Part shown: positions 1 to 50,274 of the stretch, piece after piece
Position numbering within the stretch: the first letter of the stretch is position 1
Layout: each line of letters opens with the position of its first letter
Source: Candidatus Levybacteria bacterium RIFCSPLOWO2_01_FULL_38_21
Lineage (GTDB): Bacteria > Patescibacteriota > Microgenomatia > Levybacterales > UBA12049
DNA length: 50,274 nt
Reading direction: 5' to 3'
Assembly (NCBI GenBank): GCA_001782475.1
Contig: MFOT01000007.1
Span: forward strand, 1-50,274
Program-made: the position numbers and the translations under genes
Notes under the pieces: generated by a model
Told to the model about the DNA's origin: nothing
Databases searched by the model: none
What the model saw: the letters and a program-made list of their open reading frames with translations, nothing else

Positions 1-1
1 G

Positions 2-226
2 GTTCTTTTTTCAGGAGATTTAGGATTTTCCAATACACTACATTTTACACTTGGCACACATTTTGGCATCTGTATTTTGCGGTTTCCAAATGAAATGTCG
101 GTTTCCGAAATAAATAAAATGTCAAAAGAGCTATTATTGAAAGTTGATCCCCAAGATTATCGTGGAAATTTGATTATTCTTTCTCCTGGAAAGTTGAGAC
201 TGCGAAGATACAAACAAACACATTAA
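2..226 (+). CDS. DUF5615-like (PIN-like toxin) protein, C-terminal fragment cut by window edge
   Basis: Frame 2 is open from the window edge: VLFSGDLGFSNTLHFTLGTHFGICILRFPNEMSVSEINKMSKELLLKVDPQDYRGNLIILSPGKLRLRRYKQTH*. Pattern (DLdF.n...GTH.GI.iLR.pne...) resembles DUF5615. Missing from ORF track because it has no start. Confidence 0.6.
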   Translation, partial: VLFSGDLGFSNTLHFTLGTHFGICILRFPNEMSVSEINKMSKELLLKVDPQDYRGNLIILSPGKLRLRRYKQTH

Positions 227-343
227 AATCAACCAGGATTGGGAGAAACTAGGATTTTAATTATTATAATCACCGCATCTTGAAAAATTTGCATAATATG
301 GGACCGGATTATTTTGTAGAGCAGATTATACTATGGGTACGAT

Positions 344-777
344 CTATTTAAAAGAGGCAATTGGATTGTCGACTTCAATTACTTTCTCAACCAAGCGATC
401 GGACAACCTCTCTAAATAGTTATTTATCTGTTCTTCTTAAAAGAGAGGACTTCAGTGGAGTTTTTTGTTCTTTTAACAACTTCTCCCTTCGTTCTAAAAG
501 AGAGGGCTTTTCAGGAATTACCCCTAACGATTCTTCTGGAAAAGGTCTTCTAGGAAATCTACCTCGTTCCGATTCTGATGGTCGTCTTTCTTCTTTTAAT
601 TCTGCCACTTCACTCACCCCCTGAATTAAATTCTTCCCAACTTCGATGACCTGTTCTATCAATCGATTTGCGTACCCCGCCACGTGTGATCGTAAATCCC
701 GCAAACGTCTTACTTGCCTCGTCAACAAGCTTAGGGAGTTTATTTCTGAGCTCAGTTGAAGGAAATGTCGTATTCAT
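344..777 (-). pseudogene. Possible frameshifted/decayed small gene (coiled-coil-like); ATG at 777
   Basis: Good promoter TTGACA(815-810)-N17-CACAAT(792-787) ends 9 nt before ATG 777 (MNTTFPSTELRNKLPKLVDEASK...). Coding-like signal then appears in the 420..728 frame (...NRLIEQVIEVGKNL...) and again in a third register ending at 344 (...SDRLVEKVIEVDNPIASFK*). Confidence 0.3.
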
Positions 778-828
778 AACAAAACAATTGTGCAGAATTC
801 TGACGTGGTTGTCAAGGAAGAAAAGATT

Positions 829-3012
829 TTATGGGGCAGGGGATGGGGAGGGAGTGGGGTGGGTGCAGGTTATGCAATATGTATCTCCTGTTGCGTCTTT
901 TAGTACAGTTTGATTTTTAAGTTCTGTATTCGGATCTCCTTCTTTTGCCTGTTCTTGGGTGTCTTTATTAACAAAGACATCTTGATTTTGAATTAGAGCA
1001 TTAGCTTTTAATCCAGACTCTGTGCCTCTTATGAAATACTCAAAGCGAGTTTTGCAAGCGTTATCTTTTCCGGGAACAGAACCAGTGTCTGAGCATACAG
1101 CTTTTTGAATTATACTCAAAGGTCTCTGAAACGGCTGGGCAGGCTTTCCCTTTAAAAGATTTTCCATGATATCATGCCAGATTGGAGCAGCTCCGGTAAT
1201 TCCAGAAACTAAACCGCTCATTGGAGTATTGTCATTATTACCAACCCAAACAACTACAACATAGGAGGGTGCATATCCAATCGTCCAGTTATCCCTAAAG
1301 TCATTTGTTGTTCCTGTTTTGACAGCAACAGGTAAATTGCCGATTCTAAGAGGAGAGTTAGTTCCGAATTCCATAGCCCTTGCCTGATTGTCCGAAAGAA
1401 TATCCGAGATGATAAAGGCGACTCCCTCGGGCAAGATTTTTTTGCCGAATATTGGGGAAGGGGGAGGTTTATATTCTTCTAAAACTTTTCCCTTGCTATC
1501 TGTTACTTTTAAGATTGGATGAAGGGGTATTTTATATCCTCCATTTGCAAAAACTCCAAAAGCAGTTGCCATATCAACCATAGTTACCTCTCCTCCTCCA
1601 AGAGTTAATGAAAGTCCATATCTACTCGGATCATTAAATGTTGTTATGCCCATTGCTGAAGCGGTTGCAATCATTTTAGGTACCCCATTAAGCTTAAGCA
1701 TTTTAACAGCAGGAATATTTATAGAGTTTGCCAAAGCTTGTCTTACTTGTAAAACTCCATGAAATTTGCCATCGTAATTAACCGGGCAGTAGGGTGGGTG
1801 TCCAGGGTTTGGGAAACAAACCCTCCGATCTATAAAAGGTGTTGCAGCAGTATAGCCATTCAAAAGACCCACGGCATAGTTTATTGGTTTTATGGAAGAA
1901 CCCGGCTGTCTTAGAGCAATTGTTACGTTTACGTTCCCGTCATTTGCCATGTCAAAATAATCATGGCTTCCAACCATTGCTAAGATTTCTCCTGTCGCGG
2001 GATTAGTAACCAGAGCAGCTCCATTTGTTACTCTAGAATACTTAAGATTTGCAATCTCGGCGGAGACCGAAGCTTGAGCCATGCCTTGAATAGATAAATC
2101 AAGACTTGTTGTTACTTTTAAGCCTCCTTGTTCTACAGCCTTTTCCCCATATTTTTTAATAAGAAGATCCTTTACGTACAAGACAAAATGAGGAGCTTTA
2201 ATTGCATTAGATAAATTTCTATAATGAAGTTGTTCTTCTAAAGTTTTATCTAACCCCTTTTTTGTTATGTATTTTTCCTGATACATTTTCCGAAGTACCT
2301 CTTCCTGTCTTTTTTTTGCAAGTTCAGGGTGAGACCCAAAAGGCGAGTAGGTTGTAGGAGCTTCTGGGAGTGCTGCCAGAAGTGCACTTTCAGAAAGCGT
2401 TAAATCTTTTGCATGTTTTCCAAAATAAGTCTGGGAAGCTGCTTCAACTCCCCAAGCAGTGCCGCCGTATGGTGTTTGATTAAGATACATTTCTAAAATC
2501 TGGCTTTTTGAATAAAGGGACTCGGTTGCAAATGCCAGAAGAATTTCCTTAACTTTTCTCAAGATTGTTCTTTCCGGAGTCAAAAGACTGTTTTTTACCA
2601 GCTGTTGGGTAATGGTTGATCCTCCTTGAATTTGGTGACGGAGAGTAATTGAAATTACAGAACGGGCGATACCTCTTACATCTATGGGACCGTGCTGGTA
2701 AAAATCCTTATCCTCAATTGCAATAGTTGCCTCCTGCATGTATTTTGGGATTGATGAAAGCGGAATAAAAGTTTGATTTTTTTGCGCGTATATTGTGAAC
2801 AAGAGATTGCCGTTTCTATCAAATATTTGAGTCGATTGAGGAACGTTTGTACTTGCAAGTCTTGTTGGAGAAGGAAGGTCACGCAAAATATAGATATAAA
2901 AAATAATAAATAAGATTAAAAGAGGAATTAGTAAAATTGCGTATCTTTTTCTAAGTATTTTTTTACTAAGCTTTTTAGAAAATATTTTAACCCTAGAGGT
3001 CGTATTTTGCAT
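829..3012 (-). CDS. Penicillin-binding protein 1A family (transglycosylase/transpeptidase)
   Basis: 727 aa; N-terminal TM; GT51 motifs EDKDFYQHGPID, GGSTITQQLVKN; transpeptidase motifs QPGSSIKP and KTGTT. Confidence 0.97.
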   Translation of the reverse strand: MQNTTSRVKIFSKKLSKKILRKRYAILLIPLLILFIIFYIYILRDLPSPTRLASTNVPQSTQIFDRNGNLLFTIYAQKNQTFIPLSSIPKYMQEATIAIEDKDFYQHGPIDVRGIARSVISITLRHQIQGGSTITQQLVKNSLLTPERTILRKVKEILLAFATESLYSKSQILEMYLNQTPYGGTAWGVEAASQTYFGKHAKDLTLSESALLAALPEAPTTYSPFGSHPELAKKRQEEVLRKMYQEKYITKKGLDKTLEEQLHYRNLSNAIKAPHFVLYVKDLLIKKYGEKAVEQGGLKVTTSLDLSIQGMAQASVSAEIANLKYSRVTNGAALVTNPATGEILAMVGSHDYFDMANDGNVNVTIALRQPGSSIKPINYAVGLLNGYTAATPFIDRRVCFPNPGHPPYCPVNYDGKFHGVLQVRQALANSINIPAVKMLKLNGVPKMIATASAMGITTFNDPSRYGLSLTLGGGEVTMVDMATAFGVFANGGYKIPLHPILKVTDSKGKVLEEYKPPPSPIFGKKILPEGVAFIISDILSDNQARAMEFGTNSPLRIGNLPVAVKTGTTNDFRDNWTIGYAPSYVVVVWVGNNDNTPMSGLVSGITGAAPIWHDIMENLLKGKPAQPFQRPLSIIQKAVCSDTGSVPGKDNACKTRFEYFIRGTESGLKANALIQNQDVFVNKDTQEQAKEGDPNTELKNQTVLKDATGDTYCITCTHPTPSPSPAP

Positions 3013-3060
3013 AGCATATATGATACCATTTAACTGAAGGTTAAGACAATCTAGAAAAAT

Positions 3061-4086
3061 ATGATGAGTTTTTTTGAAATTTTAAACAAAGTATCTTTTC
3101 CAGGATTGGGTCTTAATTGGCTCGATTTAATTATTATTATCGTACTGGCATTTTATGCGCTGGAAGGCTATTCTTTGGGTTTTATTGCGGCTCTTCTTGA
3201 TCTTATCGGATTTATCTTATCATTTACAATTGGACTAAAAACATACTCTTTTTTAGCAGAGCTTCTTGGGAAGATTTTTTCTATTCCTTCCGGATTTTCC
3301 AATGCTTTGGGATTTTTAATTGCTGCTTTTGCTGCTGAGATAATCATTGGACTAATCTTAAGAAAAATTGTTTATTCAAAATATTTCAGTAGGTTCACAA
3401 TTAAAGATAGTCTTTTAAAAAACATAGATCACCTAGCGGGCTTATTATTTGGTATTTTTTCAGGACTTATATTATTTTCCTTTCTTCTAACAATTATAAT
3501 TGCTCTTCCTGTTTCTGTTTTTCTAAAACACTCGGTTTCTTCTTCTAGGATTGGAAGTTTTCTTGTCTCAAAAACTGCCGGCTTTGAGAAAGATTTAAAC
3601 AATGTTTTTGGGGGAGCACTTAATGAAACCCTGAACTTTTTAACAGTTGAGCCAGAAGCAAATGAAGTTGTAGATCTTAATTTTAAAACTAGAAATTTTT
3701 CCCTTGATTCATCTTCGGAGCAAACAATGTTTGCCATAGTTAATAATGAAAGGATATCAAGAGGATTTAAGTCCTTGGCAGTAGATAATAAGTTAAGAGA
3801 GGTTGCAAGAAATCACTGCAAGGATATGTTTATCCGCGGTTATTTTTCTCATTACACGCCCGAAGGACTATCCCCATTTGATAGAATGGCACAGACTGAT
3901 ATTGGTTTTACTTATGCGGGAGAAAATTTGGCACTTGCGCCCAATGTGCTTTTGGCAATGCAGGGGTTTATGCAAAGTGAGGGACACAGAGCAAATATTC
4001 TATCTTCTAATTTTGGTAAAATTGGGGTTGGTGTAATCGATGGAGGAATTTACGGAGAAATGTACTGTCAGGAATTTACAGACTAA
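3061..4086 (+). CDS. CvpA-family membrane protein fused to C-terminal CAP (SCP/PR1) domain
   Basis: N-terminal multi-TM CvpA-like region; C-terminus MFAIVNNERISRGFKSLAVDNKL...HCKDMFIRGYFSHYTPEG...AGENLA...SEGHRANILSSNFGKIGVGV is a CAP domain. Confidence 0.88.
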   Translation: MMSFFEILNKVSFPGLGLNWLDLIIIIVLAFYALEGYSLGFIAALLDLIGFILSFTIGLKTYSFLAELLGKIFSIPSGFSNALGFLIAAFAAEIIIGLILRKIVYSKYFSRFTIKDSLLKNIDHLAGLLFGIFSGLILFSFLLTIIIALPVSVFLKHSVSSSRIGSFLVSKTAGFEKDLNNVFGGALNETLNFLTVEPEANEVVDLNFKTRNFSLDSSSEQTMFAIVNNERISRGFKSLAVDNKLREVARNHCKDMFIRGYFSHYTPEGLSPFDRMAQTDIGFTYAGENLALAPNVLLAMQGFMQSEGHRANILSSNFGKIGVGVIDGGIYGEMYCQEFTD

Positions 4087-4125
4087 AGTAATTGCTATAT
4101 TGTTTCATTGTTAAATTGTTAGCAA

Positions 4126-5217
4126 ATGTATAAATTACCGGATTTGAAAACTGCTCAAGTAAAAGGTAAAAAAGTTTTCTTAAGAACAGATATAGACGTG
4201 CCCCTATCGGAGAATGGGCAGATTGCAGATGATACAAGATTAGGAGAAGGACTTGAAACTTTGAACTTTCTTCTTAAAAACGGCGCAACGGTTTTTATCG
4301 GTGGACATCTTGGTCGTCCGGATGGTCTCAAAAGAGATCTAAGTGTTAAGCCAGTGACGAAATGGTACGCGAAAAAATTCAGAATTCAGAATTCAGAATT
4401 CAGAGTTCAGAGCATTGGAGGGTTCGAAGGCTTTCAAATCTCAGATAAACTATTTCTTCTTGAGAATTTGAGGTTTGATCCGGGAGAAGAATCTAGTCCA
4501 ACGACCCGCTCAGGACAAGTTTTTGCTCAAAAGCTTGCAAGCCTCGCAGATATATATGTAAATGATGCTTTTGCCTCATCACATCGTGCGCATGCATCAA
4601 TCGTAGGAGTTGCGAAACTTTTACCCCATTTTGCCGGTTTTATGCTTAAAAAAGAGGTAGAAACTCTGTCGGCCCTTCTTAATAATCCAAAAAGACCGCT
4701 TGCTGTTATCATTGGTGGCGCAAAGATAGAAACCAAACTTCCCTTGGTTGAAAAGATGCATCAGATTGCAGATTATGTTTTAGTGGGAGGACTAATTGCA
4801 GAAGAGACAAAAGTGCTTTTAAAAGTCCAGCATGAAAAAGTAAATCCGCCAGCTGGCGGAAGAAAGTCAGCACTTCTTGTCGCAGATTTAAACAGCGAAG
4901 AAACAGATATAACCCCAAAAGATGCGGAAAATTTTTTACAGATAATAAATCTTGCAAAAACAATTGTTTGGAATGGGCCGGTTGGAAAAACCGAGGGAAA
5001 CGAAGAAAATTTGGAAATTGGCACTGCAAAACTTGCCCGCGGAATTATTGACGCCGGAGTTTATTCGGTTGTTGGAGGAGGGGATACAATTGCGTATCTT
5101 AAAAAAATAGGACTTTTAGATAAATTTTCCTTTGTATCATCAGGAGGAGGCGCAATGCTCGAATTCCTTTCAGGCGAAAAATTACCAGGGATAGAGGCCT
5201 TGACAAGTTGTACGTAA
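4126..5217 (+). CDS. pgk: Phosphoglycerate kinase
   Basis: FLRTDIDVPL, GGHLGRPDG, LLENLRFDPGEE, NDAFASSHRAHAS, VGGGDT motifs. Confidence 0.97.
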   Translation: MYKLPDLKTAQVKGKKVFLRTDIDVPLSENGQIADDTRLGEGLETLNFLLKNGATVFIGGHLGRPDGLKRDLSVKPVTKWYAKKFRIQNSEFRVQSIGGFEGFQISDKLFLLENLRFDPGEESSPTTRSGQVFAQKLASLADIYVNDAFASSHRAHASIVGVAKLLPHFAGFMLKKEVETLSALLNNPKRPLAVIIGGAKIETKLPLVEKMHQIADYVLVGGLIAEETKVLLKVQHEKVNPPAGGRKSALLVADLNSEETDITPKDAENFLQIINLAKTIVWNGPVGKTEGNEENLEIGTAKLARGIIDAGVYSVVGGGDTIAYLKKIGLLDKFSFVSSGGGAMLEFLSGEKLPGIEALTSCT

Positions 5218-5234
5218 TGTTGTACATTTTAAAT
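5200..5234 (+). promoter_or_regulatory. Promoter plus YefM-type operator of the phd/relE module
   Basis: TTGACA(5200-5205)-N17-TACATT(5223-5228)-N6-ATG(5235). Half-sites TGTACg (5209-5214) and TGTACA (5221-5226), 12 bp apart. Confidence 0.7.
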
Positions 5235-5489
5235 ATGACAGATTTAATTTCTATATCAGATGCGCGGGCAAATTTGCCAGATATTGTGGCAAAAGTAAAT
5301 AAGAATATGAACAGAGTCACAATTACCGTGAACGGAAAGCCTAAAGCAACCCTCATAAGCGCTGAGGAGCTTGAGTCTCTAGAAGAGACTGCCGAAATTT
5401 TAGCAACACCTGGAGCAAAAGAAAGTATTTTAGAAGGTCTTAAAGAGGCAAAAAAAGGACAAGGTATTCCGCTTTCAGGGCTTAAATAA
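5235..5489 (+). CDS. Type II TA antitoxin, Phd/YefM family
   Basis: MTDLISISDARANLPDIVAKVNKNMNRVTITVNGKPKATLISAEELESLEET; ATG at 5235 preferred over track start 5208. Confidence 0.9.
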   Translation: MTDLISISDARANLPDIVAKVNKNMNRVTITVNGKPKATLISAEELESLEETAEILATPGAKESILEGLKEAKKGQGIPLSGLK

Positions 5490-5492
5490 AGC

Positions 5493-5741
5493 ATGCAGAT
5501 TATTGTTACTCCAAAAGCCGCGAAGGATTATAAACTTCTTCCGAAAACAGAACAAACAAAAATTAAGAGAAAATTAGAAATACTTGAGGAAAATCCGTAT
5601 ATAGGCAAAAAACTTTCCGCTGAGTTTTCAGAGTTAAGAGTTCTTAGGGCATGGCCATATAGAATTATTTATTATATAGACAATAAAAGAGGAAAAATAT
5701 TTATAGTAAATATTCATCATAGGCAAGGAGCTTATAAATAA
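5493..5741 (+). CDS. Type II TA toxin, RelE/ParE family
   Basis: MQIIVTPKAAKDYKLLPKTEQTKIKRKLEILEENPYIGKKLS...LRAWPYRIIYYIDNKRGKIFIVNIHHRQGAYK; directly downstream of the antitoxin. Confidence 0.9.
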   Translation: MQIIVTPKAAKDYKLLPKTEQTKIKRKLEILEENPYIGKKLSAEFSELRVLRAWPYRIIYYIDNKRGKIFIVNIHHRQGAYK

Positions 5742-5794
5742 CGAGAGTTTAAGCAGAGAAAAACTCCCCGGCCTCCAAGCCCTCCTTAAATAAA

Positions 5795-7462
5795 TTACCA
5801 ACTCGTCCGAATATGTTTCATTGCGTAATCTAAATCTCCTGCGACTTTTTTACGGGGGTTGAAGATATTTTGAGGGTCGAAGATTTTTTTGGTTTCTTCA
5901 AAAAGTTCCACTATTTTTTCTCCGTACATTTGTTTAAGATACGGAGTTCTTATAAGTCCGTCATTATGCTCTCCGGTTATTGAGCCGTGATATTTAGCGA
6001 TAATCTCATAAACCTGGTCTGAAATTTGGGGAATTGCAGTTCTGACACTTGGGTTATTTATATCAACGAGCGGAATAATATGAAAATTCCCGTCACCCAC
6101 GTGTCCTGCAACTGTAAAAATAAACTCCGGATGCTTTTTAAGAATATCTGTTACTTTTGGTACTACTTCTGCAATATATTCAGGCTTTATAACAAAATCG
6201 TCAATAAAAGGAGCCGTATGTTTGTCACGGATTTTTTTGCGAAGCAGGTTAAAACTTTCGCGTCTTACAAGCCAGTATCTTTTTTCCTGATTTTCCAAAG
6301 CAGTTTGTGTTTGGGGATGAAGAGGTTTGAGTTTCTCTCGGAGTGTAGCCACTTTCTTCTTAACAATTTCTAAATCATCACTTGTGAAATCAACTTGGAG
6401 TACTAGCTTAGGCAAACTTCTGCCAGTAAACAGATCAAAGAATGCCGGAAGAAACGCAATTCCTGCCTCAATTGATCCCAAAAACCCAAGTTGTTTGGCA
6501 AATTCCGGAAAATATCTTAGGGCAAGTTTTAGGGTGTTATCATCATAAGATTCAAAACTTTCTGGCTCAAGCGGCAAAACCTCCTTGATAATTTCTCCAA
6601 GATGGGATATGTCATGAAGAAAAATAATTAACATATCGCGGTGCTGATGAATGGGTACGAGTTCCAGATCACCTTCGAGAAAGATTCCAAGAGTTCCTTG
6701 AGCGCCAACAAAAAGTTTTGTTAGGTCAAAAACCTGCCTGCCGGCAGGCAGGTTTTTTTCCCAAACATTCCAGAGAAAATATCCTGCGGAATTTTTGCTA
6801 ACTTTAGGCTTTGCCTTCTGTAGTAAATCGTAGTTATGGGTTATGAGTTCGTAGATTTTGCGGTAAATTTCCCCTTCGAAATCGATCTGCGCCATTTTTT
6901 GTTTAAGTTCTTTCTCTGAAAGCGGTTTTAATTCATATATATTTCCGTCTGAAAGAACTACTTTCATTCGTCTTACATAGTTTTCGGTTTTACCATATTG
7001 AAGAGATTTCTCTCCCCCCGTATTATTATTAAATATTCCTCCCATTGCGCAGAGCTCTCGAGATGCAGGGTAGGAGGGGAAAATTAAATTAGTTTTAAGA
7101 GTTTCTTTTTCAAAATCACGATAAAAAACACCCGGTTGGGTTGTAGCGATATTCCCGTTTACAACCGGCGTGTGATTAAAATATTTTCCAAATGCAACGA
7201 TAATAGACTCATTGATTGAGCCACCTCCCATGTCGGTTCCCGCCGCGCGGGCAGTAAGGGATAGGGTAGGTTTGTTCTTTTTATTATCATTAACAAATTT
7301 GACCAGCGCTTTTACATCTTCATCATCTTTTGGAAAGACAACAACTTGCGGTTTTACTTCAAAAAGAGAGGCATCATGGCTGTAGTCGGAAAGAGTCTTG
7401 TCGTCGTATAAAATATCGCCCTTTATCAAATGTCTGAGTTCTTCGATTAGTTTATCATCCAT
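5795..7462 (-). CDS. FAD-binding oxidoreductase (GlcD/D-lactate dehydrogenase-like)
   Basis: FAD_binding_4 signatures (VVFPKDDEDVKALVKF, ARAAGTDMGGGSI, NNTGGEKSLQYG) and C-terminal GHVGDGNFHIIP, GEHNDGLIRTPYL. Confidence 0.92.
   Translation of the reverse strand: MDDKLIEELRHLIKGDILYDDKTLSDYSHDASLFEVKPQVVVFPKDDEDVKALVKFVNDNKKNKPTLSLTARAAGTDMGGGSINESIIVAFGKYFNHTPVVNGNIATTQPGVFYRDFEKETLKTNLIFPSYPASRELCAMGGIFNNNTGGEKSLQYGKTENYVRRMKVVLSDGNIYELKPLSEKELKQKMAQIDFEGEIYRKIYELITHNYDLLQKAKPKVSKNSAGYFLWNVWEKNLPAGRQVFDLTKLFVGAQGTLGIFLEGDLELVPIHQHRDMLIIFLHDISHLGEIIKEVLPLEPESFESYDDNTLKLALRYFPEFAKQLGFLGSIEAGIAFLPAFFDLFTGRSLPKLVLQVDFTSDDLEIVKKKVATLREKLKPLHPQTQTALENQEKRYWLVRRESFNLLRKKIRDKHTAPFIDDFVIKPEYIAEVVPKVTDILKKHPEFIFTVAGHVGDGNFHIIPLVDINNPSVRTAIPQISDQVYEIIAKYHGSITGEHNDGLIRTPYLKQMYGEKIVELFEETKKIFDPQNIFNPRKKVAGDLDYAMKHIRTSW
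6728..6757. repeat. 30-nt perfect palindrome AAAAACCTGCCTGCCGGCAGGCAGGTTTTT inside a CDS
   Basis: Encodes in-frame NLPAGRQVF on the minus strand; terminator-like in both directions. Confidence 0.9.
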
Positions 7463-7526
7463 TAGAATTAAGATTTAAGAAGTAAGAATTAAGAATATTC
7501 ATAAATCATAATTCGTAATTCCTAAT

Positions 7527-8531
7527 TCATTTTCGTGCTATTACTTTTCTCACAGCTTCTACTATTGCCGGAGCGTCCATCTTGTATTTTTCCATAAGCT
7601 CCTTGGGAGTTCCTGATTCTGCAAAAGTATTTTGAAGACCGATAAATTCCATGGGAGTTGGTTTATTTTTTGCCAAAACTTCTGCAATTGCACCTCCTAA
7701 GCCTCCCATGACCTGATGATCTTCAGCAGTCACGACTGCGCCGGTTTTTTCGGCAAGTTCAACAACGGTTTTTTCATCAAGCGGTTTTATGGTCGCAACA
7801 TTTGCGACTAACACTTCGATTCCCTCAGTGTCAAGCTCTTTGGCTGCCAAAAGCGCATTATAAAGAATATATCCTGTTGCAAAAATTACTGCCTGATATC
7901 CTGAGCCAGTCGAGGGATCAGATTCCCAGAAAGTTTGAATTTTTCCAACATCAAACGGAGTTTCGCTTGTTGTAATAACAGGAGTTTTGTCTCTCGTGAA
8001 TCTTAGATAAACTGGTCCATCAATTTCTGCCGCTTTTATAGTTGCTTTTTTTGCTTCAATAGCATCACAAGCCACAAAAATTGTAATTCCCGGCCAAGCT
8101 CTGACTGAAGCGATATCTTCTGTTGCTTGATGAGTCGCACCGTCTGGGCCTGTCACGATTCCCGAGTGATGGCCTGCGATTTTTACATTAGACTGGTTAT
8201 ATACAATAGTAGTTCTTATTGTCTCCCAGTTTTTTCCTGGAGAAAAAGTTGCGTAGGATGAAATGAACGGAATTTTCCCGCTTATTCCAAGACCCGCTGC
8301 AATTGCGGCCATATTTTGCTCGGCAACTCCGCATTCAAAAAAACGCTCTGGAAATTTTTTCTCAAATGCTTCTGTTTGCGTTGATTCAGAAAGATCAGCT
8401 GTTAACACAACCACATTCGGATTTTTTTCTCCCAATTCAACCAAACCCTCGCCATAGCCGGTTCTTGTTGCTTTCTGCTCAACGTTATTGTCAAAAATCT
8501 TCGGATTTAATTTTAAATTCGGATTTAACAT
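7527..8531 (-). CDS. Transketolase, C-terminal subunit
   Basis: ATRTGYGEGLVELGEKNPNVVVLTADLSEST, ECGVAEQNMAAIAAGLG, HHSGIVTGPDGATHQATEDIA. ATG at 8531 (MLNPNLKL) preferred; 8532-8582 extension is repeat-derived. Confidence 0.93.
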   Translation of the reverse strand: MLNPNLKLNPKIFDNNVEQKATRTGYGEGLVELGEKNPNVVVLTADLSESTQTEAFEKKFPERFFECGVAEQNMAAIAAGLGISGKIPFISSYATFSPGKNWETIRTTIVYNQSNVKIAGHHSGIVTGPDGATHQATEDIASVRAWPGITIFVACDAIEAKKATIKAAEIDGPVYLRFTRDKTPVITTSETPFDVGKIQTFWESDPSTGSGYQAVIFATGYILYNALLAAKELDTEGIEVLVANVATIKPLDEKTVVELAEKTGAVVTAEDHQVMGGLGGAIAEVLAKNKPTPMEFIGLQNTFAESGTPKELMEKYKMDAPAIVEAVRKVIARK

Positions 8532-8542
8532 ACTTTTTTTCT

Positions 8543-8662
8543 GTACTTTTCTGCCGAGAAAAGTACCAAAAGCTCTCGCCAAGTGGTGCTCGTGCTTTCC
8601 AATTTCACCCGCTTGTCGGGTGATTTCACCCCTTCCTCAACCGCGTCTGACGCGGTGAGGAA
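8543..8662. repeat. Cluster of hairpins between the two transketolase genes
   Basis: GTACTTTTCT-gccg-AGAAAAGTAC (8543-8566); TCACCCG-cttgt-CGGGTGA (8605-8623); TTCCTCA-a-CCGCGT-ctg-ACGCGG-TGAGGAA (8633-8662). Confidence 0.8.
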
Positions 8663-8768
8663 TCCCCCTGATCGCGCTCGTTCAATTGTCAGGCACTGCG
8701 CTCCAATTGGCGATTCTTAAATTTCGATTTATATATTTTATCTTTTATATTTAATTTTTTTATTTAAG

Positions 8769-9632
8769 CTACTGGTGTTCGCTTCGGATTTTTCCTTGTA
8801 ATGTTCTTAGTTCTGCGAGTGCTTTTTTGGCCTGTTCTTTATTTGGCGGCATGCCGTGCCAGTGAAAATCTTTTTCCATAAAATCAACGCCCTTTCCGGG
8901 AATCGTATGAGCAATAATTACTGTTGGTTTTTCAAAAACTGCCCGAGCTTCTTTTACGGAATCTATAAAAGCTCTGATATTATTTCCATCAACCTCCAAA
9001 ACCTCCCAATTAAAAGCTTCATACTTTGCTTTTAACGACTCAAGCGGCATGACATCTTCTGTAAAACCGTCGATCTGAATATTATTTCTATCTATAATTT
9101 GAGTTAAGTTATTTAATTTGTTTTTCCCTGCAAACATCGCCGCTTCCCAAGTATTTCCTTCGTCGTGTTCTCCGTCTGATGTGATGCAATAAGTATGAAA
9201 TTTTTTCTTATCTAGTTTTGCCGCCAACGCAATTCCAATTGTCTGAGATAATCCTTCTCCTAAAGGCCCTGATGTTGTTTCAACTCCGGGGAGTGCGATT
9301 CTATGCGGATGTCCCTGGAGTCTTGAATTTAATTTTCGAAGGGTTTTTAGCTCTTCAACAGGAAAATAGCCGGAAAGTGCCATACTGACATATTGGACCG
9401 GACAAATATGTCCGTTTGATAAAATCAATCTGTCTCTATCCTCCCAATTAGGATTTTTTGGATCGTGGTTTAGGATATGAAAATAAAAGGCGGTAAAAAT
9501 ATCTGCCATTCCCAATGGTCCTGCAGAGTGTCCTGAACCTGCCTCAAGAAGTGTCTCAATAATTAACTCTCGAGTTTTAACAGCAATTTCTTCAAGTTTT
9601 ATTAATTTTTCTTCGTGAAGTTCTTCTGTCAT
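8769..9632 (-). CDS. Transketolase, N-terminal (TPP-binding) subunit
   Basis: GSGHSAGPLGMADIFTAFYFHIL, TTSGPLGEGLSQTIGIALAAKL, SDGEHDEGNTWEAAMFAGKNKLNNLTQIIDRNNIQIDG. Confidence 0.95.
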   Translation of the reverse strand: MTEELHEEKLIKLEEIAVKTRELIIETLLEAGSGHSAGPLGMADIFTAFYFHILNHDPKNPNWEDRDRLILSNGHICPVQYVSMALSGYFPVEELKTLRKLNSRLQGHPHRIALPGVETTSGPLGEGLSQTIGIALAAKLDKKKFHTYCITSDGEHDEGNTWEAAMFAGKNKLNNLTQIIDRNNIQIDGFTEDVMPLESLKAKYEAFNWEVLEVDGNNIRAFIDSVKEARAVFEKPTVIIAHTIPGKGVDFMEKDFHWHGMPPNKEQAKKALAELRTLQGKIRSEHQ

Positions 9633-9678
9633 CTTATTCTATATTACAATCCTTATAAATCTTTTTGCAAGAAAATTA

Positions 9679-10947
9679 CTACCCCTTAAAGACAATCATC
9701 AAGTCCGAAACATTTGAGGGGAGTTTTTCTGTATCAATTCCATCACCGACTTTTTCAAAAAACTCCAAACTATTATTCGAGTTTAAAAATTCCGCAGGTT
9801 CTAGATTCATCCCCCTTGCTTTGTTGATGGTATTTATATCGCCAATCGCGCCGGCAAAACGGGAATTATCCCAGCCATCTGAGTCAAAAGAACATATAAT
9901 CGTTTTTCCATCAATAAAAGATAGTGCGCCCAAAACAACCTCCTGATTTCGTCCGCCTTCTCCTTTTCCTTTGACTTTTACAGTCGTTTCCCCGCCTGCC
10001 AAGAGTATTGTCCCTTTTTCTGCATTTTTAATAAGTATTTCCCCTGCCTTTCTTGCTTCGATCTGAAATTTATTAGAAAAAATATTTGTTTTAAATCCTA
10101 GATCTTGGGCTTTTTCCCTCATTGCCTCAAGAGCAGTCTGATTATTTAAAATAAGAATATTAAACACATTCTCGAAATATTTATCTTCCCTTGGGGTTTC
10201 TGTAAAGTCATTCCTTGTAATACCCCTCAAGCGGTATTTATCAACAATATTAAGTGCATTCTCAACAGTTGTCTCATCTCTTACGGTAGGACCCGAAGAG
10301 ATAACAGAAAGATCATTCCCGGGAACATCAGATGAGATTATGCTTATAACTCTTGCAGGATATAAATATTTCAAAAGCCCCCCGCCCTTTAAGAGAGATA
10401 AATGTTTTCTTACACTATTCATTTCGAAAATGTCAGCGCCCGATTTAAGAAGTTGCTCTTCTATTGCAATCAGTTTATCAAGGGTAGCTCTATATGGATT
10501 TTCAAAAAGCGCAGAGCCTCCTCCTGTTATGACAACAATAAATAAGTCTTTTTCCGAAAGATCTCTCAGCTCGTCTTTTAATAGAAATTTTGTAAAAATT
10601 AGGTTTTGTTCAGAAGGCAGGGGGTGTGTCCCTTTTGTAAATTTTACTTTTTTAAAATCTTCCGGATTTGTATCAATTACATAACCCTCTGTTAACTTTT
10701 CTCCCAGTTTTTCTTCGATAAATTTCGAATTTCTCGCAGAGCCTTTACCGAATCCGATTAAAAAAATGCGCTCAAATCCGGAAAGATCAAAAGTTTTATC
10801 TTTTATATTCAAAGTATTGTCTGAGACAGCTATGCTTTTACCGATAACATTTTCAGATTGAATAGAAGATAGCGCAGTTTCTATAAGTTCTAAAGCAATT
10901 TTTCGCTGAGGGCTTGTTGCAAGTTTATCGAAATTTTTAATAAACAT
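9679..10947 (-). CDS. Glycerate 2-kinase (DUF4147/MOFRL family)
   Basis: FLIGFGKGSA, GTHPLPSEQN, VITGGGSALFENP, SDVPGNDLSVISSGPT, LAGGETTVKVKGKGEGGRNQE. Confidence 0.93.
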   Translation of the reverse strand: MFIKNFDKLATSPQRKIALELIETALSSIQSENVIGKSIAVSDNTLNIKDKTFDLSGFERIFLIGFGKGSARNSKFIEEKLGEKLTEGYVIDTNPEDFKKVKFTKGTHPLPSEQNLIFTKFLLKDELRDLSEKDLFIVVITGGGSALFENPYRATLDKLIAIEEQLLKSGADIFEMNSVRKHLSLLKGGGLLKYLYPARVISIISSDVPGNDLSVISSGPTVRDETTVENALNIVDKYRLRGITRNDFTETPREDKYFENVFNILILNNQTALEAMREKAQDLGFKTNIFSNKFQIEARKAGEILIKNAEKGTILLAGGETTVKVKGKGEGGRNQEVVLGALSFIDGKTIICSFDSDGWDNSRFAGAIGDINTINKARGMNLEPAEFLNSNNSLEFFEKVGDGIDTEKLPSNVSDLMIVFKG

Positions 10948-11024
10948 AATAAGTTATAATTTTATTATGGTTCTAGGATAAGTTTAGTCTATTTACCAAG
11001 TTTTGACAAATATTTGTTTGCCTC

Positions 11025-11113
11025 TTGCTGCAACTTTTTTTCTCATCTATACTAATTTTATGACAAGAGTTGCGATAAACGGATACGGGAGAATAGGACG
11101 AGGGAACGGGTGA
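11025..11113 (+). pseudogene. 5' remnant of a second gap gene with promoter (MTRVAINGYGRIGRGNG*)
   Basis: ATG at 11060 opens atgacaagagttgcgataaacggatacgggagaataggacga, 35/42 nt identical to the start of intact gap at 12559; the frame ends at 11113. TTGCTG(11025)-N17-TATACT(11048)-N6-ATG. Confidence 0.8.
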
Positions 11114-11132
11114 ACGGGGACTGAACGTGAAC

Positions 11133-11294
11133 GGGGACGGTCCTACGACAGATTGATAGAGCAATCCAAATTAGGCATGTTTTTTTAGTTTTTTTTGTTG
11201 AGAAGATCTTTCGGCAACGAGGCTATCTCTCCAAGCAAAAAGAAAACTACATTAAAATTAGCTTGTCACAATAAGATTTCTCAGGACCGTCCCC
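11133..11294. repeat. 12-bp perfect inverted repeat GGGGACGGTCCT/AGGACCGTCCCC
   Basis: 11133-11144 and 11283-11294; flanked by small phrase repeats (aacgggg, aaggtac, ggtcggacc). Confidence 0.85.
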
Positions 11295-11507
11295 AAGGTA
11301 CCCAAGGTACCAAGGTACACAAGGTACAAAGTATTACGCTTGCTCGTAATAGCATAGTTTAAGAACAGTAGATCTCTAACACAGTAACACAGGGTCGGAC
11401 CCTCAGTTACCCTCAGTTAGGATCAAAAGAGTTACGACGAGGTCGGACCTCGTAATAGAAACTGAGTTGAGTGATTCCTAGGGTGTGGAGCAGAAGGATT
11501 GGGAGAT

Positions 11508-12422
11508 TTATTTAACAAGTGTTTGTAGGCTTTTGTCTAGAAGTCCTAAGGTATTAATGCATTCTTGAACTTCCTCGGGAGTGGTTATTCTGACCCACGA
11601 CGGTTTATAGCGTCTTGTTATATCAAAGCTATTAAATAACAATTCGCCTTCACTTCCAGCTGAATTGCTTCTCAAAACTTCGCACGACGAAGTCCAATCA
11701 CCATTCCAAAAACGCTGTACACCATCCAAGCGAAGCCAAAATTTTCTTCCTTCTTGTTCTACTTCAACCCAATCGGTTGTTGCTATAACTATCCTTGCAT
11801 CACGATCCTCGAATCTAGATTGGGCAACCCTAACCTCTTTGGTTTTTTGACCTACCCTACGAAGAGCCTCAAAAAAAACAGCCCCCCTTTTTTCATATTG
11901 CAAATCTTGGTTTTTTCTAACCTCCTCTACTAAACCCTTTAAGACCTCTGGGATCTCCACAATTGGGTGAGAACTTGTCCCTTCGGCCTGCCCTAATCTA
12001 TCTCTTATAAAAAGAGCTACTCCTATTGCTTGGTTCAAACCTTCTATGGTATCAATCGACTCCCTCTCTATTCCTGTAATTTTTCCTTGGGGATTTTCAT
12101 TTAACACGATGATATGAATTGGAGGATCATAACCAAAAGGTATATAGTCTGGGACTTCTTTTATCTCAGAATAACTATCAGAAACTAGCTCTATTAGGAG
12201 CGTGCGATTAAAACTATCTGGACTTCTTTGAATTTGTTCAAAACTAAGTCCAAAAACTTCATCCCCATCAGTAAAATAGATTGTAGGGGTATATTTTCTT
12301 GATAAATTAGAATGAATAACTTCACTTAAATCAGCAAGAGAAGCAAGTATGTTGGATAGCCCTTTTTTCTTTGCTTGGAATTCTACTTCTTGGAGCAAGG
12401 ATCCTTTCTTCTCGGGAGCCAT
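11508..12422 (-). CDS. Hypothetical protein, 304 aa, no family recognised
   Basis: Long ORF, protein-like composition; sits between the gap remnant and intact gap. Confidence 0.7.
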   Translation of the reverse strand: MAPEKKGSLLQEVEFQAKKKGLSNILASLADLSEVIHSNLSRKYTPTIYFTDGDEVFGLSFEQIQRSPDSFNRTLLIELVSDSYSEIKEVPDYIPFGYDPPIHIIVLNENPQGKITGIERESIDTIEGLNQAIGVALFIRDRLGQAEGTSSHPIVEIPEVLKGLVEEVRKNQDLQYEKRGAVFFEALRRVGQKTKEVRVAQSRFEDRDARIVIATTDWVEVEQEGRKFWLRLDGVQRFWNGDWTSSCEVLRSNSAGSEGELLFNSFDITRRYKPSWVRITTPEEVQECINTLGLLDKSLQTLVK

Positions 12423-12558
12423 GATGAAATTATAAAATAATTTTTTTGATTGTCAAGTATTTTTGTGCTGGTCTCCTAGATAGTCGTAATCAAGTCTTTA
12501 AGACAATATTCCAAACAAACTTATTGAATTGTTAAGTAAAAACTTGTATTCTTTAAAT

Positions 12559-13653
12559 ATGGTTAGAATTGCAATAAACGGATACGGAAGAATAGGAAGA
12601 GTGGCACATAGGGTAATTTTGGAAAAGCACTCACAAGAAATTGATGTTGTCGCAATAAACGCAGGTTCCTCAACAGATATTAGAGGATGGATGTACCTCT
12701 TAAAGTACGATACTGCGTATCATACTTTAAATTCAAAATTCAAAATTCAAAATTCAAAATTAAACGAGGAGGAGAAAGTAGGAATATTAAAAGATGGGAT
12801 AGGCTACCTCATCATAAATGATAAAAAGATTCCTGTTTTTTCGCAGAAAGATCCGAGTCTTTTACCATGGAGAGATTTAAATATAGATGTAGTAATTGAG
12901 TCAACAGGACATTTTACCAAAGAGGAAAAATTAAAACTTCATCTTGATGCCGGCGCAAAGTTTGTTGTTTTATCTGCACCCATTAGAAAAGGAGACCCTT
13001 CGGCAAGCTCAGGGCAAGGGGTTCCGACATATATTTTATCTGTCAACGCAAAAGATTACAAAGGAGAAAAATTAATTAATAACGCATCCTGTACCACAAA
13101 CTGTATTACGCCGGTTGCAAAAGTAATTGTAGATAATTTTGGAGTAGAAAAGGCAATGATGACAACAATACACGGATATACATCAGATCAGCGACTTCAG
13201 GACGGAGGACACAAGGACTTAAGAAGAGCAAGGGCAGCAGCGGAAAATATAATTCCAACATCAACAGGTGCAACAATTGCAGCTTCGCAGGCATTGCCGG
13301 AACTAGCAGGTATCTTTGCCGGACTTGCAATAAGAGTACCGGTTGCAGTTGGGTCTCTTTCGGATTTTACATTTCTTCTTAAGAGAGAAACTACCAAAGA
13401 GGAAGTAAATGAGATATTCAAAAGAGAAGCGCAGAAAGAGGAATATCAAGGAATACTTGAGGTAACAGAAGATCCAATTGTGTCAAGTGATATAATAGGC
13501 AATCCCCATTCTGCAATTGTTGATCTCTCGCTTACTCAGGTTGTTTTAGGAAATATGCTTAAAGTTATTGCCTGGTATGACAATGAATACGGATATTGCA
13601 ACAGGTTAGTTGAAGAAGTTTTAATGGTAGGGAATAAAATTCCTAATTTCTAA
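12559..13653 (+). CDS. gap: Glyceraldehyde-3-phosphate dehydrogenase
   Basis: MVRIAINGYGRIGRVAHR, NNASCTTNCITPVAKV, HGYTSDQ, WYDNEYGYCNRL. Start at 12559 preferred (track 12529 is a TTG). Confidence 0.96.
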   Translation: MVRIAINGYGRIGRVAHRVILEKHSQEIDVVAINAGSSTDIRGWMYLLKYDTAYHTLNSKFKIQNSKLNEEEKVGILKDGIGYLIINDKKIPVFSQKDPSLLPWRDLNIDVVIESTGHFTKEEKLKLHLDAGAKFVVLSAPIRKGDPSASSGQGVPTYILSVNAKDYKGEKLINNASCTTNCITPVAKVIVDNFGVEKAMMTTIHGYTSDQRLQDGGHKDLRRARAAAENIIPTSTGATIAASQALPELAGIFAGLAIRVPVAVGSLSDFTFLLKRETTKEEVNEIFKREAQKEEYQGILEVTEDPIVSSDIIGNPHSAIVDLSLTQVVLGNMLKVIAWYDNEYGYCNRLVEEVLMVGNKIPNF

Positions 13654-13728
13654 TTTTTAATTTCTAAACAAATCCCAATAATTAAATTTCAAACGCTCAA
13701 AACATTTTAATTTGATTTTTTATACTCT

Positions 13729-14313
13729 ATGAAAAAACCGATTGAACTTTCAGGTATCAATAATATCACAATTTCAGGAAGAATAGGAAGCGGTGCAACA
13801 ACTTTGGCAATAAAGCTTTCCCAATCTTTAGGATGGAAAATGGTTGAGGGCGGAGCGATAATGAGAAAAATAAATAACCAAGCCGGAGCAAATATAATCG
13901 AGACCAATAAAAGACCAGATCATTTTGATTTGGAATACGAAGAGATGGTTAAAAAAATTCTAAGGGAGAAAAAAAATCAAATAATTCAAAGCCATCTTGC
14001 GGGATTTGATGCACGGGGGATAGAGGGTGTTTTTAAAATTTTAGTAGTTTGCGAAGATGAGGAAGAAAATGATAAGAAGGATATTAGGATAGATAGACTA
14101 ATCAACAGAGACAAGATTACTGTTGCTCAGGCAAAGTATGAAGTAACCGAAAGGGAAAAAAGAAATCTTGAGAAATGGAGAAGGCTTTATGCAGATAATG
14201 ATGAGACCTGGGTTTATTGGGAGAAAAAATATTATGATTTAGTGATCAACACTTATTCTCACAATCAAGAAGAAACCCTCAAAATCGCCCTCAAAGCGAT
14301 TGGGCTTTCTTAG
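13729..14313 (+). CDS. Cytidylate kinase-like protein (archaeal-type Cmk family)
   Basis: ITISGRIGSGATTLAIKLSQSLGWKMVEGGAIMR; ...HLAGFDARGIEGVFKILVVC. Confidence 0.75.
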   Translation: MKKPIELSGINNITISGRIGSGATTLAIKLSQSLGWKMVEGGAIMRKINNQAGANIIETNKRPDHFDLEYEEMVKKILREKKNQIIQSHLAGFDARGIEGVFKILVVCEDEEENDKKDIRIDRLINRDKITVAQAKYEVTEREKRNLEKWRRLYADNDETWVYWEKKYYDLVINTYSHNQEETLKIALKAIGLS

Positions 14314-15281
14314 TCTTTTCTTCCTCTCAAATAATATCCTATTATCTCGTCTCGAAGTTCAAGACTCCTTGCTGCTATGAAAAGGGGAACTGTTCCATCG
14401 TTGTATCGTTCTGGATCTATAATAAATTCCGGATCAAATTTGTATTCTTGGGCTTCTCCGTTTTCCAGATCTACGCTTGATGTCACACATCCTGCTGCGA
14501 GAGCAAGAGGAAGCCCCGGTAAAATTTCAGAATGAGGCTCATCAAACATTACGTAAGCATCTACTGCTCCTGTTGCCAAGTATGCATATACAAAAGCTCC
14601 ACCGTTCCCATAATGTCTGCTTTTTTCTGACCAATCATCTTCCATCAAACCAAAAGCAGAGTAATACTTCCGAGAATACTCTCTTTCGCCGACATAAGAA
14701 GCAATTACGATCCCATCCTTATCTTTTACAGAATTCTTTTTTGGTCGTACTACTTCGAGTTCCTGATGACGCATCTCTATTGTCGATAGATCTATGACGC
14801 GATTTACTTTTCTGATCGATACAAACGCTTTTTGTCCTTTTATGTCAACGACGACTGCACCAATTGGCGAACCGTCCGGATTATATGCTCCTAAAACTGA
14901 GTAAGGAGGGGTGTCCAACCCTCTCGCAAACTCTCCGGAATTGTCAAAAGGGTCTATTGTGAATACTACTTTAGGATTGCCGTCAGAATAGTCATGATAA
15001 TTGTGTTCTCCGAAAACAAATGCGGGGAGATGGACATCTCTTATGAGATTTGCCAATATAGGTTCTCCCATTGCGTCAATTTGAAGCTGTTCGTCATGTT
15101 CTCTTCCTGGTACCGATCCTAATGAAGATCTTCCTTGACCGGCTTCCACCATTGGATGTAGGGCTTGATTGGCCACCGAAGCATAATTTAAGAAAATATT
15201 GCGAGTTAGATTCCTAACCTCTCTTGGCGATAATTGTTCTCCTGGTGATCTTTCTAACTCATTGCCACTTACCATATACAA
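14310..15281 (-). CDS. Inositol-monophosphatase-like protein with divergent metal motif
   Basis: VVFTIDPFDNSGEFARGLDTPPYSVLGAY aligns with the IMPase DPxDGT motif; GGAFVYAYLATGAVDAYVMFDEPHSEILPGLPLALAAGC resembles the C-terminal motif. Confidence 0.65.
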   Translation of the reverse strand: MYMVSGNELERSPGEQLSPREVRNLTRNIFLNYASVANQALHPMVEAGQGRSSLGSVPGREHDEQLQIDAMGEPILANLIRDVHLPAFVFGEHNYHDYSDGNPKVVFTIDPFDNSGEFARGLDTPPYSVLGAYNPDGSPIGAVVVDIKGQKAFVSIRKVNRVIDLSTIEMRHQELEVVRPKKNSVKDKDGIVIASYVGEREYSRKYYSAFGLMEDDWSEKSRHYGNGGAFVYAYLATGAVDAYVMFDEPHSEILPGLPLALAAGCVTSSVDLENGEAQEYKFDPEFIIDPERYNDGTVPLFIAARSLELRDEIIGYYLRGRKD

Positions 15282-15364
15282 AAATTGGGAGTTTGTCCCA
15301 GAGTTTTAGGCTTATATCATACCTATTGATATTTGTCAAGTTAAATGGTAAAGTAAATGCGATT

Positions 15365-15958
15365 ATGCAAAGCAAAAAACAAGGCTATTTAGATTTCTTT
15401 AAAACCGTAGGAAAATCTAAGAGACTGCTCCGAACAGGATGGGTTAGAGAAAAAGTAAAAAATCCAGAGAGTATCGCGGAGCACTCATTTAGGGTAGGAG
15501 TTTTAGCAATGGTGCTAGCAGACAGACTCGGAGTCAATAAAGAAAAACTAATAAAAATGTCTTTAATTCATGATCTCGGAGAAACATTTACCGGAGATAT
15601 TGTTTGGACAAGAGGAGAATTAGTTGATATCAAAATAAGAGAAAATAAAGAGAAAGAAGAATTGAAAGGATTGGTTCGTTTATTCAGCGATATCGAAGAC
15701 GGAGAGGAATTTGTAGATATATTTGAAGAAATGATACAGTCTTCCACTAAAGATGCAAAGATCTTTTGGCAGATCGATAAGTTAGAAACAGTTCTACAAG
15801 CTTTTGAATATGAAGAAGAGCAGGGGATAATAATTGAGGAGTTTTTTCTAAATGCTGATTTATTTATCAAAGATAAAATTTTAAGAGAAATTTTTGAGGA
15901 GATATTAAAAGAAAGAGAGATTAGGCAAAGGAGTTTTTATAATCATGAAAGTAGCTGA
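15365..15958 (+). CDS. HD-domain phosphohydrolase (YfbR-like)
   Basis: ESIAEHSFRVGVLAMVLADRLGVNKEKLIKMSLIHDLGETFTGDI. Start at ATG 15365. Confidence 0.87.
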   Translation: MQSKKQGYLDFFKTVGKSKRLLRTGWVREKVKNPESIAEHSFRVGVLAMVLADRLGVNKEKLIKMSLIHDLGETFTGDIVWTRGELVDIKIRENKEKEELKGLVRLFSDIEDGEEFVDIFEEMIQSSTKDAKIFWQIDKLETVLQAFEYEEEQGIIIEEFFLNADLFIKDKILREIFEEILKEREIRQRSFYNHESS

Positions 15959-17210
15959 TGCAATGTCGCGTCATGTCGACCATATTTTGCCGGATACCAA
16001 AGTAAAAGATGTGTGCCTTCTTATTTTTGGAAGAGGCATAAACGGAGTTCCTGTGTGCAAAAACAAAAAAGTCATTGGCTTTATTACCGAAAGAGACATC
16101 CTAAGCCAGTTTTATCCATCTCTAGATGAATATGCACAAGACCCCTTTAGAGAAGGCGACTTTGAAGGGATGGAAAAAAAAGTTCACGATATTTTCGAAA
16201 TGACCTCAGATAAAATTATGAGCATAAATGTCACTAGAGTTACTCCCCAAACCCCGCTTTTAAGAGCCCAGTCTTTAATGTTTATAGAAAAAGTTGGAAG
16301 ACTTCCCGTTGTTGATAAAAATGGAAATCTTATTGGGATAATTTCAAAAGGAGATATCTTCAGAGCACTTGTAGGTGACAGGTTATTGTTTACAGAAAAT
16401 GAGGATTATAACGACTGGCTTTCTAAAACCTATTATCAAGCGGTTGATACAGAGGACAGACTTTCCCATGAGATTCCGGATCTTCTTAAGGTATTTACCC
16501 AGCATAAGGTAAAAACAATACTTGATATAGGATGCGGAACAGGAGATCATTCAATAGATTTAGCAAGAAGAGGCTTTAGTGTTGTTGGGATAGATCGAAG
16601 TCAGGGTATGATTAGAGAATCAAATAAGAGAAAACAGGTTCTTTCAAAAGAGGCATTGGGGAGGCTTAAATTTTATCGGGGAAGTTTTGAAGATATAGAA
16701 TCAAGGTTCACGGAATCTTTTGACGCGGCACTTATTTTAGGAAATACCTTGTCTCATAATCCCCATAAGTGTCAAGAGCTTATAAAACAAACAGTAAAGC
16801 ATCTTTCAGAGCATGGAGTATTAATTCTTCAAATAACTAATTTTGATAAAGTAATTAAAGTAAAAAATAGGCTTTTAAGTTTTAATTTTGCCAGACTTTT
16901 GGAAGAGCCGACTAAAGAATACGTATTTTTGGAATTCTATGACCTGCCGATAGAAAGACAAAGAACTATTCTTAAAACTTTTGCAATTCTTGTATCGGAT
17001 GGAGGGAAAATATGGAAAACAAGGGGTGTAAGAAACAGTCTCATGGCGTATAATAATAAAGAAAGTGTTGGAAAAGTTTTAAGGGGAAATGGATTTTCCA
17101 AGATATCTTTTTATGGCGGAGCATTTGACGGAAGACACTGGGATTTTCTATTTAGAAAACCATTCAGGGTTTTAGAAAGCGATTGGCTTAATGTAATTGC
17201 AGTAAGATAA
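15945..17210 (+). CDS. CBS-domain pair fused to class I SAM methyltransferase
   Basis: N-term MKVADAMSRHVDHILPDTKVKDVC...GFITERDIL and MSINVTRVTPQTPL...GIISKGDIFRAL (CBS); C-term VKTILDIGCGTGDHSIDLARRGFSVVGIDRSQGMI (MTase motif I). Confidence 0.88.
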   Translation: MKVADAMSRHVDHILPDTKVKDVCLLIFGRGINGVPVCKNKKVIGFITERDILSQFYPSLDEYAQDPFREGDFEGMEKKVHDIFEMTSDKIMSINVTRVTPQTPLLRAQSLMFIEKVGRLPVVDKNGNLIGIISKGDIFRALVGDRLLFTENEDYNDWLSKTYYQAVDTEDRLSHEIPDLLKVFTQHKVKTILDIGCGTGDHSIDLARRGFSVVGIDRSQGMIRESNKRKQVLSKEALGRLKFYRGSFEDIESRFTESFDAALILGNTLSHNPHKCQELIKQTVKHLSEHGVLILQITNFDKVIKVKNRLLSFNFARLLEEPTKEYVFLEFYDLPIERQRTILKTFAILVSDGGKIWKTRGVRNSLMAYNNKESVGKVLRGNGFSKISFYGGAFDGRHWDFLFRKPFRVLESDWLNVIAVR

Positions 17211-17211
17211 A

Positions 17212-17778
17212 ATGAAAAAAACTCTTGCATTAATTATCATTTTTATTTTTTTCTCTTATGCCGTAACTTCTTTTGCGAAAGATTCCTCAAAAGAAGACAC
17301 TTCAGTTTCTACTCCCTCCTCTAGTAAAACTATCGATTATACCCTTCCATACCCAGGACTTTTGCCAGATAGCCCTCTTTATATTTTGAAAGTACTTAGG
17401 GATAGAATTGTAAGTATCTTAATCTCCGGTCCAGTAAAAAAAGCAAATTTTGATTTACTTCAGGCGGATAAGCGTTTAAACGAGGGAGTCTTTCTTTTCA
17501 ATAAAGGTGAAAAGAAATATTCGTTGGCAGAATCAACAATATCAAAAGGAGAAAATTATTTTGAAAAAGGAATCTCGGAAATAGAAATGGCAAAAAAACA
17601 AGGGTTTACTGTCAAAGACATTTTTCAAAGATTTCATTTAGCATCTTTAAAACATAAAGAAACAATAAAGGGTTTAATAGATAAAACCAGAGGAGATGTT
17701 AAACAAAGGCTTATTTTAGACGAGAGAAGGGTAGAAAATTTTGAAAAAAGAACAAATTCATTAATGTTGCAAAAATAG
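17212..17778 (+). CDS. DUF5667-like secreted protein
   Basis: Signal peptide followed by DYTLPYPGLLPDSPLYILKVLRDRIVSILISGPVKKANFDLLQADKRLNEG. Confidence 0.75.
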   Translation: MKKTLALIIIFIFFSYAVTSFAKDSSKEDTSVSTPSSSKTIDYTLPYPGLLPDSPLYILKVLRDRIVSILISGPVKKANFDLLQADKRLNEGVFLFNKGEKKYSLAESTISKGENYFEKGISEIEMAKKQGFTVKDIFQRFHLASLKHKETIKGLIDKTRGDVKQRLILDERRVENFEKRTNSLMLQK

Positions 17779-17934
17779 CCTAAATCCTCATAAACGAACA
17801 GATTTTAATCCAAAGAATTTTTCAGACTCTAGGGATATTCTAATTTCTTTACTCTATTTTTTTGGTGTTTTAGCAAAATGTCTAAGATTGAAGCTAAAAA
17901 AAAGGATGATTGCTTTTGATACAAAAATTTCTAG

Positions 17935-17986
17935 TTGACACGCCAGATCTAGTGTAATACTATCCTTCTTGGCACTATAAGTAGTG
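17935..17986 (+). promoter_or_regulatory. nrdR promoter with candidate NrdR box
   Basis: TTGACA(17935-17940)-N17-TACTAT(17958-17963); CACTATAAGTAGTG (17973-17986) is an inverted repeat resembling NrdR-box consensus acaCwAtATaTwGtgt. Confidence 0.65.
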
Positions 17987-18049
17987 TTGCGATCGTTGAT
18001 AATTTATTTAATTCGGCGATCCGTTTTAAGAAGCTTAAATTAAATTTTT

Positions 18050-18499
18050 ATGAAATGTCCTTATTGCGGATTATCCGAAATAGAAGTTGTAGAAACCAGA
18101 GATAGCGAAGATTTAGAAACTATTAGAAGAAGAAGAGAATGTCTAAAATGCGGGAAAAGGTTTACTACATACGAAAGAGTTGAAAACATAAATCTGGTGG
18201 TTATAAAAAAGGACAGTAGAAGAGAACAGTTTGACAGAGATAAGTTAAAAAGAGGAATAATAAGATCTTGTGAGAAAACAAAAGTCTCGATGGAGGATAT
18301 CGAAAGAATAGTAACGGAAGTTGAAAGAGAATTAAGAGGTGCGGATTCAGTTGAAGTTGATAGCAAAAAAATAGGGCAAATGGTTGCGGCAAGACTTAAA
18401 AAAATAGATAAGGTAGCATATATCAGATTTTCAAGTGTTTTTAAAAGATTCGTAGATGTTGAGGATTTTGAGAAGGAAGTAAAAAGACTAATAAAATGA
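18050..18499 (+). CDS. nrdR: Transcriptional repressor NrdR
   Basis: MKCPYCGLSEIEVVETRDSEDLETIRRRRECLKCGKRFTTYERVE...VIKKDSRREQFDRDKL; zinc ribbon plus ATP-cone. Confidence 0.96.
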   Translation: MKCPYCGLSEIEVVETRDSEDLETIRRRRECLKCGKRFTTYERVENINLVVIKKDSRREQFDRDKLKRGIIRSCEKTKVSMEDIERIVTEVERELRGADSVEVDSKKIGQMVAARLKKIDKVAYIRFSSVFKRFVDVEDFEKEVKRLIK

Positions 18500-18912
18500 A
18501 ACAATTAAAAACAGAAATTATTGCACTCTGCGATTATGCAAATGTGTCACGAGAAGGCAAGTTAAGTATCAATGGAATTTTTGACGAACTTAGAGTTCAG
18601 CAATTTCCAGGCGGAATAGCTCGCGCATTTTTTATAGCAACTGTTAGTGGAACTCCATCCACCAGTTATAAATTGACTCTGAAAATTGAACCATCTAAGG
18701 GACTCGTAAATCAACCGAATGAGTTCACTTTAGGTGCCTTTACAGCGCCTAATGGGAAAAATAATCTAATTGTAGAACTTATTAATCTAGGATTTAAGGA
18801 AAAAGGCGATTACAGATTTATCCTGTATGAAGGAAAACAAGAAATTGGCTCAACTTTATTAAAAGTTATGCGTCAACAACAAGAGCATAACGATATAAAA
18901 TTACCAAATTAA
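18496..18912 (+). CDS. DUF6941-like protein
   Basis: TEIIALCDYANVSREGKLSINGIFDELRVQQFPG; ATGA overlap with nrdR stop. Confidence 0.7.
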   Translation: MKQLKTEIIALCDYANVSREGKLSINGIFDELRVQQFPGGIARAFFIATVSGTPSTSYKLTLKIEPSKGLVNQPNEFTLGAFTAPNGKNNLIVELINLGFKEKGDYRFILYEGKQEIGSTLLKVMRQQQEHNDIKLPN

Positions 18913-18914
18913 TT

Positions 18915-21377
18915 ATGAAACTTGATGGAATAAGGAATAAAGTATTTTTGGATAGATATGCTTTAAAGGGAGTTAAGGGAGAGTTGCTTGAGAAATCTCC
19001 TGAGGAAATGTGGAAAAGAGTAGCAAGGGGTATTGCCGAAAATGAAAAGAAAATTAAAAGAGCTTATTGGAAACAAAAATTTTATAGTGTAATGAAAGAC
19101 TTCAAGTTTGTTCCCGGCGGAAGAATCCTCTCCGGTGCGGGAACAGATTATGAGGTGACCTATTTCAACTGCTTTGTTATTCCATCTCCAAAAGATTCAA
19201 GAGAGGGAATTTTAGAATCCTTAAAACAGCTGGTAGAGATTCAATCAAGATCAGGGGGAGTTGGTCTTAATCTTTCATCTCTAAGACCAAGGGGTGCCCG
19301 TGTTAAAAAAGTAAATGGAACATCCTCCGGTCCTGTAACTTGGGCAGGATTATTTTCATACGCAACCCATGATGTTGTCCAGCAAGGGGGAACAAGACGA
19401 GGAGCAACTATGCTTATGCTTTGGGACTGGCATCCGGATATTGAAGAATTTATAACTGTAAAACAGGACCTCTCCAAAATAAACGGAGCAAATCTTTCCG
19501 TTTGTATCTCCGATAGTTTTATGGAAGCGGTTAAAAAAGACAGCGATTGGGATTTGGTTTATCCGGACTTAGATGATCCTAAATACGATGCAAAATGGAA
19601 CGGAGAAATAGATGAGTGGAAAAAACTAGGCGGAAAAATAAAAGTTTATAAAATTGTAAAAGCCCGATATCTTTGGAATCTAATCTGCGAAGCTGCCTGG
19701 AGAAGTGCTGAGCCTGGGCTTCATTTTCTTCAAAGGTCAAATAAAAGAAGCAACACCTGGTATTTTGAAAAACTAATCGCCACAAATCCCTGCGGAGAAC
19801 AACCCCTTGGTGCTTGGGCTGTTTGTAATCTCGGTGCAATGAATTTGGCGGCCTATGTTAAAAATGAAAAATTCGATTATGAGAGCTTTTCGGAAGATGT
19901 AAAAGTTGCAATAAGATTCTTAGACAACGTTATAGATAAAACTTATCACTTCTTTAAACAGAACGAAAAAGTAGCCAAAGACATCAGAAGAACCGGACTT
20001 GGCATTATGGGCTTGGGAGATGCGCTTATTAAAATGAAAGTACGCTACGGATCAGATGAATCTCTTAAGATTATAGATAAAATTTTTGAGACTTTAAGAA
20101 ATAGCGCCTATGATGCATCTTCTGATATTGCAAAAGAAAAAGGAGCATTCCCAAAGTTCAATAAAGCAAAGTATTTGGAAGGTTACCATATTAAAGAGTT
20201 GACACCAGAAATTCAAAAAAAGATTGCAAAGCAGGGCATAAGAAATGCTGTTCTTTTAACTATTGCACCAACTGGAACAACTTCGCTTCTTTCGGGAGTG
20301 ACATCGGGGATTGAGCCGGTTTATGAATTCACCTTTATAAGGCGGGATAGAACCGGAGAGCACATTATGTATCATCCGTTTTTTGAAGAGTGGAAAAAAG
20401 AGAACCCTTCGGCAGGCTCAGGGCAAGTCCCGGATAGGCCTGATTATTTTGTCTGCGCAAATGATCTGACTCCACCTGAGCATGCGCAAGTTCAGGCAGT
20501 TGCGCAAAAATATGTAGATGCATCTATTTCAAAAACAGTGAATGCTCCAAACTCTCACACAGTCGAGGATGTAAAAACACTTTATATGGCAGCTTATGAC
20601 TTAGGACTTAAAGGGGTAACTTATATGAGAGATGGAAGTCGAGAGGGAGTTCTTTCAAGGGTTGAAGATAAAAAAGATCCTTCGGCAAGCTCAGGACAAG
20701 AGAAAATTACCAAACCGGTTATTCCACGCCCCATGCAGCTTGAAGGAGTGACTTATCAAATTCAAACACCTGTTGGAAAAACATACATTACTATTAATCA
20801 TAACGAGAACAAAGAGCCGTTTGAGGTTTTTATTACTATTGGAAAGTCAGGCTCTGATGTTGCGGCAATGGCAGATGCATTAGGCAGAATTATTTCCGTA
20901 AACCTTCGTCTCTTAGGAGGACTTTCTCCAAGAGAAAAAATAAGGGAGATTGTAGCCCAGCTTGCAGGAATTGGCGGAGCAAGAAGTGTCGGGTTTGGAA
21001 AAGATAAGGTGAGATCTTTACCAGACGGTGTTGCAAAAATACTTGCAATGCATTTTGGTTTCGCCGTAAATGGACAGGTTGAGGATAAAAATACTCAGGC
21101 CAATGGACAAGTCCAGCCCCAAGTATTAGCAAATGGGAACGGACCCTTTAATGGAAAAGCAGAAATTAAAACAGAAAACGAAAAAACCCCTGGGGTTGTT
21201 GAGATGCAACAGCTGGCACTGGTTGGAAAAGGAAGCGGACTTATGGCAGAAGACAGTAGTCCGTATGAGATAGCTGGAACAAGCCTTTATGATCTTTGTC
21301 CTGAATGCGGGGCGGGGAGTCTGGCATATGAGGAAGGATGCAGAAAATGCTACAGTTGTGGTTATTCAGAGTGCTAA
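18915..21377 (+). CDS. nrdJ: Vitamin B12-dependent (class II) ribonucleoside-diphosphate reductase
   Basis: 820 aa; FVPGGRILSGAGT, NCFVIPSP, RSGGVGLNLSSLRPRGA, NPCGEQPLGAWAVCNLGAMNL, LLTIAPTGTTSLLSGVTSGIEP, C-terminal CPECG...CRKCYSCGYSEC. Confidence 0.97.
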   Translation: MKLDGIRNKVFLDRYALKGVKGELLEKSPEEMWKRVARGIAENEKKIKRAYWKQKFYSVMKDFKFVPGGRILSGAGTDYEVTYFNCFVIPSPKDSREGILESLKQLVEIQSRSGGVGLNLSSLRPRGARVKKVNGTSSGPVTWAGLFSYATHDVVQQGGTRRGATMLMLWDWHPDIEEFITVKQDLSKINGANLSVCISDSFMEAVKKDSDWDLVYPDLDDPKYDAKWNGEIDEWKKLGGKIKVYKIVKARYLWNLICEAAWRSAEPGLHFLQRSNKRSNTWYFEKLIATNPCGEQPLGAWAVCNLGAMNLAAYVKNEKFDYESFSEDVKVAIRFLDNVIDKTYHFFKQNEKVAKDIRRTGLGIMGLGDALIKMKVRYGSDESLKIIDKIFETLRNSAYDASSDIAKEKGAFPKFNKAKYLEGYHIKELTPEIQKKIAKQGIRNAVLLTIAPTGTTSLLSGVTSGIEPVYEFTFIRRDRTGEHIMYHPFFEEWKKENPSAGSGQVPDRPDYFVCANDLTPPEHAQVQAVAQKYVDASISKTVNAPNSHTVEDVKTLYMAAYDLGLKGVTYMRDGSREGVLSRVEDKKDPSASSGQEKITKPVIPRPMQLEGVTYQIQTPVGKTYITINHNENKEPFEVFITIGKSGSDVAAMADALGRIISVNLRLLGGLSPREKIREIVAQLAGIGGARSVGFGKDKVRSLPDGVAKILAMHFGFAVNGQVEDKNTQANGQVQPQVLANGNGPFNGKAEIKTENEKTPGVVEMQQLALVGKGSGLMAEDSSPYEIAGTSLYDLCPECGAGSLAYEEGCRKCYSCGYSEC

Positions 21378-21383
21378 CCAGCA

Positions 21384-21415
21384 ACTAGCAACTAGTTTCT
21401 AGTGACTAGTTTTTG
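21384..21415 (+). terminator. Candidate intrinsic terminator after nrdJ
   Basis: AACTAGCAACTAG-ttt-CTAGTGACTAGTT followed by T-run; 13-bp stem with 2 mismatched positions. Confidence 0.5.
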
Positions 21416-21417
21416 AC

Positions 21418-21520
21418 AATTAAATTTGGAGTTCCGAAGTCTTTGAAAATAAGACACTGTGCCGCAACCGTTAGAGTCGGGTCGAAGGCTCCAAGCTCAA
21501 ATTCCTCCTTCGAGCAAAGG
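21418..21520 (+). ncRNA. Candidate cobalamin riboswitch
   Basis: GTCTT-tgaaaat-AAGAC hairpin, then ACTGTGCCGCAACCGTTAG core and AAGCTCAAATTCCTCCTTCG, matching the order of conserved blocks of cobalamin riboswitches (GGTGaAAnTCC; CTGTgCCgCAACnGT; AGTCaGAAy-CCtgCC). TTGGAG/CTCCAA and TCGAAGG/CCTTCGA helices available. Confidence 0.68.
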
Positions 21521-21537
21521 AAAAAGAAACAACTTTT

Positions 21538-21564
21538 AACCTTCTTGATCGAGAAGGTTTTTTT
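21538..21564 (+). terminator. Intrinsic terminator downstream of riboswitch candidate
   Basis: AACCTTCT-tgatcg-AGAAGGTT then TTTTT. Confidence 0.88.
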
Positions 21565-21617
21565 ATGCTTCGACAAGCTCAGCATAGCCCGAAGCATAGT
21601 GAGCAAGGAGTCGAACT

Positions 21618-22148
21618 ATGCCAATTTATACAAAAGCAGGGGATAAAGGACAAACAGGACTTTTTTCTGGAAAAAGAGTTTCAAAAGCAAACCCTCGGAT
21701 AGAGGCAATCGGTGCAGTGGATGAATTAAACAGCACGATAGGGTTCGCCCTATCGCAAATCCGAAATCCGAAATCCGAAATCCGAAAAGAATTAATAAAG
21801 ATTCAAAATGATCTATTTGAAATCGGCGCTGCGTTGGCAAATCCCAAACAGAAGATTAATCTTTCAAATAGAACAAAGGAATTCGAGAATATGATTGATA
21901 AAATGACTAAAGAATTGCCTCCGCTTTTTAACTTTGTTCTTCCTGGAGGAGGAATGGTAGGTTCATCTTTGCATATCGCAAGAACAGTTTGCCGTCGAAC
22001 GGAAAGAAGAATTGTTGAGTTATCTAAAAAAGAAAAAGTTCAAGGCGACCTCATTATTTATATAAATAGACTTTCCGATCTTTTTTTAACTATGTCAAGA
22101 TATATAAATTATAAAGAAAAACGGAAAGAGATTATTTGGAAAACCTAG
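21618..22148 (+). CDS. ATP:cob(I)alamin adenosyltransferase (PduO-type)
   Basis: MPIYTKAGDKGQTGLFSGKRVSK...EAIGAVDELNSTIGFAL...FVLPGGGMVGSSLHIARTVCRRTERRIVEL. Confidence 0.95.
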   Translation: MPIYTKAGDKGQTGLFSGKRVSKANPRIEAIGAVDELNSTIGFALSQIRNPKSEIRKELIKIQNDLFEIGAALANPKQKINLSNRTKEFENMIDKMTKELPPLFNFVLPGGGMVGSSLHIARTVCRRTERRIVELSKKEKVQGDLIIYINRLSDLFLTMSRYINYKEKRKEIIWKT

Positions 22149-22160
22149 AGAGGAATTTTT

Positions 22161-23282
22161 ATGAGAACAGAAGCATATACAGTAGGTTTTGATACAAAAA
22201 ATTATCATGCGCCAATGCCTGATAATTATTCGCAAGATGAGATTTATCGAAGAAGAGAAAGCAATATTGGTAATAATATAATAAGATATTTAGGCGAATA
22301 TAGACTGGGAGTAAAGTATGATGAGTTTCATTATAATCTTGAGCAAGATGCTGAAAGTGGCGACTTTTTTCTTTCATCTCCCCACGCAGATCCAGGACCC
22401 ATATTAAATATCTATAGAAAGGCAATTAGTTACAAAGAAGAAAGAGGACTTCCGGTAGATAGAGAAGTAGCAGAATGTTTAGGATTCCAAAAACTGCAAG
22501 GAGGACTTGCAGATGCTCAAGAAGGAACATTAATTTTATGGGTTAGTCCTCCTGGACCAAAGGCTGATGGATATGGGGATCACAGTTTTACATTTATTGG
22601 GCAAGTAGTAAAAGACTCAGATGGAGGAAAAAGATTAAGAGTGATTCCTTACAGAAATGTTTTATCTTTGGAGGAGCATAAAAACTATTTGAAATATTTC
22701 AATGAAGATGCCCAACACTATGATAAAGATACAGACTTCCTAGCAAATCCAGTTGTCATTGAGCAATCAGAATCTATTCAAACACCAGACGACATAATAA
22801 GTTTTATCGGAGAGACTGAAAGGTTCAATATTGAATGGCGTAATAAGCTTACCCCCTTAATAATGCCTTTGGTAGGGGGATTTATACAGCTTGTTAGGGA
22901 AAAGGCATCGGATAAAGATTTGCTAAAAGCAAGACATGCAATTGAAAACTTTGTATTAGAGAAAAAAGATTACATCTTAGACAGGGACAGGAGTCCTCAG
23001 TTAGTTTTTGAAAACCAACCTCGGGAAGTTTTCGAAAGGTATGGAAACACTACTCCGCCAATTGTTGGCGGAAGCTGTGGGTTTAGCGCGAGCGGAGAGG
23101 ACAGTTCTATTTTGAGCATTAATCTTAAAGATAAATATGGACCAAGAATTTTTAGTTGTCCGGAGTGTGGAAAGACCAATATAAGACCCGAAAACGAACT
23201 CCTTTCCAATTGTCAGCATTGCGGCAGCGATAAAGTTTCCTGCTGTGATGTTGATAAATCTTCTTTTGTTCTTGCTGCATAA
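22161..23282 (+). CDS. Hypothetical protein with C-terminal zinc ribbon
   Basis: 373 aa; C-term FSCPECGKTNIRPENELLSNCQHCGSDKVSCCD. Confidence 0.75.
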   Translation: MRTEAYTVGFDTKNYHAPMPDNYSQDEIYRRRESNIGNNIIRYLGEYRLGVKYDEFHYNLEQDAESGDFFLSSPHADPGPILNIYRKAISYKEERGLPVDREVAECLGFQKLQGGLADAQEGTLILWVSPPGPKADGYGDHSFTFIGQVVKDSDGGKRLRVIPYRNVLSLEEHKNYLKYFNEDAQHYDKDTDFLANPVVIEQSESIQTPDDIISFIGETERFNIEWRNKLTPLIMPLVGGFIQLVREKASDKDLLKARHAIENFVLEKKDYILDRDRSPQLVFENQPREVFERYGNTTPPIVGGSCGFSASGEDSSILSINLKDKYGPRIFSCPECGKTNIRPENELLSNCQHCGSDKVSCCDVDKSSFVLAA

Positions 23283-23341
23283 AGAACTTGTTAGGCAAAT
23301 ATAATGACACGTTTCCTAATTCGTGCTATCATGAATTAGAT

Positions 23342-23776
23342 ATGGATCCGACTAAAGATCAAACAGATCAACCGACAGTTGTCCCTCCTAATCAGGATGT
23401 AGTTTCACCCATTGCTCCATCTGTTGGCGGCCCTTCTAAAGAAGTAGAACCGCCATCGCATGACTTGATAAGCTCATCCGAAAAAAGACCGGAAATTTCT
23501 GCCGAATTAGCAGAAATAGGAGTAAAAGAAGTTTCGGAAACTCCACAGTTGACTCAAGAACATACGGAAGCTGGGATAAGAGTTTCCCAAAGGCCGGTAG
23601 AGCCAGTAACAACTTCCGTGCCAGTAAGTTTTAAATCACCACTCACCCAAGCGGAAATGGCCATAGCTAAAAAAAGTAGGATCTCGGATGCGATTCACTG
23701 GCTTGCAGCAACAATATTAAGGCAAGTTAAAAGATCAAGATTTGATCAGAAGCAATCTTTGCCGAAACCGATATGA
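23342..23776 (+). CDS. Hypothetical Pro/Ser-rich protein
   Basis: ATG 23342 preferred over track start 23288; ATGACA(-35)-N17-TATCAT-N9-ATG upstream; stop overlaps the next ORF start. Confidence 0.6.
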   Translation: MDPTKDQTDQPTVVPPNQDVVSPIAPSVGGPSKEVEPPSHDLISSSEKRPEISAELAEIGVKEVSETPQLTQEHTEAGIRVSQRPVEPVTTSVPVSFKSPLTQAEMAIAKKSRISDAIHWLAATILRQVKRSRFDQKQSLPKPI

Positions 23777-26151
23777 CGTTAGAGACATTTTCACCTGCAA
23801 ATATAATAAATTTCTTTGTCCTATTCTTTCTGGGCATTTTTTCCGCAATTTTAATATTACTTTTGATTTTTCTTTTGGGGTACGGACTTATTCTTTGGTT
23901 TAGAAACAGAAATAGGGAAAAAGAATCTTTAGACTCAACTCTTCTTGAAGTTTCAATGCCGCGGGATAACGAAATTAAAATTGATGCCGCAGAACAAATG
24001 TTTGCAAGCTTTGCGTCACTTCGAAAAGGAAACAGATTGTCTTTTTTAAATTCTCAGCCGCATATTTCTTTTGAGATCGTTGGAATGCCTGAGGATATCC
24101 GTTTTTACGTGAATACCCCAAATAAAATTAAAGATTTTGTAGAAAAACAAATTAACGGCGCATATCCTGAGGCAGACATAAAAGAGGTAGAACAATCTCT
24201 TTTTACAAAAGAGGGCTATTCTATTGGAAATGAGTATAATATTTTTCCAAGAGAAGGTAAGGTCGCATTTACCAGTTTAAGACTTAAATTCTCAAATTAT
24301 ATGCCTATTAAGGTATTTAAAGACTTACCAACAGATCCTCTTTCCTCGCTTACCTCTGTTTTGGCAAAAATGGCTCACGGCGAAGGCGCCGCTATTCAAA
24401 TAATGCTTAGTCCTTCGGATTCCAGATGGAAAAAACAGGGCAGAACTTACATTTCAAAAATAAAAAAGGCTGAATCAAATCCCGAAACCGCAAAATACTC
24501 AGCAGACCCCAAGGAACTTGAAGGAATAGAGAATAAAATCGGAAAACCGGGGTTTAGTATTGTTATAAGAATAGTAGTTTCTTCGGTAACTTCAGAAGCT
24601 GCCCAAGCCCATTTAAATAATATTGTAAACAGCTTTAGTCAGTTTGACGGATTAAATTCATTTACGAGAAATTCACACAGATTCAAGGGCCTTTTTATGC
24701 ATGATTTTATCTACAGATATATGCCAATAAGAGGTCAAACCTCTGTTTTAACAAGCGAGGAGCTGACAACTATATTCCACTTTCCCAATAAAAGCGTTGA
24801 AACTCCTCATATACACTGGGTTACTGCAAAAAGAGCACCAGCTCCTATACAAATTTCACAATCCGGGCTTTTTCTTGGGAAAAGTAAATATAGAGGAATA
24901 GAAAAGCCTATTTATATTGATCTTGATGATCGAAGGCGCCATATGTATGTAATTGGAAAGACAGGCACTGGTAAATCCGAATTTTTAAAAGCTATGATAA
25001 TGCAGGATATAAAAAACGGAGAAGGTCTTGCGGTTATAGATCCTCACGGAGATTTAATCGATGACGTACTGCGACTTACTCCTTCTAAAAGAGCAGAGGA
25101 TGTTATATTGTTTGATCCATCAGATACCCAAAGGCCCATGGGTTTAAATATGCTTGAGGCAAGAACTGAGGAGCAAAAACATTATATTGTCTCATCAATA
25201 ATTGGCTTGATGTATAAACTTTTTGACCCGCACCAAACAGGTATTATCGGCCCTCGGTTTGAACATGCAATAAGAAACGCGATGTTAACCGTGATGTATG
25301 AAAAAGGAAGCACATTTGTCGAGGTTGTAAGAGCTCTGACCGACGCATCTTATGTTCAGGAGATTTTGCCAAAAGTTCAGGATCCGATCATTAGACGTTA
25401 TTGGACAGATCAGATTGCTCAAACATCAGACTTTCATAAATCAGAAGTCTTAGATTATATTGTTTCAAAATTTGGAAGATTTGTAACGAATAAAACAATT
25501 AGAAATATTATTGGACAATCTTATAGCTCATTCGATTTTAGAAAAGTTATGGATGAGGGAAAAATTTTGTTAATTAATTTATCAAAAGGAAAGATAGGGG
25601 AGGAAAACTCAAATTTCCTAGGCCTTGTTCTTGTGCCGAAAATCTTAGTTGCCGCAATGTCCAGGCAGGATGTGCCGATTGATCAAAGGCGGGATTTCTT
25701 CTTATATGTTGATGAATTTCAAAACTTTGCAACACCGGATTTTGCCCAAATATTATCTGAAGCACGAAAATATAGACTTAATTTAATTGTTGCAAATCAG
25801 TTTATTGGGCAGATGGAAGAGGATGTTAAAAATGCAATATTTGGAAACGTAGGGTCAATTATTTCATTTAGAGTTGGTGTTACCGATGCAAATTATCTTC
25901 AGCACGAGTATCAGCCGGTTTTTACCGAGGCAGATTTGATAAATGTTGAAAGATTTAATACTTATGTTAAAACTATTGTAAAAGGTGAACCGGTTACACC
26001 TTTTTCTATGGATTTAACGCGCGATATGAGTGAAGAGAAAAAACTTATGAATCCAAGAGTCTCGGAGCTTATCCGCGAACTTTCAAGACTTAAGTACGGA
26101 AAAGATATCATGCAAGTTGAAGCGGAGATTGCAAAAAGAGCCAAATTATAA
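23773..26151 (+). CDS. Membrane-anchored VirD4/TraG/HerA-like ATPase (type IV coupling protein family)
   Basis: N-terminal TM; YVIGKTGTGKSEFLKAMIMQDI (Walker A), GLAVIDPHGDLIDDVL, FFLYVDEFQNFATPDFAQILSEARKYRLNLIVANQF. Confidence 0.88.
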   Translation: MTLETFSPANIINFFVLFFLGIFSAILILLLIFLLGYGLILWFRNRNREKESLDSTLLEVSMPRDNEIKIDAAEQMFASFASLRKGNRLSFLNSQPHISFEIVGMPEDIRFYVNTPNKIKDFVEKQINGAYPEADIKEVEQSLFTKEGYSIGNEYNIFPREGKVAFTSLRLKFSNYMPIKVFKDLPTDPLSSLTSVLAKMAHGEGAAIQIMLSPSDSRWKKQGRTYISKIKKAESNPETAKYSADPKELEGIENKIGKPGFSIVIRIVVSSVTSEAAQAHLNNIVNSFSQFDGLNSFTRNSHRFKGLFMHDFIYRYMPIRGQTSVLTSEELTTIFHFPNKSVETPHIHWVTAKRAPAPIQISQSGLFLGKSKYRGIEKPIYIDLDDRRRHMYVIGKTGTGKSEFLKAMIMQDIKNGEGLAVIDPHGDLIDDVLRLTPSKRAEDVILFDPSDTQRPMGLNMLEARTEEQKHYIVSSIIGLMYKLFDPHQTGIIGPRFEHAIRNAMLTVMYEKGSTFVEVVRALTDASYVQEILPKVQDPIIRRYWTDQIAQTSDFHKSEVLDYIVSKFGRFVTNKTIRNIIGQSYSSFDFRKVMDEGKILLINLSKGKIGEENSNFLGLVLVPKILVAAMSRQDVPIDQRRDFFLYVDEFQNFATPDFAQILSEARKYRLNLIVANQFIGQMEEDVKNAIFGNVGSIISFRVGVTDANYLQHEYQPVFTEADLINVERFNTYVKTIVKGEPVTPFSMDLTRDMSEEKKLMNPRVSELIRELSRLKYGKDIMQVEAEIAKRAKL

Positions 26152-26201
26152 TTCTTCCTTGCCCTCGGAGTTCTTCTTTGCTAAAATTAGCATGATTAGA
26201 A

Positions 26202-26274
26202 GGAGCTGTAGTTCACCGGTCAGAACGCGATCCTTATAAGATCGATGTAGATGGTTCGACTCCATCCAGCTCCA
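26202..26274 (+). tRNA. tRNA-Ile (anticodon UAU)
   Basis: GGAGCTG/CAGCTCC acceptor, GTTC/GAAC D stem, CGATC-CTTATAA-GATCG anticodon arm, GATGG-TTCGACT-CCATC T arm; no encoded CCA; promoter TTGCCC(26159)-N17-TAAAAT(26182). Confidence 0.9.
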
Positions 26275-26275
26275 C

Positions 26276-26992
26276 ATGGGAAAAAATGGTATGAAGAGTA
26301 AGGTGGTTTTGGCAGTTGGGGCACACCCCGATGATATAGAATTTGGAGCTTCTGGAACCATAGCAAAATGGGCGCAAGAGGGAGCAGAGTGTTATTATCT
26401 AATCTGTACAGACGGAAGCAGGGGATCCACAGATCCAAAGATGACTCATAAAAGACTTGTTCAGGTTAGAAGAAAGGAGCAGGAGGGAGCAGCAAAAATT
26501 TTGGGCCTTAAAAAGGTCTATTTCTTAGACTATACAGATACTCTTTTAACTGCAGACTACGCTCTAAGACGCGACATAGCAAAAATTATAAAAATCATAA
26601 AACCGGATATAGTGGTTACCATGGACCCAACTTTTTACTACTCCGAACAGTTTAATTTTATAAATCATACGGATCATAGAGCCGCAGCCCTGGCTACTAT
26701 GGATGCATGTTACCCCTTGGCTCGGGACAGATTAACATTTCCTGAACATGAAAAAGAGGGCTTAACGCCACATCGCGTCGAGGAGATTTGGTTTATTGGT
26801 TTTGATAAAACTAATTTGCTGATAGATATTACAGACACTTTTGTTAAAAAAATTGAAGCTATTACTATGCACAAGAGTCAATTTGAAAACATGGAGCATG
26901 TTATAAAAAGAGTAGAGGAGAGAGCAAGATATTTCGGAATTACAAAGGGTTGTAAATACGCAGAAAACTTCGTTCGGGTTGAGCTTTTTTAA
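26276..26992 (+). CDS. LmbE/PIG-L family deacetylase
   Basis: VVLAVGAHPDDIEFGASGTIAKWAQEGAECYYLICTDGSRG...HTDHRAAALATMDACYP. Alternative start 26291. Confidence 0.93.
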   Translation: MGKNGMKSKVVLAVGAHPDDIEFGASGTIAKWAQEGAECYYLICTDGSRGSTDPKMTHKRLVQVRRKEQEGAAKILGLKKVYFLDYTDTLLTADYALRRDIAKIIKIIKPDIVVTMDPTFYYSEQFNFINHTDHRAAALATMDACYPLARDRLTFPEHEKEGLTPHRVEEIWFIGFDKTNLLIDITDTFVKKIEAITMHKSQFENMEHVIKRVEERARYFGITKGCKYAENFVRVELF

Positions 26993-27849
26993 AGATCTGA
27001 AAGAGTTGATGTTTCTTTGCCTCTTTCCCCAACATAATTAAGATATCTTTCGGTTGTAGAAAGTCTTTTATGTCCTAAAATTTTAGAAAGTAAAACCAAA
27101 GAAGCACCCTGTTTTAAGTGATGGGCAACAAATGTGTGTCTTAAATCATTTACCCTTGCATCTTTTACTTCTGCCAATCGGAAATACCTTTCCATAGAAG
27201 TTCTGATATTTCTTACCAAAAATGGTCTCCCAGATTTTGTGATAAAAAGATGACTGTCCTTTGTCTTTGGTCTTATTTCCAGATATTTTTGGAGCGCCTC
27301 CTGCGCCCTTTTATTAAGCGGAATTTCTCTTTCTTCGTGTTTTTCGTATGCTGCTATGTGCAAAGAATCCTTTTTACTATCGGAAACCCTGAGGTTCGCC
27401 AGTTCTCCAATTCTTATCCCTGTTTGAAGTAAAAGTTCAATGATTGCAAACATTCTGGGGTCGTTTCTTGCTGCGTCTCGCAAGGCTCTATATTCGGTTG
27501 GCGTGAGTATTCTGGGTGGTGCAAGCTGATATCTTGGGTGGGCGACTAAAAGAGAAGGGTCATCGGTAACATATTCGTTGATTTTAAGAAATCTATAAAA
27601 AGTTCGAGTAGAATTAATCTTTCGTGAAATTGATTTTGGGGTGTAACCGTCTTTCTGCATTTTTGCCAAAAATGCCTCTATGTCCTCTTTGGTTACTTCG
27701 TGAATTTGATTTTTCGCAACCTCTTCCAAAAACGAAATAAGTTGCTCTATATCTTTGCCATATGCTACAATTGTAGAGTTCGAATGCTTTTTGTTTTTAA
27801 GAAAATTTTTAAACTCTTGGTGGGCATCCCGGAGCTTTATGGTTTTCAT
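26989..27849 (-). CDS. Tyrosine recombinase (XerC/XerD-like)
   Basis: LLQTGIRIGELANLRVSD, RVNDLRHTFVAHHLKQGASLVLLSKILGHKRLSTTERYLNY (R..H..R..H/Y pattern). Confidence 0.93.
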   Translation of the reverse strand: MKTIKLRDAHQEFKNFLKNKKHSNSTIVAYGKDIEQLISFLEEVAKNQIHEVTKEDIEAFLAKMQKDGYTPKSISRKINSTRTFYRFLKINEYVTDDPSLLVAHPRYQLAPPRILTPTEYRALRDAARNDPRMFAIIELLLQTGIRIGELANLRVSDSKKDSLHIAAYEKHEEREIPLNKRAQEALQKYLEIRPKTKDSHLFITKSGRPFLVRNIRTSMERYFRLAEVKDARVNDLRHTFVAHHLKQGASLVLLSKILGHKRLSTTERYLNYVGERGKETSTLSDL

Positions 27850-27963
27850 ACTTCGATTTCACTCAGTATGATCCTGAGCAGAGTCGAAGGATCATACAAA
27901 AGTGATGTCCTATAATATCAATAAAATTAACTTTAGTCAAGATGGGAATATTGAATACTTAGT

Positions 27964-28305
27964 ATGAAAAAAATCTTATTTATTGTTGCTATTGTAGCTT
28001 CAATTTTTATTATTAATAGCCTTGTTCGGTCTATCTACGATTTATGGAAAAAGCAAGATTTAATAACTCAAGCCCAAAAAGAACTAGAGAGAGAAAAACA
28101 GGAAAATTATGACCTAAAGTCTAAATTATCCAAGGCTCAAAATAATCAATTCGTAGAAGAGGAGGCTAGAAATAAATTATTGCTTGTAAAACCGGGCGAG
28201 GAATCGGTGATTATTCCTCAAGATTTACTTTCATCCCAAAGTTCGCAAAGAAAAAATATTGATACGCACCCAAACTTTAGAAAATGGTGGGATTTATTCT
28301 TCTGA
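27964..28305 (+). CDS. FtsB/DivIC-like septum formation initiator
   Basis: Short TM protein with coiled coil QAQKELEREKQENYDLKSKLSKAQNNQFVEEEARNKLLLVKPGEE; ends RKWWDLFF*. Confidence 0.8.
   Translation: MKKILFIVAIVASIFIINSLVRSIYDLWKKQDLITQAQKELEREKQENYDLKSKLSKAQNNQFVEEEARNKLLLVKPGEESVIIPQDLLSSQSSQRKNIDTHPNFRKWWDLFF
28279..28305 (+). repeat. Direct repeat copy 1: AGAAAATGGTGGGATTTATTCTTCTGA (ftsB 3' end)
   Basis: 22-nt block AAATGGTGGGATTTATTCTTCT (28282-28303) identical to copy 2; encodes KWWDLFF*. Confidence 0.95.
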
Positions 28306-28347
28306 TTTAATGGTTAACTCAAAATGATTTATAATAAACGTAGATCA

Positions 28348-28527
28348 ATGAGACTTCCATATAGCGGAAACGCAGTTATTCCAAGAGAAAAGTTAACAAA
28401 ATATTTATTTTCAGAAACACATGCGACAGGAAAATTTAAAGCAAGGTTTTTCAGAAATCTCGGTTTTGACGAACCCAATGTCGATTTATTACCATATATC
28501 CTGTATAATAAGAAAGTTAGGAGATAA
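28348..28527 (+). CDS. DUF6883-like protein
   Basis: MRLPYSGNAVIPREKLTKYLFSETHATGKFKARFFRNLGFDEPN; start 28348 preferred. Confidence 0.65.
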   Translation: MRLPYSGNAVIPREKLTKYLFSETHATGKFKARFFRNLGFDEPNVDLLPYILYNKKVRR

Positions 28528-28531
28528 TATT

Positions 28532-28762
28532 ATGTTTGAAGAATTAGACACTGTAGTTCTTGCCCACGATATTGAAAAAGATGGTCTTAGAAGAGGCGAT
28601 GTGGGGACTATAGTTCATATTTACAAAAATGGAAAAATATTAGAAGTTGAGTTTGTGAATGCAGAGGGGAAAACAGTAGCTTTACTTACTCTTGATTCAT
28701 CCGAAGTCCGTGGCATAAGGAAAAATGATATGCTGCATGTTAGAGGGTTTGCAACTGTTTAA
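28532..28762 (+). CDS. DUF4926-like protein
   Basis: MFEELDTVVLAHDIEKDGLRRGDVGTIVHIYKNGKILEVEFVNAEGKTVALLTLDSSEVR. Confidence 0.75.
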   Translation: MFEELDTVVLAHDIEKDGLRRGDVGTIVHIYKNGKILEVEFVNAEGKTVALLTLDSSEVRGIRKNDMLHVRGFATV

Positions 28763-28797
28763 TCTTCTTAAAGGATCTAATACTCGATCAAATTGAC

Positions 28798-28823
28798 AGA
28801 AATGGTGGGATTTATTCTTCTAG
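28798..28823 (+). repeat. Direct repeat copy 2 of the ftsB 3' end
   Basis: AGAAATGGTGGGATTTATTCTTCTAG; same 22-nt block at 28800-28821; still reads KWWDLFF* but is no longer attached to a gene. Confidence 0.95.
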
Positions 28824-28882
28824 CCTGCAATGAGCCTTCCAAAACCACAAGTATTTGTCCCTGAAATTGATATAATATTTCC

Positions 28883-29218
28883 ATGAGCTGGGACATTATT
28901 ACTTTTGAAACACAACGAGGAGAAAAACCCGTAGACGAGTTTATTAAAAGACAACAGCCTCAAGCCAGGTCAAAAATAGTCCACAACATCAGACTTCTGC
29001 GACAATACGGAAATATGCTCGGTATGCCTCATTCAAGAATGTTAGTTGGAGGATTATACGAATTGCGAATTAGAGGCAAGGAAGAATTACGAATCTTTTA
29101 TTGTTTCAAAAAGAGAACTATTTATTTACTCCATGTATTTAAGAAACAAACACAGAAGACACGAGTAAAAGAACTAAATCTGGCAATAAATAGAATGAAG
29201 GAATTGACAACAGCATAA
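28883..29218 (+). CDS. Type II TA toxin, RelE/HigB (Gp49-like)
   Basis: MSWDIITFETQRGEKPVDEFIKRQQPQARSKIVHNIRLLRQYGNMLGMPHSRMLVGGLYELRIRGKEELRIFYCFKKRTIYLLHVFKKQTQKT. Confidence 0.92.
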   Translation: MSWDIITFETQRGEKPVDEFIKRQQPQARSKIVHNIRLLRQYGNMLGMPHSRMLVGGLYELRIRGKEELRIFYCFKKRTIYLLHVFKKQTQKTRVKELNLAINRMKELTTA

Positions 29219-29242
29219 CGTTTATGTTATAAAATAGTTACT

Positions 29243-29515
29243 ATGAGTAAGTGGGAAGATTTAGAAAAAGAGTTGTTATCGGACCCTGAAACAAGAAAGG
29301 AGTTTAATAAGCTTGCACCTCGCTATGCGGTGATTTCAGAATTTATTAAAGCTCGTCTAAAAAAGGGGATGACTCAGAAAGACGTCGCTGATAAAATTGG
29401 CACCAAGCAATCTGCTGTTGCCAGACTTGAGGCAGGTAACAGCAACCCAACAATTGGCTTCTTGGAGAAAATTGCCTCTGTGCTTGGAACAAGGCTAACG
29501 ATTCATCTGCGGTAA
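29243..29515 (+). CDS. XRE-family HTH antitoxin (HigA-like)
   Basis: FIKARLKKGMTQKDVADKIGTKQSAVARLEAGNSNPTIGFLEKIASVLGTRLTIHLR. Confidence 0.92.
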   Translation: MSKWEDLEKELLSDPETRKEFNKLAPRYAVISEFIKARLKKGMTQKDVADKIGTKQSAVARLEAGNSNPTIGFLEKIASVLGTRLTIHLR

Positions 29516-29525
29516 AAGTAACTGG

Positions 29526-29552
29526 AGAAAGTGGTGGGACATATCTTTCTAG
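29526..29552 (+). repeat. Diverged direct repeat copy 3 of the ftsB 3' end
   Basis: AGAAAGTGGTGGGACATATCTTTCTAG; reads KWWDISF*; TGGTGGGA core and 15/19 match from TGG to TCT versus copies 1 and 2. Confidence 0.75.
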
Positions 29553-29562
29553 AAGAATGAAA

Positions 29563-29823
29563 TTACATGTGATTTGTCTTTATTTCTCTTATTATTTTTC
29601 TTAATCCCATCCAACTCATCGCCAATGAGGATCTTAAATCACTTACGGGATGATGAGGATGATCAGCCGTTGCTCGGACGCCATCGTTAATGTCTTCTAA
29701 TTCACCATAATATTTACTATTTTGAGCAACAGGACCTGCCATATCAGTCTGTTGCCCCCAGCTTCCAGTTTGTGCAATTTCCAAATATTTATTTAAATAA
29801 AATCTTCTTTTTTCAGGATTCAT
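29563..29823 (-). CDS. Hypothetical protein (86 aa)
   Basis: MNPEKRRFYLNKYLEIAQTGSWGQQTDMAGPVAQNSKYYGELEDINDGVRATADHPHHPVSDLRSSLAMSWMGLRKIIREIKTNHM; start ATG at 29823. Confidence 0.45.
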   Translation of the reverse strand: MNPEKRRFYLNKYLEIAQTGSWGQQTDMAGPVAQNSKYYGELEDINDGVRATADHPHHPVSDLRSSLAMSWMGLRKIIREIKTNHM

Positions 29824-29938
29824 GCTATGGTTGTATCGGTACCAGGGGTGGGGATCCCCGCCTGCAACCTCCTGAAGCGACAGCTGATGGTGGGCAGGGA
29901 ACCCACGACCGCAAAGACTCTCTCCTATCAAAGCCTTG

Positions 29939-30010
29939 TGCCAACGGCAGGATTCGAACCTGCGACCCGACGCTTATGAAACGTCTGCTCTGCCCCTGAG
30001 CTACGTTGGC
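29939..30010 (-). tRNA. tRNA-Met (elongator-like, anticodon CAU)
   Basis: GCCAACG TA GCTC AGGGGCA GAGC A GACGT-TTCATAA-GCGTC GGGTC GCAGG-TTCGAAT-CCTGC CGTTGGC A. Confidence 0.92.
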
Positions 30011-30068
30011 TCAGCTTATATTTTAACAGTTGGACAGATTGAGGTCAAATTGGTATAATAAACCTACA

Positions 30069-30137
30069 CGCGGGGTAGTGTACAGTGCACATGAGGCTCA
30101 TAATCTCATAGGCTAGGCGCAACTCCTAGCCCCGCAA
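30069..30137 (+). tRNA. Initiator-like tRNA-fMet (anticodon CAU) with atypical D and T loops
   Basis: CGCGGGG ... TGAGG-CTCATAA-TCTCA ... CTAGG-CGCAACT-CCTAG CCCCGCA A; keeps C1:A72 mismatch. TATAAT at 30054-30059 upstream. Confidence 0.7.
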
Positions 30138-30270
30138 CCGATTCGACGCGCCTTTCGCTTCTCTCAAGGCTTGCTCACGGCAAGCTCTTGCGCGGCGAAT
30201 TGGTGCTGAACCTGCCGAAGCACACTTCAGGATGCCCAACGGACAACATTGTTTTTGGTGAAATGAGTTT

Positions 30271-30516
30271 ATGTGGTTTGTATATATTCTTCTCTGCGAA
30301 AATGGAAATCTTTATACAGGTAGTTCAAATAACCCTCAGAAGAGATTTATATATCATAGAGACGGAAAGGGTGGAAGATATACCCGTTCGCATAAACCAA
30401 TAAAACTACTTTACACCGAGCAACTTCAAACCAAAACAGATGCTTTGAAAAGGGAAAGTCAGATTAAAGGTTGGAGTAGGGAAAAGAAGATAAAAATTTT
30501 GAAACTAGAAATTTGA
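30271..30516 (+). CDS. GIY-YIG nuclease superfamily protein
   Basis: MWFVYILLCENGNLYTGSSNNPQKRFIYHRDGKGGRYTRSHKPIKLLYTEQLQTKTDALKRESQIKGWSREKKIKIL. Confidence 0.93.
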   Translation: MWFVYILLCENGNLYTGSSNNPQKRFIYHRDGKGGRYTRSHKPIKLLYTEQLQTKTDALKRESQIKGWSREKKIKILKLEI

Positions 30517-30627
30517 AACTTCCAATCCCTGCCCTTCGACAGGCTCAGGGCAAGCAACACAGAACCTCGGATAAATTCCCTATTCATATCCGGGGTTTAA
30601 GAATTTTCATAATCCGCTTATATAGTT

Positions 30628-32547
30628 TTAGCACCTACATAATTTGAGCATCTTTAATAATTCTTCCACCTTTAAAGTCGCTACTCCTACTACTTGATCA
30701 GCACCGCCATAATACATAAAAATTTCTTCTCCGATGACTACCGCACCGCAGGGAAATACCACATTAGGTATCTGCCCTAGTTTTTCATAGGGAGTTTCTG
30801 GTTCTAAAAGTGGTTCATCAGCGCGCGCTATAATTTTTGTCGGATCTTCAAGATCAAGGAGTACCGCCCCAACTCGATAAAATCTATCTTCTTGAGATAC
30901 TCCATGATAAAGCAAAATCCAGCCATCCTCGGTTTTAATCGGGGGAGCAGCGATGCCGACTTTTTCCGAGTCCCACATTCCTTTCCGCGGAGCAATCCAG
31001 CGATATTCTTCAAGCCAAGTTCCGTTAAAATTCAGATCCTCACAGAAAGCAAAATCAATATCATCGCCGCTTCGATGAATAATCATGTATTTCTCTTTTA
31101 TTTTTTCTTGTAAAATACACGCGTCTTTATCATCTAAATCAGGAGGCGAGATAAGTACTGGTTTTGCCCAATCCCACGCCTGTTGCAAAAAATTGTCAGC
31201 CAAAATCCATGTTAGCGCAACGCGCGGCGGGTTTTTGCCATCAGAAGCAGTATATAGCATATAAATTTTATCGCCGATCTTACTCAAGCGCGGATCTTCA
31301 CAACCAGAATTGCCTCCGTTTGCTAATTTTTGTTCAAACGGTTCCCGAGGCACATAGACCGGCTTTGGTGAACGGTAATCTATGCGAAAACCATCTCGAC
31401 TTTCGGCAAATCCCAAAACCGAAGTGTTGTCAGAAGACTGTGCTCGATAAAGAAGATGAACTTTTCTTTCAAGATATATTGCCGCCGGGTTAAAAGTTGC
31501 CTTTTTCTCCCAGTCATTTTCTTTTTTGGGAGTGATGATAGGATTTTCTTTAGCTCGCAAAAACTTTACAGCGCTTTTATCAGCCCCGAGAAGTTTTTTC
31601 AAGAAAGCTGAAAGGGAGATGAAAGCAAGCGCACATGTCGTGTCGGCCGCGCCATAGTAAAGGTAAATGCGGTTATCTTCTATCATGGCACCAGAAGGGA
31701 ATATTACATTTGGCACATGTCCAATTCTTTCGTAGTATTCTTCCGGCATTAAAATCGGCGCGTTTGTTCTGGCAATAATTTTGTGCGGGTTTTCCAAATC
31801 CAAAAGTACTGCCTCAATACCAAAAAGTCTTTGGGGAGAGAAATAATTTCGGATATAGGAATAGAAAAGCAACCAACCATAATTTGTTTTTATCGGTGGA
31901 GCCCCAACTTCGATATGATCTTGGCTCTGGCGCGTAAGGGGCAGGGCATGTTTTTCAAAATCCCTGTACCAATTATGCCAATAATCATCTGAGTAGATAT
32001 CACTTTCTTTATCAAAAGAGGCAAGACAAATTTTTACCGGAGGCCTGTCAGTATGCACGGTTAAAATCGCCCATATTTTGCCTGCTATCTTTTCTGGGAA
32101 AAGAGCCATTGCCTTGGCATTAAAAGGAGTGACAAGATGTTTTTCTTTGACAGAATTTAAGTCTTCACTAATCGCCACACCCACCTTGATACCTTCGGCG
32201 CGTGGAGGGTATTCGGAAAGAGCGGTGTAAAAAATGTAATATTTATCGTCGAGTTTTGTCACCCTCGGATCTTCGCAGCCGAATCGTTCCCAGGACTTCT
32301 CGGGAATAATGAAGCGCCTGCGGTTATTAAAGGTAATGCCGTCCTGGCTTTCGGCAATACCAATGTCGGAGACCATAAGTCTTGTTTTGGCACTGTTGTG
32401 GTAATGAGGCAGCGAAACCGCTCGATACAAAAGATAAACCCCTTTGTCTTTTTTGACAGGACAGCCATTAAAAACAGCGTCAGCCTCCCAAGACTGACTT
32501 TTATTTGGCGCAAGTATCGGATTCTTATCAAAGCGTTCTACAAGCAT
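30628..32547 (-). CDS. Tandem double GH130 (mannoside phosphorylase family) protein
   Basis: 639 aa; repeats of NPI(L/I)xP....WE..A.FN.....(K/)VHLLYRA, GCEDPR..K, GAPPIK/AAPPIKTE.GWLLFYH, Y.GAAD. Confidence 0.88.
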   Translation of the reverse strand: MLVERFDKNPILAPNKSQSWEADAVFNGCPVKKDKGVYLLYRAVSLPHYHNSAKTRLMVSDIGIAESQDGITFNNRRRFIIPEKSWERFGCEDPRVTKLDDKYYIFYTALSEYPPRAEGIKVGVAISEDLNSVKEKHLVTPFNAKAMALFPEKIAGKIWAILTVHTDRPPVKICLASFDKESDIYSDDYWHNWYRDFEKHALPLTRQSQDHIEVGAPPIKTNYGWLLFYSYIRNYFSPQRLFGIEAVLLDLENPHKIIARTNAPILMPEEYYERIGHVPNVIFPSGAMIEDNRIYLYYGAADTTCALAFISLSAFLKKLLGADKSAVKFLRAKENPIITPKKENDWEKKATFNPAAIYLERKVHLLYRAQSSDNTSVLGFAESRDGFRIDYRSPKPVYVPREPFEQKLANGGNSGCEDPRLSKIGDKIYMLYTASDGKNPPRVALTWILADNFLQQAWDWAKPVLISPPDLDDKDACILQEKIKEKYMIIHRSGDDIDFAFCEDLNFNGTWLEEYRWIAPRKGMWDSEKVGIAAPPIKTEDGWILLYHGVSQEDRFYRVGAVLLDLEDPTKIIARADEPLLEPETPYEKLGQIPNVVFPCGAVVIGEEIFMYYGGADQVVGVATLKVEELLKMLKLCRC

Positions 32548-32560
32548 ATTGCTATTTTTT

Positions 32561-33685
32561 CTATTTTAACAATCCCCTTCGCAATTTTGGCTTTTCTTCT
32601 TGTATTAAAACGCTTAAAAACTCGTCAAGCGGCGCATAACTAACGCTTACAAAGCTGTCGGCCGCGCCATAATATATCAACAAGAGACCTTCTTTAACGA
32701 CTACTCCTGTAATATAAACCACTCCGGCCTTGAAACCATTGTTTTCATAATCTTCGCTTGGTTCTAAGATTGGCGTTTTTAAACGGTAAAGTATTTTAGT
32801 TGGATCATTTAAATCAAGCAACATTGCCCCAGCTCTATACTTACTGAGATCCTGGGTGTTTATGGCATGGTAAAAAACAAGCCAGCCATACTGAGTTTTA
32901 ATCGGCGGCGCACCAACTCCTCTTCTTAAGCCATCCCAACAGCGCTTTCTGAGCGAAGGTTGGTAATTGCTTTTAATGTAGTAAGAATCATCAAATTCAA
33001 GGCTGTCTACATATTCTATTTTGATTTCAGGATTAATGCTGTGGAGAATAGCATACTTATTTCCAATTTTTTCCGGGAAAATAACCCAGTTTTTGTGGAC
33101 CTCCGAAGGAGGTGAGATAAATTTTGGCGCTTTGAAGCGCCATTTTCTATTCAAGAAATCGTCAACTTTTATTGAAGTCAATCCCACTCGAAGTTCGCTA
33201 TTACAAGCCGTATAAGTCATGTACAAAACATCTTCTTCATCAACTCGAGTAAGTCGCGGATCTTCTGCTCCTCCCCAGCTGCCGCCTGAGAAATAAGAAA
33301 AAACATTAAAGCCTCCTTCTTTAACTTGATGTTCATAGACAGGATAAGGCAGCCGCTCGTCAATGCGGAATCCGTCGTTTGAAACTGCATAGCCCAATCT
33401 GGAAATGCCATCCTGGCCGATTGCCCGATAAAGAAAATGAACTTTATTATTAAGAAGAATCACCCCGGGATTAAAAGTCTGCCAAGCCTCCCAGCCATTT
33501 TCCGGTTTTGGCGAAATAATCGGGTTCTCTTCGGATTTAATAAAAGACAGAACTCCAATCTTAGGTGTTGTTTTTCTCTTTTTTGGAACGCGTGTCCTCT
33601 TAAACCCTGTTATTTTTGAAATGTTTATCTTTTTTTTAATTCTTTCGACCAGAGTGACTAAGATATGATTATTTTTTAAATTCAT
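32561..33685 (-). CDS. GH130-family protein
   Basis: SEENPIISPKPENGWEAWQTFNPGVILLNNKVHFLYRAIGQDG, GGAEDPRLTR, GVGAPPIKTQYGWLVFYHA, IYYGAADS. Confidence 0.88.
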   Translation of the reverse strand: MNLKNNHILVTLVERIKKKINISKITGFKRTRVPKKRKTTPKIGVLSFIKSEENPIISPKPENGWEAWQTFNPGVILLNNKVHFLYRAIGQDGISRLGYAVSNDGFRIDERLPYPVYEHQVKEGGFNVFSYFSGGSWGGAEDPRLTRVDEEDVLYMTYTACNSELRVGLTSIKVDDFLNRKWRFKAPKFISPPSEVHKNWVIFPEKIGNKYAILHSINPEIKIEYVDSLEFDDSYYIKSNYQPSLRKRCWDGLRRGVGAPPIKTQYGWLVFYHAINTQDLSKYRAGAMLLDLNDPTKILYRLKTPILEPSEDYENNGFKAGVVYITGVVVKEGLLLIYYGAADSFVSVSYAPLDEFLSVLIQEEKPKLRRGLLK

Positions 33686-33905
33686 AAATCATTAGCGCTT
33701 GTATGAATTCCAAGCAATATCCCGGCGTAATATGCCGTATTATTTTTTGAGTACCACCTACCATAGTAGTACTATTTTTACAGAAAAATCAATTACCACT
33801 CAAAACTTCATAATAGGTCAATACTCCTATTCTTATTTTTCTACACTCAGCAAAGTAATTTGTGCTATAATTTTCCTCTCATGGGCTTCGATATATAATA
33901 GTTCT

Positions 33906-35285
33906 ATGATAGACAGGTTTAAAAATAAAAAGATTGCAGTAATCGGGCTTGGGGTTGAAGGATTGTCAAGCGCACTTTTTTTAGCAAAAAGGGGAGCGAT
34001 TGTTTCGGTTTTGGATCAAAAAAAAGAAAATAAATTAGACCCTAGCTTTCTTAAGATATTAAGAGAAAAAGATATTAGGATATTTGGGAGCGAGGATTAT
34101 CTCAAAAATCTTAAGGAGTACGATTTGGTTGTAAGAAGTCCGGGAGTTAAATTAGAGCTTCTGGGAAAATATGTATCAAAAGATAAAATTACCTCTCAAA
34201 TAAAAATTTTCTTCGATCTCTGCCCTTGCCCCATCATTGGGGTAACCGGAACAAAAGGGAAAGGAACAACTTCTTCTTTAATTTATGAAATGTTAAGAAA
34301 AGAAGGTTTTGATGCATATCTTGGGGGAAATATTGGTAGCCCCCCCCTAGATTTTTTGAATAAACTTAATGCTCAATCAAAAGTCGTCTTGGAACTTTCC
34401 AGTTTTCAGTTACAAGATCTTTCAAAGAGCCCCCATATTGCAGTCATTCTTATGATAACAAGTGAGCATCTTGATTATCATAAAGATACCAATGAATATG
34501 TTAAAGCAAAAAGAAATATTTTAAAATTTCAGACCTCATCAGATGCGGCAATTGTAAATAAGGATTATCCGGCAAACAATGAGTCGGATATTCATATAGA
34601 AGGTAAGGTTTTTCAGATAAGCCGGAGCGGAAAAGTAAAAGAAGGGTGTTTTGTGGATAATGAAAAAATTTTCGTAAGCATTCCAAAGGGAAGATTTAAT
34701 ACTTTAAAAGCAGAAATTATTAAAACAAAAGATATTCTTTTGCCCGGAGAGCATAACTTGGAGAATGTTTGCGCGGCAGCTATGGCAGCTCTTCTTTGTG
34801 GAGTTTCAAAAGAAAATATCGTAGCCGTTTTAAAGACATTTAAGGGACTTGAGCATAGGCTTAAGCTTGTTTCGGAAATAGATGGAGTAAAATTTTATGA
34901 TGACTCTTTTTCTACAATTCCGGAGACGACTATTGCGGCAATTAAGGCGTTTTCGGATCCTGAGATTTTAATTCTTGGAGGATCGAGTAAAAATAGTGAT
35001 TTTAGAGAATTAGGAGAAGTTATTTCATCATCCAATAACATAAAAGCGATTATTGGGATTGGTATTGAGTGGCCGAGAATAAAAGAAAGTATTAAGTATC
35101 ATGTATCAAGTATTAAGTATATCGAGGGATTAAAAACGATGAGTAAAATAGTTCAAAAAGCCCATCAACTGGCAAAATCGGGGGATGTTGTTTTGCTTTC
35201 TCCAGCCTGCGCTTCTTTTGACATGTTCAAAAACTACAAAGACCGCGGAAACCAGTTTAAGAGAGAAGTAAAAAGTTTAATTTGA
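33906..35285 (+). CDS. murD: UDP-N-acetylmuramoylalanine--D-glutamate ligase
   Basis: KKIAVIGLGVEGLSSALFLAKRGA, GVTGTKGKGTTSSLIYEML, ELSSFQLQD, SEHLDYHKD. TATAAT-N6-ATG supports start at 33906. Confidence 0.93.
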   Translation: MIDRFKNKKIAVIGLGVEGLSSALFLAKRGAIVSVLDQKKENKLDPSFLKILREKDIRIFGSEDYLKNLKEYDLVVRSPGVKLELLGKYVSKDKITSQIKIFFDLCPCPIIGVTGTKGKGTTSSLIYEMLRKEGFDAYLGGNIGSPPLDFLNKLNAQSKVVLELSSFQLQDLSKSPHIAVILMITSEHLDYHKDTNEYVKAKRNILKFQTSSDAAIVNKDYPANNESDIHIEGKVFQISRSGKVKEGCFVDNEKIFVSIPKGRFNTLKAEIIKTKDILLPGEHNLENVCAAAMAALLCGVSKENIVAVLKTFKGLEHRLKLVSEIDGVKFYDDSFSTIPETTIAAIKAFSDPEILILGGSSKNSDFRELGEVISSSNNIKAIIGIGIEWPRIKESIKYHVSSIKYIEGLKTMSKIVQKAHQLAKSGDVVLLSPACASFDMFKNYKDRGNQFKREVKSLI

Positions 35286-35297
35286 TACAATACACTT

Positions 35298-36347
35298 ATG
35301 AAGAAAGTTATTTTTTCGGGGATTCAGCCATCTGGGAATTTGCATATAGGAAATTATATTGGAGCGATTCAGCAGTGGGTTAAACTTCAAGAGGAAACAG
35401 AATCAATCTTCTGCATTGTGGATCTTCACGCAATTACTGTTCCTCAAGACCCGAAAATCTTAAGAGAAAAAGTCTTGGAAGTTGCAGCTTTGTATCTTGC
35501 ATGCGGCATTGATCCCAAAAAAACGCACATTTTCGTTCAATCCGAAAATCCAAACCACCCTTACCTCGCATGGATTTTTGACTGCATCCTATCCATGGGA
35601 CAACTTTATAGAATGACTCAATTTAAGGATAAACAGGAAAAATATTATAGAGAGATGTTAAAAAAGACAAAGGAAGAAAAACTAAATGCGTTTGAGGTGG
35701 CAAGAATGATGTTCGAAGGACCAGTTGGTATTTTTAATTACCCTGCTTTAATGGCGGCGGACATTTTGCTTTACCAAACAGATGAAGTTCCTGTTGGAGA
35801 AGATCAGAAGCAGCATATAGAGCTTACGAGAGATTTGGCAGATAAGTTTAATAGGGATTTTGGTCAAACTTTTAAACTTCCGAAGCCTTTAATTCAAAAA
35901 GAAACTGCAAAAATAATGAGCCTGCAAGACCCACGGACAAAGATGAGTAAATCCGATAAAGATCCAGACGGAACAATCGATCTTTTAGACGATGAGAAAA
36001 CAGTTATTAATAAAATTAGAGGTGCGGTTACAGATTCAGGAAAGGAGATATTAAAGAAGGAGGATAAGCCCGCAATTTCTAATTTGCTTACTGTTTATGC
36101 AGCTATTACCGGAAAACCTGTTCCTCAGATTGAAAAAGAATTTAAAGGGAAAACTTATGTGGACTTTAAAGATAGCTTAGCTTTTCAAATAAATGTAAAA
36201 CTTGGATTGATTCAACAGGATTATAATTCTATTAGATCGAAAGTAAATTATTTAAGGCAAGTTCTCGATGAGGGCAGAGATTACGCAATAGAAAAATCCT
36301 CTAAGACTCTCGGAGAAGTTAAAGAAAAAATGGGCCTTCTGTATTAG
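35298..36347 (+). CDS. trpS: Tryptophanyl-tRNA synthetase
   Basis: FSGIQPSGNLHIGNYIGAIQQW, VPVGEDQKQHIELTRDLADKFN, KMSKSDKDPDGTIDLLD. Confidence 0.97.
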   Translation: MKKVIFSGIQPSGNLHIGNYIGAIQQWVKLQEETESIFCIVDLHAITVPQDPKILREKVLEVAALYLACGIDPKKTHIFVQSENPNHPYLAWIFDCILSMGQLYRMTQFKDKQEKYYREMLKKTKEEKLNAFEVARMMFEGPVGIFNYPALMAADILLYQTDEVPVGEDQKQHIELTRDLADKFNRDFGQTFKLPKPLIQKETAKIMSLQDPRTKMSKSDKDPDGTIDLLDDEKTVINKIRGAVTDSGKEILKKEDKPAISNLLTVYAAITGKPVPQIEKEFKGKTYVDFKDSLAFQINVKLGLIQQDYNSIRSKVNYLRQVLDEGRDYAIEKSSKTLGEVKEKMGLLY

Positions 36348-36396
36348 CCTCATTTTGGGATTGGCAAAAATATTTTGGTGTGGTATACTCCTTCTG

Positions 36397-38283
36397 ATGA
36401 CAGACGGCAAAAAAAACAGCCTGCCTGCCGGCAGACAGGGCAAGAAACAAAAAATTTTCAAAATAAAAATAAATACTTCCTGGAAAAATATTTTTCTTTA
36501 CGGATTTTTGATGCTTATTGCCGCTTTCCTTTTCTTAGGCGTAACACAGCCGATTGAACAGACAAAAACAGTTCCCCTTTCTCAGGTAATGTCTAGGGTT
36601 AGAGAAGGAAAAGTTAAAGAAATAGTAATACTCGATAACAAACTAACAGTTAAAGAGCAAGATAAAACAGTCCAGAGCTTTAAAGAACCGGGTGCAAATG
36701 TCTATCAGCTCTTCAAAGACGCAGGCGTATCTTTAGATAAAACCAAGGTTTTGGTAAAGGATGAGACAGGCCTAAACAGCTGGATAAATATTTTATCTTC
36801 GGTTCTTCCAATAATATTAATGGTTGCATTTTTCTATTTTATCTTTAGACAAGCTCGAGGAGCGCAGGAAAATATTTTTTCATTTGGTCAATCAAAAGCT
36901 AAGTTATTTTCAAAAGATACTCCAGGAATAAGATTTTCTGATGTTGCAGGAGTTGATGAAGCAAAGCAAGAACTTACGGAAATTGTCGATTTTCTTAAAA
37001 ACCCGGGAAAATACAAGGCTATGGGAGCCCGTACGCCAAAAGGCGTATTAATGGTAGGGCCGTCTGGGACGGGAAAAACTCTACTTGCTCGGGCAACTGC
37101 AGGGGAAGCAGATGTACCATTTTTCTCTATGGCAGGGTCAGAATTTATGGAAATGCTTGTAGGAGTTGGCGCATCAAGAGTCAGAGATTTGTTTAATACT
37201 GCAAAAAAGAATCAGCCGGCAATAATTTTTATAGATGAAGTAGATGCAATCGGAAGACAAAGGGGTATAGGAATAATGGGGGGACACGATGAAAGGGAGC
37301 AAACCTTAAATCAGATCTTAGTTGAAATGGATGGATTTTCTCCGACAGAACAGCTGGTTGTTATAGCCGCAACCAATAGGCCCGATGTTTTGGACCCAGC
37401 CCTGATAAGACCTGGAAGATTTGATCGAAGAGTTGTTTTGGATATGCCTGATGTTGTTGGAAGAAAGGCTATCCTTGCTATACATGCAAGGGGAAAGCCC
37501 TTTAATAAATCTGTTGATTGGGAAAAAATTGCAAAAAGAACTGTTGGATTTTCCGGCGCAGATATTGAGAATATGTTAAACGAGGCAGCAATTCTGGCAG
37601 CAAGACTTTTGAAAAAGGCAATAGACATGAAGGATTTGGAAGAAGCTGCAACTAAAGTAAAATTGGGCCCAGAGAAAAAAAGATTACAATCAGATGAAGA
37701 CAGAAAAATGACAGCGTACCATGAGGCAGGCCATGCGCTTGTATCTTGGGAAATGCCCCATATGGATCCAATTCATAGAATCTCAATAGTCAGCCGAGGA
37801 ATTTCTTTAGGACATACAATGATGGAACCAACAGAGCATGTTCATGAAACAAAAACAAGACTTTTGGAGCATATTAGTGTGATGCTTGGAGGACGGGCGG
37901 CAGAAAATTTGGTCTTTTCGGAAATGACCACTGGCGCATCCGATGATATTGCAAAAGCAACAGAAGTTGCAAGAACAATGGTGGTTGAATACGGAATGAG
38001 CGAGCTTGGACCCATTAACTTGGATGGAGAAAGAAAAAGGTATTTTGAGCAATCAACAGTGTCTGAGGAAATGGCAGCAAAGATTGACGAGCAGGTCAAA
38101 AGAATAACAGATGCTGCTTATAAGAGAGCAATTTTGGTACTTAGAAAATTAAGAACGAAGTTGGATCTTTTGGCCCACGAGCTTCTAAAAAAGGAAACAA
38201 TAGAGTCGGTAGAGTTTGAGAGATTAATGGGTCCCAAGAAGATTGTCGGGAAAGAGTTTGCATTTGTTACAGCAAAAGCCTAA
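36397..38283 (+). CDS. ftsH: ATP-dependent zinc metalloprotease FtsH
   Basis: [66 protein letters not shown](36361)-N17-TATACT(36384)-N7-ATG supports start 36397. Confidence 0.97.
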
Positions 38284-38330
38284 AGATTCTCTCTTGACAA
38301 GAATCTACTTCTCCTGAAATACTATAGACA

Positions 38331-38912
38331 GTGAATAACTCAGCACTGTCTAATCAAAATCCCGCTCCTGCGACTGTTTCTCAATCGCAACCACCTCCGC
38401 TACCGAATCAGTCAATGGCAAAGCCTTCATCTACTACCATGTGGGATGCATTTGAGCACATACTAATGTTTATCAGTCTTTATGTTCTAGCAACTTCCAT
38501 TGCACTAACCTTGTACTTTTTTATAGACAAATGGTTTCCGGGGGTGACTACTGAAAGTTACTATCGGAGCTCTAGCTCGAATGATCTTAATTTGAATTTA
38601 CTGCGAGGGTATCTAGCAGCATTGATTGTTTCGTTTCCTTTATTTGCTTTCTTTTTTCTCCATATTACAAAAAGAACAATGCTTAATCCAACTATAAGAA
38701 GTATTAAATCGAGAAAAATCCTAATTTATATAACACTTGTCGTAGCATTTATAATTATGCTTTATAACATAATATCTACAGTTTACAACTTGCTAAGCGG
38801 AAATATAACTTTCAACTTTGTCCTTCATCTTCTTATAACACTTTCTGTAACTGGAATAGTTTTTGTGTATTACCTTTATCAGGTAAGAGAGGATAGAAAA
38901 ATTAATGTTTAA
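38331..38912 (+). CDS. DUF5671-like membrane protein
   Basis: WDAFEHILMFISLYVLATSIALTLYFFIDKWFPG plus three more TM segments; GTG start. Confidence 0.7.
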   Translation: MNNSALSNQNPAPATVSQSQPPPLPNQSMAKPSSTTMWDAFEHILMFISLYVLATSIALTLYFFIDKWFPGVTTESYYRSSSSNDLNLNLLRGYLAALIVSFPLFAFFFLHITKRTMLNPTIRSIKSRKILIYITLVVAFIIMLYNIISTVYNLLSGNITFNFVLHLLITLSVTGIVFVYYLYQVREDRKINV

Positions 38913-39687
38913 ATATTATATTTCTATAGTGCTATTGGGAATTTTTGTACTTGCTCTAATTATAGAAGGAATTATAATTGCGGGAAGCCCGATTTCTCAA
39001 AAAGACATTAAGCTGGATAATAATAGATTACAAGCGTTCAACAATATCAAATACCAGATTGAAAATTACTACAGAGCTAATCACAAGATGCCTAATTTGC
39101 TGAGTGATTTATCACTCAACATCAATATTCAAGATCCCGAAACAAAGACAAATTTTGATTATAAAATAATTCCACCTTATAGTTATCAGCTTTGTACAAC
39201 ATTTTCTACAGATAATTCTAAAACCGCGGCTAATTATAATAATTATGGGTCGGATTCAGCAATGTATAAGATCCACAAAAAGGGTCATGACTGTATGACA
39301 TTTAAACTTTCGGATTATGTTATAAACTCAGCTAGGACTCCTAGTCAAAAAATAAATAATACTCTGTCTGTTCTTAATGTAAATTCTTCTCCTTCAGGTA
39401 TCCCTATGGACTCCGAAGGTTTTGGAAGTTATTTTGCATATGGAAAGTTTTACGTTGGAACGACAAATTACACAAAAACAAATAACAACACAATTAACAC
39501 AAGGATTATCGCTCCGAAGTCTGCCTTAGTTGGTGGTAATAGATATACCTTTAGTTCTTGGTCGGGGGAATGTGATAATGACACCTCTGATGGTCAAAAT
39601 TTTTGCGATGTGATAGTTAACGGTAGCACGGGTACAATAAACGCAACTTACGTTATTTCTTCACCGAGCTCTTTTCAAAAACAGTAG
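38905..39687 (+). CDS. Membrane-anchored protein with pilin/pseudopilin-like region and C-terminal repeat domain
   Basis: N-terminal TM; NNIKYQIENYYRANHKMPNLLSDL; C-term YTFSSWSGECDND...GTINATYVISS. Confidence 0.55.
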   Translation: MFKYYISIVLLGIFVLALIIEGIIIAGSPISQKDIKLDNNRLQAFNNIKYQIENYYRANHKMPNLLSDLSLNINIQDPETKTNFDYKIIPPYSYQLCTTFSTDNSKTAANYNNYGSDSAMYKIHKKGHDCMTFKLSDYVINSARTPSQKINNTLSVLNVNSSPSGIPMDSEGFGSYFAYGKFYVGTTNYTKTNNNTINTRIIAPKSALVGGNRYTFSSWSGECDNDTSDGQNFCDVIVNGSTGTINATYVISSPSSFQKQ

Positions 39688-39731
39688 CTAATGATTGACA
39701 ATCCTCAAGTTTTTCTGAAATACTCAAGTTA

Positions 39732-40436
39732 GTGGCGAAGAATCACAAATTTTCAAAAAGTGAAGCGATAAAGTTCGGCCTTAACTTTTTTAAAGCAAAT
39801 ATTGGCACTTTTGTAAAACTTGGACTTACTTATCTTTTAATATCTTATGTGTTAGGTGTAATCAGCGGTTTTTTCACGAGCCCAGCATTTGTATTAGGTT
39901 TAATTGCTACTTTATTCAAGCACCCAGTAATAAATATTTGGATAGTTATTGCAGGTGCATTCATCTCAATACTTTCACAAATTATCGTACTACTTGTAGA
40001 AATTGTTGTCCAGATAGGGCTCACTAAGATTACTCTTGAACTTTACGATGGCAAACCTTTAAACATTTCAAAATTTTACTCTCTCTATCCTCTTGCGCCC
40101 AGATATTTAGGCGCCACTATTATTTATATATTGATAACCATGGTTGGATTTATCCTTTTTATAATCCCTGGAATAATTTGGGCAATTAAATTCGGTTTTT
40201 ACAGCTATTTGATAGTTGATAAGAATGCAGGACTAATGGATTCGCTTAAGAAAAGTTCTTTATTAACGCAAGGAGTAAAAATGAATTTATTTATTTTTGG
40301 ACTTCTTTTGATTCTTTTTAATATTGCCGGCGTACTTGCCTTAGGCATCGGACTTTTGGTTACTATCCCTACCACATTAATGGCATCGGTTTACGTCTAT
40401 CGAAAACTCCTCTCCCAAACCCTATCCGTAGCTTAG
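39732..40436 (+). CDS. Multi-pass membrane protein
   Basis: Several hydrophobic segments, amphipathic N-terminus; GTG start. Confidence 0.65.
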   Translation: MAKNHKFSKSEAIKFGLNFFKANIGTFVKLGLTYLLISYVLGVISGFFTSPAFVLGLIATLFKHPVINIWIVIAGAFISILSQIIVLLVEIVVQIGLTKITLELYDGKPLNISKFYSLYPLAPRYLGATIIYILITMVGFILFIIPGIIWAIKFGFYSYLIVDKNAGLMDSLKKSSLLTQGVKMNLFIFGLLLILFNIAGVLALGIGLLVTIPTTLMASVYVYRKLLSQTLSVA

Positions 40437-40458
40437 TTTGATGATATAATATCCATAA

Positions 40459-41382
40459 ATGGAAAAGTTTGTTCTAATTGATGGGAATGCGATTGTTCAT
40501 CGGGCATATCATGTAATGCCGCCATTAACGCGCTCAGATGGTACTCCAACCGGCGCTGTCCAGGGATTTTTTTCCATGATTCTTAAAATAATTCAGGAAC
40601 TTAAGCCAGCTCATATCGCCATTGCTTTTGACAGTCCAAGCCCAAATTTTAGAAAAGAACTTTTTAAAGAATACCAATCCCAGAGACCTGCAATGGAAAG
40701 CGATCTTTCGCCGCAATTCGGAATAATCCAAGGGATTTTGAAGAATGCAAGAATACCTGTTTATGCTGTTGATGGACTTGAAGCAGACGATATTATAGGT
40801 ACAATTTCGGAGAAAGCCAAAGAAACCGGGCATCTGGTTTATATTTTAACTGGAGATAGAGACATGCTTCAGCTTGTCAATCATAAAACAAAAGTTTTAG
40901 CTCCAGTTAAGGGAATTTCTGAAATGGTGCTTTTCGATGAAGGAAAAGTCAGAGAAAAATATGGCATAACCCCCGAACAATTCGTAGAGCTTAAGGCTTT
41001 GATGGGTGATAATTCTGATAATTACCCCGGTGTTTCAGGAATAGGGCCCAAGACAGCTGCAGATTTAATCAAGGAATATGGATCCGTTGACAATATTTAC
41101 AAAAATATCTCAAAAATAAAATCTAAAAACCCAAAACTGGCTGAAAAACTTGAGGAAGGAAAAAGTAACGCAAAGCTTGCCCATCAGCTGGCAACGATTT
41201 TAACAGATGCACCATTTGCCTATGATTTTTCAGACTGCGATATGAAAAATTTAGATATAGAAGGATTCAAAAAAGCCCTTGAGGCTTATGATTTTAAAAC
41301 ACTCCCAAAACGGCTTGATGGAGTTTTTAAAAAGAGCGGAAAAATAGATAAAATTTCGAAAACGCAGATGAAATTAATATGA
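40459..41382 (+). CDS. Stand-alone 5'-3' exonuclease (Pol I N-terminal domain type)
   Basis: FVLIDGNAIVHRAYHVMP, AIAFDSPSPNFRKELFKEYQSQRP, VDGLEADDIIGT, TGDRDMLQLV, GDNSDNYPGVSGIGPKTAADLI; ends without polymerase domain. Confidence 0.93.
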   Translation: MEKFVLIDGNAIVHRAYHVMPPLTRSDGTPTGAVQGFFSMILKIIQELKPAHIAIAFDSPSPNFRKELFKEYQSQRPAMESDLSPQFGIIQGILKNARIPVYAVDGLEADDIIGTISEKAKETGHLVYILTGDRDMLQLVNHKTKVLAPVKGISEMVLFDEGKVREKYGITPEQFVELKALMGDNSDNYPGVSGIGPKTAADLIKEYGSVDNIYKNISKIKSKNPKLAEKLEEGKSNAKLAHQLATILTDAPFAYDFSDCDMKNLDIEGFKKALEAYDFKTLPKRLDGVFKKSGKIDKISKTQMKLI

Positions 41383-41464
41383 CCCCACACAATCTTACCG
41401 TTTGCCTTCAAGTTCTATTCGAACACGGCTCACGGAGCGATTTGGCGGGGCAAGAGGTTGCAGT

Positions 41465-42631
41465 GTGAAAATAGCTATAGTACACGACTATATAAAGGAA
41501 TACGGGGGAGCGGAGAGGGTTTTGGAAGCTCTTCATGAAATTTTTCCTGATGCGCCGGTCTATACCACAGTTTTTTTACCTGAATTTCTTGGGCCTCACG
41601 AAAACAGATTTAAAAACTTTAAAATAAAGACTTCGTTTCTTCAATATTTACCATTTAAGGAAAAACTAATAAGTCCGATTCGTGTAATCGCGCCATTGGT
41701 CTTTAAATCTTTCAATTTCTCGGGCTTTGACGTTGTTATTGTTTCTGCAACAGGAGCCTATTCTCCAAATGGAAAATGGAAAATGGACAATGGAAAATTT
41801 CCAATCCATATATGTTACTGCCATACTCCTCCAAGATATCTTTATGGTTTTGCAACAGCCAGGGAGTGGAAGAATAATTTAATTTTCCGAGTTTTTGGAG
41901 AGCTTGCAAATCATTTTTTAAGGTTAGTTGATTATAAAAGCTCCCAAAATGTAGATTACTTTATTGCAAATTCAAAAAATGTTGCAGGGAGGATCAAGAA
42001 GTTTTATAGAAGAGATGCTGTTGTAATTTACCCGCCGGTTGACACTAATTCAAAATTCAAAATTCAAAATTCAAAATTGAAAGTCAAAAGTCAAAAGGAT
42101 GGATATTTTCTGGCGGGGGGAAGGATAGCACGGCCAAAAAACATTGAGCTGATAATCAAAACTTTTGAAAAACTTAAACTTCCTCTTAAAATCTTCGGGC
42201 GAAGTTTTGGAGGCCTCGATATCGAAAGCGAATCACGAATCACGAATAACGAATCACGAATCGAATATCTTGGAGAAGTAAGCGATGAAGATAAGTACGA
42301 GCTTATGAGAAATGCTACGGCATTTATTTTTGCTTCAGTTGATGAGGATTTCGGCATTACTCCGGTTGAGGCAATGAGCGTTGGAACACCGGTTATCGCG
42401 TATCGATCGGGTGGAGTAGTAGAATCGGTGGTTGACCCTTCGACACGCTCAGGGCAAGCGGTGACGGGAATATTTTTTGAAGAATTATCGCTCGAGAGCT
42501 TGAGTAAAGCAATCAAACAATTTAACAATCTAACAATCAATCCGCAGGATTGCATTTCCCAAGCCCAAAAATTCTCAAAAGAGAGGTTTAAGAGAGAAAT
42601 AAAAGAGTTTGTGGGGAAAATATATGCCTGA
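41465..42631 (+). CDS. Glycosyltransferase family 4
   Basis: VKIAIVHDYIKEYGGAERVLEALHEIFPDAPVYT...GGRIARPKNIELIIKTFEKL...EDFGITPVEAMSVGTPVIAYRSGGVVE. GTG 41465 preferred; 41402-41464 is repeat. Confidence 0.92.
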   Translation: MKIAIVHDYIKEYGGAERVLEALHEIFPDAPVYTTVFLPEFLGPHENRFKNFKIKTSFLQYLPFKEKLISPIRVIAPLVFKSFNFSGFDVVIVSATGAYSPNGKWKMDNGKFPIHICYCHTPPRYLYGFATAREWKNNLIFRVFGELANHFLRLVDYKSSQNVDYFIANSKNVAGRIKKFYRRDAVVIYPPVDTNSKFKIQNSKLKVKSQKDGYFLAGGRIARPKNIELIIKTFEKLKLPLKIFGRSFGGLDIESESRITNNESRIEYLGEVSDEDKYELMRNATAFIFASVDEDFGITPVEAMSVGTPVIAYRSGGVVESVVDPSTRSGQAVTGIFFEELSLESLSKAIKQFNNLTINPQDCISQAQKFSKERFKREIKEFVGKIYA

Positions 42632-43559
42632 GTTACCAGAGGTTGAGACAATTAAATTAGGGCTTCAAAAATATCTCATTGGACATCGGATTGAAGGGGT
42701 TGATGTTAGGCTTCCCAAAATTGTTCAGGGGAATGTCAAAGATATTGAGGGCGGTAAGGTTATCGCCGTCAGACGATTTGGAAAAGGGCTGGTCATTGAT
42801 CTTGATAACGATTACTCAATCGCAATTCACATAAAACTCACAGGACAACTCATCTATAGAGGACCAAATCTTAGACAAAAAGTAAAACTGTCCAAAAAAG
42901 TCGGGGGAAGCTTACCTAATAAGTGGACTCACGTGATATTCAAACTCAAAAGTCAACCCGTTCGACAAGCTCAGGACAAGAAGACAAAAGTTAAAAGTGC
43001 AACTCAAAACTCAAAAGCTACAGATGCTTATCTTTATTACAATGATATTCGGCAGTTTGGATGGATTAGAATAGTTGAAAGTTCAAAGTTAAAAGATTTA
43101 AGCTTCTTCAGAGACTTGGGGCCAGAGCCTCCAGTCACAATGTCGATAGGGGTTCAACCCCTTACGCTAGAATTGTTTAAAAAAATAGTCAATTCATTAA
43201 ACACGGCAATAAAACCACTTCTTATGGATCAAAAGAGAATTGGGGGAATTGGAAATATTTATGCAAACGATGCTTTATTTGATGCTGAAATAGATCCAGG
43301 AAGAAAAGCAAAAAGCTTAAGTGATGCGGAGATTAAAAAACTTTATAACTCTATTCTTAAGGTTCTCAAAATCGGCCTTAGAGAAGAGGGGGCATCTGAA
43401 CTTAGTTTTGTAAATGCATTAGGAGAAGAGGGGAGTTATCAGAATCATTTTCTTGTTTATGGAAGGGAAGGTCAGAAATGTAAAAGGTGTAACGGAATTA
43501 TAAAAAAAATAATCTTGGGTGGCCGCGGAACCTACTTCTGCCCAAACTGCCAAAAATAA
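42624..43559 (+). CDS. mutM: Formamidopyrimidine-DNA glycosylase
   Basis: MPELPEVETIKLGLQKYL, IGGIGNIYANDALFDAEIDP, C-term zinc finger CKRCNGIIKKIILGGRGTYFCPNCQ. Start ATG 42624. Confidence 0.96.
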   Translation: MPELPEVETIKLGLQKYLIGHRIEGVDVRLPKIVQGNVKDIEGGKVIAVRRFGKGLVIDLDNDYSIAIHIKLTGQLIYRGPNLRQKVKLSKKVGGSLPNKWTHVIFKLKSQPVRQAQDKKTKVKSATQNSKATDAYLYYNDIRQFGWIRIVESSKLKDLSFFRDLGPEPPVTMSIGVQPLTLELFKKIVNSLNTAIKPLLMDQKRIGGIGNIYANDALFDAEIDPGRKAKSLSDAEIKKLYNSILKVLKIGLREEGASELSFVNALGEEGSYQNHFLVYGREGQKCKRCNGIIKKIILGGRGTYFCPNCQK

Positions 43560-43715
43560 TTTCCCGGATTTTCAAACTGCTTGTTTTTTGATACCATAGA
43601 TGTTAACATTAGTGTCTAGTACTGAGCGCAGCCGAAGTGCTAGTTTTTTATGCGTTCGACAGACTCAGCACAAGTGCGTTCGGCGAGCTTACCATAAATG
43701 CATTCGATATAAATT

Positions 43716-44423
43716 ATGGGCAATAATCATAAGGAAAAGATTGTAATGTCCGTCGGAGGATCCCTCATTGTTCCAAACGGAGGGATCAACACCGATTTTC
43801 TTAAGAAGCTTAATGCTTTTATAAGAAAGCAACTGGCGAAAAATAAAAACCGCCAGTTTTTTTTGGTTGGAGGAGGAGGATCAATAGCAAGACACTACCG
43901 TGATGCCGGAGAAATAGTTGTCGGACACGAACTCACCCGCGATGATTTGGACTGGCTTGGGATTCATGCAACAAAACTGAATGCACATCTTGTAAGAACC
44001 ATCTTCCGTGACATTGCCCACCCCTATATTCTTAAACACTACGAAATTATAAGAAAAGTTACGGAGCCAGTTGTGGTTGCTGCAGGATGGAAGCCGGGCT
44101 GGTCTACAGATTATGATGCTATTCTTCTTTGCGAAGATTACAACGTGAGAACTGTAGTGAATTTAACCAATATCGAAAAAGTTTACGATAAAGATCCTAA
44201 AAAACATAATGACGCTAAGTCCTTCGATAAGATTTCTTGGTCAAACTTTAGAAAAATAGTAGGAGATGAATGGATCCCTGGAATTAATGCTCCATTTGAT
44301 CCTGTCGCTTCGAAAAAAGCGCAGGAATTAGGTGTTACAGTTATCGTTATTAAAGGAGACGATTTTGAGAATCTTGAGAATTATTTTAACGGCAAAAAAT
44401 TCGTCGGAACTGTTATTAAATAA
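43716..44423 (+). CDS. UMP kinase (amino acid kinase family, archaeal-like)
   Basis: KIVMSVGGSLIVPNGGINTDFLKKL, FLVGGGGSIARHYRDA, PGWSTDYDAILLCEDY, NLTNIEKVYDKDPKKHNDAKSFDKISW. Confidence 0.85.
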   Translation: MGNNHKEKIVMSVGGSLIVPNGGINTDFLKKLNAFIRKQLAKNKNRQFFLVGGGGSIARHYRDAGEIVVGHELTRDDLDWLGIHATKLNAHLVRTIFRDIAHPYILKHYEIIRKVTEPVVVAAGWKPGWSTDYDAILLCEDYNVRTVVNLTNIEKVYDKDPKKHNDAKSFDKISWSNFRKIVGDEWIPGINAPFDPVASKKAQELGVTVIVIKGDDFENLENYFNGKKFVGTVIK

Positions 44424-44467
44424 AATATAAAATAGAAAATATAAAAAATACAAATCAAAAATCCTCT

Positions 44468-44502
44468 TTGCTTTAGAAAATTCAGAGTGTTACAATTTAG
44501 CC
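44468..44502 (+). promoter_or_regulatory. recF promoter, leaderless geometry
   Basis: TTGCTT(44468)-N17-TACAAT(44491)-N6-ATG(44503). Confidence 0.65.
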
Positions 44503-45579
44503 ATGTTTCTCAAGTCCCTCACTCTTGCCAATTTTAGAAACTACGAGAAAGCAGATTTTAAATTCACAAAAGACATAGCAGTGCTTATTGGTCCCAATAC
44601 TTGCGGGAAAACGAATTTTGTAGAAGGTGTTTTCTATCTTGCAATGGGAAGAAGTTTTAGGGCAGAAAAAGATTTAGATTTGATAAGTTTTGGAAAAAAT
44701 ATTGCCCGAATTAAGGCAGAACTTGCGGAAAAGAAAGAGCTTTTTGTTATTATCTCCAAAGAGGAATTAGATACTCGAGAAACCATCCGCAAAAAATATT
44801 TAGTAAATGGAGTCTTGAAAAAACGCTCGGATTTTGCAGGAAATTTGGTTTGCGTGCTTTTTTCTCCCGAGGATTTGGACATTATAATCGGTTCTCCGGT
44901 CTTACGAAGAAGATTATTGAACGATCTTTTAGAGCAAGTAGACAGAGACTATAGAAACGCGATCATAGCATATACAAAAGCACTTCGGCAAAGAAACGCA
45001 CTTTTAGACAGAGTGAAAGAGTCGGGAGTAAGAAATGAGAAACTTTTTGAATACTGGGATAATCTTCTAATACAAAACGGAGCGGTTATTACAAAAAAAA
45101 GAGGAGAATTTATTCAGTTTATCAATAACTTCCCAAAAGAAATCTTTGATTTTGTCGCTTTTTATGATAAAAGTATAATCTCAAGCGCAAGACTCATACA
45201 ATATAAAGACGCGGAAGTTGGAGCAGGGGTAACTTTGGTCGGTCCCCACAGAGATGATATATCTTTTCATATGTATCCTTCGACAGGCTCAGGACAAGCA
45301 ATAACTCATGATATAAAATCATTCGGGTCAAGAGGGCAACAGAGGCTTACAATTTTACAGCTTAAATTAATTGAGCTCTCATTTATAGAAAAACTTACGG
45401 GAGAGCGCCCAATACTTGTTCTTGACGATATCTTTTCAGAACTTGACAGCGATCATATAAGACTTGTCCTTGAGATGATCAAAGATCAACAAACTTTTAT
45501 TACAACAACTCACAAAGAATTTCTGGATAAAAAAACCATAGAAAACTCTGAAATGATAGAATTGAAAGAAAGAAGTTAA
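44503..45579 (+). CDS. recF: DNA replication and repair protein RecF
   Basis: FLKSLTLANFRNYEKADFKF, GPNTCGKTNFVEGVFYL, LVGPHRDDISF, SRGQQRLTILQLKLIE, PILVLDDIFSELDSDH. Confidence 0.95.
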   Translation: MFLKSLTLANFRNYEKADFKFTKDIAVLIGPNTCGKTNFVEGVFYLAMGRSFRAEKDLDLISFGKNIARIKAELAEKKELFVIISKEELDTRETIRKKYLVNGVLKKRSDFAGNLVCVLFSPEDLDIIIGSPVLRRRLLNDLLEQVDRDYRNAIIAYTKALRQRNALLDRVKESGVRNEKLFEYWDNLLIQNGAVITKKRGEFIQFINNFPKEIFDFVAFYDKSIISSARLIQYKDAEVGAGVTLVGPHRDDISFHMYPSTGSGQAITHDIKSFGSRGQQRLTILQLKLIELSFIEKLTGERPILVLDDIFSELDSDHIRLVLEMIKDQQTFITTTHKEFLDKKTIENSEMIELKERS

Positions 45580-45580
45580 A

Positions 45581-46435
45581 ATGAATAAATTCGATCCTAA
45601 GGTTTTTAAAAAATTGTATAGACCGCCGTCTAATTCTCACAAAGGGCAAAATGGAAAACTAATGATTATCGGAGGATCAAAGCTTTTTCACGCCGCATCT
45701 CTTTGGTCTTTGAAGGTTGCATCAAGAATAGTAGATATGGTTTTTTATTCATCCATTTCCGAAAACAACCAGATAGTCCAAAAGGCAAAAGAGGAATTTA
45801 GAGACGGAATTGTGGTACCAAGAGATAGAATCGATGATTATATAAATGAGGTAGACTGCATTTTAATAGGTCCCGGACTTCCAAGAGAGGAGGGGCAGGA
45901 GAAGGGGGATGATGATACAAAAGGCCTTACAGAGAAACTGCTTAAGAAATATCCCAACAAAAAATGGGTTATAGACGGAGGTTCTCTGCAAATGATGGAT
46001 TTGGAGATTATCCCGCGCAGTTCAATCTTGACTCCCCACAAAGGAGAGTTTGAGGTGCTCAAATTAAAAATTAAAAATGAAAAATTAAAAACGACAATTC
46101 AAAATTTAAAATTAGAAGAACAAGTTAAGATTTTTGCCGAAGAGTTCAATTGTATTGTACTTCTGAAGGGAAAAGAAGATATCATTTGCTCCCCCAGTGA
46201 ATGTTTAATTGTTGAAGGGGGGAATGCTGGTATGACAAAGGGAGGAACAGGAGATGTTTTGGCAGGTCTTGTCGCGGCTTTATATTGTAAAAACCAAGCT
46301 TTTCTTTCTGCTTGCGCAGGGTCTTCCATCAACAAAAAGGCAGGAGACAGCCTCTATAAAAAAGTAGGTTATTATTTTAATGCGTCCGATCTAGTCGACG
46401 AAATCCCAAAGGCGATGAAAAAATTAATCCTCTGA
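45581..46435 (+). CDS. ADP/ATP-dependent NAD(P)H-hydrate dehydratase (YjeF C-terminal type)
   Basis: HKGQNGKLMIIGGSKLFHAASLWSLKVASR, LIGPGLP, WVIDGGSLQMM, LTPHKGEF, GNAGMTKGGTGDVLAGLVAAL. Confidence 0.9.
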   Translation: MNKFDPKVFKKLYRPPSNSHKGQNGKLMIIGGSKLFHAASLWSLKVASRIVDMVFYSSISENNQIVQKAKEEFRDGIVVPRDRIDDYINEVDCILIGPGLPREEGQEKGDDDTKGLTEKLLKKYPNKKWVIDGGSLQMMDLEIIPRSSILTPHKGEFEVLKLKIKNEKLKTTIQNLKLEEQVKIFAEEFNCIVLLKGKEDIICSPSECLIVEGGNAGMTKGGTGDVLAGLVAALYCKNQAFLSACAGSSINKKAGDSLYKKVGYYFNASDLVDEIPKAMKKLIL

Positions 46436-46705
46436 TTGTTTTTGTAGTTTTTGGGCAAGGCGGGAGAGCTGAAGTGTTACAACAACTGCAAGAAAGGTAA
46501 TTACAATTGCATAGATAAGTAAGGAGATTATTCCTGAATTTTGAGGAAGCCATTTTTTAATGTAATTGCTTACAAGTTCCTGAATAAAATTATTCCATGC
46601 TAAAGCTGCTACTAGGCCAAAACCGCTTGTTGATAAGGTTACCATTTGTTTAACAACCTCAATATGCAGTTTTTGCGATTCCTTGCTTTGTTTTTTCTCA
46701 GACAT
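46424..46705 (-). CDS. DUF5654-like membrane protein
   Basis: EVVKQMVTLSTSGFGLVAALAWNNFIQELVSNYI...; two TM segments. Confidence 0.75.
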   Translation of the reverse strand: MSEKKQSKESQKLHIEVVKQMVTLSTSGFGLVAALAWNNFIQELVSNYIKKWLPQNSGIISLLIYAIVITFLAVVVTLQLSRLAQKLQKQSED

Positions 46706-46721
46706 CGAATATAATTATATC

Positions 46722-47783
46722 ATGTACGCCCCAAAATTTACCATTACAAACAAAATTCTTAAAAATATCGGGATAATTGAGGCCTCAAGGGAAATAATAG
46801 ATAAAGCTCCGCTTCTTCCTTATTATGAAAAGCAATTTCAAGATGATGCGCTTATTAGAACAGTCCATTATGGTACTCACATCGAAGGAAACGAACTCAA
46901 TCTAACTCAGGCAGAGAATGTAATTATGGGAAAAGATGTTGTTGCAAGACAACGCGATATTCAGGAAGTTATAAACTATAGAAAAGTTATCCAATTTATA
47001 GGTGATTTGGAAGAAGAATTGAAAGAAAAGACAACAAAAGAAGTCAGTGAAAATATCATCAAAGAACTTCATAAGCTCGCTGTTAAAAAAATATTATCAA
47101 CCGAAACCATTGGAGAATATCGAAAAAAACAGGTTGTTGTGAAAAATAGTTATACCGGAAAGATTTCCTTTAAGCCTCCACTTTCTGTTGCAATTCCATT
47201 TCAGATAAAAGACCTAATTGCATTTATCAATAGCACGAAAGAATCAGATATTCATCCTGTTTTGAAGAGCGGAATTGTTCATTATGAACTTGTAAGAATT
47301 CACCCGTTTTTAGACGGAAACGGACGAGTTGCAAGAGCTCTATCAACTTTAATCTTATTCTTGGAAGGTTATGATATAAGAAAATTTTTCTCGCTTGAGG
47401 AATACTTCGATAAAGAAGCGCAAAGATATTATGAAGCACTTCAAAGTGTTGAGAAAAATGACGGCGATTTGACAAAGTGGCTTGAATATTTTACAGAAGG
47501 TCTTGCGATTGAACTTTCTAAAATAAAAGATAGAGTAGAGAAAATTTCAATCGATGCAAATCTTAGAGCAAAGCTTGGCGGAAGACCAATTATGCTTTCG
47601 AACCGCCAGCTTAAGATAGTTGAATATATGCAAAAAGCAGGATTTCTTCAAAACAAAGCATTCGAAAGCCTTTTCCCAATGGTTTCTGAGGACACAATTT
47701 TAAATGAGTTGAAAGGCTTACAAAAGGTCGGTATAATCCGAAAACAAGGAGTCACAAAAGCCGCAAAATATGTGATGAAATGA
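46722..47783 (+). CDS. Fic family protein
   Basis: HIEGNELNLTQAENV, HYELVRIHPFLDGNGRVARALSTLIL (HPFxDGNGR); C-terminal winged-helix-like. TATAAT-N6-ATG supports start. Confidence 0.95.
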   Translation: MYAPKFTITNKILKNIGIIEASREIIDKAPLLPYYEKQFQDDALIRTVHYGTHIEGNELNLTQAENVIMGKDVVARQRDIQEVINYRKVIQFIGDLEEELKEKTTKEVSENIIKELHKLAVKKILSTETIGEYRKKQVVVKNSYTGKISFKPPLSVAIPFQIKDLIAFINSTKESDIHPVLKSGIVHYELVRIHPFLDGNGRVARALSTLILFLEGYDIRKFFSLEEYFDKEAQRYYEALQSVEKNDGDLTKWLEYFTEGLAIELSKIKDRVEKISIDANLRAKLGGRPIMLSNRQLKIVEYMQKAGFLQNKAFESLFPMVSEDTILNELKGLQKVGIIRKQGVTKAAKYVMK

Positions 47784-49579
47784 AATTTAGGACTTTGGCA
47801 GAGTATTACGAGAAATTGGAGGGGACTTCAAAAAGGTTGGAGCTGATTGATATTCTTTCTGAATTATTTAAAAAAGCAAAGAGTGATGAGATAGGCAAGA
47901 TTTGCTATTTAATTCAGGGAAGGGTTGCTCCATTTTTTGAACCAATTGAGATTGGGATGGCAGAATCAATGATTGCGCAATCCGTTTCAAGAGCTTTTGA
48001 TGAAAGCAAAGAGGACGTTTTAAGGCTTTATAGAAAGTTGGGTAATTTTGGACTTGCGGCGCAATCATTGAGTAACAAGAAACAAGCAACAAGGGACAAG
48101 TTATCAGTCAAGGAAGTTTTTGATGAGCTTCTAAGAATTGCTAAATTTTCGGGAGAGGGGACTGTAGAAAAAAAAGTTTCAACTCTTTCAGATCTTTTGA
48201 AAAAGGTAGATCCTGTAAGCGCAAAACACATAGTAAATATCCCGCTTGATACGCTTCGTTTAGGCATAGGTGATCCGACAATCCTCGATGCTCTTTCTTT
48301 ATCAAAGAATGGTGATAAAACACTTCGCCCGATTCTTGAGGATGCTTATAATAAAACGAGCGACTTGGGTTTTGTTGCCGAAACATTTTTTAAGAAGGGA
48401 ATAGGCGGTATTAAAAATGTAAAACTAGTCGTTGGAAAACCTGTGAGACCTGCTCTTGCCGAAAGACTTCCCTCGGCAGATGAGGCAATCAAGCGCTTGG
48501 GGAAAAAATTTGCCGCAGAACCAAAATTTGATGGATTTAGAGTGCAAGTCCACATGGATAGAAGACACCTCCGAGGTGTGCCGCAGGCGCAACACCACCT
48601 CGGAGGTGGAGGAGAAGGGGTTATTCTGCTTTTTTCAAGAAATCTTGAAAATACAACTCATGCTTTTCCAGACATTGTCGATGGCGTCAAAAAAGAAGTA
48701 AAAGCAAAATCTGCGATTTTGGAAGGAGAGGCAATTGCGTATAATCCTGTTACATCGGAATTTTTGCCGTTTCAGGAAACTACAAAAAGAAGAAGAAAAT
48801 ATAAAATTGAGGAGATGGCAAAAAAACTCCCCCTAGTTTTATTTGCCTTTGATCTTTTGTATTTAAACGGAAAAGATATTACCCAAAAACCATACAAAGA
48901 AAGACGAGAGCTTTTGGAATTAATAGTTTCAAAAAATGGTGATATTGTTAAAATTGCCGAAGAAAAAATTCTAAAAAGCGCAAAAGAAATAGCGGAGTTT
49001 TTCAACGAAGCAATATCAGAAGGACTTGAAGGACTTATGCTTAAAAAACTGGACAGCGCTTATGTTGCAGGAGGGCGAGGTTTTCACTGGATTAAATTTA
49101 AAAGAAGTCAGGCAGGATCACTTACGGATACATTAGATTGCGTGCTTTTGGGAGTTTATTCGGGAAAGGGGAAAAGGACAGAGTTTGGCGTGGGAGGGCT
49201 TTTGGTCGGCGTTTATGATGAAAAGAAAGATGAGTTTGTATCAATTTCAAGAATTGGAACAGGACTAACGGATGAGGAATTTAGAAAAGTAAATGAAATT
49301 TCAAAGCATTTAAGGGTACAACATAAGCCAGCTCGGGTCAATTCCAACATAACCCCTTCCCATTGGGTTGAGCCAAAGGTAGTTTTGGAAATTCAGGCAG
49401 ATGAGATAACCCGCTCTCCAATTCATACAGCAGGGAGGGATAAAGAAGGTCTGGGATATGCTCTCCGTTTCCCACGCCTTGTAAAATTTAGAGAAGAAGA
49501 CAAAAGAGCAGAAGACGCAACAACAGTAAATGAAGTCATAAAACTTTACAATCAACAATTTGCCCACCACAAAAAATAG
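47780..49579 (+). CDS. ATP-dependent DNA ligase
   Basis: AAEPKFDGFRVQVHM (ligase KxDG), ILEGEAIAYNP, LVLFAFDLLYLNGKD, EGLMLKKLDSAYVAGGRGFHWIKFKR. Confidence 0.95.
   Translation: MKFRTLAEYYEKLEGTSKRLELIDILSELFKKAKSDEIGKICYLIQGRVAPFFEPIEIGMAESMIAQSVSRAFDESKEDVLRLYRKLGNFGLAAQSLSNKKQATRDKLSVKEVFDELLRIAKFSGEGTVEKKVSTLSDLLKKVDPVSAKHIVNIPLDTLRLGIGDPTILDALSLSKNGDKTLRPILEDAYNKTSDLGFVAETFFKKGIGGIKNVKLVVGKPVRPALAERLPSADEAIKRLGKKFAAEPKFDGFRVQVHMDRRHLRGVPQAQHHLGGGGEGVILLFSRNLENTTHAFPDIVDGVKKEVKAKSAILEGEAIAYNPVTSEFLPFQETTKRRRKYKIEEMAKKLPLVLFAFDLLYLNGKDITQKPYKERRELLELIVSKNGDIVKIAEEKILKSAKEIAEFFNEAISEGLEGLMLKKLDSAYVAGGRGFHWIKFKRSQAGSLTDTLDCVLLGVYSGKGKRTEFGVGGLLVGVYDEKKDEFVSISRIGTGLTDEEFRKVNEISKHLRVQHKPARVNSNITPSHWVEPKVVLEIQADEITRSPIHTAGRDKEGLGYALRFPRLVKFREEDKRAEDATTVNEVIKLYNQQFAHHKK
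48569..48611. repeat. REP-like hairpin inserted in the ligase gene
   Basis: CACCTCCGAGGTG ... CACCTCGGAGGTG, perfect 13-bp inverted repeat around tgccgcaggcgcaacac; translated in frame as HLRGVPQAQHHLGGG. Confidence 0.88.
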
Positions 49580-49641
49580 TTGACAAAAAGAAGGCAGAGT
49601 GCTATCCTCGCTAGTTATTAGTACAGAGAGAAGGTGAGATA
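49580..49641 (+). promoter_or_regulatory. Promoter with RBS for the 49642 CDS
   Basis: TTGACA(49580-49585)-N17-TATCCT(49603-49608); GAGAAGGTGAG before ATG. Confidence 0.75.
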
Positions 49642-50070
49642 ATGCAGCAAGTAGAAAGAAGAATTAGCAAAGAACTCGCAGCAATTGAACCCTCGGATCA
49701 GGAAACGTTTAGAGCATTTTTCCTTTACGCTGGACAGGTGAAAGATGAAGAAGGGATAGTTATTGGGATTTTCCCAGCCGCTCTCAAGAGAGTCATCGCT
49801 TTGGCAGCAGAGAAAGCACCTTTTCTAGGAAGACTTCTTGATGAGGATGGAGAGCTTACTCCAGAAGCAATAGAAGAGTTCGACAGGCTAAGATTCGTCA
49901 ATGCAGCAGTCAGTTCAATGAGCAGATTTAGCGTTACTAGTGACCAGGATATAAAAAATACAGAAGCATCAACGGTAAGAACGCTTTTTACACAACGTGG
50001 CATTGAAATGCTGAAAGAAGCAACTGAATATGCAGTTATTACCTGGAACGCCAATCGCGTAGTGGTATAA
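49642..50070 (+). CDS. Hypothetical protein (142 aa)
   Basis: ORF with consensus promoter and RBS; no family recognised. Confidence 0.65.
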   Translation: MQQVERRISKELAAIEPSDQETFRAFFLYAGQVKDEEGIVIGIFPAALKRVIALAAEKAPFLGRLLDEDGELTPEAIEEFDRLRFVNAAVSSMSRFSVTSDQDIKNTEASTVRTLFTQRGIEMLKEATEYAVITWNANRVVV

Positions 50071-50166
50071 TATCTCTGTGACATTCGTCCAACTCATCTT
50101 ACTTTTCACCTTCTCAATTCTATCCGAATACGGCTCAAAGAGCGATTCTCGTCGGACATCAATTCT

Positions 50167-50274
50167 ATGAATTTTGTTGCAGACTTACATCTTCATTCAA
50201 AATACTCCCGTGCGGTTTCACAGCAGATGGTTTTGCCCGAGATGGCAAGGTGGGCAAGCTTAAAAGGACTTGAT
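50167..50274 (+). CDS. PHP-domain protein, N-terminal fragment (EndoQ/UvrD-associated PHP-like), cut by window edge
   Basis: MNFVADLHLHSKYSRAVSQQMVLPEMARWASLKGLD, open to the window end. Confidence 0.75.
   Translation, partial: MNFVADLHLHSKYSRAVSQQMVLPEMARWASLKGLD

Follow-up and report, generated by a model that had tools for sequence, protein, structure and literature searches.

Islands in tRNA and tmRNA genes, as collected by Islander, split the end of their target gene, carry a replacement end, and leave the displaced fragment at the far border (PMC4383910). The dusA-associated integrases belong to islands lodged in a protein-coding gene, which enter at the 5' end of that gene and carry an integrase of their own (PMC4482086). 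The dif (pdif) modules of Acinetobacter are small, are flanked by short Xer-type repeats, and owe their mobility to the host Xer (PMC6449649, PMC13141974). Here we describe a locus within a window of 50,274 nucleotides (the whole of the stretch analyzed, contig MFOT01000007.1 of Candidatus Levybacteria bacterium RIFCSPLOWO2_01_FULL_38_21) in which the division gene ftsB appears to serve mobile DNA of Levybacteria as a point of entry that has gone unnoticed. The genomes of Candidate Phyla Radiation bacteria are tiny, and the routes by which they gain genes are poorly known. Our literature search found no paper linking Xer, ftsB, and integration in these bacteria and none on ftsB as an integration site.

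The left side of the locus is formed by a gene for an Xer-family tyrosine recombinase of 286 amino acids on the minus strand (positions 26989 to 27849; PF00589, 1.6e-27), a core gene divergent from ftsB (27964 to 28305, plus strand; DivIC family, PF04977, 1e-12). Two small cassettes follow, both on the plus strand. Cassette A consists of a half-length DUF6883 gene (28324 to 28527; PF21814, 1.2e-10) and a DUF4926 gene whose start was set by inspection (28532 to 28762; PF16277, 1.3e-20), and cassette B encodes a HigB/Gp49-type toxin-like protein (28883 to 29218; PF05973, 9.4e-23) and an XRE-type, HigA-like antitoxin with an HTH_3 domain (29243 to 29515; PF01381, 4.4e-16). An intact tRNA-Met(cat) on the minus strand (29938 to 30010; ARAGORN; Rfam, 67.7 bits) marks the right border, and beyond it lies a second tRNA-Met(cat) on the plus strand (30069 to 30139), a conserved neighbor that forms with the first a pair kept in relatives. 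Pfam upholds the gene calls of the initial annotation (Xer, ftsB, DUF6883/DUF4926, and HigB/HigA), except that DUF6883 covers only the first half of its profile (positions 2 to 56 of 110). None of the cargo genes in the window matched a recombinase family in a Pfam scan. A dispersed-looking repeat, TTCGATTTCACTCAGTATGATCCTGAGCAGAGTCGAAGGATCATAC, is situated between xer and ftsB (27849 to 27900), and a related TGAGTCGAAG-type element occurs after ftsB in L222 (RIFCSPHIGHO2_01_FULL_37_33), the closest named relative with ftsB.

The last codons of ftsB occur three times in the window. In the functional end of the gene, which reads DTHPNFRKWWDLFF and closes with PNFRKWWDLFF-TGA, copy 1 spans 28279 to 28305, and its 22-mer AAATGGTGGGATTTATTCTTCT at 28282 to 28303 is identical in 22 of 22 nucleotides to positions 28800 to 28821, which lie in copy 2 (28788 to 28823, plus strand). 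A third, diverged copy of the 22-mer (77%) is found at 29529 to 29550, within copy 3 (29517 to 29552, plus strand), which starts 1 nt past the higA stop. At three or fewer mismatches, window shuffles give an expectation of zero chance matches in the window, and beyond the three copies the 22-mer is absent from the 788-kb, 28-contig genome, the whole assembly having been scanned; the three copies reported in the initial annotation are thus confirmed. Its statement that all of them keep a common frame and a stop needs one correction. All copies read KWWD...F-stop in the ftsB frame, but copy 2 (...NTRSN-stop-QKWWDLFF-TAG) has an earlier in-frame TGA; copy 3 reads ...KSNWRKWWDISF-stop, with the end SNWRKWWDISF-TAG. 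The 10-mer said to lie in opposite orientations in copies 2 and 3 is present, but as it is only a consequence of the TTCTAGAA that surrounds the copy 3 stop codon, we give it no weight.

Copies 2 and 3 resemble ftsB ends over more than the 22-mer, namely over about 12 codons that include an S-N-W block. This block matches the ftsB ends of about 120 relatives with P values of 0.001 to 0.009, and upstream of it the match ceases; for copy 3 against the family tails, the N-W block gives a P value of 0.004 and the core one of 0.0004. At the position where the family consensus is Trp, the ftsB genes of the window and of its close relative L222 have Phe, whereas copy 3 has retained the Trp and the codon of copy 2 is TGA, a single base away from TGG. 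Because this in-frame TGA stands where the tail consensus has TGG, copy 2 is a decayed end, and the differences at the Trp position and upstream of it indicate that copies 2 and 3 represent ftsB ends of older or foreign origin, not copies of today's end. The present tail appears native, since its NFRKWW variant is also that of L222. Between copies 1 and 2, the core agrees in 22 of 22 nucleotides, the upstream stretch in 10 of 21, and the stop codons are TGA and TAG, respectively, a pattern such as recombination inside the core would be expected to leave. Short direct repeats can also arise by slippage or tandem duplication, and a pair of this kind, spaced 34 nt apart, occurs at the end of a different gene in L202. 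A simple local duplication of the ftsB end is nevertheless highly improbable, and we reject it: it is largely refuted by the allelic differences, copies 2 and 3 keeping the ancestral Trp position and an S-N that the window's own ftsB lacks, and it does not account for the unrelated cargo between the copies, for an independent case in a second genome, or for the existence of empty sites, both described below.

When 1354 ORF ends were tested alike, 5 had a near copy (at most 5 mismatches in 24) within 3 kb downstream. Two of these five belong to ftsB, one in the window and one in G064 (Levybacteria RIFCSPHIGHO2_01_FULL_36_15b); among non-ftsB ORF ends, such copies were found in only 3 of 1235 (P = 0.06, Fisher test of ftsB versus other ORFs). 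At another locus (L209, genome G307, oriented position 8395), the gene end MPIGARVW appears again 960 nt downstream as MPVGARV-stop, either a paralogue or a second gene-end scar.

The interval between ftsB and tRNA-Met was surveyed in metagenome assemblies from the class (about 120 relatives), both in the family, Candidatus Levybacteria, and at 60 further class and order loci. Orthologues of ftsB are present in 61 of 73 family genomes. Throughout the Levybacteria and the 60 further loci, xer and ftsB are divergent neighbors in fixed order, and tRNA-Met is usually next after ftsB. The initial annotation had suggested that relatives be searched for empty sites, for differing cargo at the same place, and for KWWD-type ends past unrelated cargo, and all three were found. 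Twelve Levybacteria loci are empty, the ftsB stop and the 3' end of the minus-strand tRNA-Met being separated by -1 to 34 nt, and 22 Levybacteria loci with a called minus-strand tRNA-Met are filled, with gaps of 269 to 3679 nt. The cargo of these varies by genome and includes GIY-YIG proteins, Nudix-like proteins, HTH/LAGLIDADG-like genes, an ABC transporter, and others (named by inspection, apart from the GIY-YIG homologues), and the cargo of the window, DUF6883/DUF4926 and HigB/HigA, is absent from the relatives' loci compared. With its conserved borders and its genome-to-genome differences in cargo, the ftsB-tRNA-Met interval of Levybacteria is an insertion hotspot.

Two further features of the surveyed loci may be recorded. 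A protein of about 230 amino acids that combines an HTH with a LAGLIDADG-like stretch (EGFKNKHEHRLGFCNSDP), possibly the product of a homing-type gene, recurs before the plus-strand tRNA-Met in many Levybacteria (L066, L069, L083, L090, L109, L113, and L117). In L064 (genome G057), a second complete ftsB-like gene with 36% identity to the window ftsB lies at oriented positions 4836 to 5168 on the minus strand; the two ftsB-like genes face each other with the tRNA-Met pair between them, at one end of the contig, which may reflect duplication or an assembly chimera.

An ftsB-type end past unrelated cargo was found in one further genome, G064, as KWxxLFF-stop. Its ftsB ends in WKQWVNLFL-TAG and is followed by 2.37 kb of other cargo, beyond which WQQWINLFF-TAG is joined directly to an intact tRNA-Met. 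Since this junction looks like an empty site, the far copy is the displaced original ftsB end. No recombinase was found among the four G064 cargo genes scanned. Copies 2 and 3 of the window and the far copy of G064 are distinct ftsB alleles, and their likeness to ftsB ends starts near the same codon (S-N-W or W). In a PWM scan with family ftsB tails, the window and G064 copies outscore every one of 1.7 million null positions and no other Levybacteria interval does, so that just 2 of the 22 filled sites in Levybacteria bear the scar; a repeat scan of the 60 wider-class loci found none. Tail scars are real but rare, and these two scans rule them out as a general rule. A candidate decayed scar in G036 (E = 0.03), which sits inside an ORF, was not accepted. 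At the G064 locus (L070), oriented positions 6776 to 7087, 9340 to 9684, and 9684 to 10058 encode small, paralogous-looking proteins with the start motif E[VF][KR]DR/T..I.G, of which one lies behind xer and two belong to the cargo, so that they stand on either side of the xer-ftsB block.

Integration at the gene end with a replacement end, as the initial annotation had proposed, fits the empty and filled sites, the allelic scars, and G064, and fits less well the presence of a scar in 2 of 22 filled sites and 0 of 60 class loci. In our judgment the best reading, and a moderately probable one, is that cargo was inserted at the ftsB end together with a replacement end. Its main rival is homologous import, in which DNA of related Levybacteria with its own ftsB and downstream cargo would have entered with no site-specific recombinase, by recombination in xer or ftsB on the left and by a microhomology joint in the resident tail on the right, the old end being left as a scar. 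Fixed flanks with variable content are the usual outcome of exchange between homologous flanks, the scars are allelic and not identical ends, and the sharp 22-nt identity within otherwise diverged ends could be a conversion tract. Microhomology joining, however, would not require three scars to start near the same codon, as they do, and the native look of the window's own tail argues against the donor of copy 2 having supplied the body of its ftsB. We regard homologous import as possible, though not probable.

Behind copy 3 lies a pseudo tRNA-Met on the minus strand (29839 to 29910) that is not called as a tRNA; 18 and 12 nt of it, split by 42 nt, are identical to the tRNA-Met that abuts the scar in G064. 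This remnant fits copy 3 having once abutted a tRNA-Met, as the far copy in G064 does. Fragments of tRNA-Met were also found in the interval in L073 and L122. L222 (positions 1 to 6596) has no tRNA-Met within 6.5 kb behind ftsB and encodes a terminase small subunit (PF03592, phrog_51) about 5 kb behind it, together with a Cro/CI-type regulator; the region next to ftsB, ended by the contig end, is likely a provirus or the remnant of one. The tRNA-Met fragments and the terminase region of L222 show that other insertion routes use the same gap. Both would also be expected if tRNA-Met were the real target, insertion at its 3' end building the hotspot and the ftsB tail copies being by-products of later rearrangement. 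The 3' end of a tRNA gene is the classical target of islands, and that of the minus-strand tRNA-Met faces ftsB. We nonetheless consider it rather unlikely that the tail copies arose in this way, given that the tRNA of G064 is intact and that the piece duplicated there, as in the window scars, is the ftsB end.

The upstream Xer, which the initial annotation had taken as a clue to cassette integration, proved to be no element integrase. The ftsB-linked Xer is 67 to 89% identical among the family members aligned and adjoins ftsB in nearly all family loci and in 60 of 60 class loci; as a universal core gene, its position beside ftsB says nothing specific about the cassettes. It falls below the equivalog cutoffs for XerC, XerD, and XerA (171, 167, and 151 bits versus 335, 330, and 220) and, with 65 bits versus a cutoff of 265 for the NCBIfam model integrase_gron, is not of IntI type; its nearest PDB relatives are XerD (1a0p) and XerA (5hxy). 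All 20 ftsB-linked Xer sequences aligned have Asn-Asp-Leu-Arg where XerD has His-x-Leu-Arg (HxxR), at the position of the catalytic His. At synonymous positions, the ftsB tail codons do not exceed the remainder of the gene in conservation, and this ordinary variation argues against a standing binding site for Xer or another recombinase; the tail was rejected as a conserved DNA site, its synonymous codon identity being at expectation. It was likewise rejected as the chromosomal (terminus) dif, since the locus is origin-proximal, 29 to 120 kb from dnaA in ten complete or near-complete single-contig genomes. By inspection, the repeat shows no recognizable dif arms.

The repeats might still be att sites for the adjoining Xer. 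The resident enzyme would then put small circular cassettes at the ftsB tail, the newest nearest the gene, in the style of integrons or of the Acinetobacter dif modules. Such an array would accord with the Xer gene adjoining the site, with TA-like cargo that has no integrase of its own, and with an identical copy nearer ftsB and a diverged one farther away. It is quite unlikely, however, considering that the tail DNA has no synonymous conservation, that tail scars are rare though Xer is universal and are absent elsewhere in the genome, and that a locus so placed relative to dnaA is not the terminal dif. It would be very unlikely, too, that the ftsB-linked Xer of Microgenomates is a minimal integron-like platform capturing small circular TA-type cassettes at the ftsB 3' end, and we give equally little credence to the view that each cassette would bring a replacement ftsB end to an array growing outwards from ftsB.

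On the reading of insertion at the ftsB end, the cargo would have arrived as at least two small segments (DUF6883/DUF4926 and HigB/HigA), each entering within the last approximately 11 codons of ftsB and not behind the gene. At each entry, ftsB would keep a complete working end, and the previous or a foreign end would be pushed past the cargo to decay there. The events would have run from right to left: copy 3 is probably the older scar, because it is diverged and lies near the remains of a once-abutting tRNA-Met, and copy 2 the younger, because of its 22 identical nucleotides. Each step may have consisted of a single crossover in the tail core with an element that was circular or linear, and the acting recombinase may have been the resident Xer in trans or an integrase since lost from the element, unless RecA or microhomology did the work. 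IMG/VR yielded no element that combines an integrase of its own with an ftsB-type att; a scan of this database with the ftsB tail gave one match, rejected as chance inside a phage ORF unrelated to ftsB, and two other tail patterns gave no matches. The probabilities of these readings overlap, because a tRNA target and an action of Xer can both hold beside insertion at the ftsB end.

The fixed frame of xer, ftsB, and tRNA-Met with its exchangeable interval offers a defined place at which gains and losses of genes can be tallied from genome to genome. Through displaced ftsB ends, a division gene would join the protein genes that serve as landing sites, and such ends would give a recognizable scar for spotting cassettes that lack an integrase.

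The locus bears a resemblance, and only that, to an integron, in that a recombinase gene stands beside an array whose first position takes new cassettes; the recombinase of the window differs in scoring 65 bits against the integron integrase cutoff of 265. TA modules are typical cargo of pdif modules, and the small modules, short flanking repeats, and TA-type cargo found here are similar. In contrast to pdif, which are plasmid-borne 28-bp XerC/XerD sites that alternate in orientation, the repeats at ftsB are direct, chromosomal, and protein-coding, and any Xer site in them is putative. With the dusA-associated islands the locus has in common site-specific entry into a conserved protein-coding gene, although entry is at the 3' end of ftsB and the cargo is without an integrase. 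From the Islander islands it differs in that the ftsB-end cargo (that of the window and the four G064 genes) is without a recombinase, the target is the 3' end of a protein gene, the cargo measures 0.5 to 2.4 kb, and both ends are protein-coding alleles. It shares with them a displaced end of the target gene at the far border of the cargo, in the window (copies 2 and 3) as in G064, and uninterrupted empty sites at 12 family loci.
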